DNA of 64,000 nt, from assembly GCA_017406985.1 (NCBI GenBank), contig JAFQXL010000004.1, forward strand, positions 185,708 to 249,707, in the 5' to 3' direction. The notes under the pieces are model-generated. The model did not search any database, was not told where the DNA came from, and was given only the letters and a program-made list of their open reading frames with translations. Position numbers and translations under genes: made by a program. The DNA comes from Candidatus Saccharimonadota bacterium. GTDB taxonomy: Bacteria; Patescibacteriota; Saccharimonadia; Saccharimonadales; Saccharimonadaceae. This document shows positions 1-64,000 of this stretch, in pieces (positions within the stretch are counted from its first letter, which is position 1; every line of letters begins with the position of its first letter).

Positions 1-72
1 TTTTTCGGACTTTTTTAAAGATTTTTTAATAATTTTAGGGGCCGTTTTCCACAGAGAGGGGGGGGAGGTAAT

Positions 73-91
73 AAATTTGCTTCGCAAATTT
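73..91. repeat. 8-bp inverted repeat, loop TTC
   Basis: AAATTTGC and GCAAATTT face each other across a 3-base loop. It lies downstream of the solute-binding protein gene, past a second stronger hairpin. It may be a transcription stop signal, but there is no clear T-run. Confidence 0.4.
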
Positions 92-112
92 CTTTCCGCC
101 GGGCGTCGCGTC

Positions 113-142
113 GCGAGTGAAAAAGCAAGCTTTTTCGTTCGC
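113..142 (-). terminator. Probable terminator hairpin after the solute-binding protein gene
   Basis: GAAAAAGC and GCTTTTTC pair across two bases at 119-136, and the stem extends outward through GCGAG/TTCGC with one mismatch. On the minus strand it starts about 20 bases after the stop codon of the gene ending at 165. The T-rich arm on the minus strand suits an intrinsic terminator. Confidence 0.55.
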
Positions 143-164
143 TCCGCTCCTACGGCGGTACAGC

Positions 165-1904
165 CTATGGCGTTCTATTTTTACTAATTGGCTCGATTCC
201 CCAGCGTTTCACGTCAATAAAGCGCTCGAGCGGGGTAACGAGTTTATTCTCCGAGCTAAAACTCCTAACATTTTTATTTACGAAGTAATTATAATTTGTC
301 TGATAGATTCCGAGTGCAGGGACGTCTTCGACGAAGTATTTTAAGAAGTTCTCATATTTTCGTTCGCGGAGCGTTTCGTTCATCGTGCTTCTCGCGGAAA
401 GAACGAGGTCGGAGACGACGGCGCTTCGATAGTTCGATAAGTTATGTCCGTTTCCGTTCGCCTCGGTAGAATGAAAATAAGCGAAGAGATCCGGATCGGC
501 GCCAAGCCCGATTTCATAAACTAGAATATCATAAGCGCGCTGAGTCAAGACGTTAAAGAGAAAATCCTGATTAGAATCATAAGAATTAACAGTTACGGAG
601 AGTCCGAGCGAGCGGATTTCTTCGGCGAGCTTTTCTGAAACTTCCGGAAGGAAGCTCGACTTAACGGTTACGATATTAATTCCCCGCTTTTTTAATTCCG
701 GATCATTATCTAAAATATCTTTAATCGATTTTTTCGCGGTATTCGTATCAAGAATCGGCAGACTCGGGACGTTTTCGAGAGACATCTGTGTCTCGGTAAT
801 CGGGAAGTCGAGGGCGTGTTCCCCATTTAAGACGCTTCGGACATTTTCCATATTAATTCCCTGCTGAAGCGCTTTTCGAAGTTTTTTATCGTTAATCGAT
901 TCGACATTAAAGAAAGCGAAGACACCATAATTTAAAGAACTCTGTTTTTCGGTAATATTAGCCGAAGTAACCTGTTTCGCGTCGCTTCCAGAGAGGGCGC
1001 CAGAGGCAGTAATCGTTCCGTTATTTAAAGCAGAGATAATATCGGAAGTTTTTGTAAAGGCATGGACAACGAAACTATCAATTAGAGGTCGCCCCTCGAA
1101 ATAATGTTCGTTCGCAGTTAAATAAACGGTTTTTTCGCCGAGATTCCCGATAGTCTGGGTTGCGTTATAAGAGAAGGCACCCGAGCCGACCGGCTTTAGA
1201 GAGAAAGAATGTTCTAGAATTAGCTCTGGAGCAACATCGCCTAAAATGTGTTTCGGAAGAATCGGGAAGTCGAGAGCAGATTCAAAATAGGCGTTCGCGG
1301 TCGAGAGAGTAAAAACTAGAGATTTTTCAGACGTTTCTTCAACTTTTACGCCAGAAAGATTACTCGAGTAGCTACTATTTAGGAGCGGGTTTTTAATTAA
1401 ATTAACAGTAAAGAGGACATCTTCATTCGTTAAAGGCTCTCCGTCAGACCACTTCAAGTTTTCGCGAAGTTTAACGTTCCAGTTTTTTCCGGAATCGTCA
1501 ACGGTAATACTCTTCGCGAGAGCGAGGCCGGAATGTCCAGAATAGTCAGGAGAAGAAAGACTAGAAAACATTAAACGACTCAAAGTTTTTTCAGAGTTAG
1601 AGTCTGCGAAAAGCGGATTTAGAGTGTCGATTTCGCCGAGCGTCCCCTCGATATAAGTTCCACCCTCTTTATAAGTTTCGGTCGCATAAGACTCGGAATA
1701 CCAGTAGGCCTGAGTTAGACTTAAGAAAATAATCGCAAGAACGAGGAGCGACCATTCGAGGATTAAAAGACGAACCTGACGGATATGAGAAAAACGATCG
1801 ATTACGTTTTCTTGGACGTGTTCAATCGTGTCTTCGCCGGCTTTTTTCGAAAGAAAAGTCAGTTTTTTAGTTAATTTAGTCCCACTCCCTAGCTTCTTCT
1901 TCAT
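165..1904 (-). CDS. Membrane-anchored peptide-type ABC solute-binding protein (SBP family 5)
   Basis: This 579-residue protein resembles family 5 extracellular solute-binding proteins, which capture peptides for ABC importers. The family-like motif LKWSDGEPLTNEDVLFT is visible near residue 150, along with the usual two-lobe body. Instead of a lipoprotein signal it has a basic cytoplasmic stretch of about 45 residues and then one membrane helix near residues 47-67, so the binding domain should be anchored outside the cell. Its start lies 2 bases after the secG stop, and a GGAG sequence overlaps that stop, so the two genes are probably co-translated. No ABC permease or ATPase gene lies in this window. 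Substrate and partner are unknown. Confidence 0.85.
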   Translation of the reverse strand: MKKKLGSGTKLTKKLTFLSKKAGEDTIEHVQENVIDRFSHIRQVRLLILEWSLLVLAIIFLSLTQAYWYSESYATETYKEGGTYIEGTLGEIDTLNPLFADSNSEKTLSRLMFSSLSSPDYSGHSGLALAKSITVDDSGKNWNVKLRENLKWSDGEPLTNEDVLFTVNLIKNPLLNSSYSSNLSGVKVEETSEKSLVFTLSTANAYFESALDFPILPKHILGDVAPELILEHSFSLKPVGSGAFSYNATQTIGNLGEKTVYLTANEHYFEGRPLIDSFVVHAFTKTSDIISALNNGTITASGALSGSDAKQVTSANITEKQSSLNYGVFAFFNVESINDKKLRKALQQGINMENVRSVLNGEHALDFPITETQMSLENVPSLPILDTNTAKKSIKDILDNDPELKKRGINIVTVKSSFLPEVSEKLAEEIRSLGLSVTVNSYDSNQDFLFNVLTQRAYDILVYEIGLGADPDLFAYFHSTEANGNGHNLSNYRSAVVSDLVLSARSTMNETLRERKYENFLKYFVEDVPALGIYQTNYNYFVNKNVRSFSSENKLVTPLERFIDVKRWGIEPISKNRTP

Positions 1905-1906
1905 TT

Positions 1907-2134
1907 TTACTCCGGAATTAAGAGAAGCCCCAGAATAGAGAGGACGAAGATTAAGACGAAGATAATCGTCGCGTTAAAGAGAGATTTATCGAGACCACGA
2001 CGAGTCGTATAAAGTTCGCCGTTCGCGCCGAAGCCCGCACCGAGCGAAGCGCCGCGCTGTTGCAATAAGATTAAAAGAATACTCAAAATCGCCGAGATAA
2101 CGGTCGCAGTTTCTAAAATATTTCCCAAATTCAT
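1907..2134 (-). CDS. secG: SecG, protein translocase subunit
   Basis: This 75-residue protein has the SecG layout. A first hydrophobic helix is followed by LLILLQQRGASLGAGFG, and a second helix closes the chain. SecG assists the SecYE channel in protein export. A longer reading frame runs upstream to 2185, but the ATG at 2134 fits best: a TAGACA-17-TATAAT promoter ends only 6 bases before it, and the longer start would lie inside that promoter and overlap the preceding gene. The solute-binding protein gene follows after 2 bases. Confidence 0.9.
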   Translation of the reverse strand: MNLGNILETATVISAILSILLILLQQRGASLGAGFGANGELYTTRRGLDKSLFNATIIFVLIFVLSILGLLLIPE

Positions 2135-2140
2135 ATCTTT

Positions 2141-2169
2141 ATTATAGCGGATTAAACGGTTTATGTCTA
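2141..2169 (-). promoter_or_regulatory. secG promoter, leaderless type
   Basis: A -35 box TAGACA (2164-2169), a 17-base spacer and a perfect TATAAT (2141-2146) lie upstream of secG. Only six bases, AAAGAT, separate the -10 box from ATG, so the transcript should begin at or next to the start codon. Confidence 0.7.
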
Positions 2170-2171
2170 GA

Positions 2172-2546
2172 CTAATTCGCCTCATTTGTCGGGACGAGAA
2201 GGTTCATTATACCGTTTATAACCGACATTAAAATTGTTCCGGCGACCGCTCCCCAAAAATCGATTTTTACGCCTGGAAGAATCCAGAAAGTAAGCGCCAT
2301 CATAGCGATATTGATTAAAATTGTAAAAATACCCATACTAAAGATAATTAAGGGGAGACTTAAAACGGTCGCAAGAGGTCGAACGACCGAGTTTACGAGC
2401 GAGAATACAAGACCGGCGACGACATAAAGCCAAAAACCGCCCGTAACTCCCGGTTCAATTTCGCCGAACCAGTTAATTATAAGCCACATTCCGCTCGTCG
2501 AGATTAACCAACGGAAAATAAAAACGAGAATCTGTTGTTTTATCAT
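2172..2546 (-). CDS. Four-helix membrane protein, phage holin IV superfamily type
   Basis: This 124-residue protein has four predicted membrane helices and the family pattern of a short loop with SLVNSVVRPLATVLSLPL followed by a long hydrophobic hairpin. It matches the PF04020-type family, named after a phage holin but widespread as an ordinary chromosomal membrane protein of unknown function. Nothing phage-like surrounds it. It sits between uvrC and secG. The start at 2546 is supported by an extended -10 box TGATACAAT ending 9 bases upstream, with no Shine-Dalgarno sequence. Confidence 0.75.
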   Translation of the reverse strand: MIKQQILVFIFRWLISTSGMWLIINWFGEIEPGVTGGFWLYVVAGLVFSLVNSVVRPLATVLSLPLIIFSMGIFTILINIAMMALTFWILPGVKIDFWGAVAGTILMSVINGIMNLLVPTNEAN

Positions 2547-2553
2547 AACCGTT

Positions 2554-3822
2554 TTATTGTATCATTTTTTTACGTTTTAGTAAACGGTGATAAGAGATAG
2601 CGAAACGATGAGCCTCTTCGTCGATTCGAGCGATTAGTTTCGCGACATGAGAATCCGGGCTAATTTCGATTTCTTCGTAGCCCTCGCATTCGGCCGGAAC
2701 GACGATATTAACTCGCGCGTTTTTATTATGGTCGCCGGATTTATTCCGTCCGATTACGGAAATATTCGCCTTATTACAGAGGTCGAGAACGGCGTTAACC
2801 TGATTTATCCCACCATCTAAAATAATTAAATCAGGATATTCCCATTCCGTATGTCTTAAACGACGCTCGAGAACTTCTTTTAAACTCTCCGTATCGTTAT
2901 TTTGTTGTTTTCTTAATTTAAACTTTCGGTATTCCGCGCGGTCGCTTGCGCCGTTAATAAAGACAACCATAGAGCCGACAACCTCTTCGCCGGACTGGTG
3001 AGAAATATCATAACCCTCGATTCTCTTCGGCGGATTTTCGAGATTTAAAAGATTTTTTAGCTGTTTTAAAGCCTGATCGTTCGAGATGTCGAGAAACTCC
3101 TTGTTCGAAAAAACAATTTTCTTTTTTAATTCTTGAAGTCCGAAAAGCTGATTTCGATATTTCGCAGCCTCTTCGAAATCTCCAGTTTTCGCCGCTTCTT
3201 TCATTTGTTTTTCAAGGTCTATTAAGAGTTCTTTTCGCTTTCCGTTCAGATATTTTATCAGTTTTCTTAAATCTTTTTTATATTCTTTCGGGGTAGATTT
3301 TCCAATTTCAATCCCAGGAGTTAAACCTAAATCCGTATCGAGAGTTTTCTTTCCGTCGTAAGGCTTAATATAATACGGGAAAACTTTTCGGAGAATCCTT
3401 AAAGCGTCGGCGACGGTTCTTTTTGCGTAAAACGGGCCGATATATTCCGCGTCGTCGCCCTCGGGGATTCGCGTCATAGAAACATAAGGGATTTCCGACT
3501 TCATATCAATTCGAACATAGCTAACGGTTTTATCGTCTCTTAAGAGAATATTCCATTTCGGCTTATAGCGCTTAATCATTTCCGACTCTAAAAAGAGTGC
3601 GTCCATCTCGGTATCAACGACGATCCAGTCGGTCACGGCGATTTCTTTAACGAGAGCTTCGGTTTTTATGTCTTTTTCGCTTTTCTGAAAATATTGTCTA
3701 ACGCGATTTTTAAGTACCGCCGCTTTTCCAACATAAATAATCTCGCCTTGTTTATTTTTATGAAAATAGACACCAGGGGAGCTAGGTAGAGTCTTTAACT
3801 TATCCTTTAGTTCTTCATTCAT
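2554..3822 (-). CDS. uvrC: UvrC, excinuclease ABC subunit C, short form lacking the HhH tail
   Basis: UvrC makes both incisions in nucleotide excision repair. The N-terminal GIY-YIG nuclease is clear (PSSPGVYFHK, IIYVGKA), followed by a UVR motif near residue 210 (MKEAAKTGDFEEAAKYRNQL) that would bind UvrB. The RNase H-like nuclease domain has its acidic residues in YDISH, LILDGG and DEEAHRFA. The protein stops at 422 residues just after AHRFAISYHRLLKRKK. Classical UvrC is about 600 residues and ends with two helix-hairpin-helix motifs, which are absent here. The start is set by an extended -10 box 8 bases upstream. UvrB is encoded at 55829-57793; no UvrA is in the window. Confidence 0.93.
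   Translation of the reverse strand: MNEELKDKLKTLPSSPGVYFHKNKQGEIIYVGKAAVLKNRVRQYFQKSEKDIKTEALVKEIAVTDWIVVDTEMDALFLESEMIKRYKPKWNILLRDDKTVSYVRIDMKSEIPYVSMTRIPEGDDAEYIGPFYAKRTVADALRILRKVFPYYIKPYDGKKTLDTDLGLTPGIEIGKSTPKEYKKDLRKLIKYLNGKRKELLIDLEKQMKEAAKTGDFEEAAKYRNQLFGLQELKKKIVFSNKEFLDISNDQALKQLKNLLNLENPPKRIEGYDISHQSGEEVVGSMVVFINGASDRAEYRKFKLRKQQNNDTESLKEVLERRLRHTEWEYPDLIILDGGINQVNAVLDLCNKANISVIGRNKSGDHNKNARVNIVVPAECEGYEEIEISPDSHVAKLIARIDEEAHRFAISYHRLLKRKKMIQ
2556..2564 (-). promoter_or_regulatory. Extended -10 (TGA-TACAAT) for the 4-TM protein gene
   Basis: The box overlaps the last codons and the stop of uvrC and ends 9 bases before the ATG at 2546. The transcript would have almost no leader. 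Confidence 0.5.
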
Positions 3823-3830
3823 CTGATAAT

Positions 3831-3839
3831 ATTATATCA
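3831..3839 (-). promoter_or_regulatory. uvrC extended -10 (TGA-TATAAT), leaderless type
   Basis: TATAAT occupies 3831-3836 and ends 8 bases before the uvrC ATG. The TGA directly in front of it (3837-3839) is the stop codon of the upstream gene, so one triplet serves as stop codon and as the TGn promoter element. Confidence 0.65.
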
Positions 3840-5297
3840 GATATTGACGTTTGGTTGGACTTCGTAGTTCTGAACTAAGTGGTAGTCTTTATCACAATAG
3901 AAGCTAAAATATCTCGGATATACTTTTTCGATATACTTACACTCTGCGGTTTTTTGAAGTTCCGTAATTTCTTTTACGACCGTTTCATAGAGAGTCGTAA
4001 CTGACTTTGCGTTTTCTGGAGCTTTTACAGTATCTTTCTGTTTACCGAAGGTAAAGTCGAGTTTTCCGCTATAAGAACTGTCGTCTTTTTCAACATAAAC
4101 TCCAGTTAGCTCGTGACTGAAGAGAAAGCCATTAACCGTAACAACAATGTCCGGGATATTTTCTAGTGTCTTCTCAACATCTGCTTTTGTTACCTTCTTT
4201 ACTTCATAGCTCGTCGAGACGCCAGAAATTCCGTTCGCTTTTTCGAGACATTTATTGATTCCGAGACTATCGAGTTCAGTTGTCATTTCATTCGTAAAGT
4301 CCGCCAGCTTCTCCGCATCAAACGTCACATTATATGGCGTCCCTTTTCCAGAGAAAGTTTTTCCGCCCTTATAATTATCAAGTTTTATAAAGGCATTTTT
4401 CTGATAAATTTCGACGTATTTATTAGTGTTATTCTGGAGTTTCGAGAAGGCATCAGTAACACAAGAATAGGTTTCTTTCATTTTCGTTCTATCGCTTGTG
4501 CTAACCTCTTTAATCTCGTCGACTAGCTCCGGAACGGAAATCTTCCACCAATTCCCCTCGACTTCGCCAACGACCGAATCAAATAACTCTTCATAGAGAT
4601 CAGCATAAAATTCATCTTGAGTTTCAGAAATCATATCGACAACTTGATTCGAGAGATCTTTTAACCCGCTAACCGAAATATAAACCGTGTAATCTTTAAT
4701 GATAACTGTGCCAAGAGAAATTTTATACTCTTTACCGTCATAAGTAACGTTCAGGTTCGCAGTCGCGTTAGACTCGGCAGATTCGTTCGTATCCGAAGAC
4801 AGAGTAATCGAGACCTTTTCGAGCGGGTTTTTCACAGAGCGACAATTCATCGTCTTTATTTGATACTCAGAACAGTTTGTACCGCTGTCTGTGCTAGACT
4901 TTAGAGTTAAATCAAAAGTGCCGTTTATATTATGCGCGTTCGTGTTGAAAAATCCAGAGATAGCCGAGAGAGCAATATTTTCTGGAGTATTCGTAACAGC
5001 GTAGGCTACTCCAACACCGGCTCCGGCGAGGACTAGGGCGCCGGCGGTTAACCCGATTATTAGACCTTTTTTAGATTTCTTTTTAACTTCTGGTTCTATT
5101 ACTTCCTCTGCAACGGGAGCTACTGGCGCTACAGGAGATACTGGAGCTACCTGTGGTTCAGTCGGATTTTCGATAGGAGCTTCGGCGACCGGCGTTTCGA
5201 CGGGTTTGTTGACCTCTGTTTCTGCCGTAAGCTCTTCTGTAGCTTCGGTTAGTTCCTTAATAGCTTCGTCTTCAAGATTTTTCTTATCTTCGTCCAT
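3837..5297 (-). CDS. Exported single-pass membrane protein of unknown function
   Basis: This protein of 486 residues has an acidic, proline- and valine-rich cytoplasmic tail of about 85 residues, a lysine patch (KKKSKKG), one glycine/alanine-rich membrane helix and a long exported domain. The exported part holds at least seven cysteines, several in pairs (NCSEYQIKTMNC, AECKYIEK, FYCDK), so disulfides are plausible. I do not recognise a named family. The chosen start at 5297 has AAAGGAG upstream overlapping the enolase stop; the longer frame to 5336 would run into the eno gene. It is probably co-transcribed with eno. Confidence 0.75.
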   Translation of the reverse strand: MDEDKKNLEDEAIKELTEATEELTAETEVNKPVETPVAEAPIENPTEPQVAPVSPVAPVAPVAEEVIEPEVKKKSKKGLIIGLTAGALVLAGAGVGVAYAVTNTPENIALSAISGFFNTNAHNINGTFDLTLKSSTDSGTNCSEYQIKTMNCRSVKNPLEKVSITLSSDTNESAESNATANLNVTYDGKEYKISLGTVIIKDYTVYISVSGLKDLSNQVVDMISETQDEFYADLYEELFDSVVGEVEGNWWKISVPELVDEIKEVSTSDRTKMKETYSCVTDAFSKLQNNTNKYVEIYQKNAFIKLDNYKGGKTFSGKGTPYNVTFDAEKLADFTNEMTTELDSLGINKCLEKANGISGVSTSYEVKKVTKADVEKTLENIPDIVVTVNGFLFSHELTGVYVEKDDSSYSGKLDFTFGKQKDTVKAPENAKSVTTLYETVVKEITELQKTAECKYIEKVYPRYFSFYCDKDYHLVQNYEVQPNVNI

Positions 5298-5307
5298 TTT
5301 CTCTCCT

Positions 5308-6597
5308 TTATTTCTTAAATGGATTAGCGAGACCAAGTGTCGAGTTTCCCTCGGCGATACGCATTAGTTCGTTATATTTAGCGATTCTTTCGCTTCTTGA
5401 AAGCGAACCAGTTTTAATCTGCCCAGTACCAAGACCGACGGCGAGATGGGCGATTGAGTTATCTTCGGATTCGCCAGAACGATGAGACATGACAGTTGTA
5501 AAGCCAGCTTTTTTCGCGGTCACGACTGCGTCGATGGTTTCCGAAAGAGTTCCGATTTGGTTCGGCTTAATTAAGATACTATTTCCAGCTTTTTCTTTAA
5601 TGCCTTTTTCAAGGAGTTTCGTATTTGTAACGAAGAGGTCGTCGCCGACAAGTTGCAAACGATTTCCAAGACGAGCGGTTAAGTTTTGCCATCCCGCCCA
5701 GTCCGATTCAGAAAGTCCGTCTTCAATCGAAACGACCGGATAGTTTTCCAAAATCCAAGTGTACCAGTTAATTAAATCTTCGCTCGATTTCCAGTCGCCA
5801 TTGGTTTTAAGGACGTAGTGGTCATTATCATAAAATTCGGAGCTAGCAATATCCATCGCAATCGAGATGTCGTCGCCCGGGCGGTAACCAGCTTCGAGAA
5901 TTGCTTGACGGATACATTCAAGCGGCTCGTTATTTCCCTCGCGGACTTTCGGAGCATAACCACCTTCGTCGCCAACCGTTGTCGGATAACCTCTGTTCTT
6001 TAAGACGGTTTTTAGCGCGTGAAAAACTTCCGCGCCCATCCGAATTGCGTCGTTAATATTTTCGGCGCCGTTCGGGATAATCATATATTCCTGAAAATCG
6101 GTCGACCAGTCGGCATGGGCACCGCCGTTCATTACATTCATCATGGGCATCGGAAGAGACATTTCGTCTTCAGTTCCGGCGAGTTTCGCAACATATTCAT
6201 AAAAATGAAGATTATTTGCTTTTGCCATCGCTTTCGCGGTCGCCATAGAAACGGCGAGAATTGCGTTCGCGCCGAGGTTCGACTTATTCTCGGTTCCGTC
6301 GAGCTCAATCATGAGTTTATCGACATTTTTCTGCTCCGCCGAATTTCCGACAAGAACGTCGCGAATTTTTGAATTTACATTCCAGACGGCTTTCAAAACA
6401 CCCTTGCCGTTATAAAAAGCAGGGTCGCCGTCTCGGAGTTCAAGCGCCTCGCCAGCGCCAGTACTCGCGCCGCTCGGAACGATTGCCCTCCCAACGTGGC
6501 CGCTCGAGAGAAAAACATCGGCTTCCACGGTCGGATTTCCTCGACTATCTAAAATTTGTCGAGCCTTGATCCCGTTAATCGTTAACTCTTTTTCCAT
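5308..6597 (-). CDS. eno: Enolase
   Basis: Enolase converts 2-phosphoglycerate to phosphoenolpyruvate in glycolysis. The 429-residue length is normal. The N-terminal segment [17 protein letters not shown], the loop [16 protein letters not shown], and the signature [17 protein letters not shown] followed by [11 protein letters not shown] are all present, so the enzyme should be active. The start is fixed by a TGT-TAAAAT -10 box 8 bases upstream and no Shine-Dalgarno sequence. With LDH and acetate kinase elsewhere in the window it fits fermentative sugar use. Confidence 0.97.
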
Positions 6598-6605
6598 ATA
6601 ATTTT

Positions 6606-6614
6606 ATTTTAACA
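6606..6614 (-). promoter_or_regulatory. eno extended -10 (TGT-TAAAAT), leaderless type
   Basis: The TAAAAT hexamer at 6606-6611 preceded by TGT ends 8 bases before the eno ATG. No ribosome binding site can fit in between. Confidence 0.6.
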
Positions 6615-6631
6615 AAAAGCTTATGGTTTTT

Positions 6632-9679
<3,048 letters not shown>

Positions 9680-9699
<20 letters not shown>

Positions 9700-10564
9700 T
9701 TTCAAGCCTTTCTATTCGGTCTTCAATCGGAGGGTGAGTCGAGAAGAGCTTCGTTAAAGTTCCCTTTTTCATTGGGTTATTTATATACATCGAGCTAGTC
9801 GCCGAGTTCTGACGCTTCATCGGGCGGCCGTGTTCGTCGAGCTTTTTAAGGGCAGAAATCATTCCCTCCGGATAACGAGTTAATTTTACGGCGGAGATGT
9901 CGGCGAGATATTCCCTTTCGCGAGAAACCGCAAGCTGAGCCAAGCTCGCAGCAATCGGCGCAAGAATCGAAGTAATTAAGATAATAATAAAGCCGACCGG
10001 AGAGCGATCTTCGTCATTTTTACCGCGACGGTCGCCATACCAGAGCATCCTTAGGCCTAAATCAGAAACAAAACCGATTAGACAAACAAGTCCGAAGACA
10101 ATCATAGAAACACGAATATCATAATTTTTAACGTGAGACATTTCATGCGCCATTACGGCGGTAAGCTCGTTATCGTCCATAATGTCGATTAAGCCAGTTG
10201 TCGCGGCAACGACAGCATGTTCCGGATCGCGACCGGTTGCAAAAGCGTTCGGCGCGGGATCGTCAATTATATAAACCTTCGGCATCGGTAAGCCAGCCGT
10301 AATCGAGAGGTTTTCAACCGCTTTATAGAGGCGAGGTGCGTCTTTTTTACTAACTTCTTTCGCGCCGGTCATAGCGACAGCGAGACTCGTAGCGGCGAAA
10401 TATTGAATTAGGGCATATATGCTTGCGACAGCTAATACATAAAAACTTATGGACCAATTGTCGAAAGCATAAGCAAAACCGCAGCCAATAAGCGCAATTA
10501 AAACCACAAATCCTATAATTAGGAAGACAGTATTACGTTTATTAGCTGCGATTTGTTTATACAT
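9680..10564 (-). CDS. htpX: HtpX-type M48 membrane zinc metalloprotease
   Basis: HtpX proteases degrade damaged membrane proteins. This 294-residue protein has two N-terminal membrane helices, the zinc motif HEMSH at about residues 140-144, two further helices and the third-ligand region SREREYLADISAVKLTRYP. The C-terminal part STHPPIEDRIERL is typical. It follows lemA by 5 bases; the lemA-htpX pair is a common bacterial arrangement. No Shine-Dalgarno sequence is visible, so translation may be coupled to lemA. Confidence 0.95.
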
Positions 10565-10569
10565 TTTAA

Positions 10570-11151
10570 TTATTTATCTTCAGAGAATTTAACTTCTGGA
10601 GCTTTCTCAATTCGCTTTGCTTCTTCTTCGTCTACTTCGTAATATTCACGTTTTTTGTAGTGTAAGAAGCTATTATTGATAATAACGGTCGGGAAAGTTT
10701 TAACTTTTGTATTAAAATCTTTAACGCCAGCGTTATAGAAACGACGAGCAGCCTGAATTTTATCTTCAGTATCCGAGAGCTCTTCGGTTAGCTGTTGGAA
10801 ATTTTTATCAGCTTTAAGCTCAGGATAAGACTCCGAAACAGCCATAATACGACTTAAAGCACCCATAAAGCTTTTATCAGCTTCAGCGGTATCTTTAACG
10901 CTTCGAGCGCCCATCATTTTCGCGCGAGCATCCGAAACCTGTTTTATCGCATCGTTTTCGTGTTTCGCGTAACCCTTAACCGTCTCAACAAGATTCGGGA
11001 TAAGGTCGGAACGACGCTTTAGCTGAACCGTAATGTCAGACCAAGCCTCTTCGACACGCTCATTAAGTTTTACTAATCCGTTATATGAAGCCCAAATCGC
11101 AAGTAGGATAATCACTACAATTGCTAGGACTACGATTAACCAAATTGGCAT
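10570..11151 (-). CDS. lemA: LemA family membrane-anchored coiled-coil protein
   Basis: This 193-residue protein has one N-terminal helix (residues 3-23) followed by the LemA signature YNGLVKLNERVEEAWSDI, then DLIPNLVETVKGYAKHE and the C-terminal half with FPTVIINNSFLHYKKREYYE. The molecular role of the family is not settled; genetically it pairs with htpX, as here. The start has AAGGAG at good distance, and an extended -10 (TGA-TAAAAT) lies about 23 bases upstream. It leads an operon with htpX, the membrane protein and ligA. Confidence 0.9.
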   Translation of the reverse strand: MPIWLIVVLAIVVIILLAIWASYNGLVKLNERVEEAWSDITVQLKRRSDLIPNLVETVKGYAKHENDAIKQVSDARAKMMGARSVKDTAEADKSFMGALSRIMAVSESYPELKADKNFQQLTEELSDTEDKIQAARRFYNAGVKDFNTKVKTFPTVIINNSFLHYKKREYYEVDEEEAKRIEKAPEVKFSEDK

Positions 11152-11174
11152 TTTGTCTCCTTATTTATAGCTCT

Positions 11175-11183
11175 ATTTTATCA
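11175..11183 (-). promoter_or_regulatory. lemA extended -10 (TGA-TAAAAT)
   Basis: The -10 box lies 23 bases before the lemA ATG, leaving a short leader that contains the AAGGAG ribosome binding site. It diverges from the tRNA-Gly promoter. Confidence 0.55.
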
Positions 11184-11214
11184 CACTTATGTATTTTTAG
11201 GAAATATTTTAGAC

Positions 11215-11243
11215 TTGAAATAAACGATAGTTTTTGTTATAAT
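11215..11243 (+). promoter_or_regulatory. tRNA-Gly promoter
   Basis: TTGAAA (11215-11220), a 17-base spacer and a perfect TATAAT (11238-11243) precede the tRNA by 14 bases. Confidence 0.75.
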
Positions 11244-11257
11244 TATTTTATCTTCTT

Positions 11258-11334
11258 GCGAATGTAGCTCAGTTGTTTAGAGCGCTTCCTTGCCAAGGAA
11301 GAGGTCGAGAGTTAGAGTCTCTTCATTCGCACCA
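11258..11334 (+). tRNA. tRNA-Gly(GCC) with unusual D and T loops
   Basis: The cloverleaf is complete: acceptor GCGAATG/CATTCGC, D stem GCTC/GAGC, anticodon stem CTTCC/GGAAG around TTGCCAA, T stem GAGAG/CTCTT and encoded CCA. The D loop reads AGTTGTTTA, so position 19 is U rather than G. The T loop reads TTAGAGT, so position 56 is A rather than C. The usual G19-C56 tertiary pair is thus replaced by U19-A56. Confidence 0.93.
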
Positions 11335-11364
11335 CATTATATTTCAAGATTATTGAAGCCATAA

Positions 11365-11396
11365 AAAGGCACACTAACCCCCCTTAGTGTGCCTTT
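11365..11396 (+). terminator. Strong hairpin after tRNA-Gly
   Basis: A perfect 13-bp stem (AAAGGCACACTAA with its complement) surrounds a loop of six C. It lies about 30 bases after the tRNA. The T-run is only three bases in the stem, with TTTTT a few bases further on. Confidence 0.7.
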
Positions 11397-11430
11397 AATG
11401 GTTTTTAATAGTCTTTAATAGTTCGCGGTG

Positions 11431-11459
11431 TTGTAAAATCTGAAGAAATATAGTAAAAT
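11431..11459 (+). promoter_or_regulatory. tRNA-Leu(TAA) promoter
   Basis: TTGTAA (11431-11436), 17 bases, then TAAAAT (11454-11459), ending 11 bases before the tRNA. Confidence 0.65.
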
Positions 11460-11470
11460 TATCTTATGGC

Positions 11471-11555
11471 GCCCGAGTGGCGGAATTGGTATACGCGTTC
11501 GACTTAAAATCGAATGGTGAAAACCATATGGGTTCAAGTCCCATCTCGGGCACCA
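11471..11555 (+). tRNA. tRNA-Leu(TAA)
   Basis: The acceptor stem GCCCGAG/CTCGGGC, anticodon stem TTCGA/TCGAA around CTTAAAA, a long variable arm and an encoded CCA end identify a leucine tRNA with anticodon UAA. The D loop carries the normal GG. Confidence 0.95.
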
Positions 11556-11567
11556 AAATTTGAATTG

Positions 11568-11593
11568 AAAACGCCTATCTTGGCGTTTTTTTT
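11568..11593. terminator. Bidirectional terminator between tRNA-Leu and tRNA-Cys
   Basis: AAAACGCC and GGCGTTTT pair across six bases, followed on the plus strand by further T residues (eight in a row). Both arms end in A/T runs, so it can stop the plus-strand tRNA-Leu and the minus-strand tRNA-Cys transcripts. Confidence 0.75.
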
Positions 11594-11620
11594 CGTGCTC
11601 GCTTTTTTCGGTCAAAAAAA

Positions 11621-11694
11621 TGGAGGCGCCGACCGGAATTGAACCGGTGTACAAGGTTTTGCAGACCTCTGCGTAACCACTCCGCCACAGCGCC
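11621..11694 (-). tRNA. tRNA-Cys(GCA)
   Basis: On the minus strand the acceptor GGCGCTG/CGGCGCC, anticodon loop CTGCAAA and T arm ACCGG/CCGGT form a normal cysteine tRNA with U73 and encoded CCA. Confidence 0.95.
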
Positions 11695-11704
11695 TTATAA
11701 ATAC

Positions 11705-11713
11705 ATCTTATCA
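11705..11713 (-). promoter_or_regulatory. tRNA-Cys extended -10 (TGA-TAAGAT)
   Basis: An extended -10 lies 10 bases before the tRNA; no convincing -35 was found. Confidence 0.45.
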
Positions 11714-11717
11714 TAAA

Positions 11718-11800
11718 AAGTAAAAATACGCCATGTTTTGACGTATTTTTTAGTTCCCATCTGACGATTTGTACATCTCTCAACAGTTCGCACAAATCTT
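11718..11800 (-). ncRNA. Candidate small RNA of about 83 nt with its own promoter and terminator
   Basis: A perfect TTGACA-17-TAAAAT promoter just upstream would start a minus-strand transcript near 11800. The predicted RNA first forms a hairpin with stem GATTTGT/ACAAATC (11766-11772 with 11792-11798). It ends in a second hairpin (9 bp, 11722-11750) followed by T-rich sequence, as expected of an intrinsic terminator. I recognise no known RNA family. It could also be a leader for the tRNA-Cys transcript just downstream. No credible reading frame lies here. Confidence 0.45.
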
Positions 11801-11806
11801 ACTTTT

Positions 11807-11835
11807 ATTTTAAACATTAGCAGTTCTATTGTCAA
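11807..11835 (-). promoter_or_regulatory. Consensus promoter of the candidate small RNA
   Basis: TTGACA (11830-11835), exactly 17 bases, then TAAAAT (11807-11812) on the minus strand. It is the best -35 in the window and no gene starts near it. Confidence 0.6.
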
Positions 11836-12013
11836 TATTGTTTTTCAAGTTTTTTGTGTTGAAATTTTTTGACTTTTCCACAGATTTATCGCTTGACTTA
11901 AGCCTTAAAATATTTTATTCAATTTTTAGCTTTCGTTCGGTTTTTGAAAAATCTGTTCGGTTTTTCCCTGTTATTCGAGTATCTTCGCTTTTGGACATTT
12001 TTAGAGATTTTTA
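11836..12013. other. AT-rich gap with one DnaA-box-like site and an 11-bp direct repeat
   Basis: TTTTCCACA at 11874-11882 differs by one base from the DnaA box. GTTCGGTTTTT occurs twice, at 11935-11945 and 11955-11965, spaced 20 bases apart on the same helical face, upstream of the redox operon. I see no gene, no box cluster and nothing sufficient to call an origin. Confidence 0.35.
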
Positions 12014-12022
12014 TGTTATACT
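12014..12022 (+). promoter_or_regulatory. Extended -10 (TGT-TATACT) for the CPTC membrane protein, leaderless type
   Basis: The box ends six bases before the ATG at 12029, with no Shine-Dalgarno sequence. Confidence 0.6.
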
Positions 12023-12028
12023 TAATAT

Positions 12029-12661
12029 ATGAGTGGAGGAAAGAATTTTTATTCAAAGCTCCAGAGATGGGCTGACGAATTTAAGATGAGCCTTTATGGC
12101 GCGATTTTAGCGTTTTCAGAGAAACGTTTTCTAACCGCTTTTATTATCGCGTTTATCTTTTTCGGGACGCTTTTAAATATGTTAGTCGGCGGGGCGGCGG
12201 GTTTTGCGCTTTTCTCGAGCGCCAATCTCGGCGGAAAACTCGAAATTTTAAGAGATGCATTTCTCGGGACTTTCGGAGTGGGGAGAGAGTTTATCGACTG
12301 GCTTTTTATCTTCTTCATGACGATTTTACAAGCGACTTTAATCGGACTCGTCGTCTTTGTTTTTAAATATCGTAAAGACAGCGCAAATTTACAGAACGCT
12401 GGAATTATTACGGGATTAATTATCCTCGGTTCGGGCTGTCCGACTTGCGGGACGAGCGTTCTTGCGCCGATTATTATCTCGATTGCCGGCTCTTCCGGAA
12501 TGGCGGTAGTCGGAACGGTAAGCTGGGTTTTAACGGTTTTATCGATTGTCGTTGCGTTTTTCGCGTTAAAGAAAGTCGGGTTTGAGACCTATGCGATTTT
12601 AATGGAAGAGAGATATAATAGTAAAAAGAAAGGAAAAAATGAATCAAGAAGAGACAGTTAA
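12029..12661 (+). CDS. Multi-pass membrane protein with a single CPTC motif, possible thiol oxidoreductase
   Basis: This 210-residue protein has about five membrane helices and a basic C-terminus. Its only two cysteines lie in GSGCPTCGTS at residues 137 and 140, at the edge of a membrane helix. I recognise neither DsbB nor VKOR, which need four cysteines, nor CcdA. The next gene overlaps it by 23 bases and encodes a membrane-tethered DsbA-like thioredoxin. The inferred role is electron transfer to or from that partner during oxidative folding outside the cell. An alternative is a transporter whose CPTC binds metal. The start is backed by the leaderless-type promoter. Confidence 0.6.
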   Translation: MSGGKNFYSKLQRWADEFKMSLYGAILAFSEKRFLTAFIIAFIFFGTLLNMLVGGAAGFALFSSANLGGKLEILRDAFLGTFGVGREFIDWLFIFFMTILQATLIGLVVFVFKYRKDSANLQNAGIITGLIILGSGCPTCGTSVLAPIIISIAGSSGMAVVGTVSWVLTVLSIVVAFFALKKVGFETYAILMEERYNSKKKGKNESRRDS

Positions 12662-13376
12662 AATCGGTGGGGCAGGAGCATTAATTCGTTTTATTATTTT
12701 AGTGTTAATTTTCGTCGGGATTATTATGGTAGTCGTTTTTTCGGCGCCGAAGAACGAGGATTTATCGGGAATTTGGGACGAGAGGACGATTCTCGGAAAT
12801 AAAGATGCAAAAAATCATTATGTAATGACGACCGATATTATGTGTCCTTATTGCGACTATTTCTCGCGCGCGATTATGAGCGAGCAGGAAGAATTTGAGA
12901 AATATCTCGCGGACAACGACATTGTTTATGAAATGAGAATTACTGATTTCTTAAACGAATATGGCGAGGCGGGAGTTTATTCTGAAAATTCGGCGGAAGC
13001 GGCGCTCTGCGCGACGGAAGAGAATAAATTCTGGGACTTTTATCACGCAACAATGACGGCGCTCGACAGAGATTATCATTCAAAAGGCGTCGGGAACTCA
13101 AAAACCGCGCCACATATTACCGATATTACAGACGAATATTGGCTTAACATTGGATATTCAGTCGGGCTTTCAGACCGATTTACGGATTGTTATAAAAATC
13201 ACGAACAGCTCGAACATGTCCGCGAGAATACTGCGAAGACGGCAAAAATTATGCAGAAATCCGGACAGTCGGGGATGCCATATTTTAAGTTTAATCAGTT
13301 CGAAACGACAGGGTTTGATACGAGCTGGGGCTGGGACTACGTAAAGAAATACCTCGACGCCGGACTAAATAGCTAA
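12639..13376 (+). CDS. Membrane-tethered DsbA-like thioredoxin-fold protein
   Basis: After one N-terminal helix (about residues 14-35) this 245-residue protein has a thioredoxin-like domain with the active site CPYC at residues 69-72 and the cis-proline loop SGMPYFKFN near residue 218. DsbA proteins oxidise cysteines of exported proteins. Two additional cysteines (ALCATEE, TDCYKN) may form a structural disulfide. AAGGA precedes the start, which lies inside the upstream CPTC gene, so the two are one operon. Several exported proteins in this window are cysteine-paired and could be substrates. The 3' end overlaps the convergent methylase gene by 12 bases. Confidence 0.85.
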   Translation: MNQEETVKIGGAGALIRFIILVLIFVGIIMVVVFSAPKNEDLSGIWDERTILGNKDAKNHYVMTTDIMCPYCDYFSRAIMSEQEEFEKYLADNDIVYEMRITDFLNEYGEAGVYSENSAEAALCATEENKFWDFYHATMTALDRDYHSKGVGNSKTAPHITDITDEYWLNIGYSVGLSDRFTDCYKNHEQLEHVRENTAKTAKIMQKSGQSGMPYFKFNQFETTGFDTSWGWDYVKKYLDAGLNS

Positions 13377-13964
13377 TTTACATTCTAATAAAACTGTGTC
13401 GACCGCCGGAGGCGGGGTAAAATCGGTTTTCTTCAAAGGATATTTAATTTTTACGTCATAATATTTTTGGAGGATTTTTCCGAGTTTCGAAGTATAGTGG
13501 CGGTCGGTCGGGATTAGCTTTAAAGCGAAATTTTTCTGGACGATTAAATAAATTGACTTCGGGAGATTTTCCGGAGCGCCACGCTCGATAATTTCGCCGT
13601 CTCTATTTTCGAGATTTAAGATTTTATAGAAAATTCTAGCGCTCAGAGAAAACGGCGGATTCGAGAAGATTTTATATGGCTCGGACGGAAGGTCAAAGTT
13701 TAAAAAGTCTTCTTTAATTATTTCGATATTTTCAAGCTGATATTTCTTGAGATTTTGAGCGAGTTTTTCGGCAGTTTCAAAATCTTGCTCGAGAGCAAGG
13801 ACTTTCTTACATCTCTTCGAAAGTCCGAACGTAATTACGCCCGAGCCTGCGCCGATCTCTAAAACCGTATCGTTCTTTCTAATATTAGAATGTCCGATTA
13901 GAATTAAGGCAAGCCGCGGAGACTTCAAGAAATGTTGTTCCAGCTCGAATTTCCGACTAGGCAT
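13365..13964 (-). CDS. KsgA/Erm-type rRNA adenine methyltransferase, short form
   Basis: This 199-residue protein has the SAM-binding motif LEIGAGSGVITFGL, the acidic loop residue in LALEQD, and a catalytic motif SNPPF instead of the NLPYNIS of KsgA or NIPY of Erm. It ends at FTPPPAVDTVLLE, so the C-terminal helical domain that completes KsgA (about 270 residues) is absent. It probably dimethylates an rRNA adenine, but I cannot say whether it replaces KsgA or is Erm-like. It overlaps the start region of hisS by 8 bases and is convergent with the DsbA-like gene. Confidence 0.75.
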   Translation of the reverse strand: MPSRKFELEQHFLKSPRLALILIGHSNIRKNDTVLEIGAGSGVITFGLSKRCKKVLALEQDFETAEKLAQNLKKYQLENIEIIKEDFLNFDLPSEPYKIFSNPPFSLSARIFYKILNLENRDGEIIERGAPENLPKSIYLIVQKNFALKLIPTDRHYTSKLGKILQKYYDVKIKYPLKKTDFTPPPAVDTVLLECKLAI

Positions 13965-15267
13965 TTCGAATATAATCTTCGAGTTTAAGTTTTTCGCCAG
14001 TTTCGAGGTTCTTTAGCTCGATGTTTCCGGTTTCGACTTCTCTTTCGCCAATTACGGAAGCGAATTTCGCGATTTTTCCGGCGTAAGCGAATTTATCACC
14101 AACTTTTTTATCGGTCAGATTTATGTCGACAGTTTTTCCAGAGTTTCTTAGATTTTCGGCCAGCTTAAAAGTATATTCATATTCATTTTTTGAAAACGGA
14201 ATTAAAACGAGGTCAAGCGGCTTTTCAGATATTTTATCAAGTAAATTATTCTCGTTCAAAACATAAAAGAGACGAGTTAAACCAATTGAGATACCAACGC
14301 CGGGAAGACTCTGATCGGTATAGTTCCCTGCGAGATTTTCATATCTTCCGCCAGAACAAACCGAACCAATTTCTCGATATTCTGGTAAGAAGGTTTCAAA
14401 AACGGAACCAGTATAATAATCGAGTCCGCGGACGATTAACATATCACCAATCGCAATATCTTTCATTCCCTGTTTTTCGAGTAAGTCTAAAACTTCCTCA
14501 AGCTCTTTAACGCCAGTTTCAAAAATCTCATTTTTAATTCCTAGGCTATTTAGACTTTTAATCGTCGCTTCTTTACCTCCGTTAATTTCGCTAAATTTAA
14601 CGAGAGTTTCGATTTCGGAACCATTTAAGCCGATTTCCTCGAGAGCTTCGAGAGTTTTTTCTTTCGGAACTTTTTCGGCATGGTCAATAATACTAAAAAT
14701 GTCGCTCGACTTTGTCTGAAGGCCGAGTTCTTGAAGAAGACCGGTTAAAATCTTTCGGTTCGAGATACGGATTTTCATTTCCGGCTTAATAAAAGTTTTC
14801 AAGGCATCATAAGCGGTTTTAACGACTTCCGCGTCATAGGCGATATTTAGGGTATTTCGTCCGATTACATCGACATCGAGCTGATAAAATTCGCGGAAGC
14901 GACCTTTTTGTGCGCGTTCACCGCGGAAATTCCGCCCGATTTGGGTAACTTTAAACGGAAAAGTTAAATCGTTTTCATGTTCAACGACATAACGCGCGAG
15001 CGGAACGGTATGATCAAACCTTAAAGCCTGATCCGCATCGTCCGCAGTCTCGGCGGTTTTAAAAACTTTATAAATCTGTTTTTCAGTATCTCCGCCGGCT
15101 TTCGCAAGAAGAATCTCGTTTCGGTCGATAATCGGAGTTTCGATCGACATAAAACCATGAGAATGATACACCCGAGCAATTTCGTTTTTAAGTTTGTCAA
15201 AAAGGGCCTGTTTCTCAGGTAAAAGTTCCTGCATGCCCGAAATTGGGGATGTATTTAGTTTTTTCAT
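13957..15267 (-). CDS. hisS: Histidyl-tRNA synthetase
   Basis: This class II synthetase of 436 residues has the N-terminal GMQELLPEKQ, motif 2 with FKVTQIGRNFRGERAQ, the histidine-binding SVCSGGRYENLAG and motif 3 GVGISIGLTRL. Length is normal. The start at 15267 is preferred over an upstream in-frame codon at 15282 because TATAAT ends just six bases before it, and the longer form would start inside the promoter. The -10 box overlaps the stop codon of the upstream glycosyltransferase gene. Confidence 0.95.
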   Translation of the reverse strand: MKKLNTSPISGMQELLPEKQALFDKLKNEIARVYHSHGFMSIETPIIDRNEILLAKAGGDTEKQIYKVFKTAETADDADQALRFDHTVPLARYVVEHENDLTFPFKVTQIGRNFRGERAQKGRFREFYQLDVDVIGRNTLNIAYDAEVVKTAYDALKTFIKPEMKIRISNRKILTGLLQELGLQTKSSDIFSIIDHAEKVPKEKTLEALEEIGLNGSEIETLVKFSEINGGKEATIKSLNSLGIKNEIFETGVKELEEVLDLLEKQGMKDIAIGDMLIVRGLDYYTGSVFETFLPEYREIGSVCSGGRYENLAGNYTDQSLPGVGISIGLTRLFYVLNENNLLDKISEKPLDLVLIPFSKNEYEYTFKLAENLRNSGKTVDINLTDKKVGDKFAYAGKIAKFASVIGEREVETGNIELKNLETGEKLKLEDYIRNA

Positions 15268-15273
15268 ACTAAT

Positions 15274-15279
15274 ATTATA
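15274..15279 (-). promoter_or_regulatory. hisS -10 box (TATAAT), leaderless type, overlapping a stop codon
   Basis: The TAA stop of the glycosyltransferase gene (15275-15277) lies inside this TATAAT. Six bases separate the box from the hisS ATG. Confidence 0.6.
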
Positions 15280-16516
15280 CAATATTTTCGTAAACTTTTA
15301 AAAGATTCTTAATCTGGGTAGACTGGAGAACCTCTTTACGGTTTTTAAAACAAGCTTTACTCATTTCTTCGATAATCGCCGGATGGTCGATTATATCTAA
15401 AATTAGCTCCGCCATTTTCTCCGGCGTTTCATCTTCAGCGCGAAGACCACCGTTTTTTAAAACGACCTGGTCCATGTCTTTATCACAATAAATCACAGGG
15501 AGACCGACCGCCGCCGCTTCGAGAATCGTTAAACCTTGGGTATCGAAGCCATAAGAGTTAATAATCGAAAGATGTTGCGTTTCGAGATATTTTAAAACTT
15601 CTTCGTGTGGGACGGCGCCTTTAAAGTCGCAGTTTTCTTGCATCTTATTATCTTCAGCGAATTTCATAGCAAAGCCGAGCTCGTTCCCGTCTCCGAGCGC
15701 AGTAAAGAAGAACTTATTGGTTTTTTCTTTAACTATCTTTAAAGCTTCAAGAAACTCCAAAATACGTTTTTCTTTCGATAAACGGCTCGTCCAAATTATC
15801 TTTAGAGGCTCATTAGAAACTTTTTCAAGCTTTCGAACTTTCCAGTCGGTTCCTTTTACGGTTTCGTCCGAGACACCGTTAGAAACGGCGGTGATCGGCT
15901 TTATAACGCCATAATGTTTAAGCTTATCGGCAAAATGTTCGCTCGGGGTAATCACTGCGTCGGCGCAGTTCGCTTCTCGAACCATTAATTCCCACATTTG
16001 TCTCGTCGCGACAGTCGGGGCGAGATAATCATCTTTTTTAACTTTAACATCTTCAGTAAACTCTTTTAGATAATGTCTATGAATATGGTTTAAAAGAAAG
16101 CCGGCAAGAGTTTTAAACGGATGAGAAACGTTTACGGCGATAGCCATATCTTCGCGACCATGCATTGTCTGGACAAGCGGTTTTTTATATTTTTTCGCAA
16201 GTAGAACTGCGGCGATACTAGCGCCCGCTTCATAATGCGCATGAATTAAGTCGAAATCAGTATCAAAATTCGGGAACTTTTCTTCGACATATTTTACGAC
16301 GGTTTTCGGCCATTTCGCGAGTGGAGCACCGTTAATTTTTAAGAATTTCGCAGTCGGAAGAAGAATTATATTTTTCTCTTTCGGCATTTTCTTCCCCGGA
16401 CAAAAAACCGTAACTTCGTGTCCGAGTTTTTCGAGCTCGCGTTTTTGGGCGGAAATCGACGACGGGATTCCGCCGGCAACTTCGAGATATAAATCAGTAA
16501 AGACAGCAATACGCAT
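15275..16516 (-). CDS. Glycosyltransferase family 4 (GT-B fold)
   Basis: This 413-residue protein starts MRIAVFTDLYLEVAGGIPSS, as in GT4 enzymes that glucosylate diacylglycerol or related lipids. The donor-binding half has WTSRLSKEKRILEFLEAL, then a conserved ILEAAAVGLPVIY region with the nucleotide-sugar glutamate. The acceptor cannot be decided from sequence; a membrane glycolipid is the best guess. The ATG overlaps the stop of the DUF2207 gene as TAATG, so translation is coupled. Confidence 0.85.
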   Translation of the reverse strand: MRIAVFTDLYLEVAGGIPSSISAQKRELEKLGHEVTVFCPGKKMPKEKNIILLPTAKFLKINGAPLAKWPKTVVKYVEEKFPNFDTDFDLIHAHYEAGASIAAVLLAKKYKKPLVQTMHGREDMAIAVNVSHPFKTLAGFLLNHIHRHYLKEFTEDVKVKKDDYLAPTVATRQMWELMVREANCADAVITPSEHFADKLKHYGVIKPITAVSNGVSDETVKGTDWKVRKLEKVSNEPLKIIWTSRLSKEKRILEFLEALKIVKEKTNKFFFTALGDGNELGFAMKFAEDNKMQENCDFKGAVPHEEVLKYLETQHLSIINSYGFDTQGLTILEAAAVGLPVIYCDKDMDQVVLKNGGLRAEDETPEKMAELILDIIDHPAIIEEMSKACFKNRKEVLQSTQIKNLLKVYENIV

Positions 16517-19236
16517 TACCAGCCTCCCCCTCCGCCTCCGCCGCCCCCACCGCCGGAGAATCCACCTCCTCCACCACCGGAAGAGCTAGAGCTAGAATAC
16601 CCGCCGCCAGAACCGCTCGACGAACTTGTATCAATCGGGCGAGAAACGGCGCTACGCATCGTCGAATTAATAATCGAATAATTAAAGCCACTCGTATACC
16701 AATTCGGAGAAGTCTCATTATGTAGTTCGTAATATTTAGAAAGTTCGTTCATCCAACTTTTCTCGAGTCCGAATAGCGCGGCATAAGGTAAGAGTTTTTC
16801 GTTTAATTTAACAATCCCCTCCTCGCTAGTATCGGCCCCCTCGACACTCTGTAGAAACTTTAAGCGGTCGGCTTCAGCCATTTTAATATAAAGTTTTAAA
16901 CCTTCCATATAATTACTTATATCTAAACCTTTATCCGTGCGGTTTTTATAGTGAGCGAGAAAACCGGAGAGAATCGGCAGAGCCGCGAAGACGACGAGCG
17001 CTAAAACAATCATCGGAATTAAGAGCCATTTTCCTTCATAAATCGAGAACGGAGTAAAGTTTATCGCCTTTAAGAGCGCCGCTCCGAGACCGACAATTAG
17101 TCCGAAGATAAGCGGGATACCGAAATTCATGAAGATAATAATACAGAAAACTTTTAGAAGTAGAGAAGTGATTGTCGGACTACTAGTTTTCTTATTTTTT
17201 GCTTTTTCTTCAAGACAGCCAGCTTCAATCAAAGCAGTTTTAACGTCGGAATCGTAGTTTTTAAACGCGGTTTCAAGCGAGCTAGAATAAGCATGATTGG
17301 TTAATTCGATTTCGTCTCCCGCCAAAACACTATGTCCAGAGTTTAAGATTTTTAGAAGGTCGATTTGTTCCTTCGACAAATCGCTTAAATCGACAACTTT
17401 AACTTTCCAATTATATTTACTACTAAAGCGTTTTTTCTCGCCCTTAACTAGCTCGACTTTTTTCATAATAATTAACTCGAGCATAGTTGCGACTTTTGGA
17501 TTTTTCGTCGGCTTTAGATAAATCTCGGCGAGCTGGGCAGCGGTAAAGCCTTTAAGCGGAGTATACTCAGGAGCGACCGGTTTATTTTTAAAGTAAGCGA
17601 CGCGCTCTTTAACGGGGACATAACTCTTACGATAAAAGAGATAAACGATAAGAGAAAGAATAGCTACGACGACCGCGAAGATAATATAATAGAGATAATT
17701 TCGGTTCGGTTCAGGGATTTTAAACGTCCCGTCTTTAAAATAAACTGTAGTCGAGTAATTTTCGAGGTTAGCGAGATTTACGGTCGTAAAGCTAAAACCA
17801 TCTTCAGTTTCTTCGATTTTACAAGACATCTGCATCGTATCAATCGAGCTTCCGTCGTTACAAACTGCACTAACCTTTTTCTCGGTCCGTTCCGTTTTTC
17901 CCTCGCGGACAAGCTCGAGGTTATTTTTTAATTCGTCCGATAAATGAATATTCACGGTAATTAAGTCGGCTTCGCCAGCGTTTCCACTAAAGCTTAAAGC
18001 GGAGAAGCTCTGATAAGAAAGGATGTCGCTCGAGTCGCGAGTAACCGACTGAGATTTTTTACTGACGACATTTTCTAATTCATATTCTAAAGTTATTACA
18101 TGTTTCCCGTGTATATAACGACTATTTTTATCTTTAATCTCAATTTCAAATTGTCCTTTATTTTTATTCGACTCAAGAGACCAGCTCGCCGTTTCGCCGT
18201 CCATCGTTATATTTAAGTCTAAATTATCTTGATTTTTAGCTATAAAGGCGTTTTTATTAGAATTAACATAAGAGATAAAACGCGGGAAAGAATCGACTTC
18301 GTTTTTAGTCGGAAAAAGAGCGACAATTTCTTCTTTAACTTTTAATTTAGCGAGGCCGTTTTCATCCTTACTTAAATAATAATCTACTTTCGCGTCTTCG
18401 ACTTTTAGAGTTTTAATAAAATCGTTTTCCGGAACGACAAAAGTATCACTATTAAAGTTCGTCACGAAAGTTAAATTTTCGCCAGCACTAAGAGCGGTCG
18501 CGCTAAAAGAAATTCCATCTTCTATATCTTTGATATTACAGCGACTCTGATTATTACTACTATATCTCCCGACATAACACCAAGCTCCGAGCTTATTTTT
18601 TGTTGTATTATTTTGATGGATTTTATATTTATTCTGATAAGTCGCGGAGTTAGAAACCTCGAGGCCGGATTTTAGATTATTATAAATATCCTGATCCATA
18701 TGTAGACGGACGTTTATTTCATTAAACGGCTGGTCCCAGCCAGTTCCGTTCGAATCCCAATAAAGTTCCTGAAAAGCGGTTTCGCTATAGCTCGAAACAT
18801 CAAATTCCGTAATAACATGGACAAACTTATATTTTAGAACGTAAGTTTGTTCGCCGTGGAGATAAGTATCAGCGTCGCCAATCCGGACGTTAAAATAAGT
18901 ATCTTTTGTCGTAATGACCGCTTTTTCTTTTTCGCCGTTTCGAGTTACCTCGATCTTAAGATTATCGGTACTTTCCATCGTCAAGTTCGTGTCGTCCTGA
19001 TTTAGAAACGGGATTTTTCGTTCGATTCCGTGATTCTGGTTATAACTCGGAAAGACCGCAGTCATCTCCTCGACAACTTCCATCTCGCTCGTTCCGTCGG
19101 CTTGCTTTTTTAAATAATAATCGGCAGTAAAGTTTTTAAAATAAAAATCGTTCGCGTTAGCGCTTGCTGGTTTTATAGAGAAAAGTGGTGTAAAAATTAA
19201 AAGCAGGCTTAAAAATAGAAATTTTAGTTTCCTCAT
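16516..19236 (-). CDS. DUF2207 membrane protein with two exported beta domains and a poly-Gly tail
   Basis: After a signal sequence (MRKLKFLFLSLLLIFTPLFS) this protein of about 906 residues contains two related DUF2207-type domains in tandem. Paired motifs are FTADYYLKKQADGTSEMEV near residue 35 and AKVDYYLSKDENGLAKLKV near residue 285, each ending in a HGEQTYVLKY or HGKHVITLEY strand. A membrane helix follows near residue 530, then a cytoplasmic region with two more helices and a serine/glycine tail ending in a glycine run plus Trp. The function of the family is unknown. The ATG at 19236 follows TGG-TATAAT by nine bases; two upstream in-frame ATGs would lie in or before the promoter. Confidence 0.85.
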   Translation of the reverse strand: MRKLKFLFLSLLLIFTPLFSIKPASANANDFYFKNFTADYYLKKQADGTSEMEVVEEMTAVFPSYNQNHGIERKIPFLNQDDTNLTMESTDNLKIEVTRNGEKEKAVITTKDTYFNVRIGDADTYLHGEQTYVLKYKFVHVITEFDVSSYSETAFQELYWDSNGTGWDQPFNEINVRLHMDQDIYNNLKSGLEVSNSATYQNKYKIHQNNTTKNKLGAWCYVGRYSSNNQSRCNIKDIEDGISFSATALSAGENLTFVTNFNSDTFVVPENDFIKTLKVEDAKVDYYLSKDENGLAKLKVKEEIVALFPTKNEVDSFPRFISYVNSNKNAFIAKNQDNLDLNITMDGETASWSLESNKNKGQFEIEIKDKNSRYIHGKHVITLEYELENVVSKKSQSVTRDSSDILSYQSFSALSFSGNAGEADLITVNIHLSDELKNNLELVREGKTERTEKKVSAVCNDGSSIDTMQMSCKIEETEDGFSFTTVNLANLENYSTTVYFKDGTFKIPEPNRNYLYYIIFAVVVAILSLIVYLFYRKSYVPVKERVAYFKNKPVAPEYTPLKGFTAAQLAEIYLKPTKNPKVATMLELIIMKKVELVKGEKKRFSSKYNWKVKVVDLSDLSKEQIDLLKILNSGHSVLAGDEIELTNHAYSSSLETAFKNYDSDVKTALIEAGCLEEKAKNKKTSSPTITSLLLKVFCIIIFMNFGIPLIFGLIVGLGAALLKAINFTPFSIYEGKWLLIPMIVLALVVFAALPILSGFLAHYKNRTDKGLDISNYMEGLKLYIKMAEADRLKFLQSVEGADTSEEGIVKLNEKLLPYAALFGLEKSWMNELSKYYELHNETSPNWYTSGFNYSIINSTMRSAVSRPIDTSSSSGSGGGYSSSSSSGGGGGGFSGGGGGGGGGGGW

Positions 19237-19245
19237 ATAATTCAT

Positions 19246-19254
19246 ATTATACCA
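19246..19254 (-). promoter_or_regulatory. Extended -10 (TGG-TATAAT) for the DUF2207 gene, leaderless type
   Basis: The perfect TATAAT ends nine bases before the chosen ATG; an in-frame ATG also follows the box directly. Confidence 0.6.
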
Positions 19255-19269
19255 CATTAGCAGCAGGCA

Positions 19270-19414
19270 AAAACAAGAAATACCGTTTCATCCAGTTGCG
19301 GACTTTCTCACTAGAATTTACAACATATTTATTTCATAAAATGTTGATAAATTCTCCCTCGAAAATCTGGGTCTAAATCGCATTAGCAACTGGCTGAAAG
19401 ATATTTCTTGTTTT
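19270..19414 (-). repeat. 145-bp imperfect inverted-repeat element, structured 3' UTR or terminator of ldh
   Basis: AAAACAAGAAATA at 19270-19282 pairs with 19402-19414 (13 bp). After a small internal loop, 14 bases at 19286-19299 pair with 19386-19399 with one mismatch. Inside, 19313-19326 pairs with 19341-19355 with a single bulge. On the minus strand the outer arm runs into TTTTT, so it may act as the ldh terminator. It lies between the ldh stop and the DUF2207 promoter. No coding frame and no target-site duplication were seen. Confidence 0.6.
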
Positions 19415-19423
19415 ATTAACTTT

Positions 19424-20350
19424 TTAGCCATTTGCTTCCGCGATCGCTTGTTTAATCGCGTTAACGGATTTTTGAAGTTTTACTTCTTCATGCTCGCTCA
19501 TTTTAATTTCAAGTCGGCGAATTAAGCCGTCGCGACCGATTACGCTCGGAAAGCCGAAGAATGTATCCGTAAAGGAGTCGTAAGTCGAAACCGGCATAAC
19601 GCGGCGTTCGTCATATAAAATATTATTAACAATATCCGTAACACAAGCCCCGATACCGTAATAAGTTGCGCCTTTACGGTTAATAATCTCATAGGCCTCG
19701 TTTCTCGCGTAATTTTCAATTTCGATTTGTTCTTCGACGTTCAAAAATCTCTGAATCGGCATCCCGCCGACATTTGCAGAGCTCCAAAGACTAAACTCCG
19801 TGTCGCCATGTTCACCGATCTGATAAGCATGAACCGATTTCGGCGAAACGCCGAGTTTTTCAGAGATACGGAAGCGAAGACGTGCGGAATCAAGCACCGT
19901 TCCAGAACCGATTACCTGTTCGACCGGAAGACCAGAATATTTCCAAACGAGATAAGTCATTACGTCCATCGGATTACTAACGACAATAAAAATCCCGTTA
20001 AAGCCGGCTTTCATAATCGGATCGACAATCCCTTTCATAATTCCGGCGTTCTTCTTCAGAAGATCCATCCTAGTTTCGCCGCCTTTAGCTTGAGGAATAC
20101 CGGCGGTAATGATAATAATATCACAATCTCCAGCTTCGTCTTCATAAGTTCCAGAGCGAATTTTCATGTAGCTCGGATTTACGGCGAGCGTATCGCGAAG
20201 ATCCATCGCTTCGCCCTCAGCGTCTTCCATATTTATATCAGTTAAAACTAGCTCGTTAACGGCAGTTCTTTGAGAAACGAGCGAAAAGCCGATACTTGCG
20301 CCGACGTTTCCCGTCCCGACAATCATTACTTTATTATTATCGATAATCAT
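19424..20350 (-). CDS. ldh: L-lactate dehydrogenase
   Basis: This 308-residue NAD enzyme has the Rossmann motif GTGNVGASIG, the catalytic GSGTVLDSARLR (Asp, Arg) and the active-site histidine in IGEHGDTEFS. The substrate-specificity loop reads GIPQAKGGETR with Gln at the position that separates lactate from malate dehydrogenases, so lactate is favoured; the loop is one residue longer than usual. It would regenerate NAD+ by reducing pyruvate. The start at 20350 has AAAGGAGG and forms an ATGA overlap with the upstream membrane protein gene. Confidence 0.88.
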   Translation of the reverse strand: MIIDNNKVMIVGTGNVGASIGFSLVSQRTAVNELVLTDINMEDAEGEAMDLRDTLAVNPSYMKIRSGTYEDEAGDCDIIIITAGIPQAKGGETRMDLLKKNAGIMKGIVDPIMKAGFNGIFIVVSNPMDVMTYLVWKYSGLPVEQVIGSGTVLDSARLRFRISEKLGVSPKSVHAYQIGEHGDTEFSLWSSANVGGMPIQRFLNVEEQIEIENYARNEAYEIINRKGATYYGIGACVTDIVNNILYDERRVMPVSTYDSFTDTFFGFPSVIGRDGLIRRLEIKMSEHEEVKLQKSVNAIKQAIAEANG

Positions 20351-21675
20351 TTCGAGCCTCCTTTCGAGACTGAACAAGTATAATTTAAGTTATTTTGAAG
20401 CCCTTTGTAATAATCGAGGTTGCGCTCGACGTCTTCGGTAGAGGCGTTAGGTTCGGCGCCATAAGTCGTATCGGAATAAGCGTCGGACTCGAGCCAGTCT
20501 TTAATATCTTCCGATAAGACTTCCATTTTATGAGTAACGATTACGCCGTCTAATAAAATACTGTGTTTTAGCATCTCGGCAGTAGTTTTAGTTCCAGAAG
20601 TCGAACCCGAAGTTCCGGCGTCGGTCGAAGGTTCGGTCGTATCTCCGGAAGTTTCGGTCGTCGTAGTAGTCTGATATTGACTTTCTAGGGCAACTTTCCA
20701 TTGTGTCGCAGTAGCGGCATTAGCATAAGAATAATTAATATTTGTTTCTAGGCCGTCTAACTCGTCATCCGCGAAATAGAAAACATTTTCCCAAGTTCCG
20801 CCAACTCCGCCGAACGATTTATATTCGTCTTCGGAAAGCGTACGCTTACAAGAGAGTGTTGAAGTCGAAGCGGTGTCTTCATAAGAAGTCGTGGTCGTGG
20901 TTACAGTCGGAGTAGAAGAGCTACTTCCGCTACCAAAAATCAGAAAGGCACCGACACCAAGACCAATTAACGCGACAACCGCAATTACGATAATAATAAT
21001 CGTGTTTTTCGAAAGTTTAATTTTCTTGTTTTGAGCGGCAGCAACTTTAGCAGCTTTTTCGGCTTCTTCCCTTTGAATATCAGCATAAGATTTCGCGCTA
21101 CCGATTGAACCCGGAACAGGAGCAGCAGCAACAAGTGGTTCCATATCTTCCGGCGAAGCTTGTTGTCCTTCAGGGGCTTGGGCTTCTGGATTTACTGGGG
21201 CTTCTGGGTTTATCGGAGTTTCTTGAGGCTGTTGTTCGGGAGCCGGAGCACCAACTTCAACTTGGCTTAATGGATCGTTTATAGAAGCAAGGTTCGGATC
21301 AGCGCCGTTCGGGGTAGCGGAGACAGTCGCGACTTCCGGCATTTCAAAACCAGCACTCGGAGCGAGCGAAACCGGGCCTTCCGGTTCTTGAGCTAAGACA
21401 TTCGGATCGAGAACTGGAGCTTGTAAGTCCGGTGTCTGTAAGTTCGGATCTGGCGACATTTGTAGAGCCGGTTCAGCCGGAACGTCCATTGCGTTCAAGT
21501 CAGTAGTAGTTACGACCGGAGTAGCACCCGCCATCGCGGCGTTCGCCACGTCAACTGCGGGATTAGGGATTACTGGCTCGGGAGCTAGAGGTTCTGGAGC
21601 TATTGGCTCAGGAGTCATTGGTTCGGGAGCCGGAACAGGCGTTGCACCTGGAGTAAGATTATTATTTGGATCCAT
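20347..21675 (-). CDS. Membrane-anchored exported protein with a proline/alanine/glutamate-rich cytoplasmic tail
   Basis: The 442-residue protein begins with about 200 low-complexity residues rich in Pro, Ala and Glu, then a lysine-rich stretch (AAQNKKIKLSK) and one membrane helix near residues 225-247. A Ser/Thr-rich linker and an exported C-terminal domain with two cysteines follow. No family recognised. It is translationally coupled to ldh by an ATGA overlap. AAGGAAA precedes the start and an extended -10 box lies about 39 bases upstream. Confidence 0.7.
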   Translation of the reverse strand: MDPNNNLTPGATPVPAPEPMTPEPIAPEPLAPEPVIPNPAVDVANAAMAGATPVVTTTDLNAMDVPAEPALQMSPDPNLQTPDLQAPVLDPNVLAQEPEGPVSLAPSAGFEMPEVATVSATPNGADPNLASINDPLSQVEVGAPAPEQQPQETPINPEAPVNPEAQAPEGQQASPEDMEPLVAAAPVPGSIGSAKSYADIQREEAEKAAKVAAAQNKKIKLSKNTIIIIVIAVVALIGLGVGAFLIFGSGSSSSTPTVTTTTTSYEDTASTSTLSCKRTLSEDEYKSFGGVGGTWENVFYFADDELDGLETNINYSYANAATATQWKVALESQYQTTTTTETSGDTTEPSTDAGTSGSTSGTKTTAEMLKHSILLDGVIVTHKMEVLSEDIKDWLESDAYSDTTYGAEPNASTEDVERNLDYYKGLQNNLNYTCSVSKGGSK

Positions 21676-21713
21676 TTTATTTCCTTTTTATTTTTGCGCA
21701 AATTTATATCGTA

Positions 21714-21722
21714 ATTATAACA
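21714..21722 (-). promoter_or_regulatory. Extended -10 (TGT-TATAAT) for the membrane protein-ldh operon
   Basis: A perfect TATAAT preceded by TGT. The leader of about 30 bases contains AAGGAAA before the start codon. Confidence 0.55.
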
Positions 21723-21752
21723 CTTATGATTATTTTTGACAAGATTTTAGAT

Positions 21753-21780
21753 GAAAAAGGTCTCTTTCGAGACCTTTTTC
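21753..21780 (-). terminator. Intrinsic terminator of the candidate RNA
   Basis: Twelve base pairs (GAAAAAGGTCTC with its complement) around a 4-base loop; the distal arm carries five T. Confidence 0.7.
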
Positions 21781-21896
21781 GTGCTGAAGCGCGCCCACCC
21801 GCGGGCACATTGTTTTGTTTTAATCCGCTGTTTGTTTTTATAAAGTCTCCACACTCCACTAACTTTCAGTGGAACCCGTGTGAAGCGTTTCAGCTT
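21753..21896 (-). ncRNA. Candidate structured RNA of about 144 nt, unknown family
   Basis: A TTGCAA-17-TAAAAT promoter would start a minus-strand transcript near 21896. The first ten bases, GCTGAAACGC, pair with GCGCTTCAGC (21885-21894 with 21783-21792), closing a multi-branched structure. Inside are a hairpin with CACAC and CCACT stem segments and a short GC-rich hairpin, joined by an A-rich linker. It ends in a 12-bp hairpin with T5 (21753-21780). I compared it by eye with SRP RNA, 6S, tmRNA and several riboswitches and saw none of their hallmark motifs. The nearby genes start elsewhere, so it appears to be an independent unit. Confidence 0.55.
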
Positions 21897-21902
21897 ATGT
21901 TT

Positions 21903-21931
21903 ATTTTAATATATTTTTTTCTAGCTTGCAA
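21903..21931 (-). promoter_or_regulatory. Promoter of the candidate RNA
   Basis: TTGCAA (21926-21931), 17 bases, TAAAAT (21903-21908). The predicted start is 7 bases downstream of the -10 box, one or two bases before the closing stem of the RNA. Confidence 0.6.
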
Positions 21932-21964
21932 GACTTTTTTCAAAGATTTTTCACGATTTTAGAT

Positions 21965-21999
21965 ACTGACGCCGAGATAGGTTATCTCGGCGCGTCAGT
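21965..21999 (-). terminator. Hairpin directly after obg
   Basis: ACTGACGCCGAGATA (21965-21979) pairs with the segment ending at 21999, with a CG bulge, immediately after the obg stop codon. There is no T-run, so it may be a stabilising 3' hairpin rather than a full terminator. Confidence 0.55.
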
Positions 22000-23388
22000 T
22001 TAATTATCCCAACCTTCAAGGAGAGTAAAGCGGTGGCCAGCGATTTCGATAATCGATTCGGCTTCAGCGCCGCGCGAAGTTAGCTCGGCTTTTATTCCGT
22101 ATTTTTTTATAATATCGCGGAGACGATTTAGAGATTCATAATTATCATAATCAGTTCTTCTCGCAAATTTTTCGATTTTTTCGCCAGTAACTTTAAAGAA
22201 TCTCGTTCCGTCTTCGAACGGCGGAAGCTCTTCGACCGCCCAAGTATTTTTAACGTTTTTCGGATTTAATTTAATAACCGGAAGGGCTTCAGAACTAGAA
22301 ACTGGAGAGTTTTCAAACGAATCCGGACTATCGAGCGAGATATGCGCAATTCCCTCTTCGTCGAAATCTTCTAGAACTTCTTCTTGGGCCGGTTCTTTAG
22401 CGTCTTTTTTCGCTTTTTCGATTTCAGACTTAAGCGCGAACAGAAGTTCGTCGAGACCTTGGTGCGCGGAAGAAGAAATCTGAAAAATCTTCGCTTTAGG
22501 ATTTTTCTCTAAAATCGATTCTTTCTGCATTTTAATAATTTCAGAATCTAGCCCTTCGCATTTCGTTAGGGCGACGATTTCCGGACGGTCTTTTAAGTCA
22601 GAATATTTATTTAGCTCGGTTCGGATTATTTCATAAGACTTACCGGCGTCGTCGTTGTAAACATCGACAAGGTGTAAAAGTACGGCAGTACGGTCGACAT
22701 GACGAAGGAAAGCATGACCTAAGCCTTTTCCTTCGCTCGCACCTTCGATAAGCCCCGGAATATCGGCAATTAAAATATCGCGACGGTCGACAGTAGCGAC
22801 GCCGAGATTCGGAGTAATCGTTGTAAACGGATAATCCGCGATTTCCGGTTTTGCGTTCGTAACGACCGAGAGAAAAGTCGATTTTCCGGCGTTCGGAAGT
22901 CCGACTAACCCGACATCGGCGAGAAGCTTTAATTCGAGTTCTGCTTCGAAAGCTTCGCCCGGCTCGCCGAGCTCGTGGATAATCGGAGTTTGGCGAGTAG
23001 AGGATTTAAAATGAGCGTTTCCAAAGCCACCGTCGCCGCCTTTCGCGATAACTTCTTCTTGTTTATCGCGAGTTAAATCGGCGATAACTTCGCCGTCTTT
23101 TTTAACGATAGTCCCAATCGGAACTTCGATAATTAAATCTTTTCCGGCGCGACCAGCAGAACGCTGCCCAGAGCCGTTTTTCCCGTCTTCAGCTTTCCAC
23201 TCGGGATTAAATCTAAAATCTAAAAGAGTATTCGTATCTTTGTCCGCCTTAAAGATAATCGAGCCACCTTTTCCGCCATCGCCACCGTCCGGACCGCCTT
23301 TCGGAATATAAATCTCATGGCGAAAAGAGACGGCGCCATCTCCGCCTTTTCCGGCTTCTAATTTAACTTTAGCTACATCTACAAACAT
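22000..23388 (-). CDS. obg: Obg/CgtA GTPase
   Basis: Obg is a ribosome-associated GTPase for late large-subunit assembly. The 462-residue protein has the glycine-rich Obg fold (residues 1-158), then G1 GLPNAGKST, G2 PFTTITPNLG, G3 DIPGLIEGASEGKGLG, and a C-terminal OCT-type domain ending at RFTLLEGWDN. The G4 motif is TKCE where NKxD is expected. The start has GAGG in a leader of about 12 bases after TGA-TATAAT. Confidence 0.95.
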   Translation of the reverse strand: MFVDVAKVKLEAGKGGDGAVSFRHEIYIPKGGPDGGDGGKGGSIIFKADKDTNTLLDFRFNPEWKAEDGKNGSGQRSAGRAGKDLIIEVPIGTIVKKDGEVIADLTRDKQEEVIAKGGDGGFGNAHFKSSTRQTPIIHELGEPGEAFEAELELKLLADVGLVGLPNAGKSTFLSVVTNAKPEIADYPFTTITPNLGVATVDRRDILIADIPGLIEGASEGKGLGHAFLRHVDRTAVLLHLVDVYNDDAGKSYEIIRTELNKYSDLKDRPEIVALTKCEGLDSEIIKMQKESILEKNPKAKIFQISSSAHQGLDELLFALKSEIEKAKKDAKEPAQEEVLEDFDEEGIAHISLDSPDSFENSPVSSSEALPVIKLNPKNVKNTWAVEELPPFEDGTRFFKVTGEKIEKFARRTDYDNYESLNRLRDIIKKYGIKAELTSRGAEAESIIEIAGHRFTLLEGWDN

Positions 23389-23407
23389 AAGATACCTCTA
23401 TCTTTTT

Positions 23408-23416
23408 ATTATATCA
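23408..23416 (-). promoter_or_regulatory. obg extended -10 (TGA-TATAAT)
   Basis: Perfect TATAAT at 23408-23413 with TGA in front, 19 bases before the start codon. Confidence 0.55.
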
Positions 23417-23437
23417 TATTTTAGCGATTTTTTCAAA

Positions 23438-24523
23438 TTATTTATGGTGGATATAGGTATATTGACTTGCGCTAACGTTAGACTTACAACCAACTCTTCC
23501 CCAACCCGCAACTCCGTTCATATCACAAATATTAATCGTTCCGTCACCGTTGACCGAGGTAACATAGCCGACGTGACCAAAAGCACCGGCAGTAGTAACG
23601 AAGATGTCGCCAGCGCGCGGGTTTCGGTCGACCGGAAAGCCGGCCCTACTCGCGGCGTTCGCCCAGTTTCGAGCGTTACCCATATTAGACGGAAGATCCG
23701 GACGTTTACTCCAAGCATACCAGGTGCACCAACCATAAGCATAGCGGTTTCCAGCGGAATATTGCGCAGCATAAGAATAGCTACCGGTTCCCTTACGGGT
23801 AGCGACCGGCGCGACGTAGTCCGGACGTTCGTTTTCCGGAAGGTCGCCGTTCGGGATTAAAATCGCCGTCCCTGGAGCGAGATCCGAAGTTAACTCAAGC
23901 GAGTTCGCGGCGATAATCTCTTCGACGGAAGACTGATATTTAGAGGCGATAGAGTTAATCGTTTCGCCGGCTTTAACCTTATAAACGAAGCCCGCGCGTC
24001 CCGGAACTAAAATAGTCTGTCCAGCACTTAAAGTTGTTCCCGCTTTAAAGCCATTAGACCAGCGAATCATTGTTTCAGTTACGCCAGAGGCGGAATATTT
24101 CTCGGCGATGCTCTGGAGGGTTTCGCCCGCAGAGACGACATATTCAACAACACCAACCGCAAGATGAGAAGTATCGACAACATTCGGTTTTTCGAGTTTG
24201 TCGCTCGAAGCGCCAGTCGCGAGCGAAGCCGCAGAAGTAATAGAATCATAGTTAATCGCGATAACCGCCGAAGACGGAGTATTCATAGATTTAGCGATTT
24301 CAGTTACGACATACATCTCGGCAGTCTGGTCCGCGGAGGCGGAGAAGTTATTTTGAGCGATTGCGCGCATATCGAGCGAAGCATTTTTCTCTTCAAACTT
24401 TTCTTTCGAACCGAAAAAAGCTACTCCTATAATTAAGGCAGTAATAATAAAATATGGGAAAAACCTTCGCGCGTCGAAGCGCGACGGTTTTTTAGGACTA
24501 GTTTTCTTCGTTTTCTTTGTCAT
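23438..24523 (-). CDS. Membrane-anchored LysM-CHAP peptidoglycan hydrolase
   Basis: This 361-residue protein has a basic N-terminus and one membrane helix, then two LysM motifs (YVVSAGETLQSIAEKYSAS near residue 140 and YKVKAGETINSIASKYQSS near 190) that bind peptidoglycan. A CHAP domain follows, with its cysteine in YGWCTWYAW and histidine in AFGHVGYVTS. It should cleave peptide or amide bonds of the wall. The start at 24523 is preferred; the longer frame begins at 24541 inside the upstream gene. It forms a wall cluster with the RuvX-MltG gene and the preceding membrane protein. Confidence 0.88.
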   Translation of the reverse strand: MTKKTKKTSPKKPSRFDARRFFPYFIITALIIGVAFFGSKEKFEEKNASLDMRAIAQNNFSASADQTAEMYVVTEIAKSMNTPSSAVIAINYDSITSAASLATGASSDKLEKPNVVDTSHLAVGVVEYVVSAGETLQSIAEKYSASGVTETMIRWSNGFKAGTTLSAGQTILVPGRAGFVYKVKAGETINSIASKYQSSVEEIIAANSLELTSDLAPGTAILIPNGDLPENERPDYVAPVATRKGTGSYSYAAQYSAGNRYAYGWCTWYAWSKRPDLPSNMGNARNWANAASRAGFPVDRNPRAGDIFVTTAGAFGHVGYVTSVNGDGTINICDMNGVAGWGRVGCKSNVSASQYTYIHHK

Positions 24524-24540
24524 AATAACCTGTAACCCCA

Positions 24541-26199
24541 CTACAGGGCCACGCCGCAGAGAACTTTACAATAATCACGTACGTTCTGGTTATGGCCTGC
24601 TACAGTATCACTATAATACATCTTTCCATCGTCTCCTGTCAAGAAGTAATACATCGAAGTTTTACTTTTATCAGGGTTCGCGACCGCGAGTAAAGCGGTT
24701 ACGCCAGGGTTAGAAATTGGCCCTGGAGGAAGACCAGTATGAATACGAGTATTATAGAGAGAATCATAAGCTAAGACGGCGGTATTATCTGTTAAAATCT
24801 GGCGATCAGGATCGACGAGGTCGGCGGCATAAGTCGCGGTAACGTCCGAGCCGAGCGACATTCCGACGCGGAGACGATTTAAGAAGACTTGCGCAACGCC
24901 CGCCATATCGTCCGACTTTGCTTCTTTTTGAACGATTGAAGCGAGGATAATTCCCTCCCTTAAACTTAAGCCGTTTTCAGCGAATTTAGACTCTAGTTCG
25001 TTTCCGACGATTACTTCATAAAGGCTATTTAAGGTCGTGTCGATAACTTTATCGAGATTTTCGTCATTATAGAACTGATAAGTATCGCCGAAAATATAAC
25101 CCTCAAGCTGAACCGAGACAGGTTGCGCCGCGTTTGAGAGAGTTCCGGCGCCGGAATAAAGACCTCTTAAGACTTTATGATCGTGATATTTTTCAAAAGC
25201 TTCGTTAACTTGAGACTCGAGATAGCCGACTTTAACGAGCTTTTTCTTAATATCGGAGACGGTTTCGCCAGGGAGAATAGTAATATTAAAGACGTTCGTC
25301 GCGGCGGCACCCTCGATTAACTTTTTAATTATTTCTTCTGCGCTTTGAGTCTGGCGGAATTTATAATCGCCGGACTTTAAAATCGACTTATTTAATTTTA
25401 CGTAGATTTTAAAAGCAAGGTCGGACTTAATTAAGTCGGCGTCTTTTAAGTTTTTCGCGATTGAAGAGGCGGTATCGCTCTCTGAAACTTGGAAAGATTT
25501 AAACTGACAAGCGGAGCTGTTTTCTTTTTCTTCGCTAGCGGCTTCTTCCGCGGCGGAAGCGAATTTACATGTTTCTTCCGAAATCGCCTTAAGGCTATTT
25601 GTATACCAAATATAAACACCGACACAGCCCGCCCCGCCGAGAACAAGGACAGAGCCGAGAATAATTCCAATAATTAACCCGACTTTACTTTTTTTCTTCG
25701 TTTTTCGCATTTTTTTTCCTGTTTTTCCGTTATTTTCCGTTTCACTTTCGGCTTTCGCCTCGACCGCAGTATAAGCAGATTCAGAAATTTTTCCGTTAGA
25801 GATTAAACGTTCGAGGAAATCCTGAAGAATAATCGAAGCGGCTTCGGCGTCGATTTCGCCTTTTTCAAATTTCTTTTTACGTTCTTTTAATCTTCGTTCA
25901 GCTTCGACAGAAGTTAAACTTTCGTCTTCAAAATAGATACGCGCGTTCGGGATACTCATTGCGAGCTGGCGCGCAAAGTCGCGCGCGTAAATCGACTGTT
26001 TCGTTTCGGCGCCCTCGTTATTACGCGGGAGACCAATAATAAAAGTCGTGGTCGAATACATTCGAGCGATACGCGCGATTTCGGCAAATTCTTGTCCATT
26101 AACATTTATATAGCCGTCCGGAACGGCGATTTTCGTCGTCGAGTCCGCTTTAGCGATACCGATTCTTTTAGTTCCAACATCTAGCCCAATTAACTTCAT
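24541..26199 (-). CDS. Fusion of YqgF/RuvX nuclease and MltG endolytic transglycosylase
   Basis: Residues 1-140 form a YqgF/RuvX domain (LIGLDVGTKRIGIAKA, TTFIIGLPRNNEG, YFEDESLTSVEAE), a cytosolic RNase H-like nuclease involved in 16S rRNA maturation. After a linker, a lysine patch and a membrane helix (about 170-195) lead to an MltG/YceG domain with the catalytic glutamate in LASIVQKEA and HTGLPPGPISNPG, which cuts nascent glycan strands outside the membrane. In many bacteria ruvX and mltG are neighbours; here they are one frame of 552 residues. An ATG at 25710 preceded by CAGG and an A8 run could start MltG alone. The gene overlaps the upstream gene as TAATG, after GGAGG. Confidence 0.9.
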   Translation of the reverse strand: MKLIGLDVGTKRIGIAKADSTTKIAVPDGYINVNGQEFAEIARIARMYSTTTFIIGLPRNNEGAETKQSIYARDFARQLAMSIPNARIYFEDESLTSVEAERRLKERKKKFEKGEIDAEAASIILQDFLERLISNGKISESAYTAVEAKAESETENNGKTGKKMRKTKKKSKVGLIIGIILGSVLVLGGAGCVGVYIWYTNSLKAISEETCKFASAAEEAASEEKENSSACQFKSFQVSESDTASSIAKNLKDADLIKSDLAFKIYVKLNKSILKSGDYKFRQTQSAEEIIKKLIEGAAATNVFNITILPGETVSDIKKKLVKVGYLESQVNEAFEKYHDHKVLRGLYSGAGTLSNAAQPVSVQLEGYIFGDTYQFYNDENLDKVIDTTLNSLYEVIVGNELESKFAENGLSLREGIILASIVQKEAKSDDMAGVAQVFLNRLRVGMSLGSDVTATYAADLVDPDRQILTDNTAVLAYDSLYNTRIHTGLPPGPISNPGVTALLAVANPDKSKTSMYYFLTGDDGKMYYSDTVAGHNQNVRDYCKVLCGVAL

Positions 26200-27869
26200 T
26201 ATTCCTCCACTGTTAATTTAACTGTTACTTTATTCGGATCGTTCGGGATTGACCATACCCAAGGGAAGCTAACATTAATCGTTACATCGTTAATATAGCT
26301 AGAGACGTCTTTAATTTTAGCTTTAACGGCACCTACTTTCCCACCCATCGCAGTTTCGAGAATCTTTTGTTCAGAGATTTCCGGACCGACTTTTACGGTC
26401 GTCTTAAACTTAGCGGTATAAGTTCCGTTCGTACTGTCGGCGAAGCGTTCAAAGAACGGCGAACCGATAGAATAAAGCTTGTCGCCATCGGCGATTTTAT
26501 CTTTTTCGTAAGCCTTAACATACTCTTCAATAGCGGTTTTATCGACGACGTAAATTGTATAAGTCGTTTTAGCGGTTAATTTCGCTTTTCCATCACTCGC
26601 TTCTTCGTTTACTTTCGGAGAAGAAACTGGATCGGAAGCTTCCGCTTTAAAGCTACTTTCAATTTTAATTACACTGTCGGAAATTTGAGAATAAAGTTTT
26701 TCCTTTGCTTCGGAGTTACTAGATAGCTGACTCTTCGCGTCGTTAATATCCGACTCGGAGACGACTTTAACGTTTTTATCGGTTCCGCCGGTCATAGCGG
26801 TCGAGCTAACGAAGCTAAAGCCACTTCCGACGCTTCCGCCACCGCTCGACGCCGCAGCAATATTATATTTTGTTCCAGCTTCACTCGCGGTTACGCCGAC
26901 CGTCGCGTTTTTATAACAAGTACTCGAATCGCGACTATCACAAGAGGCAGATTTTCCATCCCAGTTCACGGTCGCGGCGCTAGCGGTCGTGAATTTTTTA
27001 TCGCCAATCGTAACGGTAGAGCCAGCCGGAAGAGTCGCCGAACCAGAATCTTTATCGAGCGAGAAGCCGGCGCGGACAGTTACTTTTCCGGTCGCTTTTT
27101 CGCCTTTATTCGCGGTTCCGGTCGCTTCAAATTCAACCGAGCTTTCTTCTTCATATTTAATTTGTTCGAGTAAGAACTTTCCGCTAGTTACGTCGACGTC
27201 TTTTTGATTTGTAACGAGAGTAACATTTTCAGCGATATTAGAGGCGGTAGTTTTAACGTTAACTAAAATTTCCGCCGCCGGAGCGATAAAGAGCCCCCAA
27301 ATTAAAGCGATAATAAGGACTATGCCGAGGACGCCACCGGCAATAATAAACTTACGATATTTATCAAAATTCGGGATTTTTTGTCCGAGTTTAGAAGTTT
27401 TTTTAGCTTTCTTTTTCTTTTTAGAATCGTCATCTTCCTCGACTTCTTCTTCGTCGAGTTTTATTTCTTCATTTTCTTTTTTCGACTTTTTCGCCGGTCT
27501 CTCGTCGACAATTTCTTCCTCTTCGTCTTCAGGAGAAACAATTTCGCTTTCTTCAAGTTCTTCGACTTCAGCTTTTTTCTTCTTTGTAAATTCAGACGGG
27601 AGCATCGGACGAGAACTGAGGGTTTTTGCGACCGGGAGCCCGCTCATAGCGGAAAGCTTAATTAAGCTCGGATCGTTCGCGACGATTACAACCGCCTTAT
27701 CTTTAGACTTCGCAGTTTTAGCGATTAATTTCATATTAACCGCGCTTCGCATTATTCCCGCTTTTTTCGGGGGGACGAGCGCGACAACCTTTTCGGCTGA
27801 ATTTTTAATCCGGTCGATAATATCGGTAATATCATCCTCCGGCTCGATATAGATGACGTCCTTATTCAT
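26199..27869 (-). CDS. Membrane-anchored exported protein with acidic cytoplasmic region
   Basis: Residues 1-95 form a compact alpha/beta-like domain (ITDIIDRIKNSAEKVVALVP, AVVIVANDPSLIKLSAMSG). An extremely acidic and lysine-rich region follows, then one membrane helix near residues 175-197 and a large beta-rich exported domain with a cysteine pair. This architecture recurs in Patescibacteria, but I cannot assign a function. It heads the operon with RuvX-MltG, the LysM-CHAP protein and perhaps obg, so a wall-related role is a guess. The start is set by a TGT-TAAAAT box six bases upstream. Confidence 0.75.
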   Translation of the reverse strand: MNKDVIYIEPEDDITDIIDRIKNSAEKVVALVPPKKAGIMRSAVNMKLIAKTAKSKDKAVVIVANDPSLIKLSAMSGLPVAKTLSSRPMLPSEFTKKKKAEVEELEESEIVSPEDEEEEIVDERPAKKSKKENEEIKLDEEEVEEDDDSKKKKKAKKTSKLGQKIPNFDKYRKFIIAGGVLGIVLIIALIWGLFIAPAAEILVNVKTTASNIAENVTLVTNQKDVDVTSGKFLLEQIKYEEESSVEFEATGTANKGEKATGKVTVRAGFSLDKDSGSATLPAGSTVTIGDKKFTTASAATVNWDGKSASCDSRDSSTCYKNATVGVTASEAGTKYNIAAASSGGGSVGSGFSFVSSTAMTGGTDKNVKVVSESDINDAKSQLSSNSEAKEKLYSQISDSVIKIESSFKAEASDPVSSPKVNEEASDGKAKLTAKTTYTIYVVDKTAIEEYVKAYEKDKIADGDKLYSIGSPFFERFADSTNGTYTAKFKTTVKVGPEISEQKILETAMGGKVGAVKAKIKDVSSYINDVTINVSFPWVWSIPNDPNKVTVKLTVEE

Positions 27870-27875
27870 ACTATA

Positions 27876-27884
27876 ATTTTAACA
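27876..27884 (-). promoter_or_regulatory. Extended -10 (TGT-TAAAAT), leaderless type, divergent
   Basis: The box ends six bases before the ATG at 27869. It faces away from the histidine kinase promoter 29 bases further on. Confidence 0.6.
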
Positions 27885-27912
27885 TATTTTTTGTGTTTTT
27901 CTAAAGTTTTTA

Positions 27913-27921
27913 TGCTAAAAT
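27913..27921 (+). promoter_or_regulatory. Histidine kinase extended -10 (TGC-TAAAAT), leaderless type
   Basis: The box ends nine bases before the ATG at 27931; no ribosome binding site is visible. Confidence 0.6.
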
Positions 27922-27930
27922 ATAAACAAG

Positions 27931-29337
27931 ATGGGCATTTTTAGTAAGCTAAAACCAGCCAAAAAAGAAACTAAAGGAGCACCGGTCGCGCAGACGAGCG
28001 CAGACAGAATGGTACTCGCGAATATGGTGCTCGATTCGATTACGGACGGAGTAATTATTGTTAATTCCGAAAACGCGATTCAGATGATCAATCCGGCGGC
28101 GGCAACGCTTGTTGGTTACATTTCGCCAGAAATGGCGGTCGGAGTTAATGTCGCGGGAGTTTTAAGATTTGAAAACGGCGAAGGAGTTCCGATTGAAGAG
28201 TCTATGAACGAAGTTTTAGGAGCTTTAGTTCAGAATAAAGAGTTTACGACTAGAAATTATGTTTTAGTTAATTTTCAAAATCAGAGAAAAGCGGTCGCAG
28301 TAACGGTTACACCGGTTAAAACTGGACACGGCGAAAAGGTCATTACGTTCCGCGATATTACGAAAGAACTAGAAGAAGAGGGCGAACAGACTGAGTTTAT
28401 CTCGACGGCTTCGCACGAAATGAGGACGCCGGTCGCGTCGATCGAGGGGTATCTCGGACTTGCTTTAAATCCGCAGTGTGCGACGATTGACGACAGGGCG
28501 AGAAAATATCTTGAAGAAGCGCATTCTTCGTCTCAGCATCTCGGTAGGTTATTTAAAGATTTACTCGATGTGACGAAACTTGATGATAAGAAAGCGAGGC
28601 TACATCTTGTTCCGGTAGAGATGGTCGATTTAGTTCGAAAAATTATCGACGGACAGATTCCGGCGATGGGTGAGAAAAAAATTAAGTTTACTTTTGGCTC
28701 TTCGACGGGAATGGGAAGTTCGAGCGACCATACGATTACCCAAGCGGCTTATTCGCTTGTCGATATTGATTTTTTGCGCGAAATCTTAAACAACCTGGTC
28801 GAGAACGCGATTAAATATACGAAAGAAGGCGGGGGAATTTGGATTAATGTTCGCGGAGACGGAGATAGAGTTTTAATTAACGTTACGGATACGGGAATTG
28901 GGATTTCGCCGGATGACCTACTTCATATCTTCCAGAAGTTTTATCGCGTCGATAACTCACAGACTCGAGAAATCGGCGGGACAGGACTTGGGCTTTATAT
29001 TGTAAAGATGCGCGCGGAAGCGATGGGCGGAAAAGTTTGGGCAGAAAGCTCGTTTGGGGAGGGTTCGACTTTCTATCTTTCCCTACCGCGACTAACTTTC
29101 GAAGAATATGAACGTAGAAAACAGATACAAACGAATACGGAAACGATGAGCGTTAAGCCGGCTCAAAGTTCGACTCCGACGGCGGGGACTTCTGGGGCGG
29201 GGGCGCCGATTTCAATGTCGACAATTACGAGCCAGCCGGAAGCTACGACGGCGCAAAATCCGACACCGACAGCTGCGCCAGTTACGGCTCCAAAAACCGC
29301 GCCGAGCCCTGGAGATGGATTAATTAAGAAAACTTAG
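27931..29337 (+). CDS. Cytoplasmic PAS histidine kinase
   Basis: The 468-residue protein has no membrane helix. A PAS domain (about residues 27-145) is followed by the dimerisation helix with the phosphorylated histidine at about residue 162 in FISTASHEMRTPV. The ATPase domain follows, with NLVENAIKYTKEGG, DTGIGISPDDL, FQKFYRVD and GGTGLGLYIVK. The last 70 residues are a low-complexity Pro/Thr/Ser/Ala tail. Without an own membrane sensor it would read an internal signal or rely on a partner. The single-domain response regulator starts 52 bases downstream. Confidence 0.93.
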   Translation: MGIFSKLKPAKKETKGAPVAQTSADRMVLANMVLDSITDGVIIVNSENAIQMINPAAATLVGYISPEMAVGVNVAGVLRFENGEGVPIEESMNEVLGALVQNKEFTTRNYVLVNFQNQRKAVAVTVTPVKTGHGEKVITFRDITKELEEEGEQTEFISTASHEMRTPVASIEGYLGLALNPQCATIDDRARKYLEEAHSSSQHLGRLFKDLLDVTKLDDKKARLHLVPVEMVDLVRKIIDGQIPAMGEKKIKFTFGSSTGMGSSSDHTITQAAYSLVDIDFLREILNNLVENAIKYTKEGGGIWINVRGDGDRVLINVTDTGIGISPDDLLHIFQKFYRVDNSQTREIGGTGLGLYIVKMRAEAMGGKVWAESSFGEGSTFYLSLPRLTFEEYERRKQIQTNTETMSVKPAQSSTPTAGTSGAGAPISMSTITSQPEATTAQNPTPTAAPVTAPKTAPSPGDGLIKKT

Positions 29338-29389
29338 CCTTTCCAAAACCGAAATAATATTATAAAATAAAGTAAATAGTGAGGGAAAA

Positions 29390-29842
29390 ATGGCAAAAAT
29401 TTTATTAGTTGAAGACGACCAATCTTTAAGGGAAATCTATTCGATTCGCTTAACGGCGGAAGGATATGAAATTGTTTCGGCGGGAGACGGCGAAGAGGCG
29501 CTAGCTTCGGCGGTGCGTGAAAAACCGGATTTAGTTTTATCGGATGTAATGATGCCGAAAATTTCGGGATTCGATATGCTCGACATCCTTCGACAGACGC
29601 CGGAAACGAAAGATATTAAAGTAATTATGATGACGGCGCTATCTTCAGAAGACCAGAGAGAACGCGGAAATGCGCTCGGCGCAGACCGCTATTTAGTTAA
29701 AAGCCAAGTCGGAATTGAAGATGTAGTTAATGCAGTTCACGACGTTTTAGGAGATAATAATGGAACCGCAGCTCAACCAGCCCAGCCAGAACAACCAGCC
29801 CAGCCAGAACAACCAGCCCAGCCAGCTGCTCCGGCTCAATAA
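29390..29842 (+). CDS. Single-domain response regulator with PAQPEQ repeat tail
   Basis: The receiver domain covers about 125 residues, with acidic pocket VEDD, phosphoacceptor Asp at about residue 52 in VLSDVMMPK, the Thr in MMTALSS and the Lys in YLVKSQ. No DNA-binding output domain follows; a tail of PAQPEQ repeats ends the protein at 150 residues. It probably acts by protein contact or needs a separate output. GAGGG precedes the start. Its last 83 bases are also read in a second frame as the start of the pseudouridine synthase gene. Confidence 0.92.
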   Translation: MAKILLVEDDQSLREIYSIRLTAEGYEIVSAGDGEEALASAVREKPDLVLSDVMMPKISGFDMLDILRQTPETKDIKVIMMTALSSEDQRERGNALGADRYLVKSQVGIEDVVNAVHDVLGDNNGTAAQPAQPEQPAQPEQPAQPAAPAQ

Positions 29843-30503
29843 GTTTTTAGCAGAAAAAATCGGGATTTCGCGACGCGAGGTAGATAATTTAATTGCTGCT
29901 TCTAAAGTTTTAGTTAATGGTGCGCCAGCGAGACTCGGAGCAAGAGTTTTAGAAACGGACGAGATTATTGTCGAAGGAAAGAAAATCGATACTACTCCGG
30001 TTTCTTATACTTATTTAATGTTAAATAAGCCGGTCGGATATCTTTCGTCGCGACGGTCACAAGGCGGAGAGCCGACTTTATATGAGCTCCTGCCAGAAAA
30101 ATATCGCGCGCTTAAGACGGTCGGGAGGCTCGATAAAAATTCTTCCGGACTAATTCTCTTAACGAACGACGGAGATTTTGCGTTTTCTCATACACACCCG
30201 AAGTTTTATAAAATTAAAACTTATCTAGTCTCGCTCGATAAGCCGCTCGAACCGCTACATCAACAAGAGATTTCCGACTTCGGAATCCAGCTAGACGACG
30301 GGGCATCGAAGTTATTTTTAACAAAGCTGAACGACAATAGATTAGAGTGGCAAGTAGAAATGAGCGAAGGGCGAAATCGGCAGATTAGAAGGACGTTTTT
30401 CGCGCTCGGATATACCGTCGAAAAATTACATAGGGTTGAATTTGGAAACTATAAATTAGGCGATTTGAAGCCTGGCGAATATAAAGAAGTAGACAAAATA
30501 TAA
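29760..30503 (+). CDS. RsuA/RluB-family pseudouridine synthase
   Basis: After an N-terminal extension the protein has an S4 RNA-binding domain (RLNKFLAEKIGISRREVDNLI) and a catalytic domain with the aspartate in GRLDKNSSGLILLTNDGDF and the C-terminal motif EGRNRQIRRTFFALG. It should convert a uridine in rRNA to pseudouridine; which one is not clear. The ATG at 29760 has AGGAG six bases upstream, inside the response regulator gene. The first 25 residues (NQPSQN repeats) are therefore read from the same bases as the regulator tail, one frame over. Confidence 0.88.
   Translation: MEPQLNQPSQNNQPSQNNQPSQLLRLNKFLAEKIGISRREVDNLIAASKVLVNGAPARLGARVLETDEIIVEGKKIDTTPVSYTYLMLNKPVGYLSSRRSQGGEPTLYELLPEKYRALKTVGRLDKNSSGLILLTNDGDFAFSHTHPKFYKIKTYLVSLDKPLEPLHQQEISDFGIQLDDGASKLFLTKLNDNRLEWQVEMSEGRNRQIRRTFFALGYTVEKLHRVEFGNYKLGDLKPGEYKEVDKI
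29774..29825 (+). repeat. 18-bp tandem repeat, 2.9 copies, coding in two frames
   Basis: The unit CAACCAGCCCAGCCAGAA repeats at 29774, 29792 and 29810 (last copy incomplete). One frame gives PAQPEQ, the other NQPSQN. Confidence 0.85.
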
Positions 30504-30649
30504 AAACGAGCGGGGTCCTGTCGCCGCCATAAAGTTCCCCGCCGTGCTCAGACGCAAATATCCGAGCCTACCGTACTAAAGTACACACGGCTCGGATTTG
30601 CTTACCTGCGCGCGGCGGGGTCCCCAAGGCGGTGCCACCCCTCGCGTTT
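30504..30649. ncRNA. GC-rich rod-like inverted repeat with central bubble in a convergent gap
   Basis: Nested complementary segments fill the gap: GGGT/ACCC with flanking CGAG/CTCG, CCGCC/GGCGG (524-528 with 628-632 of the 30 kb block), CCCCGCCG/CGGCGGGG (30537-30544 with 30613-30620), a bubble of about 10 bases per side, then GC-AAA and TCCGAGCC with their complements up to 30601, and GTAC/GTAC at the tip. The result is a single rod of about 145 nt, far richer in GC than its surroundings. It could be a 6S-like RNA, a REP-type element or a two-way terminator. No consensus promoter was found on either side. Confidence 0.45.
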
Positions 30650-30651
30650 GT

Positions 30652-31854
30652 TTATCCCTCTACTCCATCTTCGAGTAGGTCGTTGGCTCTTCTGATCATC
30701 TCTTCAAATTCGTCAGTTCGAATAACATAGATAGGCTTTGAGCCTTCAGAGGCGATGTTGGTGTGTCGCTCTGGCATTTCGGCGACGTTTTTCGCTTCGT
30801 CGAGCGCGAAGCCGAGATAAGCTAGCTTCTGGCAGACCATCTTTCTAATTTCGTCCGAGCGTTCGCCGATTGTCGCGGTAAAGACGATTGCGTCGACTCC
30901 GCCGAGCGAAGCCGCCATTTGGCCGATTGCGGATTGGATGCGATAAACATAGAGCGCGTGTGCGAAGGTCCCGAGTTTGTCGCCTTCGTCGCGAAGTTTA
31001 ATAATTTCGCGCATATCGTCGCTCTTTCCGGAAACTCCGAGGAGACCGCCTTTTTTATTAAGATATTTCTCGAGCGCTTCGTCTGAGCTAATTTTAAGGT
31101 TACGCTTAAGAGCGAGCGCGGCGGCGACATCAATCGAGCCGGTTCTCGTCGACATCATAATTCCTTCAAGCGGAGTATAGCCCATGGTCGTATCATGAGA
31201 CTTACCATCGAAAACAGCGGTAATCGAAGAGCCGGAACCGATATGACAGACGATAAGTTTCTCCGGAAGGATTTCAGCCGATTTCATATAATGAACAATC
31301 GAGCCGACCGAAAGACCGTGATAGCCCCAGCGTTTAATATCATATTTTTCCGCCGCTTCTTGGTCGATAGCGTAAGCTTTCATAAGCTCTGGGCGGTCGG
31401 TATGGAAGCCAGAATCGGAAATCTGGAGAACTGGCGTCCCTTTGAAGGAAGTCATAAAGTGTTCAATTTCGCCCGCGACAACCGGAACGTGAAGCGGAGC
31501 TTTTTTCTTTGCATCTTCAAGCTCTTTAAGACATTTTTCGTCGACAATATGGTCGTGAGAGAAATATTCGCCCGGAGCAGCAACACGAGCTAAAATCGCG
31601 TCGAGCTTCGACATTCCACCGAGATAACCCTCGGCCGTTAAAATCTCTTCAATATTCGCAACGGTAGAAGTAAGCGATTTAAAGTCAGTTTTAATTTTCT
31701 TTGAAGTTCCGTCCGCTTTTTTCAAAGTACAGATAATTCGCTTCCCTTCAAATTCGAAGTGAAGCGAACAGACAAGTTCTTGTCCCTTATATAAAGCGTA
31801 TTTTCTCGAGGAACTCCCCGGATTCGTAATCAGAATCAGGCGATCGTTATTCAT
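30652..31854 (-). CDS. ackA: Acetate kinase, divergent
   Basis: Acetate kinase makes ATP from acetyl phosphate. The 400-residue protein keeps NPGSSSRKY, the histidine of GYHGLS, the glycine loop HIGSGSSIT, the arginine in MSTRTGSID and the C-terminal VIRTDEFEEMI. It deviates from the usual HRVVHGG, which here is ARVAAPG with only the arginine kept, and from APLHNP, here APLHVP. No phosphotransacetylase gene lies in the window. TTAGGAG precedes the start, and the -10 box overlaps the ctpA stop codon. Confidence 0.85.
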   Translation of the reverse strand: MNNDRLILITNPGSSSRKYALYKGQELVCSLHFEFEGKRIICTLKKADGTSKKIKTDFKSLTSTVANIEEILTAEGYLGGMSKLDAILARVAAPGEYFSHDHIVDEKCLKELEDAKKKAPLHVPVVAGEIEHFMTSFKGTPVLQISDSGFHTDRPELMKAYAIDQEAAEKYDIKRWGYHGLSVGSIVHYMKSAEILPEKLIVCHIGSGSSITAVFDGKSHDTTMGYTPLEGIMMSTRTGSIDVAAALALKRNLKISSDEALEKYLNKKGGLLGVSGKSDDMREIIKLRDEGDKLGTFAHALYVYRIQSAIGQMAASLGGVDAIVFTATIGERSDEIRKMVCQKLAYLGFALDEAKNVAEMPERHTNIASEGSKPIYVIRTDEFEEMIRRANDLLEDGVEG

Positions 31855-31878
31855 TTTTTCTCCTAATTATTTTATATT

Positions 31879-31887
31879 ATTATAACA
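31879..31887 (-). promoter_or_regulatory. ackA extended -10 (TGT-TATAAT) across the ctpA stop codon
   Basis: TATAAT at 31879-31884 contains the TAA stop (31880-31882) of ctpA. A leader of about 17 bases with TTAGGAG follows. Confidence 0.6.
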
Positions 31888-33103
31888 CAATTTCTTTAGC
31901 TTTGTCGAGCTGAGGGTCGATGTCCTTATTGATTTGTTCATAAGTTCGTTCAACTTCAACATCGGGGACAATTCCGGTCTTATTAATCGTGTTTCCTTTC
32001 GGAGTATACCAGTGAGCCGTAGTGACCTTTAAGAGGTTTGAGCCGTCGACCGAGAGCATTGTTTGAACGACGCCTTTTCCGTAGCTAGTTTGGCCAACGA
32101 TAGTCGCTTTTTCATAATCTTTCAAAGCACCGGCAACGATTTCCGAAGCGGAGGCGGTTCCGTTATTGATTAAGACGACAGTTTTTATATCTTTTAAGAT
32201 AGCTTCGCCGCGAGGAGCAGAAGTATTAGACGAGCTAAAAGTTCGAGATTTTTGAGTTAAGATATTTTCGCCATCAATCCAAAGCCCGAGCATGTCGCGC
32301 GCAGCGTTTACATAGCCACCGCCGTTTCCGCGAAGGTCGACAATTATTCCTTTAATATTTTTCTCTTTAGCTTCGTTAGCGAGTTTTTTCGTAAGAGTTC
32401 CGGTATCTTTCGAGAAACGATAGACACTTAAAATCGCGATGTCGCCGTCATAAGTTATATCGGCAGAAACGTTGTTAATTCCTTCGCGCGTCATCGTAAA
32501 GTCGAGTTTTTTACCGTCGCGGACGACCGTAACTTTAACGCTTGAGCCGGCTTCGCCACGCAACTTTTTACCGATTGTATCGACATCTTGTTGCCAGACT
32601 TCTTCGTCGTTAATCGCATAGATAATATCGCCAGCTAAAATCCCCGCTTTTCTCGCCGGATTATCCGGAAGAGTTCGAAGAACGCGAACATAATCTTCGC
32701 GCTTCGCGAACGAGACGCCAATTCCAGCTTCGCTAATTTCGCCCTCTAGGGCAGATTTATATTCTGCCGCTTCTTCGGAGTCCATATATTCAGTGTATTC
32801 GTCGCCAAGCGCCGCGACCATACCTTTTTTAGCACCAGTAATAAGCTCATTTTTATCGATGTCGCCGTCGTAGTTATCTTTTAAGACCGTATAGAGATTT
32901 TGGACGCTAGAGAGGTTAAGCTGATCGGAAGAGCTAGACTTAAAACCAAGATAAGGACTAAAATTTATCCAGATACTATTCCAGTTTAAGCCAATTGTAA
33001 AGCCGATTATAAGCGTAACGAGACAAGCAAAAACAGTAGTACCAAGAGCTACTTCCGAGATTTTATATCTTATAATATTGTCTTTTCTCGCAGTTTTCTT
33101 CAT
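31880..33103 (-). CDS. ctpA: S41 C-terminal processing peptidase
   Basis: The 407-residue protein has one N-terminal membrane helix, a PDZ domain (EAGIGVSFAKREDYVRVL, DNPARKAGILAGDIIYAIND) and an S41 protease domain. The catalytic serine lies in GTASASEIVAGALKDY and the lysine about 25 residues later in SYGKGVVQTM. Such enzymes trim exported proteins and wall hydrolases. A coiled-coil CHAP hydrolase is encoded just upstream and could be a target. The start follows TGA-TACAAT by six bases without a Shine-Dalgarno sequence. Confidence 0.92.
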   Translation of the reverse strand: MKKTARKDNIIRYKISEVALGTTVFACLVTLIIGFTIGLNWNSIWINFSPYLGFKSSSSDQLNLSSVQNLYTVLKDNYDGDIDKNELITGAKKGMVAALGDEYTEYMDSEEAAEYKSALEGEISEAGIGVSFAKREDYVRVLRTLPDNPARKAGILAGDIIYAINDEEVWQQDVDTIGKKLRGEAGSSVKVTVVRDGKKLDFTMTREGINNVSADITYDGDIAILSVYRFSKDTGTLTKKLANEAKEKNIKGIIVDLRGNGGGYVNAARDMLGLWIDGENILTQKSRTFSSSNTSAPRGEAILKDIKTVVLINNGTASASEIVAGALKDYEKATIVGQTSYGKGVVQTMLSVDGSNLLKVTTAHWYTPKGNTINKTGIVPDVEVERTYEQINKDIDPQLDKAKEIVL

Positions 33104-33109
33104 TATTCT

Positions 33110-33118
33110 ATTGTATCA
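33110..33118 (-). promoter_or_regulatory. ctpA extended -10 (TGA-TACAAT), leaderless type
   Basis: The box lies between the stop of the CHAP gene and ctpA and ends six bases before the ATG. Confidence 0.55.
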
Positions 33119-33121
33119 CGT

Positions 33122-34219
33122 TTAAATAAAGTGGATGAAGTTCAAATCGTTAATTGAGACGCCAATACGATAACCGAAGTCACCGGCTCTATGAGAAGCA
33201 GCAGAATATGAGTTATTGTATTCAGAGAGGTTAATTGTTCCATTGTTGTTTACGCTTTCAACCCACATGACATGTCCCCAAGCGCCAGAAGTCGAATAGG
33301 CGACGGAGCCGGCTTCCGGAATATGGTCGACGCGATAGCCATAACGTCTAGCGGTATTTCCCCAGTCTTTCGCGTTACCCCAAGCAGAAATAACAATTCC
33401 GTAGCGCTCTTTAACTTTCCAGCCGGCATAGCTAGTACATTGACAGACGTAGCCGCCAGTATAGAGATATTTTAAGTTGTCCTGCGGACAGTTATTGCGC
33501 ATCGGATAAGTATTAACGCCGTTACCAATCGCACCAGAGCTATTTGCTTTACGAATCGCCTCGGCGATTTCAGCTTCCTTAATCTTTCGAGCTTCCGCGG
33601 CGTCGGCGGCATAAGCGGCCTCGTTCGCGCGATATTGCGCAACGAGTGACTCTTCGCGCTGTTTAGTTTCAGCGATAGCCTGTTGTTGGGTTTGTTGGTC
33701 CGCGATAATACGGTCGACCTCCTTCTTTTGAGCCTCGAGATCTTCTTTTAAGCTCTGAACCATCTGGGCGGAGGTACTAATTTGGTCTCTAGCGGAGTCG
33801 ATACGAGTCTGTTTTTCGGCATAATCCGAGAGAGAGCTAGAGCTAGCTAAAATCATTAGCTCGTCTGTATCTCCCTCGAGATAAACCGAAATAATCATTT
33901 CGGCGAGCGCTTCTTTTTGCAGCTCTAATTTCTTCGTATTTTCTTCAATTTGTGCCTTTAAGTCGGTCGCTTTCTCTTTGTTTGCAAGAATTCGCGCTTC
34001 ATACATCGCGATTTCTTGGTTTAGGCGGTTAATCTCGCCGTCTAGAGTGTCGGCGGCTTGAGACGCTTCGTTCGCTCTTTCAACGGCAGCCTGTTCAGCA
34101 GCTTCAGCCTGTTTACATTTATCGGTCGTACACCAAGAAACAGCCGAAGAATTAATCGAGCTAAAAACCGGAGCGAGGAGAGTAAGGATAAGTCCGAATG
34201 TTATAATTTTTGTTTTCAT
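33122..34219 (-). CDS. Secreted coiled-coil CHAP peptidoglycan hydrolase (CwlO/PcsB-like)
   Basis: The 365-residue protein has a signal peptide, then a long alpha-helical coiled coil (about residues 35-235), a short linker and a C-terminal CHAP domain with its cysteine in YVCQCTSYAGW and histidine in AWGHVMWVES. This layout matches the division and elongation hydrolases that are switched on by FtsEX-type complexes. No ftsEX lies in this window. AGGAG precedes the start and sits in one arm of a large palindrome that also spans the promoter. Confidence 0.87.
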   Translation of the reverse strand: MKTKIITFGLILTLLAPVFSSINSSAVSWCTTDKCKQAEAAEQAAVERANEASQAADTLDGEINRLNQEIAMYEARILANKEKATDLKAQIEENTKKLELQKEALAEMIISVYLEGDTDELMILASSSSLSDYAEKQTRIDSARDQISTSAQMVQSLKEDLEAQKKEVDRIIADQQTQQQAIAETKQREESLVAQYRANEAAYAADAAEARKIKEAEIAEAIRKANSSGAIGNGVNTYPMRNNCPQDNLKYLYTGGYVCQCTSYAGWKVKERYGIVISAWGNAKDWGNTARRYGYRVDHIPEAGSVAYSTSGAWGHVMWVESVNNNGTINLSEYNNSYSAASHRAGDFGYRIGVSINDLNFIHFI

Positions 34220-34220
34220 G

Positions 34221-34258
34221 ATAAAACTCCTATGTTAATAGTAACATAAGAGTTTTAT
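34221..34258. promoter_or_regulatory. 38-bp palindrome centred on the CHAP gene -10 box
   Basis: Seventeen-base arms (34221-34237 and 34242-34258) match at 16 positions around ATAG. It could be an operator for a dimeric repressor, because its centre is the -10 box. In read-through RNA from gltX it would fold into a hairpin whose distal arm holds the ribosome binding site and a TTTT stretch, so a terminator is the alternative. Confidence 0.55.
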
Positions 34259-34267
34259 TTTTGTCAA
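34238..34267 (-). promoter_or_regulatory. Promoter of the coiled-coil CHAP gene
   Basis: TTGACA (34262-34267), 18 bases, TACTAT (34238-34243) with TGT just before the -10. Transcription would start inside the left arm of the palindrome, about 10 bases before the start codon. Confidence 0.6.
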
Positions 34268-34277
34268 ACCGGTTATG

Positions 34278-35753
34278 TTAATTATTAGTTAAAGCGGTTC
34301 GAACGGCGTTTAAGCGAGCGAGTGTCTTTTCTCGACCAAGCACGCTTAAAGTCTGATGGAGAGCAGGACTAAACGGCGCGAAAGAAACGGAAATCCGAAC
34401 AAGGCTAAAGTATTCCGCCGGTTTTTTACCGGATTTTTCGAGCAAGTCGTTTAATTCTTTTTGGAGATTTTCTTCAGACCAATCTTTAACGTCATTTAAG
34501 CGTTCAATCGTCAAAGTTAGAAGTTCGATTAACTCGGTTTCAGAGAGTTTCTTTAAGAACTTATTATCCGTAATCATTTCCGGCTTAATCTCCGGATCGA
34601 CGAAGAAATAATCGGTCATAGTTTTTAAGTCAGCTAAGACTTTAAGACGGTCATAGATAATCGAGAGGACTTTTATTTTATACTCGTCCGGCTCGTTTTC
34701 TGCGACTTCCGGCCAAAAATCTTTTGTGCGAGAATAAAACTTCTCTACGCCTTCTTCGTCGACTAGCTTCCTAATCCATTGTCCGTTATACCAATAAATC
34801 TTAACTTCGTCGAAACGCGCGCCAGAGTTCTGGATTCGGTCGATCGAGAAAGATTTAATCAACTCTTCCTTAGAATAGATTTCTTTTTCGGTTCCGTCGT
34901 TCCAGCCGAGACAAGCCAGATAATTCAATAAAGCTTCTGGGAGAACGCCGTCGCTTTTATATTCTGTAACGGATTTTGCGCCGTCGCGTTTTCCGAGTTT
35001 TTTATTTCCCTGCGGAGCAAGAATATGCGGGAGGCTTAAGAACTTCGGATGTTCAAGATTTAAAGCTTCATAAAGCGCTAAATAGTTCGGCATACTCGAG
35101 AGATATTCGACACCGCGCGCGATATGAGTTACGCCCATTTCTGCGTCGTCGACGATATGCGCAAAGTTATAAGTCGGGAGACCGTCTTTCTTAATTAAGA
35201 TTATATCGTCACAAACTTCAGGACCAGTTTTCATTTCGCCCATGACTTCGTCTGTCCACTCATAATTTTTTGGATCAGACTTAAAGCGAAGCGGGATTCC
35301 CTTTTGCCACTTTTCTAGAGTTTCTTCCGGACTAAAATCGGCGGAAGCAGGACGGTGATTTCGATAAAGAAACGGAACTTTTTTCGCGTTATCCGCTTTT
35401 CGATATTCGTCGATAACTTCTGGAGCGGTTTCGTCGAGATAAGCGCGGCCAGTTTTAATCAATTTCTTCGCCCATTCGAGATATAAATCTTCCCTTTCGC
35501 TCTGAAAATAAGGCGCGTTCGGGCCGCCGACAATCGGGCCTTCGTCCCATTCTAAGCCGAGCCACTTCAAGGTATCTTCGATTAGTTCAGTTGCGCCTTC
35601 GACAAAACGAGCGCGGTCAGTATCTTCGATACGAAGAATAAACTTTCCGCCAGTTTGTCTCGCGACAAGATAAGGATAAATTGCGCTTCTGACATTTCCA
35701 ATATGGATATAGCCGGTCGGGCTAGGGGCAAAACGAGTTCTAGTTTCTTTCAT
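34278..35753 (-). CDS. gltX: Glutamyl-tRNA synthetase, probably non-discriminating
   Basis: Class I synthetase of 491 residues with the HIGH-type motif PTGYIHIGNVRSA and KMSKR-type KKLGKRDGA. The glutamate-binding IEDTDRARF region is present. Since GatCAB is encoded in this window, it probably charges both tRNA-Glu and tRNA-Gln, the latter being amidated afterwards. The start follows TATACT by nine bases with no ribosome binding site. Confidence 0.95.
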   Translation of the reverse strand: MKETRTRFAPSPTGYIHIGNVRSAIYPYLVARQTGGKFILRIEDTDRARFVEGATELIEDTLKWLGLEWDEGPIVGGPNAPYFQSEREDLYLEWAKKLIKTGRAYLDETAPEVIDEYRKADNAKKVPFLYRNHRPASADFSPEETLEKWQKGIPLRFKSDPKNYEWTDEVMGEMKTGPEVCDDIILIKKDGLPTYNFAHIVDDAEMGVTHIARGVEYLSSMPNYLALYEALNLEHPKFLSLPHILAPQGNKKLGKRDGAKSVTEYKSDGVLPEALLNYLACLGWNDGTEKEIYSKEELIKSFSIDRIQNSGARFDEVKIYWYNGQWIRKLVDEEGVEKFYSRTKDFWPEVAENEPDEYKIKVLSIIYDRLKVLADLKTMTDYFFVDPEIKPEMITDNKFLKKLSETELIELLTLTIERLNDVKDWSEENLQKELNDLLEKSGKKPAEYFSLVRISVSFAPFSPALHQTLSVLGREKTLARLNAVRTALTNN

Positions 35754-35762
35754 AACAAATTA

Positions 35763-35768
35763 AGTATA
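35763..35768 (-). promoter_or_regulatory. gltX -10 box (TATACT), leaderless type
   Basis: The box ends nine bases before the gltX ATG and begins directly after the terminator of the upstream gene. Confidence 0.5.
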
Positions 35769-35776
35769 CAATAAAA

Positions 35777-35798
35777 TTACCCCTCTTTCAAGGGGTAA
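35777..35798 (-). terminator. Intrinsic terminator after the DUF4367-like gene
   Basis: TTACCCCT and AGGGGTAA pair across six bases; on the minus strand TTTTATT follows. Confidence 0.75.
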
Positions 35799-35819
35799 AG
35801 TGTGTGAGGTTTTTTCACA

Positions 35820-36875
35820 TTAAAGAGATGTGACAATACTTTTAATTTGGCGCTTTGTAAGGGTTCCGGCAGAAGCATTCAATTTATAGAGGACGCCATC
35901 TTTAATCCAAGCCGCATTACTATGGCTAATATAGACAGTAACTCCGCTTTCGGTCGCGGCTTCATAATCTTTACCGAAAGCACCTTTAATATAATTCGTA
36001 ATTAAAGCGTTCGAGTCCCAAGAGGTTTTTTCTTCCGAGAGAGTAAAACCAGTATCATTCGGACCGACAAATTCGATAATAACGCTTTCATTATCGGTAT
36101 AAACGCCAGAAAGGTTAAAGTCGCGCGGAGTATAGCTCGGGTATTTAGCTTCGACGCCAGTTTGCGCAGCGGCGACAGAGACAGAGATATTCGGGAGATT
36201 AACTTTTACGAGCATCGCAAGCGCAATCATACAAGCGGCACTAGCGGCGAACGCAAGGATAATTCGCCCAGCGCGATGTTTTTTAATATGTCTTGTCGCT
36301 TTAGCTTCTTTTTTCGCAAGCTTTTTCGCCTGTTTCTTATTTAATTTTTCTAATTTCTCAGCTTTCTTTCCTGTCGCTCCGACCGACATTTCGCTAAGCA
36401 TAACTTTCTTAACGACTTTGTCTTCTTTCTTGTCGACTTTCGGCGCTTTTTTAACTTTAGCTTCAGATTCCATCTCGGCAAGAGCTTTAGCAATTGCGGC
36501 TTCTTTTAGAGCCTGCGACGAGATTTCGGCAACCATCTGGCGATCGCGTTCAGCTTTCTTTTTATCAAGCGCTTCCTGATAAGGGTTTGGCGCCGGCGGT
36601 AAGTCCGGAGTTTCTTCTCTTACCGGTTTTTCTTCAACAGGTTCGATATTTTCGACTGGTTTTTCAATGTTAATATGAGAAATTTTCGGGGGGTTTTCAA
36701 TAGGAGTAGCCTCAACAGGAGCTTCAATCGGGGCTTCTTCGACAATGACAGGAGATTCTTCGATTAAGATTTTCGTCGGACGCTTAACGTAACGACGATT
36801 TAAGGTCGTAGATTTTTCAGGACCACGGTGAGTGGAACTACTATTTATATTGACTTTTATTTCTTGTTTACTCAT
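35820..36875 (-). CDS. Membrane-anchored exported protein, DUF4367-like C-terminus
   Basis: About 200 disordered residues rich in Pro, Glu and Lys precede a basic patch (HIKKHRAG) and one membrane helix near residue 210-225. The exported part of about 125 residues ends WIKDGVLYKLNASAGTLTKRQIKSIVTSL, a pattern resembling DUF4367-type domains; this is tentative. A TTGCAT-18-TATAAT promoter lies about 45 bases upstream and an intrinsic terminator follows, so it appears to be its own unit or the end of the sortase operon. Confidence 0.65.
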   Translation of the reverse strand: MSKQEIKVNINSSSTHRGPEKSTTLNRRYVKRPTKILIEESPVIVEEAPIEAPVEATPIENPPKISHINIEKPVENIEPVEEKPVREETPDLPPAPNPYQEALDKKKAERDRQMVAEISSQALKEAAIAKALAEMESEAKVKKAPKVDKKEDKVVKKVMLSEMSVGATGKKAEKLEKLNKKQAKKLAKKEAKATRHIKKHRAGRIILAFAASAACMIALAMLVKVNLPNISVSVAAAQTGVEAKYPSYTPRDFNLSGVYTDNESVIIEFVGPNDTGFTLSEEKTSWDSNALITNYIKGAFGKDYEAATESGVTVYISHSNAAWIKDGVLYKLNASAGTLTKRQIKSIVTSL

Positions 36876-36918
36876 TTTTCTCTAAAATTTATAGGACCTT
36901 AATAAAAAGCTTATATTT

Positions 36919-36948
36919 ATTATAACCTAAAGCATAATGAAAATGCAA
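36919..36948 (-). promoter_or_regulatory. Promoter of the DUF4367-like gene
   Basis: TTGCAT (36943-36948), 18 bases, TATAAT (36919-36924), with a leader of roughly 37 bases. Confidence 0.6.
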
Positions 36949-36955
36949 GTGCTTT

Positions 36956-38392
36956 TTACAATTTTTCTCTAATTAGTTTATAATATACGACGCCTTCTTC
37001 TTCGAACCGGCCGATATAATAAAAATACTTCTCATTTTCGGTAATTAAAGCGTCAAAAGTATTAACTCCGCGGTCTACGACGAGCGTTCTCACGTTCTCA
37101 CTATCGAAGTCCCAAGCGAGAAATTTTCCACTCGCTTCGTCGACGCGGTAGAGAAGATAGTTATCGAGAAAACGCACGTTTTCGTCGCCATAATCATATT
37201 CGTTCCACTCTTCTAGCTCCGCGTCATAAACTACGACGCGCGAGCTTTCGCGGAAGATAACAAATTCGTTATTTAAAGAAGTTTTTACTTCCGTCGGGAC
37301 AATTCCGAGGTCGTTTTCATTAACTTTTAACATATCGAAGCTCGTCCCAGAACGCGGATAATCGTTCGCGCGATAAGCAAATAAACGCTTATCGACCGTA
37401 TAAATTAAATAGTTCTGACTATTAAACTTCGTAAGCGCGAAGGAGATGGTTTGTCCGGCTTCGACTTCGGCGACTTCTACGGATTTTTCTTCGCCGATAC
37501 GATATATTTTAATTTTTCGTCCCTTTTCGCTATTTTCGAGATAGACGATTTCGTTTTCTCTAAAATTAAAGCTTTCGACTTTTTCAAGTAGAGACGACAC
37601 GGTTTTATTTGAGAAATCGACTCTCGTTATTTTATTTTCAACTAGACCTAAAATTTTTTCTCCAGCGGAGTCTTCGAACTTTGCGTCGGAAATTTTAATA
37701 TTATATTCTTTTGAGAGGTTAATATGTTTATTCTCGTCTTTTAAGTTAATAATTCCCCACTCGTTTGTCGTTTTATTTACGGCGTTAATTAAAATCTTTT
37801 CGCCGTTTTTACTCCATTCAAGATATTTTATTTCAAGATTCAACTCGCCGTTTTCCGAACCGGTAAATAGATTTTTTAAATTTATAGTTTCATATTTAGG
37901 ATTATTATTAAAATCAGTAACTAAAGTCCATTCAATCGTATTTTCTTCGCTATAAATCGCGGCCGTGCGGTCTGGCGAAACGTAGAAAAAGTCTAAACTA
38001 GCAAAAGTTTTTAATTCTTCTTTTTCGCGGTTTTGTTTAACCAACTTCGGATATTCAAGGCGATAGAGCCAGCCCGGAGTAATTTTAATAGTTTTTTCCC
38101 AAGATTCATAACCCTCTTTTTCAAGAACGATTTTATGTTCGCCACCAGTTAACATTTTCGAAGTATTCGAGACTTGAGGATGTTTTTCGTCGTCAATAAA
38201 GACCGTTGCGCCGGTCGGTTTAGTTTTAATCGAAACTAGGCCGTTTTGTTCAACCGTAAAATCTGCGCTAATTCTCCAACCCGCGACGACTGCGACTAAA
38301 ATCGCAACAATTATTACGACCGAAATAGCCATAATTAAATCGACAATTAAGACTTTTATCGTGCGTCGTTTTCTAATCTTTTCAATATCCAT
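36956..38392 (-). CDS. Membrane-anchored PEGA-domain protein with beta-propeller-like exported region
   Basis: After a basic N-terminus and one membrane helix (residues about 13-37) this 478-residue protein has a PEGA domain (GLVSIKTKPTGATVFIDDE, GEHKIVLEKEGYESW), which is typical of surface proteins. The rest has repeating beta strands with YLEWSKNGEKIL and ISFALTKFNSQNYLIYT, suggesting a beta propeller. Function unknown; it may bind other wall proteins. It follows the sortase gene by one base with AGGAAA in front, so it is in the same operon. Confidence 0.75.
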   Translation of the reverse strand: MDIEKIRKRRTIKVLIVDLIMAISVVIIVAILVAVVAGWRISADFTVEQNGLVSIKTKPTGATVFIDDEKHPQVSNTSKMLTGGEHKIVLEKEGYESWEKTIKITPGWLYRLEYPKLVKQNREKEELKTFASLDFFYVSPDRTAAIYSEENTIEWTLVTDFNNNPKYETINLKNLFTGSENGELNLEIKYLEWSKNGEKILINAVNKTTNEWGIINLKDENKHINLSKEYNIKISDAKFEDSAGEKILGLVENKITRVDFSNKTVSSLLEKVESFNFRENEIVYLENSEKGRKIKIYRIGEEKSVEVAEVEAGQTISFALTKFNSQNYLIYTVDKRLFAYRANDYPRSGTSFDMLKVNENDLGIVPTEVKTSLNNEFVIFRESSRVVVYDAELEEWNEYDYGDENVRFLDNYLLYRVDEASGKFLAWDFDSENVRTLVVDRGVNTFDALITENEKYFYYIGRFEEEGVVYYKLIREKL

Positions 38393-38393
38393 A

Positions 38394-39563
38394 TTAATTA
38401 TTTCCTGTCAGCCAGTCCCAAATATTTTCGAAGAAAGATTTTTCATTCTTCGGAAGTTCAGTTTCTTCGACTTCTTTAACTTCTTCGCTCGAACTTGAGG
38501 ATTCATTATTTGTCGCCGGGCTAACTTGTTCCGCTTGGACAAGAAGGCGATAGCGAGACGTTCCGAGCGGCCAACAAGTAATTAAAGTTAAAATCGGCTT
38601 ATCGCCACTATAGGCGAGAGACTGGACATCGTTTGGCTCGACGGTTTTACTACCCGTCATTTTATAAGTATAACGCACTTTATTATAATCTATATAAATT
38701 AAGTCTCCCTCGACGAGTCGCTCAAGTCCAGAAAAGATAAACTTATATTGGTTTGAGCTATAAATATCGCCGGCGGAATGACCAGTAATAACGGTATTTC
38801 CGATTTGCCCCGGATAGGCGGACGCGCCCGGAACCATAAAATGCGCAACACCGTTCATCATCGCTTGATTTATCGAAGTAGTATCATTAGAGATTCCGAA
38901 GTGGACCGGAACATCGACGTTTAATTTCGGAATCATTAACTTATTCGTATCCGAAACAGCAGTCGAGACGGTCGGATCAATCGCGGAAATGTCGGAGCCG
39001 TCGCTATTTCCTGGCGCAACATAAGCCATAATCGGCGCAAAAATTAAACGGTTATATTGTAAGAATAAAATCAGGAGGACTACAAAAACTCCGGCAAAAA
39101 TCGGAATGAATTTTCGATGTTTTTTCGGAAGCTTAAAACGACTATCGGCTTTTCTTTGGATGTTTTCTCTTAAGGTCGAAGCGATTTTATCGTTATCGGT
39201 CTCCCCCGGATTTAGCGCTTCGGCGTCTAGACGTTCTATATCTTTTTTCGAACGAGCATCTTTTAAGCGTTCCGTTTCGATATAATTTTTAGCTGCTTTC
39301 GAATAATAATCACTATAATATTTCTGATAATAGTTCTGCCAAGCGGAATGATAGCGCTGGAGATCTTGGCTTCCGATATTGATTTGAGAATTTTTATAAG
39401 TTCCGGTTTGATTAGAAGTTTGAGACGGTCCTTGGGGTTGTCTTGCTTCAACATTAAAATTAGAGCTCGAAGAATAACTTTCTAAAACTTTTCTTCGCGC
39501 AATCTCGGCGGCAGTCATTCGCTGACGCTCATCAGAATTAAGCCCACCGGAATTTTCGTCCAT
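38394..39563 (-). CDS. Sortase (class D/E-like transpeptidase)
   Basis: This protein of 389 residues carries 150 cytoplasmic residues (tyrosine- and asparagine-rich), one membrane helix (151-170) and a C-terminal sortase domain. The catalytic histidine is at about residue 262 in VITGHSAGD, the cysteine at 330 in TLITCWP and the arginine near 339. Sortases link proteins with LPxTG-type signals to the wall. Candidate substrates in this window are the VPDTG adhesin (49694-52069) and the LPTSG protein (58644-59030). The unusually long N-terminal region has no known role. The start follows TGA-TATAAT by six bases. Confidence 0.88.
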   Translation of the reverse strand: MDENSGGLNSDERQRMTAAEIARRKVLESYSSSSNFNVEARQPQGPSQTSNQTGTYKNSQINIGSQDLQRYHSAWQNYYQKYYSDYYSKAAKNYIETERLKDARSKKDIERLDAEALNPGETDNDKIASTLRENIQRKADSRFKLPKKHRKFIPIFAGVFVVLLILFLQYNRLIFAPIMAYVAPGNSDGSDISAIDPTVSTAVSDTNKLMIPKLNVDVPVHFGISNDTTSINQAMMNGVAHFMVPGASAYPGQIGNTVITGHSAGDIYSSNQYKFIFSGLERLVEGDLIYIDYNKVRYTYKMTGSKTVEPNDVQSLAYSGDKPILTLITCWPLGTSRYRLLVQAEQVSPATNNESSSSSEEVKEVEETELPKNEKSFFENIWDWLTGNN

Positions 39564-39569
39564 ATATTT

Positions 39570-39578
39570 ATTATATCA
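39570..39578 (-). promoter_or_regulatory. Sortase extended -10 (TGA-TATAAT), leaderless type
   Basis: The perfect TATAAT ends six bases before the ATG at 39563; it diverges from the tRNA-Leu promoter. Confidence 0.65.
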
Positions 39579-39613
39579 TAACGAGATATTTTTCGGATAT
39601 TTTCGGTTTTATA

Positions 39614-39622
39614 TGATAAAAT
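39614..39622 (+). promoter_or_regulatory. tRNA-Leu(CAA) extended -10 (TGA-TAAAAT)
   Basis: The box ends 13 bases before the tRNA. Confidence 0.55.
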
Positions 39623-39635
39623 ATAGTTAAAGGTA

Positions 39636-39721
39636 GGCTGAGTGGCGGAATTGGTATACGCGCTAGACTCAAAATCTGGTGTCCTCTGGACTTATGGGTT
39701 CGAGTCCCATCTCAGCTACCA
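39636..39721 (+). tRNA. tRNA-Leu(CAA)
   Basis: Acceptor GGCTGAG/CTCAGCT with a G-U first pair, D arm as in the other leucine tRNA, anticodon loop CTCAAAA, a long variable arm and encoded CCA. No terminator separates it from the gene that starts 17 bases downstream. Confidence 0.94.
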
Positions 39722-39738
39722 CTAATTAGGAGGTTTAA

Positions 39739-40227
39739 GTGAAAAAACGAGACAAGAGTAAAAATATTCGAAGGAGAAATTTTTTACCAGCGGTGGTGCT
39801 TGGAGTTGGTTTTATCGCCGGAGCGATTTTAATTGGCTTCGGAATTTATAATAACGCTACTTCAGATTATTCCGTAATGGCGATTCGATCTGAAGACGAT
39901 TTAGAAAATGATGTCGATAATAAAATCGAAGAAATAAAGAAGTTGCGTGAAGAGCGTGACGCAGAATATAACACTTCAGCACTATCAGATAAATATTATG
40001 AGATTTCGCGCGGAATTACGACCGCTGAAGGAGAGCTTTCCGACCTTGAGGCGGAGCTTTATAATGTTCAAAACGGCGTCTATAATAGCTTACGCGAACG
40101 AACAATCTCGAGTTCAGTTCCGCTAATCGTAACCGGAATAGCGCTAATAGTTTTTGGCGGCGGGCTTTCCGTTTTCTTAAATAACCGCAGGAAACAAAAT
40201 AAAATTTTATCGATTAGCGAGGCTTAA
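39739..40227 (+). CDS. Small membrane protein with two helices and a coiled coil
   Basis: The 162-residue protein starts with GTG preceded by TTAGGAGG. A helix near residues 15-36, a charged coiled coil (about 50-110, rich in Glu/Lys) and a second helix near 128-148 suggest a hairpin with a large exported loop. I recognise no family. It is likely co-transcribed with the upstream tRNA-Leu and with the P-type ATPase, whose GTG start follows the stop directly. Confidence 0.65.
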   Translation: MKKRDKSKNIRRRNFLPAVVLGVGFIAGAILIGFGIYNNATSDYSVMAIRSEDDLENDVDNKIEEIKKLREERDAEYNTSALSDKYYEISRGITTAEGELSDLEAELYNVQNGVYNSLRERTISSSVPLIVTGIALIVFGGGLSVFLNNRRKQNKILSISEA

Positions 40228-42684
40228 GTGGCGGAGAAAATTCGAGGCTTAAGCTATGAAGAAGTTTTAGAAAGACGACGCGTCGGACTGTCGAACGATA
40301 ACGTAATCGCTCCGAGTAAAACCGTTCGCGAAATTGTCCGTGATAATACAATTACCTATTTTAATATTGTTTTTCTTTTAATCGCGCTAATCTTAGTCGC
40401 GGTCGGTTCTTTTCGCGATTTGACCTTCCTCCCCGTTATTATCGCGAACTCTTTAATCGGGATTATTCAAGAGCTTCGCGCGAAAGCTGTCCTCGATAAA
40501 TTGACCGTTTTAAACGCGCCGAAAGCGCGTGTAGTTCGCGGCGGGAAAAAGTTAGTTGTTCCGGTCGAGAAATTAGTCTTAGACGATATTGTAATTTTTA
40601 AATCCGGCGACCAAATTCCGGCGGACGCAAAAGTTATCTCGGGCGAAGTCGCGGTTAACGAGTCGCTCTTAACCGGCGAAGCGGACGAAATTATGAAACG
40701 CGAAAATGACGATTTATTATCGGGAAGTTTTATCGTTTATGGAGAATGCTATGCTCGGTTAACAAAAGTCGGCGCGGATTCTTATGCGGCGCAGTTAACC
40801 CTAAAAGCACGCGCAATAAAAACTGGCGAACAATCAGAAATTATTAAATCGCTTAACTCATTCGTTAAGCTCGCAGGAATCGCGATTATCCCGATTGGAC
40901 TTTTAATGTTCTTCCAGAGATTTATTATAGGCGGAGTTTCGGTTCAACTCGCGGTTCAAGCGATGGTTGCGGCGATTATCGGAATGATTCCGGAAGGATT
41001 ATTCTTACTCGCGTCGGTAACTTTAGCGCTTTCGGCAATGAGACTTGCGCAGAATAAAGTTCTACTTCACGATATGAAAAGTATTGAAACGCTCGCAAGA
41101 GTCGATGTTTTATGTGTTGATAAAACTGGAACGATTACAGACGATAAAATGGACGTCGTCGAGACGGTTTGGCTCGGAAAAAATTCTAAACAAGAAGAAC
41201 TACTTCCGGCAATGATTGGAGAAGTTGTTGCGAATCTTTCGGCGGATAACGCGACGATGGCGGCTTTAAAACGAGAGTTTAAGCGTTCGAAAGCGTTTCG
41301 CCAAGACGAATATGCCGGACTAGTCGGAACGCTCGGCTTTTCTTCAAAATATAAATATTCCGGAGTTCAGTTTAATAAAGCGGCGTTTATTATTGGCGCG
41401 CCGGATTTTGTAATGAGAGACGAATATAAAACAATTTCGCGCGAAGTTAAAAAATATTCAAAGAAGGGCTATCGCGTTTTAGTTTTCGGGAAATATAATG
41501 GAAAATTAATTTCTGACGCTGACGATATTAGTGAGAAGAAATTAACCGCTTCGGTTTCGCCGCTCGCTTTAATCGTTCTCCAAAATAATATTCGCGAGAC
41601 GGCGCCGGAGACTTTCCGCTATTTCGCGGAACAAGGCGTCGAAGTTAAAGTTATCTCGGGAGATAATCCGGAAACAGTTTCTGAAGTCGCTAAACAGGCG
41701 GGGATTATCGGGGCGGAAAAATTCGTCGATGCGACGAAGCTCGGCTCGGGCGCTAACTTTAAAAAATCGGTACTAGAAAATGTCGTTTTAGGGCGAGTTA
41801 CGCCGAATCAGAAGCGCAGAATCGTTAATATTTTACGCGAAGCCGGAAAGACGGTCGCGATGGTCGGGGACGGAGTTAACGACGTTCTCGCGCTTAAAGA
41901 CGCGGATTGTTCGGTCGCGATGGCGAGCGGCTCGGACGCGGCGGCGCAAGCTTCGCAACTCGTTCTACTCGAATCAGATTTTTCGAAAATGCCGTCGGTT
42001 GTTCGCGAAGGGAGGCGCGTCGTTAATAACCTGCAACGCTCCGGCTCCCTGTTCCTTGTTAAAAATATTTTCTCGTTCTTTATGGCGTTAATATCGGTCT
42101 GTTTTGCGTTTACTTATCCGTTTCTTCCGACTCAAGTTTCGCTCGTAACAATGTTTACGATCGGGATTCCGAGCTTCTTCCTTGCGCAAATTCCGGGAGA
42201 AGGCTTAATTAAGGGCAGCTTTATTAAAAATATTATCTTTAACGCTGCGCCGGCGGCTTTAACAAATCTAGTAATGATTATCGCAACGAATTTTATCGGA
42301 GCGAATATTCTCCACTTAGACCGTCCGGTTCTCTCGACCGTTTGTGTCTTTGTTTGGGGTATTGTCGGGTTAATTTATCTAATCGGGCTTTGTCTACCGT
42401 TTAACAAATGGAAGACGGCGATTGTCGCGACGTGTTTTGCTGGATTTATTATTGCTTCGCTTTTCCTAAAAGGTTTATTCGGACTAGCCGAGAACTTAGA
42501 CGGAAGCGCGATTGGATTATTTATCGGCGCGGCGGCGCTCGCTCCGCTCGTAATGTTCTTAATGGGTAAGTTCTTTAGCTGGTTTATGGACACTTTCTTC
42601 GAAAAATATTTTGCGAAATATTTCGAGAAACTCCCGAGAATTACTAGCCGATTTGAGCGTAAAAAGAAAGTTGTTAGGAAATAA
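40228..42684 (+). CDS. P-type cation-transporting ATPase (CtpE-like)
   Basis: The 818-residue pump has the actuator motif NESLLTGEAD, the phosphorylation site VLCVDKTGTITDDK, the hinge VAMVGDGVNDVLALKDAD and about eight to ten membrane helices. The membrane-4 motif reads IPEGLFLL, as in the CtpE-like group that moves Ca2+ or another divalent cation. No metal-binding CxxC domain is present, which argues against a copper pump. The start codon is GTG with GAGG overlapping the preceding stop. A family 2 glycosyltransferase follows after one base. Confidence 0.88.
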   Translation: MAEKIRGLSYEEVLERRRVGLSNDNVIAPSKTVREIVRDNTITYFNIVFLLIALILVAVGSFRDLTFLPVIIANSLIGIIQELRAKAVLDKLTVLNAPKARVVRGGKKLVVPVEKLVLDDIVIFKSGDQIPADAKVISGEVAVNESLLTGEADEIMKRENDDLLSGSFIVYGECYARLTKVGADSYAAQLTLKARAIKTGEQSEIIKSLNSFVKLAGIAIIPIGLLMFFQRFIIGGVSVQLAVQAMVAAIIGMIPEGLFLLASVTLALSAMRLAQNKVLLHDMKSIETLARVDVLCVDKTGTITDDKMDVVETVWLGKNSKQEELLPAMIGEVVANLSADNATMAALKREFKRSKAFRQDEYAGLVGTLGFSSKYKYSGVQFNKAAFIIGAPDFVMRDEYKTISREVKKYSKKGYRVLVFGKYNGKLISDADDISEKKLTASVSPLALIVLQNNIRETAPETFRYFAEQGVEVKVISGDNPETVSEVAKQAGIIGAEKFVDATKLGSGANFKKSVLENVVLGRVTPNQKRRIVNILREAGKTVAMVGDGVNDVLALKDADCSVAMASGSDAAAQASQLVLLESDFSKMPSVVREGRRVVNNLQRSGSLFLVKNIFSFFMALISVCFAFTYPFLPTQVSLVTMFTIGIPSFFLAQIPGEGLIKGSFIKNIIFNAAPAALTNLVMIIATNFIGANILHLDRPVLSTVCVFVWGIVGLIYLIGLCLPFNKWKTAIVATCFAGFIIASLFLKGLFGLAENLDGSAIGLFIGAAALAPLVMFLMGKFFSWFMDTFFEKYFAKYFEKLPRITSRFERKKKVVRK

Positions 42685-42685
42685 A

Positions 42686-43612
42686 TTGAAACTTTCAATT
42701 ATTATTCCAGTTTATAATGTAGAAAAATATCTTTCTGAATGTTTAGAGTCGATTCTAGTTCAAGATAACTCAGATTTTGAAGTAATCTTAGTCGATAATA
42801 ACTCAACCGATAAATCTCCAGAAATTATAGATAGGGTTAAAAAGAGATATCCGAAAAAGGTTCGATCGTTTCTTTGTTCGAGCTGGGGAGCGAGCGCCGT
42901 TCGAAACTTTGGCGTTTTAAAAGCACGTGGAGAATATATTTGGTTTGTCGATAGCGACGACTGGATAGAAAAAGACGCAATTTCGAAGTTAATCCGGCAC
43001 GCGGAAGAAACTAGAGCGGACGCGATTAATTTTAGCGTTCGACGAGTTTATCCGAACCGCGAAAATATTTTAACTTTTGTTAATACCGATAAACCGGATT
43101 TTAAGAAACGTTATATTATGTATGGATTCCCGCCGTTTCAGAATATCTATCGCCGAGATTTTTGGAATAAACATTTTAGTTTTCCGGAAGGAATAATTCA
43201 CGAGGACATGGCGATTCTCTCTTCTGCTGTGCTTTATTCAGATAATTTTTCTTATATCGACGAAGTTTTATATAATTATCGTCAGCGCTCTGGCTCGGTT
43301 TTACATAAAGCCGGATTCGACGTTCATTCGCTTGATATTTTTAAAGCGCTCGGGATTTTATATGGAAAGTTTAAAGAAGCCGGAAAACTCGAAGAATATT
43401 TTTCGGAACTTGAATATTTCTTTATTTGGAATCTTCTAATCGATTCAGCGAAAGATTTTAATAAAGGTCCAGAAGGTAAAGTCGGAAAAGAACAGACTAG
43501 AGCGACACTAAAAAGGCTCTTTCCTAACTGGTATAGAAACCAGTATCTTCGGAAAAAGCCTTTAAAGTTTAGAATAAACTGTTTACGCGGTTTTCTCGGT
43601 CTTCTCCGCTGA
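42686..43612 (+). CDS. Glycosyltransferase family 2
   Basis: This 308-residue GT-A protein begins KLSIIIPVYNVEKYLSECL and carries the metal-binding DXD in WFVDSDDWIEKDA. It probably adds a sugar to a wall or capsule polymer; the acceptor is unknown. The likely start is TTG at 42686 with AGGAAA upstream, one base after the ATPase stop; an ATG at 42611 would lie deep in the ATPase gene. The last 30 bases overlap the convergent nusA gene. Confidence 0.8.
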   Translation: MKLSIIIPVYNVEKYLSECLESILVQDNSDFEVILVDNNSTDKSPEIIDRVKKRYPKKVRSFLCSSWGASAVRNFGVLKARGEYIWFVDSDDWIEKDAISKLIRHAEETRADAINFSVRRVYPNRENILTFVNTDKPDFKKRYIMYGFPPFQNIYRRDFWNKHFSFPEGIIHEDMAILSSAVLYSDNFSYIDEVLYNYRQRSGSVLHKAGFDVHSLDIFKALGILYGKFKEAGKLEEYFSELEYFFIWNLLIDSAKDFNKGPEGKVGKEQTRATLKRLFPNWYRNQYLRKKPLKFRINCLRGFLGLLR

Positions 43613-44740
43613 ATCCTCTTTAGATTCTTCTTTCGGAGCCTCTTCAGAGCTTTCTTCGATTGCCGAGAGGAGAGAATCTTCAACGTTCGTGCGTTTCTTC
43701 TTCTTTGGCGCTTCGGCAAGCTCGATATCAAGTTCGAAGCCAGTTAATTTCGAAGCGAGACGAACGTTCTGGCCTTGACGACCAATCGCGATAGACTGCT
43801 GATCTTCAGTAACGAAGACTTTAGCGTGTTTTCCGTCGACTTCAACTTTCATAACTTCTGCCGGAGAGATTGCTTCTCTAATATATTCAGAAGCATTATC
43901 GCTCCAGTTAATAATATCGATTTTCTCTTTCTCGCCGATTTCATTCGTAACGGCTTGAACACGGACGCCACGTCCACCGACGAAAGTTCCAACCGGATCA
44001 ATTCCTGGAACGGTCGAGGCAACAGCGATTTTAGTTCTTCGGCCAGCTTCACGAGCAATTGCGCGGATTTCAACGGTTCCGTTTTCGACTTCAGGAACTT
44101 CTTGAATAAAGAGTTGTTTAACGAAGTCCGCCGAGCCACGAGAAAGAATTAACTGGGCGCCGCGGTCGTTTCGCTCAATCTCTTTAACTAAAACTTTAAT
44201 ACGTTCACCGACAGTATAAAATTCGCCGTCGATCTGTTCGCTACGAGGCATAATTCCGTTCGCTTTACCCATGTCGATACGAATAATTTTCGGCTCGACG
44301 CGCGAAATCATTCCAGTAACAATCGTTCCGACTTTATCTTCGAACGCCGCGAGAATCGAATCGCGCTCTGCCTCGCGAAGTCTTTGAACAATAACTTGTT
44401 TAGCGGTCTGGGAAGCGACACGACCGAAGCCAGTAACTTCGATTTTTTCAGAGACGATATCGCCAAGTTTAGCGCCTTTCGCTTCTGCTTCCGGAACTTC
44501 TGTCGCCGGATTATAAGCGAGGCCGTCTTCGATAACTTCGCGGTCGATAAAGACATGGGCCTTACCATTTTGTAGATTTAAAGTCGCGCGAACATTCATG
44601 TCTTTCTCGCCGACTTCTTTACGCCAAGCCGCCGCAATTGCGTTCTGGATTACGTCGAGAACGGTCTCTTCCGGCAAGCTTTTTTCTTCAGCAATGACCT
44701 TTACCATCGCGGTCATAGCTTTTAGATCTAAGTCTTCCAT
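43583..44740 (-). CDS. nusA: Transcription factor NusA
   Basis: NusA binds RNA polymerase and affects pausing, termination and antitermination. The 385-residue protein has the N-terminal polymerase-binding domain (VIQNAIAAAWRKEVGE), an S1 domain (VGTIVTGMISRVEPKII) and two KH domains (EVPEVENGTVEIRAIAREAG, QQSIAIGRQGQNVRLAS). An acidic C-terminal tail replaces the extra repeats found in E. coli. AAAGGAG precedes the start. A TTGTAA-17-TATAAT promoter and a leader with a stable hairpin lie upstream. Confidence 0.94.
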   Translation of the reverse strand: MEDLDLKAMTAMVKVIAEEKSLPEETVLDVIQNAIAAAWRKEVGEKDMNVRATLNLQNGKAHVFIDREVIEDGLAYNPATEVPEAEAKGAKLGDIVSEKIEVTGFGRVASQTAKQVIVQRLREAERDSILAAFEDKVGTIVTGMISRVEPKIIRIDMGKANGIMPRSEQIDGEFYTVGERIKVLVKEIERNDRGAQLILSRGSADFVKQLFIQEVPEVENGTVEIRAIAREAGRRTKIAVASTVPGIDPVGTFVGGRGVRVQAVTNEIGEKEKIDIINWSDNASEYIREAISPAEVMKVEVDGKHAKVFVTEDQQSIAIGRQGQNVRLASKLTGFELDIELAEAPKKKKRTNVEDSLLSAIEESSEEAPKEESKEDSAEKTEKTA

Positions 44741-44763
44741 TATAACTCCTTTATTTTAATTTA

Positions 44764-44793
44764 AATTATCCGGCCATTTCTGGTCGGATAATT
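44764..44793 (-). promoter_or_regulatory. Hairpin in the nusA leader
   Basis: AATTATCCG pairs with CGGATAATT, with a further CCA/TGG pair inside. It lies between the nusA -10 box and ribosome binding site, so it belongs to the nusA leader; it could also serve as the gatB terminator for transcripts reading through. Confidence 0.5.
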
Positions 44794-44805
44794 AAGTATG
44801 TTTTT

Positions 44806-44834
44806 ATTATAGCAGAGTTTCTCGTTTTTTACAA
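44806..44834 (-). promoter_or_regulatory. nusA promoter
   Basis: TTGTAA (44829-44834), 17 bases, TATAAT (44806-44811). The -35 box lies five bases after the gatB stop codon. Confidence 0.65.
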
Positions 44835-44839
44835 TATAT

Positions 44840-46249
44840 TTATTGTAGCTTTTTACGGAGGATTTGTTGGGCAGAGGACGGATTCGCCTTGCCTCTCGAT
44901 TCCTTCATGACCTGTCCGACGAGGAAGCCGATAACTTTCTCTTGTCCATTCTTAAAGTCTTCCTGCGCCTGTTTTGTCGCGGGATCAGCAAGGACTTTAT
45001 CGACGATTTTTTCGAGCTCGCCGAGATCGTTTTCTTGAATTACGCCGAGTTCTTTCGCGATAGTTTTTGCATCACGTTTACTCATTTCAGGATCGAAGAA
45101 CTTTAAGAAAACTTCTTTCGCGCCGGTACTGCTAAGTTCGCCTCTTTCGGTCATTTCCGCGAGGTCGTTTAACTGTTTTCCGGTCGGAAGGTCGTTTAGA
45201 TATTCCGCCGATTTTTCTTCGGCGAGAAGAACGCTCGCAAACCAGTTAGAGACGCGTTTTACGTCTTTAACCTCGGCGAGAGATTTCATCAAAGCCGGAT
45301 AATCAAGGAGGATTTCGAGCGTATCTTCAGCGATTTTTCCGTTAAACTTTTCACGATAATCCTTCGGCATAAGAGGGAGTTTTTTACTTTCAGCTTCAAT
45401 AAACTCTTCAGATAAATTAATCGGCGGGAGATCCGGCTCCGGCATATAGCGATAGTCTTTTGCTTCTTCTTTTGAGCGCTGGCCGGTAGTTTCGCCGGTT
45501 GCGTCATTCCAACCGCGGGTTTCCTGGATAACTTTTTCGCCTTTATCGAGGAGCTTCGACTGTCTCTTAATTTCATATTCAACAGCGCGCTCGACCGATT
45601 TAAACGAGTTTAGATTCTTAACTTCGGCGCGGGTTCCGAGTTCGTCCGAGCCTTCCGGAGCGAGCGAGACGTTTACGTCAAAGCGCATATTTCCGTTATA
45701 GAGATCACCGTTCGTAACTTCAGCGAAACACATTAAACGCCAGAGCGTTTTACAATAATCGTGAGCGTCTTTAGCGGAGTGCATATCCGGCATAGAGACG
45801 ATTTCAATTAGCGGAGTATCGACACGGTTTAGATCGACGAGAGAATAAGTGTCGAAATGGGTTAGTTTTCCGGCGTCACCTTCGAGATGAGCGTGTTCAA
45901 TTCTGATTTTCTTACCGTCCTCCGGAAGCTCGACGTAGCCTTCGCCAATAATCGGGTGATAGAACTGAGTAATTTGATAACCCTTTGGCGAATCCGGATA
46001 GAAATAATGTTTACGGTCGAAACGAGAAGAAGTATTTATCTCACAGTTCATAGCGCGACCGGCGCGAATTGCGAACTTAATCGCCTCGCCGTTTAACCTC
46101 GGGAGCATCCCCGGAAGAGCATAGTCGACCGGCGAAACACAAGAATTAGGCTCTTTTCCGCGAGCGTCGTTATCGACCTCAGAGAAGAGTTTAGTTTTAG
46201 TCGAAAGCTGGACGTGACATTCAATACCGATGGTTGGAAAATATTTCAT
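44840..46249 (-). CDS. gatB: Asp/Glu-tRNA amidotransferase subunit B
   Basis: The 469-residue protein starts with IGIECHVQLSTKTKLFSE and has the zinc/tRNA-binding region around DYALPGMLPRLN, HYFYPDSPKGYQITQ, and a C-terminal YqeY-like tail ending in SSAQQILRKKL. GatB phosphorylates the mischarged glutamate on tRNA-Gln and positions it for amidation. The gene directly follows the small HEPN-like protein with no gap. Confidence 0.96.
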   Translation of the reverse strand: MKYFPTIGIECHVQLSTKTKLFSEVDNDARGKEPNSCVSPVDYALPGMLPRLNGEAIKFAIRAGRAMNCEINTSSRFDRKHYFYPDSPKGYQITQFYHPIIGEGYVELPEDGKKIRIEHAHLEGDAGKLTHFDTYSLVDLNRVDTPLIEIVSMPDMHSAKDAHDYCKTLWRLMCFAEVTNGDLYNGNMRFDVNVSLAPEGSDELGTRAEVKNLNSFKSVERAVEYEIKRQSKLLDKGEKVIQETRGWNDATGETTGQRSKEEAKDYRYMPEPDLPPINLSEEFIEAESKKLPLMPKDYREKFNGKIAEDTLEILLDYPALMKSLAEVKDVKRVSNWFASVLLAEEKSAEYLNDLPTGKQLNDLAEMTERGELSSTGAKEVFLKFFDPEMSKRDAKTIAKELGVIQENDLGELEKIVDKVLADPATKQAQEDFKNGQEKVIGFLVGQVMKESRGKANPSSAQQILRKKLQ

Positions 46250-46666
46250 TTAAATTGCTCCTAAATCTTTTAACGCTTGACGATAAGCCGCGAGGGCATG
46301 TTTAGCTTTATTATAATCAGCCGAAAAACCGTGTTCGTGGGCGATTTGGTTTCTCATTTTATGAGCATACCAGACAGAGTTTTTCGAAGAAAATCTAGTT
46401 TCAGCTTTTTTCAATCTCTCGCCCATGGTCTTTCCTGGAGTTCCCATTTCCATTAAGGCTTTATCGAGAAGTTTATCCGCCTCAGAAATAGCGGCGTTCC
46501 AGCTTAAATCGTTTTCTTTTCTAAGGCTATTCTCGATTCTAAGAAAGTCCGACTGATATTCTTCTTTATCAAATTCATAAGGCTTCGAGCCGGTTATACT
46601 AATTGCGATAAAGACGAGGATGCCAATAATAATAATTGAGACAACTAAAAGAACTACACTAGACAT
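46250..46666 (-). CDS. Small single-pass membrane protein with HEPN-like RxxxxH motif
   Basis: The 138-residue protein has an N-terminal membrane helix (4-25) and an all-helical soluble part. Near residue 105 it carries RNQIAH followed by EHGF, resembling the Rx4-6H signature of HEPN domains, many of which are RNases or RNA-binding. I am not certain of this match. Its start overlaps gatA by 8 bases and gatB follows immediately, so it is inserted in the gatCAB operon. Its role there is unknown. Confidence 0.65.
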   Translation of the reverse strand: MSSVVLLVVSIIIIGILVFIAISITGSKPYEFDKEEYQSDFLRIENSLRKENDLSWNAAISEADKLLDKALMEMGTPGKTMGERLKKAETRFSSKNSVWYAHKMRNQIAHEHGFSADYNKAKHALAAYRQALKDLGAI

Positions 46667-48044
46667 CGCTTTCCTCCTTTAGCTCGTTAGCGAAGCTTAA
46701 GAGAGTTTTATCGCTTCGACGCGGACCGACAAGCTGAAGTCCGAGCGGAAGACCTTCCTCGGTTTTTCCCGCCGGAACAGTTAAACTCGGAACGCCGGCA
46801 AGGTTAATCGGGACGCTCATAACGTCTTCAAGATACATCGAGACTGGGTCATTAACTTTTTCGCCGAGTTTAAAAGCGGGATTCGGAGAGACCGGAGTTA
46901 AGATAAAATCGACTTTAGAAAACGCGTTATTATATTCCTCGATGATCTTCGTTCGGGCTTTCTGTGCCTTTAAATAATAGGCGTCATAGAAGCCGGAACT
47001 TAAAACGAAGTTTCCAATCATAATACGGCGTTTATTCTCGCTCATAAAGCCTTCGCCACGAGATTTAGCGAAGATTTCGTCGAGGTTTTTCGCCTCTTCA
47101 GAGCGGAAACCATAGCGAATTCCGTCGTATCGAGAGAGGTTCGACGCAACTTCCGCCGGAACAACAATATAATAAACCGCGAGAGCATATTTTAACGCCG
47201 GCATTTCAAGGTCGACAATCTCATAGCCCTTAGATTTAAGTAACTCAACTTTATTTTTTAAGGCATTTCGGATTTCCGGAGCGACTTTTTCGTTATCAAA
47301 ATCTTTAATAATTCCAATTTTCTGGACTTTTTTAACTTCAGATTTTATATAATAATCCGGAAGAGTTGTCAAGTCGTTTTCATCTTGTCCAGAACAGATT
47401 TCCATCAGTAAATCCATATCTTCGGTCGATTTCGTAAAGAAGCCGATACAATCAGTACTCGAAGCCATAGCGACAACGCCATAGCGCGAGATTGTTCCGT
47501 AAGTCGGTTTAAAACCATAGATTCCGTTAAAGGAAGCCGGCTGACGAATCGAGCCGCCAGTATCTGTTCCGGTCGCGAACTGAACAATATCGAGCGCAAC
47601 CGAAACCGCCGAGCCACCACTAGAGCCACCAGCGACGCGCTCGTCGTCTTTCGCGTTTTTAGTCGGGCCAAAATAAGAGTTTTCAGTTGAAGAACCATGC
47701 GCGAAAGCGTCGAGGTTCGCGCGACCGATCATAATCGCGCCTTCGTTCTCCAACTTTTTAACAGTAGTCGAGTTAATCGGAGCTTCGAATGGCTCTAAAA
47801 TATGAGCGCTCGCGGTCGTTCTTCCCTCTTTCGAAAGAAAGTTATCTTTAAGCGCATAAGGAACGCCAGCAAGACGGCCGACTTCTTCGCCGCGCGCGAT
47901 TTTTTCGTCGATTTCTTTTGCTCTTTTTAACGCGTTTTCTTCGTTTAAGAAAACAAAAATGTTTTTGTTCTCATATTTTTTAGCTTTTTCTAGAGCTTCT
48001 TTAACTAGAGAAACAGCACTAGTAGTTTTATCTGCGATTTTCAT
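46659..48044 (-). CDS. gatA: Asp/Glu-tRNA amidotransferase subunit A
   Basis: The amidase of 461 residues has the catalytic lysine in YALKDNFLS and the glycine/serine-rich segment GGSSGGSAVSVA with TGTDTGGSIRQPASFNG, which carry the cis-serine and nucleophile. It releases ammonia from glutamine for GatB. Length is slightly shorter than usual. It follows gatC by 2 bases. Confidence 0.96.
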   Translation of the reverse strand: MKIADKTTSAVSLVKEALEKAKKYENKNIFVFLNEENALKRAKEIDEKIARGEEVGRLAGVPYALKDNFLSKEGRTTASAHILEPFEAPINSTTVKKLENEGAIMIGRANLDAFAHGSSTENSYFGPTKNAKDDERVAGGSSGGSAVSVALDIVQFATGTDTGGSIRQPASFNGIYGFKPTYGTISRYGVVAMASSTDCIGFFTKSTEDMDLLMEICSGQDENDLTTLPDYYIKSEVKKVQKIGIIKDFDNEKVAPEIRNALKNKVELLKSKGYEIVDLEMPALKYALAVYYIVVPAEVASNLSRYDGIRYGFRSEEAKNLDEIFAKSRGEGFMSENKRRIMIGNFVLSSGFYDAYYLKAQKARTKIIEEYNNAFSKVDFILTPVSPNPAFKLGEKVNDPVSMYLEDVMSVPINLAGVPSLTVPAGKTEEGLPLGLQLVGPRRSDKTLLSFANELKEESDV

Positions 48045-48046
48045 AA

Positions 48047-48334
48047 TTATAATACCTTCGGGACTTTAATTTGATCTTGAACACTTTCAGAAGTTAAAGC
48101 GAGAAGTTCCTCGCGAGTCGCTTCTTGCTTTTTTATTTCGTCTTCGCGCCAGACATTTTCCATTTCAAAAACCTGATAAGTCGGCTCAACTCCTTCAGTA
48201 TCAAGCTCATTAAGCTGAGAAATATAACCGATAATATTTTCTAAATCAGAGCCTAAACTCTCAATTTCATTTTCTTCTAACTTAAAATTAGAAAGTTTCG
48301 CTAAATGTAAGATTTCCTCGCGTGTAATTTTCAT
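48047..48334 (-). CDS. gatC: Asp/Glu-tRNA amidotransferase subunit C
   Basis: This 95-residue subunit has the typical start ITREEILHLAKLSNFKLEENE, the middle IIGYISQLNELDTEGVEPTY and a C-terminal DQIKVPKVL. It joins GatA and GatB. The start follows TGG-TATAAT by six bases, with no ribosome binding site, so the whole gat operon probably begins on a leaderless message. Confidence 0.95.
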   Translation of the reverse strand: MKITREEILHLAKLSNFKLEENEIESLGSDLENIIGYISQLNELDTEGVEPTYQVFEMENVWREDEIKKQEATREELLALTSESVQDQIKVPKVL

Positions 48335-48340
48335 ATCTTA

Positions 48341-48349
48341 ATTATACCA
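48341..48349 (-). promoter_or_regulatory. gatC extended -10 (TGG-TATAAT), leaderless type
   Basis: The perfect TATAAT ends six bases before the gatC ATG. Confidence 0.65.
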
Positions 48350-48366
48350 CAGGTTTAATAAAAATA

Positions 48367-48375
48367 TGTTATAAT
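48367..48375 (+). promoter_or_regulatory. Methyltransferase gene extended -10 (TGT-TATAAT)
   Basis: It diverges from the gatC promoter. A leader of roughly 45 bases ends in GGAGGTGG before the ATG at 48426. Confidence 0.6.
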
Positions 48376-48425
48376 AAGTTCTAATAAGGTTGGTGGTGAG
48401 CTTTTGTACATTGGAGGTGGTTTTT

Positions 48426-49634
48426 ATGTTTAATATCGACAAAGAACTCGAAACGTTTCAGAAGTTAAACTATGATGGTTGTGAAGAGACAATGAGCAAG
48501 GAAAAAGCGCTCGGTTTCTACATCCCGGTTTCTCAGAAGTATTTTAAAGAGAAAGCGGAGGGACACATTACGGAACAGACAAGTGAACAGGCGATGAAGA
48601 AAATCAAGGACGATTTCTTCGGAACCTGCTATCGTCTGAAGAAGGACGAGCTCGGAGACGATTTCTTTAAGAACCGGCGAAGAGTCGCGGAATTTTATGA
48701 ACACCGTGGGCAGATGCTCGGAATCGATACCCGTTTTATTTTAATAAAGATGGACGGGGACGAGATTTTCGACAAGTGGGTTGAGGCGTTTTGGCTCAAG
48801 GTCGAGCCGCTACTCTTAAATCCGGCGCTCGGAGAATGGATGTTCGCGGCAGATATGACGAAGTCGGAGATGTTCTGGAGTTTTCTGTCTGGTTCAGGCG
48901 GATATCTTGCGCTTGAGACGGCATATCGTTGGGGTTTCGACCCGGTCGGCGTTTTTAAGCGCGCTTCGGACGAGGACCATCTTTCGACTTGGACTTACCG
49001 CGACGAGGGATATCTCTTTACGAAGTGGCGCGATGCGCAGTTCATGGAACAGATTCTTGGAGCATCCAAGATTCTCTCGCTCGGCGCCGGTGGAATGCCG
49101 GAAATTCGGCGGACGGGATACTTAAATAGGTATACGCTCGAGTCTCAGCAGTTCTTCGCCTGTGACAGGGATCCGAGAATCGATTTCGATTTCCTGATGA
49201 GTGATTTTTCGCCGGAAGACCGCGCGAAGATTGACTATCGTCCGGTCGACATTACGACGATGTTCCGCGAGCTTAACTGTTATAAGGGGCAGTTCGACTT
49301 AGTTTATACTAAGGGGACGATTTCCTTCATGAAGGATGCGCTGATGCCGATTGCGAAAGCGTCGCTCGAGCTGCTTGAGCCTGGCGGAAAGTTCATGTTC
49401 GACATGCAACTCTTACATCACGTGATGGCGAGAGATGCGCTCTACTTTGGATGGGGCGGCGGAGATTCTGTCGCAAGAATTGAGCTTTTGCCGTTTACGG
49501 AAGCGACCGATTTTGTCTATAAGTCGCTTGGTGTAATCGGAATTTCCGAGGAACAGATTTCAGAGCCGGTGATTATGCGTGATCCGATTCATGGAGATCC
49601 GTTCGGAATGAACATTATTGTAACTAAGAAATAA
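48426..49634 (+). CDS. SAM-dependent methyltransferase-like protein of unknown target
   Basis: The 402-residue protein has an N-terminal helical region of about 210 residues without recognised motif and a C-terminal class I methyltransferase fold: motif I ILSLGAGGMPEI, acidic residue in ACDRDPRID, and FDLVYTKGTISF followed by LEPGGKFMF. The ATG at 48426 has GGAGGTGG at ideal distance; an in-frame start 36 bases earlier lacks a site. Codon choice seems to differ from neighbours, with more AAG for lysine and more C-ending codons, by eye. A strong terminator follows. Confidence 0.72.
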   Translation: MFNIDKELETFQKLNYDGCEETMSKEKALGFYIPVSQKYFKEKAEGHITEQTSEQAMKKIKDDFFGTCYRLKKDELGDDFFKNRRRVAEFYEHRGQMLGIDTRFILIKMDGDEIFDKWVEAFWLKVEPLLLNPALGEWMFAADMTKSEMFWSFLSGSGGYLALETAYRWGFDPVGVFKRASDEDHLSTWTYRDEGYLFTKWRDAQFMEQILGASKILSLGAGGMPEIRRTGYLNRYTLESQQFFACDRDPRIDFDFLMSDFSPEDRAKIDYRPVDITTMFRELNCYKGQFDLVYTKGTISFMKDALMPIAKASLELLEPGGKFMFDMQLLHHVMARDALYFGWGGGDSVARIELLPFTEATDFVYKSLGVIGISEEQISEPVIMRDPIHGDPFGMNIIVTKK

Positions 49635-49650
49635 AAGCCACCGACCTCCA

Positions 49651-49686
49651 AAAAAGTCCCCGCTCTTTTTAAGAACGGGGCTTTTT
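49651..49686. terminator. Strong bidirectional terminator
   Basis: AAAAAG and CCCCG pair with CGGGG and CTTTTT with a single T bulge, and TCTT/AAGA extends the stem. Long T-runs on both strands suit stopping both the methyltransferase gene and the convergent adhesin gene. Confidence 0.8.
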
Positions 49687-49693
49687 ATTTTTT

Positions 49694-52069
49694 TTATTCT
49701 TCTGGTAGTTTTGCGAACTTCCTTAAGGAGAAGGAGACCGCGAAACCGAGCGCGAAGACGGCGAGGTTCGCAAGGATAAAGCCTTGAGAGAGGACAACCG
49801 AAGCGAAAATCTGATTTCCGAACGGAGTTTGAGCAATTTTACCGATAACGCCCGTGTCCGGGACGAAGACGATTTCGCCATAGACCGGAAGAATATCGAA
49901 ATCATATTCTTCGTCGTCGCTTTCCATACAGCCTTCAGCAAACGGATCTTCGTCACAGTCAACTTCTACAGGCTCTTCAGGTTCCGGTTCTACTGGCTCC
50001 ACCGGCTCTTCCGGATCTGGAATCGGAGTCGGTTCAATCGGGACGATAATTAGCTGATACTGCGCGACGAGAGTAATATCTCCCGTAACGGCCGAGTCAA
50101 AATCATAAGTTTCGCCATCTAAAGTCCAAGTGACAAATTCATAGCCGGATAATTTTGGACTTACTGGTTTTACCGCGGCGTCGCCAGAATTGACGAGGAT
50201 TGAGTTAATCGCCGAACCGCCTTGAGTATCAAAGTAGACGTGATATTGAATTCTTTCCCACTGCGCGACAAGGGTAAGGTTTTCGTTTACCGGAAGAGCA
50301 AAATTATATTTCGTATTACCGACATACCAGCCTTTAAAGCGATAACCGTCGCGAGTCGGAGCCTCTTCAGTAGCGACTTCGCCTTCTTTTATAGTTTGGG
50401 TCTCGACGTCGGAGCCGCCGTCGGTATCGAAGATGACTTTATAATAAGTCGGATCCGGAATCTTTTCCCAAACCGCAACTAAGACAATGTCTTTTGTTAT
50501 AGGAGCATCGAAGTCGTAAGTTTCGTTATTTAGAGTCCAGCCTTTAAAGAGATAACCTTCACGAGTCGGATCGGTCGGGCGAGTTGCGGATTCATATTCT
50601 TTAATACTTTGAGTCGCAACCGAGTTTCCGCCAGCAGAGTTAAAGACGGCTTTATAATAAACGTCTTTAACGCGAAGCGTATTAATTTCGTCATGAGCAG
50701 AGCTATAAGAGATTCCGCTATAACCATCACTATTTATAGTATAGAACGAGACGGTATTAGTATAGTTAATTTCGTTTTCGTCCGGCTTAATATAATAACG
50801 GAAATAAACTTTGTCGGTCCCCTTTCCGGCTTTCGAGAGTGTAATCGGGTTTTTAAGTTTAAAGCCGTCGTCCGAGCTTGCTGGTTCAGAAACGTCGAGC
50901 GGCATCCAGCTATTTAGATTATTCGGAGTATAAGAATATTCAAGATTTTCAGCGTTCAAAGGAACGAAGCCAGAAGTTTCTTGTTCAGTTTGAGGATCGA
51001 TACTACTAAGATGGGAGGCGATTTTAGTTAAAGTAATTTCATTTCCGGTATCGCGATTTGCAAGAGCGGCGGTGTATTGTAACATCTTATTATCGACGAC
51101 GGAAGAATCGAGCCTTGAGTCGGCTTGAATCGGCCATTCCATTTCAGAAATCGTAATCAGAGTATTCGCTTCGCTTGTATTTCGCTCAGCATAGAAGAAG
51201 CTTAAATCAACAACGTCGCCACGTTTTAGATCTAAATTATAATTATTGACTATTCTATTATCAACAACCGAGGTAACAGTTCCATCGGCGTTAATCGTAA
51301 AGTAGCCATCTACCGCAGAGTGGACACCGCCAATATCGAGAACGAGCTGTCCATTTAAGAATACCCAGACGTCGTCATCGCCAGAGAAGTCAAAACGTTC
51401 GTTCCCAGAAGCGGAAATCTTAATCGGGACGTTTAAGCTCGCCGTAAAGTGGAAGTTATGACCGAGAAGTTTCTGTGTCGCGGTTTTAACGTCGTCGAGC
51501 GGGAAGATTTGGCGTCCGCCATAGATATAACGGTTTGTATTTCCGTCGCGCGTAAAGGTAATTTCTTTATTATATTTAGTCGATTTTCCAGAAACTTCGT
51601 GGAACCAACGGTAAAAGTTGTCGCTCGAGACGACCGGATCATGTCCGACTACGCCACGGGACTGATAGTCAATTCCAGCGTTTTTCGAAGCGGTCGTAGT
51701 TTCATATGTCGGAATCGGCAGCCCGTCCGAGCCGAGATGGTCTTTAATAATTCCCTGCTGAAGCCCGCCGCCTTTCGAGTCATTACAGTTTCCGAATTCG
51801 AACTGGCGAGTTCCAGTCCCTCTGTTGTCACAAGAATAAGTTTGGTCAAAATAGGTAATCGGGAGGGTAATTGTGTCCGGATGGGTAGCCGAAACAAGTC
51901 CCCAGTTACTCGGGACACCGCCTCTACTATTCGCGTCAACGAGCGTAAGCGCGCGCGCAGAAAAAGTTACGGCAATAAAAGCAAGACCTAAAAAAGCCAC
52001 GACGGTAATTATCCGCGCAAGGTTAAAGATTCTGTGTTTTAAAATGATGTTTTTTATATTTTTACCCAT
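49694..52069 (-). CDS. Surface adhesin-like protein: fibro-slime domain, three InlB-type repeats, VPDTG sorting signal
   Basis: The 791-residue protein has a signal anchor (about 18-40), then a fibro-slime-type domain with FSGDDDVWVFLNGQLVLDIGG near residue 240. Three InlB B-type repeats follow near residues 475-680 (motifs GYLFKGWTL, GYRFKGWYV, GYEFVTWTL). A Pro/Glu/Val spacer, the motif VPDTG near residue 740, a hydrophobic helix and a basic tail end the chain. This is the layout of a sortase-anchored surface protein; a role in contact with a host cell is inferred. Its TTGACC-17-TATAAT promoter overlaps that of the divergent sensor operon. Confidence 0.82.
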   Translation of the reverse strand: MGKNIKNIILKHRIFNLARIITVVAFLGLAFIAVTFSARALTLVDANSRGGVPSNWGLVSATHPDTITLPITYFDQTYSCDNRGTGTRQFEFGNCNDSKGGGLQQGIIKDHLGSDGLPIPTYETTTASKNAGIDYQSRGVVGHDPVVSSDNFYRWFHEVSGKSTKYNKEITFTRDGNTNRYIYGGRQIFPLDDVKTATQKLLGHNFHFTASLNVPIKISASGNERFDFSGDDDVWVFLNGQLVLDIGGVHSAVDGYFTINADGTVTSVVDNRIVNNYNLDLKRGDVVDLSFFYAERNTSEANTLITISEMEWPIQADSRLDSSVVDNKMLQYTAALANRDTGNEITLTKIASHLSSIDPQTEQETSGFVPLNAENLEYSYTPNNLNSWMPLDVSEPASSDDGFKLKNPITLSKAGKGTDKVYFRYYIKPDENEINYTNTVSFYTINSDGYSGISYSSAHDEINTLRVKDVYYKAVFNSAGGNSVATQSIKEYESATRPTDPTREGYLFKGWTLNNETYDFDAPITKDIVLVAVWEKIPDPTYYKVIFDTDGGSDVETQTIKEGEVATEEAPTRDGYRFKGWYVGNTKYNFALPVNENLTLVAQWERIQYHVYFDTQGGSAINSILVNSGDAAVKPVSPKLSGYEFVTWTLDGETYDFDSAVTGDITLVAQYQLIIVPIEPTPIPDPEEPVEPVEPEPEEPVEVDCDEDPFAEGCMESDDEEYDFDILPVYGEIVFVPDTGVIGKIAQTPFGNQIFASVVLSQGFILANLAVFALGFAVSFSLRKFAKLPEE

Positions 52070-52077
52070 ATCTAATA

Positions 52078-52106
52078 TTGACCTTTTTTGAATAAATTAT
52101 TAAAAT
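52078..52106 (+). promoter_or_regulatory. Promoter of the sensor-CAP operon
   Basis: TTGACC (52078-52083), 17 bases, TAAAAT (52101-52106). It occupies almost the same DNA as the minus-strand adhesin promoter. Confidence 0.65.
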
Positions 52107-52107
52107 A

Positions 52108-52136
52108 ATTATAAACAAAAGCATTAAGGAGGTCAA
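52108..52136 (-). promoter_or_regulatory. Promoter of the adhesin gene
   Basis: TTGACC (52131-52136), 17 bases, TATAAT (52108-52113) on the minus strand. Its -35 box coincides with part of the ribosome binding site AAGGAGGTCAA of the divergent gene. The two -10 boxes are one base apart. Confidence 0.65.
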
Positions 52137-53465
52137 GTGCAACTAATTACGATTCTACTGGCCCTGACGGCAATTCTTACCTTTGCGTCGGGGATAGCGG
52201 CCTGGGCGGGCTCAAAAAAGACGGACAAGAAAGCGTCTAAATATTTTGCGATTTCGATGACCTTCGGGGCGGTTTGGACATTAGCAATTATGATGTTTAT
52301 CGCCTTAAAACCGGAAGATACGGCGCTGGCGCCAATTGCGATTTTCGGGATTTATATTCCGGCGATGTTTATGGACATTTGCTTAATGGTTTATTGTGGT
52401 TATCCGTTTAAACTTGTCCGCGGGTTCGGCGTAATTATGGCGATGTTCGCCGCTTTAATGTCAGGGCTTTTAATTTATGACCCGTCGATTTTATATAGTA
52501 GTTTTACTTTAAGCCACGAAGGAAATTCGGTTGCGCTTAATTTAAACTGGTTCTACATGGTCTATGCGATATTTTATTTTATAATTACTGGCGTAATTAT
52601 GCTTTCGCTCTTTCTCAGGATTAGGAAAACCCGTAATAAAAATGTTCGTGCGGGGCTAATTACCCTCGGACTGGGAATTCTGATTACCGGGACTTTTATG
52701 CTGACTTTCGATGTCGTTTTACCGATTTGGAATTATGATTTAATTTGGATCGGGGTTATGACCTTTACGATTACGATGGTTGGACATTATTATTCAATTC
52801 TGAAATATCGTTTAATTCAGCTTTCGGGACGCTGGCTAAAGGCGCTAAGTTATGCGATTATTTTAATTACGGCCGGCGCGATTTATATGCTTCTGTTTTA
52901 TATTATCTTTACGGCACTATTTAAAGTTTCGAGCCCGTCTCCAGCGATTTTCGTCTTAAACTTCTTAATGATCGCAATAGTTCTGCTACTTCTTCCGGCA
53001 ATGAACGAGCTCTCGAGTTTCGTTAGGTCGTTAATTTCGAGCGAGAGAATCGATATTGCTTACGTAACGAAAAAGTTAAATATTATGTCGATGTCGAAAG
53101 TTAATATGAACGAGCTTTCGGGTTTCTTAGCGGATCATTTACACTTCTCATACGTCGGAATTTTAACTAAAGGAAAACTTTATGGCTCGGAAGCGAAACA
53201 ACTTTCAACCGAAGAACTAAAGGCGATTTCGAACCTACCGGAGCCGAAACGCGGAATCTGGCAACAATTTAATAAAACCGTCGCCGGAATTATGTCAAAA
53301 AACGAAATTAAAGCGGTGGCGATTTTAGTCGACTCAAAAGGTAAACAAATCGGACAGCTAATTCTCGGAAAACCAGAGAGTAAAAACGGGCTAGAGAGGC
53401 GCGAGCTAATTCAGCTTGAGATGCTAATTAACTTAACTGCAGCGACAATAGATAGGAAAAAATAG
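52137..53465 (+). CDS. Truncated sensor: multi-helix membrane domain plus GAF-like domain, no kinase (copy 1)
   Basis: The 442-residue protein has about eight membrane helices in its first 290 residues, resembling the N-terminal 7TM region of some histidine kinases. A GAF-like domain of about 125 residues follows (HFSYVGILTKGKLYGSE, VAILVDSKGKQIGQLILGKP) and it stops at LEMLINLTAATIDRKK, just where a kinase dimerisation helix would begin. It has a GTG start with AAGGAGG. A paralogue lies at 54497 with the same ends (SGRWLKALSY/SSRALKVLSY, ERRELIQLE/ERRDLAQLE). It may sense a signal and work through another kinase. Confidence 0.72.
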   Translation: MQLITILLALTAILTFASGIAAWAGSKKTDKKASKYFAISMTFGAVWTLAIMMFIALKPEDTALAPIAIFGIYIPAMFMDICLMVYCGYPFKLVRGFGVIMAMFAALMSGLLIYDPSILYSSFTLSHEGNSVALNLNWFYMVYAIFYFIITGVIMLSLFLRIRKTRNKNVRAGLITLGLGILITGTFMLTFDVVLPIWNYDLIWIGVMTFTITMVGHYYSILKYRLIQLSGRWLKALSYAIILITAGAIYMLLFYIIFTALFKVSSPSPAIFVLNFLMIAIVLLLLPAMNELSSFVRSLISSERIDIAYVTKKLNIMSMSKVNMNELSGFLADHLHFSYVGILTKGKLYGSEAKQLSTEELKAISNLPEPKRGIWQQFNKTVAGIMSKNEIKAVAILVDSKGKQIGQLILGKPESKNGLERRELIQLEMLINLTAATIDRKK

Positions 53466-53468
53466 TCA

Positions 53469-54482
53469 ATGGCAGCAGCGGCAGCAGCAAAAATGATTAG
53501 ACAGACGAGAATGACAATCCTTTTGTCGGTTAATGCGGTTGCGATTTTAATTGCTGGAGTCTTAGTCGCTTCGGCGATGGGCTTCGCGGGGAGCGGAGAC
53601 CTCGACGTCGTTTCGGAGTATTCCGACGAAATCGACGGCTCGGTCGAGGAAGTCGATTTAGGCGAGGGAGAATCGGCCTTTGTTCAAGGAAACGTTACAG
53701 TAACCGACGAAAACGGAAACACCGTAACAGTAAAGCCGGCGGCGCCGAACTCGACGACAGATGCTGGAGAAACCACAAATTCGAACGGACAGGCGACTGG
53801 CGGAAACGTTCCGGCAGGGGAGCTTTGGAACGAGACCTCGATGACGATTTATCAATCAGCAGACAAGGACATTTGTATCGACGACAGCCTACCTGGGTAT
53901 TCAAGAATGTATTGGCAGTCTTCGAATAAAAATGTAATAAAAAGTTTCTATAAAGAGGCAAGGTCTTCGCTCGGTTATAATTCCTCGAAATGCCGTTATC
54001 CGGTTATCGTGGGGACCGGAAAGACAACGATTACCGCCGGAACTTACGACGGTTCAAGGCGTGATAAAATCGAGATAACAGTTGTCGCGGTTCCGATCGA
54101 CCAATGGAAAGACGAAGTTCTAAAGCTCGTTAATAACGAACGCGCAAAAAATGGATTACCGGGACTTGCTTGGGGTTCAAGTACAGCGTCAGCTTCAGAA
54201 ACTAGGGCAAGAGAACTGGTCTCGAAATATGCACATACCCGTCCGGACGGTTCAGAATGGAAGACAGTCCTAAATATTCCTGAGGGAAATTACGCCGGAG
54301 AAAACATCGCGGCGGGCGCAGGCGTACCGTCCCCGTCGACAGTCGTTAACGCTTGGATGAATTCGGCATCACACCGCGCAAATATCCTAAATTCAAACTT
54401 TAGATATATGTCAGTCGGGATTGTCTTCGACATAAATTCTGCGAATAAGATTTATTGGGCACAGATATTTTCAAGCTATTAA
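53469..54482 (+). CDS. Membrane-anchored CAP (SCP/PR-1-like) domain protein
   Basis: After one N-terminal helix (residues about 15-38) this 337-residue protein has a low-complexity linker with Asn/Thr/Gly, a middle domain resembling bacterial Ig-like folds (TMTIYQSADKDICID, GKTTITAGTYDGS) and a C-terminal CAP domain of about 125 residues. CAP hallmarks are LVNNERAKNGLPGLAW, the histidines in YAHTRPDGSEW and ASHRANILN, and GENIAAG. Bacterial CAP proteins are exported and of unsettled function. It lies between the two truncated sensors, 3 bases after the first. Confidence 0.85.
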   Translation: MAAAAAAKMIRQTRMTILLSVNAVAILIAGVLVASAMGFAGSGDLDVVSEYSDEIDGSVEEVDLGEGESAFVQGNVTVTDENGNTVTVKPAAPNSTTDAGETTNSNGQATGGNVPAGELWNETSMTIYQSADKDICIDDSLPGYSRMYWQSSNKNVIKSFYKEARSSLGYNSSKCRYPVIVGTGKTTITAGTYDGSRRDKIEITVVAVPIDQWKDEVLKLVNNERAKNGLPGLAWGSSTASASETRARELVSKYAHTRPDGSEWKTVLNIPEGNYAGENIAAGAGVPSPSTVVNAWMNSASHRANILNSNFRYMSVGIVFDINSANKIYWAQIFSSY

Positions 54483-54496
54483 AAAGAAGGGATAAA

Positions 54497-55828
54497 ATGC
54501 AACTGAAGAATTTCATTATGATACTTAGCGCGATAACAATGCTCCTTTCCGGCTTCTGTATCCTTGTCGGCTCGCGTAAAAAAGAACGTAAGTTTACGAA
54601 ATTTTATTTCTTGTCGGTATTTTTCGGAACGATTTACACAATTTCAATTTTAGCTTTCTTGAATCTTCCTTTGAACGCCGGAACAGCGGTTAAATATTTA
54701 GGTTATGGGATTTTTCTCGCGCCGGTCTTAATGGATATATTCCTGCTTTCATATATTTTATATCCGTTTAAACTTTTTAGAGGCTTCTCGGTTTTCCTAG
54801 CAACGCTATTTTTCCTGTTTATTTCGTTTATTTTAACTTTCGATACGGCGGATTTTTATAACGGGTTTAGTCTTTCGACCGACGGAAACAGTTTTAATAT
54901 TGTTTCTGGACCGATTTATCTTTCTTATATTCTTTTCTTCGTTATTTCTTCGGTTTTTATGATTATCGGACTACTTCTTCGAGCAAAACAAATCCGCAGT
55001 CTTAACACAAAACACGGACTTATTTTCTTAACTATTTCCGGAGCTTTGCTTAGAATTTTAATGGTAGTTTTCGGGATTATCTTACCGTTTATAAAGTTCG
55101 AGTTAATCTATCTTTCGCCGATTATGCTCTCTTTAATGGTAATTTTAGATTATTACGCAGTTTTAAGGTTTCAGATTTTAATGCTCTCTTCTCGGGCGTT
55201 AAAAGTTTTATCTTATGTAATTCTGGTGACGACGGCGGGAGCGGCTTATATGTTAATTTTCTACGCAATTATTACGTTCCTCTTTAAAATTCGCGGACTC
55301 TCGACCGAGATTTATATTTTAACCTTTATCATGGTAACGATTTTACTCTTAATCTTACCGATTATGAGCGAGGTCTTACATTTTATTCGTTCGCTCGTCT
55401 TAAAGGATCAAGTCTATCTCGCCTATTTACTGAAGAAAATGAATAAAATGTCCGGAAAAGTCGATGCCGACGCGCTCGCGGAGTTCCTTGCCTCAAATCT
55501 ACATTTTAATTATGTCGGAATCGTTATCGGAAAAAAAGTTCACGGTTCTAAATTAGAAGAGTTTTCGGAGTTCGAGATTTCCGAGCTTAACGCTTTAGCA
55601 GAGCCGGAACGCGGAGTTTGGCAAAAAATCGACGCCGGAACTCAAAAAATTTTAGATGAACATAAAATTAAAGCGGTCGCGGCGATGTTCGACGCGAAAG
55701 GAAATGTTTTTGGACAGATTTTAGTCGGAGAGCCGACCGGAAAAACAGGGTTCGAACGCCGAGACTTGGCGCAGCTCGAACTTGTTGTTAACTTAGTATC
55801 AGCGATGATTGATTCCAGAGCAAAATAA
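54497..55828 (+). CDS. Truncated sensor: multi-helix membrane domain plus GAF-like domain, no kinase (copy 2)
   Basis: This 443-residue paralogue of the protein at 52137 has the same helix pattern and GAF-like end (LHFNYVGIVIGKKVHGS, AAMFDAKGNVFGQILVGEP), again stopping before any kinase domain. AAGAAGGG precedes the ATG at 54497; an ATG at 54455 would lie inside the CAP gene. The stop codon abuts the uvrB stop with no spacer. Two copies around a CAP gene suggest a duplicated sensor unit that may form a heterodimer. Confidence 0.72.
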   Translation: MQLKNFIMILSAITMLLSGFCILVGSRKKERKFTKFYFLSVFFGTIYTISILAFLNLPLNAGTAVKYLGYGIFLAPVLMDIFLLSYILYPFKLFRGFSVFLATLFFLFISFILTFDTADFYNGFSLSTDGNSFNIVSGPIYLSYILFFVISSVFMIIGLLLRAKQIRSLNTKHGLIFLTISGALLRILMVVFGIILPFIKFELIYLSPIMLSLMVILDYYAVLRFQILMLSSRALKVLSYVILVTTAGAAYMLIFYAIITFLFKIRGLSTEIYILTFIMVTILLLILPIMSEVLHFIRSLVLKDQVYLAYLLKKMNKMSGKVDADALAEFLASNLHFNYVGIVIGKKVHGSKLEEFSEFEISELNALAEPERGVWQKIDAGTQKILDEHKIKAVAAMFDAKGNVFGQILVGEPTGKTGFERRDLAQLELVVNLVSAMIDSRAK

Positions 55829-57793
55829 TTATTTTTCGGATTTGATTTTTTCGATCAAGTCGCGAAGGTCGGCGGCATGTTCGAAGTCGAGATTCACGGC
55901 GGCGAGCTTCATTTGAGACTCTAATTCTTTAATTAGCTTCGGAATTTCCTCTTTCGGAACTTTTCTTAAATCTAATTTGTTTTCTTTTTCTTTCTCCGGA
56001 ATAATCGCGCGGAGGCCTTGGCTAATTTCCTTTTGGACAGATTTCGGAGTAATATTATGTTTTTTATTGTAAGCCTGTTGAATCTCGCGACGACGGTTCG
56101 TTTCTTCGATTGCGCGCTCCATAGATTCGGTAATATGGTCGGCATACATTATAACATGCCCTTCTTCATGACGAGCGGCACGACCGATAGTCTGGATTAA
56201 AGCGGATTCGGAACGAAGAAAGCCTTCTTTATCGGCGTCTAAAATTGCAACAAGCGAGACTTCCGGAAGGTCTAGCCCCTCGCGAAGAAGATTAATTCCG
56301 ACGAGAACGTCATAAACGCCAGCTCGTAAGTCTCTTAAAATATCTCCGCGCTCTAGCGTATCAATATCAGAGTGAATATAAGCAGTTTTAATTCCGCGCT
56401 CTTTAAGATGGTCGGTTAAGTCCTCTGCCATGCGCTTTGTTAAAGTCGTAACGAGAGTGCGCTGGCCCTTAGCGATTCGGCGGTCAATCTCTTCCATTAA
56501 ATTATCAATTTGTCCGTTAGTTTCGCGAACTTCAATTTCTGGATCTAGGAGTCCGGTCGGGCGAATAACCTGTTCCGCCGGCTTCGGCGAGTGTTTTAAT
56601 TCGTAATCGCCCGGAGTCGCCGAGACATAAATCGCCTGTTTAATATGGTCTTGAAACTCCCAAAAAGTTAGAGGGCGGTTATCAAGGGCGCTCGGAAGAC
56701 GAAAACCATATTCGACAAGCGTTTCCTTCCTAGCGTGATCGCCGTTATACATTCCGCGAACCTGCGGCAGAGTCATATGAGACTCGTCGACAAGTAGTAA
56801 GAAGTCTTCTGGGAAGAAGTCAAGTAGGGTGGAAGGTGGTTCGCCGGCTTTACGACCGTCTAAGTGTCTTGAATAATTCTCAATCCCCTTAACGAAGCCG
56901 GTTTCTTTTAACATTTCGAGGTCGTATTTAGTGCGTTGAGAAAGACGCTGTGCCTCGAGGAATTTATTATGTTCCTCGAAAAACTTTAGGCGCTCGTCGA
57001 ATTCAACTTTAATTGTTTCGAGCGCACGCTCGAGTTCGTCTTTCGGGGTAGCATAGTGAGTATTCGGGAAGATATGGATAAAGTCCGGTTTTTCGAAAAT
57101 TTCAGCAGTCAGAGGATCGATAATTTTAATATTTTCTAGAGTATCGAATCCAAATTCAAAGCGATAGGCGACTTCGCCGCTCGCCGGAAATAAATCAATC
57201 GTGTCGCCCATCACGCGGAAATTACCACGTTCGAAAGCTAAATCGTTTCTATGATATTGCATCGCGACGAGATAAATTATAAAATTCGTCTGCGAAACTT
57301 CTTCGCCTTTTTTGGCGAGATAAGACATCTCGGTATAGTGATCCGGAGAGCCGATACCATAAATACAAGAGACGGAAGCGACAATAATCGTATCCGGACG
57401 GGTTAAAAGCGAGACGGTCGCGGCATGACGAAGTCGGTCGATTTCTTCGTTTATCGCGGAATCTTTTTCAATATAAGTGTCGGTCGACGCAATATAAGCT
57501 TCCGGCTGATAATAATCGAAATACGAGACAAAATAATGAACCTCGTTTTTCGGGAAAAATTCGCGGAACTCAGAATAAAGCTGGGCGGCAAGAGTTTTAT
57601 TATGCGCTAAAATTAAAGTAGGCTTCTGGACATTCTGGATAATATTTGCCATCGTAAAAGTCTTACCGGAACCAGTCACCCCGAGTAAAGTCTGTTCCCG
57701 TTCGCCTTTTTTCAGACCTTCGGTTAAAACTCTAATCGCTTCCGGCTGGTCACCAGTTGGCTTGTATTTCGAGACTAATTCAAATTTAGACAT
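55829..57793 (-). CDS. uvrB: UvrB, excinuclease ABC subunit B
   Basis: UvrB verifies DNA damage and recruits UvrC. The 654-residue helicase-like protein has Walker [15 protein letters not shown], the beta-hairpin segment [20 protein letters not shown], the DEAD-type LLLVDESHM, helicase motif [15 protein letters not shown], and a C-terminal UVR motif ([18 protein letters not shown]) that should contact the UVR motif of UvrC. The start follows TGG-TATAAT by seven bases. Confidence 0.97.
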
Positions 57794-57800
57794 ATATATT

Positions 57801-57809
57801 ATTATACCA
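57801..57809 (-). promoter_or_regulatory. uvrB extended -10 (TGG-TATAAT), leaderless type
   Basis: The perfect TATAAT ends seven bases before the uvrB ATG. Confidence 0.65.
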
Positions 57810-57840
57810 TCAAAAAGTCAGGACGTATGTCTTTAAGTTA

Positions 57841-58602
57841 TTAAGCGGCAGTATATCCGCCGTCGACCGGAAGGATTACGCCGGTAACATAACGCGATTC
57901 TTCAGAAGCAAGAAAGACAGCGGCGGCGTCGAGTTCGCCCTCTTTTCCGTAGCGTTTCATCGGGACGTGATTATTGGCGAACTTCTTAAAGAAGTCAGTT
58001 TTTAAGACGTCTTCAGTTAATTCAGTATTAAAGAAGCCCGGACAAATCGCGTTAACGGTAATTCCCTCTTCAGCGAGCTCGCAAGCCGCCGCACGAGTAA
58101 AGTTAACGACAGCGCCTTTCGAAGCGTGATAAGCGATAGTCGGGATTTCGGCGTTCCCGACAAGCCCATAAATCGAAGCGATATTGATAACTCGACCATA
58201 ATGATTCTTCTTCATAATATTTCCAAAAGCACGAGTCATCTTAAAGACGCTCGTTTCGTCGGTCGCAATCGTAAAATCCCACTCGTCGTCGGTCATTTCG
58301 AGGACGCCTTTATCTTTCGAAGAGCCGGCGCAGTTTAAGAGAATATCAACTTTCTTATATTCTTTTTCAACGGCTTTCGCAGCAGCGTCGATATCTTCGG
58401 TTTTAGTTACATCACATTTAAGAGCTAAAACTTTAACTTTATATTCTTTTTCGAGTTCTTTTTTAAACTCTTCGAGCCTTTCGACGCGGCGAGCGAGAAT
58501 CGCAAGGTCAGCGCCCTGTCGAGCAAAAGCACGAGCCATTTGTTGTCCAAGTCCGCTCGAAGCTCCACTTACGACTGCTACTCTTCCAGATAAGTCAAAC
58601 AT
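57841..58602 (-). CDS. Short-chain dehydrogenase/reductase
   Basis: The 253-residue enzyme has the NAD(P) motif VSGASSGLGQQMA, the active-site serine region INIASIYG, the YxxxK pair in YHASKGAVV and the C-terminal GVILPVDGGYTA. This pattern is closest to sugar-alcohol or gluconate dehydrogenases and 3-oxoacyl-ACP reductases; the substrate cannot be set from sequence. AAAGGAGG precedes the start, with TGT-TATAAT further upstream. Confidence 0.87.
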   Translation of the reverse strand: MFDLSGRVAVVSGASSGLGQQMARAFARQGADLAILARRVERLEEFKKELEKEYKVKVLALKCDVTKTEDIDAAAKAVEKEYKKVDILLNCAGSSKDKGVLEMTDDEWDFTIATDETSVFKMTRAFGNIMKKNHYGRVINIASIYGLVGNAEIPTIAYHASKGAVVNFTRAAACELAEEGITVNAICPGFFNTELTEDVLKTDFFKKFANNHVPMKRYGKEGELDAAAVFLASEESRYVTGVILPVDGGYTAA

Positions 58603-58629
58603 TAAAAATTCCTCCTTTTATTTATATAA

Positions 58630-58638
58630 ATTATAACA
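58630..58638 (-). promoter_or_regulatory. SDR gene extended -10 (TGT-TATAAT)
   Basis: Perfect TATAAT 27 bases before the start, leaving a leader with AAAGGAGG. Confidence 0.55.
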
Positions 58639-58643
58639 CAAAC

Positions 58644-59030
58644 TTAAGCCTGTCTCCTTTGGACGAGGTCGATATTTACTAAAATAAGCGCGACGATTGT
58701 TCCGAGCGCGAGCGTCGAAACGATAATATCGGTCGGGCCGCTCGTCGGGAGATCGTTCGAAGTCGTAACGGTCGGGGCGGAAACGGTATATTCGCTAGAC
58801 GGAGAAACTACATTAGAGCTAGTCGTCTGACTCGTAGAATCTTCTTTTGTCTCGGTTTCAGTTTTAGTTATCGACGTTTCGGTATTATTGGTAGCGGCAT
58901 TTTTCTCTTTCGTGCTATTAACGGCGCTCGTAATCGCCCAAACGCCAATCGAGATAATTAACGCCGCCATAATCGTCGTTACGACAATAATCTTAAAGCG
59001 ATGGTCTTTCGGCGAAACATCCTCATTCAT
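58644..59030 (-). CDS. Small surface protein with LPTSG sorting motif
   Basis: The 128-residue protein has a membrane helix at about residues 13-33, a Ser/Thr-rich stretch of 60 residues, the motif LPTSG at 94-98 followed by PTD, then a second helix (101-120) and the basic end QRRQA. This is the pattern of a sortase substrate; the fourth position is Ser instead of Thr. The start at 59030 has GGAGG upstream; an in-frame codon 33 bases earlier has none. Confidence 0.7.
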   Translation of the reverse strand: MNEDVSPKDHRFKIIVVTTIMAALIISIGVWAITSAVNSTKEKNAATNNTETSITKTETETKEDSTSQTTSSNVVSPSSEYTVSAPTVTTSNDLPTSGPTDIIVSTLALGTIVALILVNIDLVQRRQA

Positions 59031-59088
59031 AAATAAAAATCCTCCATTTATCGGTCGTCCCACTCTACTAGACCTTATTATTAGTTTA

Positions 59089-59097
59089 AGTATAACA
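59089..59097 (-). promoter_or_regulatory. LPTSG gene extended -10 (TGT-TATACT)
   Basis: It lies about 58 bases before the chosen start codon, just after the rsmD stop. Confidence 0.5.
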
Positions 59098-59102
59098 CCG
59101 GT

Positions 59103-59648
59103 TTAAGCACAAGTAAAGGTCGAGATGCGCGCAGAAGCATAACTTTTAGTCGAGAGGAGTTTCGCGTCGATAACGTGAGGATCGAACGAAGACGGATGGC
59201 TTAAGATAAAGTTTTTTCGGGCGAGACTAGCTAGTCTTTCAAACGTTTCCGGAGAAACTTTTTTGATTTTATCATAAGGCGGATCTGCAAGAACGAAGTC
59301 GAATTTCGTATTAAAATTCATAGTTTCGACGCCAGCTTCAAAAACTCTAGTCTTGTCTTCCAGTTTTAAATCTTTTAGGTTTTTACGGAGTAGCTCCGCG
59401 ACTTTATGGTTTTTCTCAATAAAAGTAACGTGAGCGGCGCCGCGAGAAATCGCCTCAATTCCGACCGCGCCAGTTCCAGAAAAAGCATCTAGAATAATTG
59501 CGTTTTTAAGCTCCGGACCAAGCGAATTAAAGAGCGCAAGTCTTTCGCGAGAACCCATAGGATGAGACAGATTATCTTTTATAGCAAGAATCTTTTTTCC
59601 TTTTAGCTCGCCCGATAAAACTCTTAAATCTGTAACTTTTTCTTTCAT
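59103..59648 (-). CDS. rsmD: RsmD-type 16S rRNA guanine-N2 methyltransferase
   Basis: The 181-residue protein has the RsmD start LRVLSGELKGKKI, the motif I LDAFSGTGAVGIEAISRGA and the catalytic DPPYDK. It would methylate a guanine in 16S rRNA (position 966 in E. coli). Its ATG overlaps the stop of the preceding gene as ATGA with GGAG upstream. recG-rsmD linkage is common. Confidence 0.9.
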   Translation of the reverse strand: MKEKVTDLRVLSGELKGKKILAIKDNLSHPMGSRERLALFNSLGPELKNAIILDAFSGTGAVGIEAISRGAAHVTFIEKNHKVAELLRKNLKDLKLEDKTRVFEAGVETMNFNTKFDFVLADPPYDKIKKVSPETFERLASLARKNFILSHPSSFDPHVIDAKLLSTKSYASARISTFTCA

Positions 59649-60448
59649 TTTTTCTCCGGTAAACTCGACGCCCAGCCGAGGATAATTGCTTTAATAATTT
59701 CCGGAAGGAGAACATTTCTCGTTTCGAACGCAAGTTCGGTTGTCCAACCTTTTTGACGAAACTTCGTATACATATCGAGCTCGGCGACTTTTTTCAGCGC
59801 AGAATAAAAGACTTCGTGGATTTCAGCATTTTTAAACTCTTTGTCGGAGATTTTCGGAACTACGCGACGAGACGGAAGCCCATTCAAGGTAATCGCGACG
59901 CCATATTCAAAAGCAATATGTTTACTCATATAGCCGTTTGAGCCCCAATAAAGCCAGTTATTTCGGAGAGTCTGTGGCGTATTTTGGCCGCGCATAATTC
60001 CCTTAATCGGAACTCCAAAAATTCGAACAAAATCTTTTTCGGTCATAAGTTCTTGTTGTGCTTCGATTAGAGGAAAGTGATGTGCCGGAGTTAAACCGTC
60101 GGTAATAGCGTGTGCCATCCATGCCGCCTCGAAAGCGGCGCGAACTTCGTCGTGATTTTTTAGAGCTTTTCTTAAATTGTATTGATGGTCTTCAATTAGC
60201 TTAATCAGTTTTCCGTCGTCGTTATCCGGTAAAATAAAATGTAGTGGCTCGTCAACACCCGGAGATTTACGCTTTAGGCCGTCCGGCCCGCCCATTCCTT
60301 CGAAATTTAAAATTGTTTTTATATCCGGAAAATCGACCGAACTTTTTGTTTTAAAAACTTTATAGGCGATTTTATCGAGCTTCTGATGTGTCCCGATAAT
60401 TCGGCCAGAATTTTTTGAGTTTTTCTTAATAGCGAGAGTTGAATACAT
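59645..60448 (-). CDS. Zinc-dependent phospholipase C-fold protein
   Basis: The 267-residue protein is mostly helical and carries histidine/aspartate motifs typical of the zinc-dependent PLC/S1-P1 nuclease fold: GTHQKLDK, DEPLHF, and AAWMAHAITDGLTPAHHFPL. No signal peptide is visible, so a cytoplasmic phosphoesterase is likely; the substrate is unknown. It sits between recG and rsmD with TAATG and ATGA overlaps. Confidence 0.72.
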   Translation of the reverse strand: MYSTLAIKKNSKNSGRIIGTHQKLDKIAYKVFKTKSSVDFPDIKTILNFEGMGGPDGLKRKSPGVDEPLHFILPDNDDGKLIKLIEDHQYNLRKALKNHDEVRAAFEAAWMAHAITDGLTPAHHFPLIEAQQELMTEKDFVRIFGVPIKGIMRGQNTPQTLRNNWLYWGSNGYMSKHIAFEYGVAITLNGLPSRRVVPKISDKEFKNAEIHEVFYSALKKVAELDMYTKFRQKGWTTELAFETRNVLLPEIIKAIILGWASSLPEKK

Positions 60449-62511
60449 TAGTTTAAAGTTGTTAGCTGTTGATACTTCTTAATTTCGCGCATTAGCTCTT
60501 CATATTTTAACATATTGTCTTTATTCTGTAAAAATAAGCTAACGTCTTTTTGAGCTTTTGAGATTGTTTTTGTGTCGGTTAGGCTAGCGATTTTTAAGTT
60601 CATTGCGCCGTGTTGAAGCTGACCATAGATTTCGCCCGGACCGCGGAGCTTTAAATCGACTTCGGCAAGATGAAAACCGTCGGTCGATTTTTCTAGTTCT
60701 TCGAGACGCTTACTCGGAGGGGTATCGCCGTTTGTAATTAAGAAACAGCTACTCGGTTTAGTTCCGCGCCCGACACGCCCTCGAAGCTGGTGGAGCTGAG
60801 CGAGACCAAAACTTTCGGCGTCCATAATTACGATTTGAGTCGCGTTCGGGACGTCGACACCGACTTCGACGACCGTTGTCGAAACGAGAATATCGATTTT
60901 TCCGTCGCTAAAGCGTTTCATTATTTCGTCTTTTTCATCTGGTTTCATTTTTCCGTGGAGAAACTCAACTTTAGCTTTTGGGAACTTTATTTTTAATTTA
61001 TCAGCTTCTTTTTTTACGTTCGCGGCTTCGCTTCGACCAGTTTCTTCGATTAGTTTGCAAATCCAATAAATTTGTTCTCTTTGTTTTATTTTTTCATTCA
61101 AAACGGGATAGAGTTCGTCTTTCATTTGGATTTCGTTTAAGATTTTCGTCTTAATCGGAGTTCGCCCTTTTGGAAGTTCGGAAATCGTCGAGACGTTTAA
61201 GTCTCCGAAAATTGTAAGCTGGAGCGAGCGCGGAATCGGCGTCGCGGTCATGGCGAGAAGATGCGGAGCGGTAAGCCTACGGCTTTCCGCGTCCCAAGGG
61301 GCGGTCGATTTATCGCCGGTTTTTAAAAGCAACTTTTGGCGCTGCATCACGCCGAAACGATGTTGTTCGTCGATAATCGCGAAAGCGAGGTCTTTAAAAA
61401 TTGTATCGTCAGTTATAATCGCGTGAGTTCCGACAACGACGTCGACTTCGCCGTTTTTTATCCGCTTTTTTAGCTCGTCTTTTTTCTTAGTTGCGCTAAT
61501 TAGAAGTTCGACTTTTACGCCAAGTGGCTCGAGCAGAGTTTTTAAAGTTTTTGCGTGTTGTGTCGCGAGAATCGCGGTCGGGGCAAGGAGAGCCGCCTGT
61601 TTTTTTGATTTAAAACATTGATAAATCGCGAGCGCAGAAACGACGGTTTTTCCGGAGCCGACGTCGCCTTGAAGTAGCCGGTTCATAGGAGTTTCTTTTT
61701 CTAAATCTTTTAGAATATCCCAAGCCGCGAGCCTCTGAGCATTTGTTAGCTTAAACGGAAGCGAGCCGACTAATTCTTTCGTATTTTCGGCATTAAACTT
61801 TAAAACTTCGGCTTTTAACTTTGAGTTTTCATTTTTATTTAGTTTCGAAGCTAAAATTAACTCAAAAATCTCTTCATAAGCAAGATATTTTTTCGCGCTT
61901 TCGACATCGTCAAAGTTATTTGGAAAATGGATATTAAACAGCGCGTCGGCGCGAGTTCCGGTTTTTACGGTCGGGAGCAAATCTGGGACTTTCGCAATTT
62001 CATTTCTTAAATTTTCAAAAAGCCGCTTAAACCAAATTGACTTATACGAGCCTTTTGCCGGATAAATTGGCTGAAAACCACTATCTTCATGGTCGGTCTC
62101 TTCGATTTCTTCCGCCATTACGGTCGTCGGGGAAGTAAGCTGATATTTATTATACTTAAACTCAAAATTTCCGGTGAAAAAGTAAGTCTTATCTTCTTTA
62201 AAAGTTTTAGCACGGTAAGGTTGGTTATACCAAATCGCTTTAACGACGCCGGTTTCGTCATAGATTTCGCCGGTCGTAATATTAAAATTTCTACGGCGAG
62301 TATATTGAGTCTTGAGATTTTTTATCTTCCCTTTTATCATAACTTTTCCGGGAGTTAAATCGGTAATTTTTGTCGTCTTTTTATAATCTTCATAACTACG
62401 CGGGAAATAATAGATTAAATCTTTAACCGTAAAAAAGCCATATTTATTTAAAGCGGTCGAAGTTTTCGGACCAACGCCTTGAATTTCTCTTACTTCTCCG
62501 AATAAATCCAT
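60448..62511 (-). CDS. recG: ATP-dependent DNA helicase RecG
   Basis: RecG remodels stalled replication forks. The 687-residue protein has the wedge/OB domain (about 50-140), Walker A LLQGDVGSGKTVVSALA, the DEQH box AIIDEQHRFGVMQ, LLAMTATPIPRSLQLT and the TRG region QLHQLRGRVGRGTK. The ATG at 62511 is chosen over 62529 because TATAAT lies between the two, six bases before 62511. It heads an operon with the PLC-fold gene and rsmD. Confidence 0.95.
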   Translation of the reverse strand: MDLFGEVREIQGVGPKTSTALNKYGFFTVKDLIYYFPRSYEDYKKTTKITDLTPGKVMIKGKIKNLKTQYTRRRNFNITTGEIYDETGVVKAIWYNQPYRAKTFKEDKTYFFTGNFEFKYNKYQLTSPTTVMAEEIEETDHEDSGFQPIYPAKGSYKSIWFKRLFENLRNEIAKVPDLLPTVKTGTRADALFNIHFPNNFDDVESAKKYLAYEEIFELILASKLNKNENSKLKAEVLKFNAENTKELVGSLPFKLTNAQRLAAWDILKDLEKETPMNRLLQGDVGSGKTVVSALAIYQCFKSKKQAALLAPTAILATQHAKTLKTLLEPLGVKVELLISATKKKDELKKRIKNGEVDVVVGTHAIITDDTIFKDLAFAIIDEQHRFGVMQRQKLLLKTGDKSTAPWDAESRRLTAPHLLAMTATPIPRSLQLTIFGDLNVSTISELPKGRTPIKTKILNEIQMKDELYPVLNEKIKQREQIYWICKLIEETGRSEAANVKKEADKLKIKFPKAKVEFLHGKMKPDEKDEIMKRFSDGKIDILVSTTVVEVGVDVPNATQIVIMDAESFGLAQLHQLRGRVGRGTKPSSCFLITNGDTPPSKRLEELEKSTDGFHLAEVDLKLRGPGEIYGQLQHGAMNLKIASLTDTKTISKAQKDVSLFLQNKDNMLKYEELMREIKKYQQLTTLN

Positions 62512-62517
62512 GGTTTT

Positions 62518-62523
62518 ATTATA
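62518..62523 (-). promoter_or_regulatory. recG -10 box (TATAAT), leaderless type
   Basis: The perfect hexamer ends six bases before the ATG at 62511; no ribosome binding site is visible. Confidence 0.6.
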
Positions 62524-62556
62524 CAACATTATGATATAGCAAAAAAAGCATAAGCG

Positions 62557-62565
62557 TGATAAAAT
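62557..62565 (+). promoter_or_regulatory. Extended -10 (TGA-TAAAAT) for the DUF5684 gene, leaderless type
   Basis: The hexamer ends eight bases before the ATG at 62574 and diverges from recG. Confidence 0.6.
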
Positions 62566-62573
62566 AAAACTAT

Positions 62574-63488
62574 ATGAATCTAGAATTGATTTTTCAGTTT
62601 ATAACCGGTGGAGAGTATAAGGCAAATAAGCCGACGCTTGAGATGGTTTTGACAGAAAATATTATTTTATTAGTTTTTATTCTCTTAATTATAATTGCGA
62701 TGGTCGTCGGAAAATATGCGGTCGGAGAGAAAATTTTCGGAGCGAAGAAAGGCTGGAAAGCGATTATTCCGTTTTATGGATTTTTCGATCTCTTTAAAGC
62801 GGTAGATTTAAATCCTTATCTTTCGATTGCGATTATCGTTCCGCTAGTCGGGTTAATCCCGCTCGCGATTTTTAGCTACGCTCTACCGAAAGCGTTCGGC
62901 GCAAAGAAAGAGCTGTGCCTACTTTCGATTTTCTTGCCGTTTGTCGTCTACAATATGATTGGCTTCGATAAAAAATATGAGTTTCAATATGTTAAAGGAA
63001 AAAACGTTGCATTTAAGAATGAGTTTAGAACGGTTATGCCGGAAGATTTATCGAGAGACGCGTTAATGCCGAGCGGAATGGTTAGTGGCGTTGCGATTTC
63101 GCCAATGATTGCGAAACAGTCTGAAATTTCGCGGGCGGCGTCGGCGGCGGCGGAACAAACTCGTTTAATCCGCGAGGAACAAGAAAAACAAGAGAAACTC
63201 GAGGCCGAGAAAAAGGCGGAAGAAGAAGCAAAAAGAAAAGCCGCAAAACAAAATCCGGACGACTTTAATTATGACATTTTCGATAAAGATACGGCCGCGA
63301 CAGTTGGGCCGGAGTCTTCGAGTATTGATTTTAACTTTAAAATGGTTAATGGACGTTTCCAGTCCGCGCCAGTCGCGCCGACACAGCCAGTTGCGCCTGT
63401 TATTCCCCAGCCTGTTACGCCGGCGCCGATGCCGAATCCTGCACCTGCGCAGACCGCGCAAACTACTCCGCAGACTCCGCAACAATAA
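62574..63488 (+). CDS. DUF5684-like membrane protein with charged and proline-rich tail
   Basis: The 304-residue protein has about four membrane helices in its first 140 residues, with the family pattern GWKAIIPFYGFFDLFKAVDLN. A cytoplasmic tail follows, with a charged helix (about 190-230, rich in Glu/Lys/Ala) and a Pro/Ala/Gln-rich end. The family has no known function. It is a single gene, convergent with trmD; their stop codons abut. Confidence 0.72.
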   Translation: MNLELIFQFITGGEYKANKPTLEMVLTENIILLVFILLIIIAMVVGKYAVGEKIFGAKKGWKAIIPFYGFFDLFKAVDLNPYLSIAIIVPLVGLIPLAIFSYALPKAFGAKKELCLLSIFLPFVVYNMIGFDKKYEFQYVKGKNVAFKNEFRTVMPEDLSRDALMPSGMVSGVAISPMIAKQSEISRAASAAAEQTRLIREEQEKQEKLEAEKKAEEEAKRKAAKQNPDDFNYDIFDKDTAATVGPESSSIDFNFKMVNGRFQSAPVAPTQPVAPVIPQPVTPAPMPNPAPAQTAQTTPQTPQQ

Positions 63489-64000
63489 TTATTTTGAATT
63501 TTCTTCGCGCCATTTATCGACGTTAGCGTGATGTCCAGAGAGGAGGACGTCCGGAACTTTCATTCCGCGAAACTCCGCCGGTTTTGTATACTGAGGATAT
63601 TCGATATTGTCGCCGTCGCTAAAACTTTCGATTTCGGCGCTAGTCTCGCCGCCAAGAACCCCCGGAATAAGCCTAACGACACTGTCGATTAAGATTAAAG
63701 CCGGTAATTCCCCGCCAGTTAAAACATATTTTCCGAGACAAAACTTTTCGTCGACTATACTTAGAATACGCTCGTCATAGCCCTCGTAGTGCGGACATAA
63801 AATAATAATATGAAGCGGTTTTTCGGTCGATTCTTCAGCCCTTTTAGCGAGATCTTTAGCGTCTTTTTGTTCCCAGATTTTTCCCGCCGGAGTCGGAAGA
63901 TAAACTAGAGCTTCTGGATTGTCTTTTTTAATGCTTTCAATCGCATTAAAGACTGGCTCACACATCAAAAGCATTCCATCTCCGCCACCATAAATCGTAT
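63489..64000 (-). CDS. trmD: tRNA (guanine-N1-)-methyltransferase TrmD, N-terminus beyond the window
   Basis: TrmD methylates G37 of tRNAs. The visible 170 residues include YGGGDGMLLMCEPV, LCPHYEGYDERIL (usual CGRYEGIDERV), the knot region KYVLTGGELPALILIDSVVRLIPGVLG and the C-terminal YPQYTKPAEFRGMKVPDVLLSGHH. The reading frame stays open to base 64000 without a fitting start, so the first part lies outside. Confidence 0.94.
   Translation of the reverse strand, partial: TIYGGGDGMLLMCEPVFNAIESIKKDNPEALVYLPTPAGKIWEQKDAKDLAKRAEESTEKPLHIIILCPHYEGYDERILSIVDEKFCLGKYVLTGGELPALILIDSVVRLIPGVLGGETSAEIESFSDGDNIEYPQYTKPAEFRGMKVPDVLLSGHHANVDKWREENSK

Follow-up and report, generated by a model that had tools for sequence, protein, structure and literature searches.

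A compact, very probably bidirectional promoter between a large surface protein gene and a 7TM-CAP operon in Saccharibacteria

The divergent genes bioA and bioB share a short intergenic region in which their promoters overlap and the repressor BirA has its operator. Prokaryotic bidirectional promoters combine elements of opposite strands in one short sequence, which often separates divergent genes, and polymerase binds them one way at a time. By the definition of Warman, Grainger and colleagues, their start sites diverge on opposite strands at a distance of 7-25 bp (PMC12825309, PMC10268837), and in the commonest published form a single -10 element is shared, with starts 18 bp apart. bioA/bioB is one of the five pairs tested (PMC12825309); these five E. 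coli promoters displayed no polymerase competition at basal activity, but did so once one direction was strongly activated, and cell-to-cell variation fell, rather than rose, under interference (PMC12825309). The literature that we searched, whose partial coverage makes this weak evidence, yielded no start-site maps for Saccharibacteria, and no precedent for the overlap of a -35 box with a Shine-Dalgarno sequence at divergent genes.

The window analysed here, a 64-kb stretch of DNA taken as a whole, comes from a 731-kb (0.73 Mb) Saccharibacteria genome, the nearest named relative of which is RGIG5046 from the roe deer rumen. Its minus strand encodes a large surface protein of 791 amino acids (49694-52069), hereafter the adhesin, which has a signal-peptide-like N terminus, a PA14/fibro-slime domain, InlB-type repeats and a C-terminal VPDTG sorting-like signal. 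The genome encodes two sortases, one of them inside the window (38394-39563), and together these features bear out the original prediction that the minus-strand gene specifies a sortase-anchored adhesin. Divergently, on the plus strand, lies a gene with a GTG start for a membrane protein assigned by Pfam to HisKA_7TM (52137-53465; the sensor gene below), followed after a gap of 3 nt by the gene for a CAP/YkwD-type secreted protein (53469-54482) and by that for a second 7TM protein, a paralogue with 38% identity to the HisKA_7TM protein (54497-55828); both are probably part of the same operon. While the two paralogues and the CAP protein thus agree with the predicted operon of two membrane sensors plus CAP, the 'sensor' half of that description fared less well, as Pfam recognises no kinase domain in the 7TM proteins. 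No DNA-binding regulator was recognised among the adjacent genes with Pfam or NCBIfam. A further gene, with a weak methyltransferase-like match (48390-49634), belongs to a family often located between the adhesin and the 7TM gene in relatives (G013, G014); here the adhesin lies between it and the 7TM gene, which suggests a local rearrangement.

The putative promoter of the sensor-CAP operon comprises a -35 box TTGACC (52078-52083, plus strand), whose complement GGTCAA falls inside the adhesin leader, and a -10 box TAAAAT (52101-52106), with a 17-nt spacer and a match to the consensus at 10 of 12 positions. The putative adhesin promoter, on the minus strand, comprises a -35 box TTGACC (52136-52131) and a -10 box TATAAT (52113-52108), likewise with a 17-nt spacer and matching at 11 of 12 positions. 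The two together span 59 bp, with the -10 boxes adjacent, without overlap, and symmetric around the single base that separates them (52107), so that the mirrored arrangement of TTGACC-17-TAAAAT and TTGACC-17-TATAAT had been predicted with all coordinates exact. Equally accurate was the proposal that one -35 box doubles as part of the ribosome binding site of the opposite gene: the minus -35 box has two bases (52131-52132) in common with the Shine-Dalgarno sequence AAGGAGG of the sensor gene (52126-52132, plus strand), the GGAGG of which precedes nearly all orthologues. Predicted start sites are 52113 for the sensor operon (plus strand, 7 nt past the -10 box, giving a 24-nt leader) and 52101 for the adhesin (minus strand, from the position of the -10 box, giving a 32-nt leader). 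The distance between these starts, on opposite strands, would be 12 bp, and the transcripts would diverge without overlapping. Another plus-strand candidate, TTGAAT-16-TATAAA (52088-52115), was rejected, as its -10 box is without the final T and its TTGAAT is missing from G112. Ahead of the adhesin ATG, AAAGGTCAA was considered as a candidate Shine-Dalgarno overlap; this is plausible in two relatives (G189, G090), but the spacing is approximately 13 nt in the window and more than 20 nt in G049.

Set against the described systems, the element likewise holds promoter elements of opposite strands within one short sequence, and the predicted start spacing of 12 bp here (9-12 bp in relatives, from box positions) falls within the published range. 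It resembles bioA/bioB in its divergent genes, overlapping promoters and short intergenic region, and differs from it in that no repressor and operator are evident. Where the definition has key -10 positions overlapping reciprocally on the two strands, the -10 boxes here are symmetric and adjacent, a geometry similar to the 10-bp start-spacing class of PMC12825309. Unlike the commonest published form, with its shared -10 and 18-bp spacing, this element has near-consensus -35 boxes both ways, one of them nested in the leader that carries the ribosome binding site of the opposite gene. What is new beside the known bidirectional promoters is thus the combination of -10 boxes that adjoin without being shared, a full -35 box in each direction, and the placing of one of these -35 boxes inside the opposite ribosome-binding-site leader.

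The mirrored pair is more than a chance occurrence, as judged by statistics drawn from the window, from genome searches and from stretches of sequence. It is the best overlapping pair in the 64-kb window and the sole one with a summed score above 19, the next scoring 19. When the 67-bp intergenic region was shuffled 20,000 times with dinucleotides preserved, an equal pair, taken as both promoters matching at least 10 of 12 positions, a sum of at least 21 and -10 boxes abutting or overlapping, arose once. The pattern TTGACC-N40-58-GGAGGTCAANTG had one match each in eight of 174 genomes of the genus, every time directly upstream of the sensor gene, while a reversed control pattern had no match in these 174 genomes, and among 393 sampled genomes of the order the pattern itself appeared in no other genus. 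Inside the coding sequence of the adhesin lies a second promoter-like pair on opposite strands (51216-51264); G112 does not conserve it, and it was rejected, serving as an example of chance. The window contains another short divergent intergenic region, of 61 bp (27870-27930), flanked by a histidine kinase gene and a gene without assigned function; this region has an extended -10 element (TATGCTAAAAT), not -35 boxes.

Of the relatives that have the locus, the closest is G112 (its stretch is also labelled L081); gene order there is identical, and the 59-bp core is retained at 55 of 59 positions, against 38% identity at fourfold-degenerate sites of the sensor gene. The corresponding values for G049 are 47 of 59 and 24%, most of the changes falling in the plus spacer. 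All four of the -35 and -10 boxes, as well as most of the minus spacer, are kept in both relatives, and the plus spacer drifts. A 22-bp block, TAAAATAATTATAAACAAAAGC (52101-52122), does not differ between G000, G112 and G049 despite near-saturation of the fourfold sites nearby, and it reaches past the -10 boxes, beyond what these would need.

Homologues of the sensor gene were present in 136 of the 174 genus genomes, and the sequence upstream was inspected for 93 copies. Loci were classed as adhesin-adjacent when a homologous adhesin started within about 72 bp on the opposite strand (G000, G112, G049, G090, G158, G168, G189 and G081); each of them has both putative promoters, the neighbouring minus-strand genes being adhesin homologues with 30-81% identity. 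A minus promoter matching at least 10 of 12 positions at the ribosome-binding-site position was found in seven of these eight loci and in none of 79 others (Fisher's test, 1.4e-9, a value inflated by ignoring relatedness). On the sensor gene tree the mirror label needs a minimum of only about five changes, all within one half of the genus. The mirror layout, whose conservation had been proposed as a check, is seen in nine loci when the window is included, with a span of 59 in six and 61-63 in three and a minus spacer of 17 in eight; among the eight adhesin-adjacent loci the span is 59 in five and 61-63 in the rest, the sixth locus with 59 being G116, whose adhesin has decayed. From box positions, the predicted starts are 12 or 9-10 bp apart in the mirror loci. 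On the plus strand TTGACC is kept in G112, G049, G090, G116, G118, G168, G189 and G081, with TTGATT in G158, and a TAAAAT or TATAAT-like -10 box lies 17-18 bp from the -35 box in all mirror relatives. On the minus strand TTGACC occupies the -35 place in all eight adhesin-adjacent loci and in four of the 79 others (G009, G014, G015, G118), and the -10 box matches at five or six of six positions in seven of the eight, G090 having a weak one (TATACA at 16 or TACACT at 18). Across the genus a good -35 box accompanied seven of nine plus promoters that had no TG extended -10 element, compared to 20 of 84 that had one (p=0.002), indicating that TTGAC works as a -35 box in these bacteria.

Natural losses of the adhesin were found in two pairs of sister genomes. 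G189 has the adhesin adjacent and its sister G187 has none adjacent; between them GGTCAA has become GGTTAA and the minus -10 box TATACT has become TATGCC, but G187 retains TTGAC-18-TATAAT and GGAGG despite the decayed minus boxes. Similarly, the adhesin is missing beside the sensor gene of G118, which also has no minus -10 box at the proper spacing, whereas its sister G116 has both promoters beside an adhesin frame that has decayed through stops and frame changes (locus L095, about 2480-2835); the intact promoters of the latter are explicable as the mark of a recent loss. The minus promoter thus tracks the adjacent adhesin and decays without it in sisters, which argues that it drives the adhesin. 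These comparisons show both putative promoters to be under selection, the minus one in dependence on adhesin adjacency.

An alternative explanation is that the plus promoter alone is real, the minus -35 box being a by-product of the Shine-Dalgarno sequence, TATAAT a by-product of A+T richness, and the adhesin transcribed from elsewhere. The occurrence of TTGACC over the ribosome binding site in the four loci without an adjacent adhesin lends this something, and indicates that Shine-Dalgarno context accounts for part of its conservation. Yet most relatives carry different bases after GGAGG, conservation of GGAGGTCAA purely as a ribosome-binding-site leader was ruled out by the 79-locus control, and neither the seven-of-eight against none-of-79 contrast for the full minus promoter nor the decay seen in both minus boxes once the adhesin was lost, but not in the Shine-Dalgarno sequence, would be expected; we consider this reading very improbable indeed. 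The TTGACC/GGTCAA arms could otherwise form an operator for a dimeric regulator that co-controls both genes, as the original prediction had suggested of these inverted-repeat ends. The mirror relatives do conserve the two arms together, and the identity of TAAAATAATTATAAACAAAAGC in three loci exceeds what the boxes require. The fixed arm spacing expected of such an operator was, however, not seen among the relatives, where the distance is 59, 61, 62 or 63 bp, and hence in different helical phase, while each arm stays 16-18 bp from its own -10 box. When each core is compared with its own reverse complement, identity falls mainly in the -35 and -10 boxes and not in the spacers, and the plus arm survives in three genomes without an adjacent adhesin (G118, G014, G188), as a -35 box would. 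The suggestion of a regulator site was consequently not upheld, and we regard it as very unlikely.

The element had further been predicted to hold mutually exclusive promoters that act as a surface-state switch, with exclusion strong enough that a single cell would express one of the two, the adhesin or the 7TM-CAP operon, and not the other. The overlap of two promoters stands, and from the size of polymerase they would exclude each other momentarily; near-consensus promoters would favour occupancy and competition, and Saccharibacteria do differentiate into attached and swarmer cells by regulation that is unknown (PMC11665869). Lasting exclusion was not supported, given that the E. coli promoters compete only when strongly activated. 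Steric exclusion at each binding event is by itself negative coupling and not memory, no DNA-binding regulator was recognised nearby, and in the E. coli analogues basal competition is absent and interference reduces noise (PMC12825309), which speaks against the switch; it appears improbable. A bistable switch is not supported, as it would need something further and nothing of the kind was recognised at the locus. We hold it equally improbable that the element is a regulated exclusion device, in which one direction would be strongly activated, and the other thereby silenced, by a signal acting in trans (from the 7TM proteins, for instance, in attached as opposed to swarmer cells), so that adhesin-rich and sensor/CAP-rich surfaces alternate.

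We therefore favour, with considerable confidence on comparative grounds, the reading of the 59-bp element as a compact bidirectional promoter for the housekeeping sigma factor, common to the adhesin (minus) and the 7TM-CAP operon (plus). Polymerase would bind in either orientation, each having its own complete -35 and -10 boxes. The adhesin -35 box would lie on the strand complementary to the Shine-Dalgarno leader of the sensor gene (GGAGGTCAA-GTG), so that a single DNA segment would serve the translation of one gene and the transcription of the other, an economy fitting a 0.73-Mb genome. As there is room for just one polymerase, strong firing one way should lower firing the other way; at ordinary firing rates, by analogy with E. 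coli, both genes would be expected to be expressed within the same cell. The real start sites, their activity, their competition and the benefit of coupling the adhesin to the 7TM-CAP module are what we infer from these patterns. Comparative genomics on its own reveals selection maintaining a bidirectional promoter here, the natural losses acting as mutants in which departure of the adhesin led to decay of the adhesin's half of the promoter only. Since how Saccharibacteria regulate the change between attached and free cells is, according to published work, completely unknown (PMC11665869), the linking of an adhesin with a 7TM-CAP module in one element offers a concrete and testable entry point.

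The same homologous gene pair is also found divergently arranged with a wider gap in G102, G126, G088 and G085; there the genes are 113-156 bp apart and, in contrast to the mirror loci, have no mirrored overlapping pair but a separate predicted promoter near each gene. In the genus's other half, the place of the adhesin ahead of the 7TM-CAP pair is taken by a set of genes, VTC - DUF4956 - Cthe_2159 (carbohydrate-binding), as at L046 (4847-9651) and similar loci. With either the adhesin or the Cthe_2159 gene set as its neighbour, the 7TM-CAP pair thus repeatedly adjoins surface-binding proteins.
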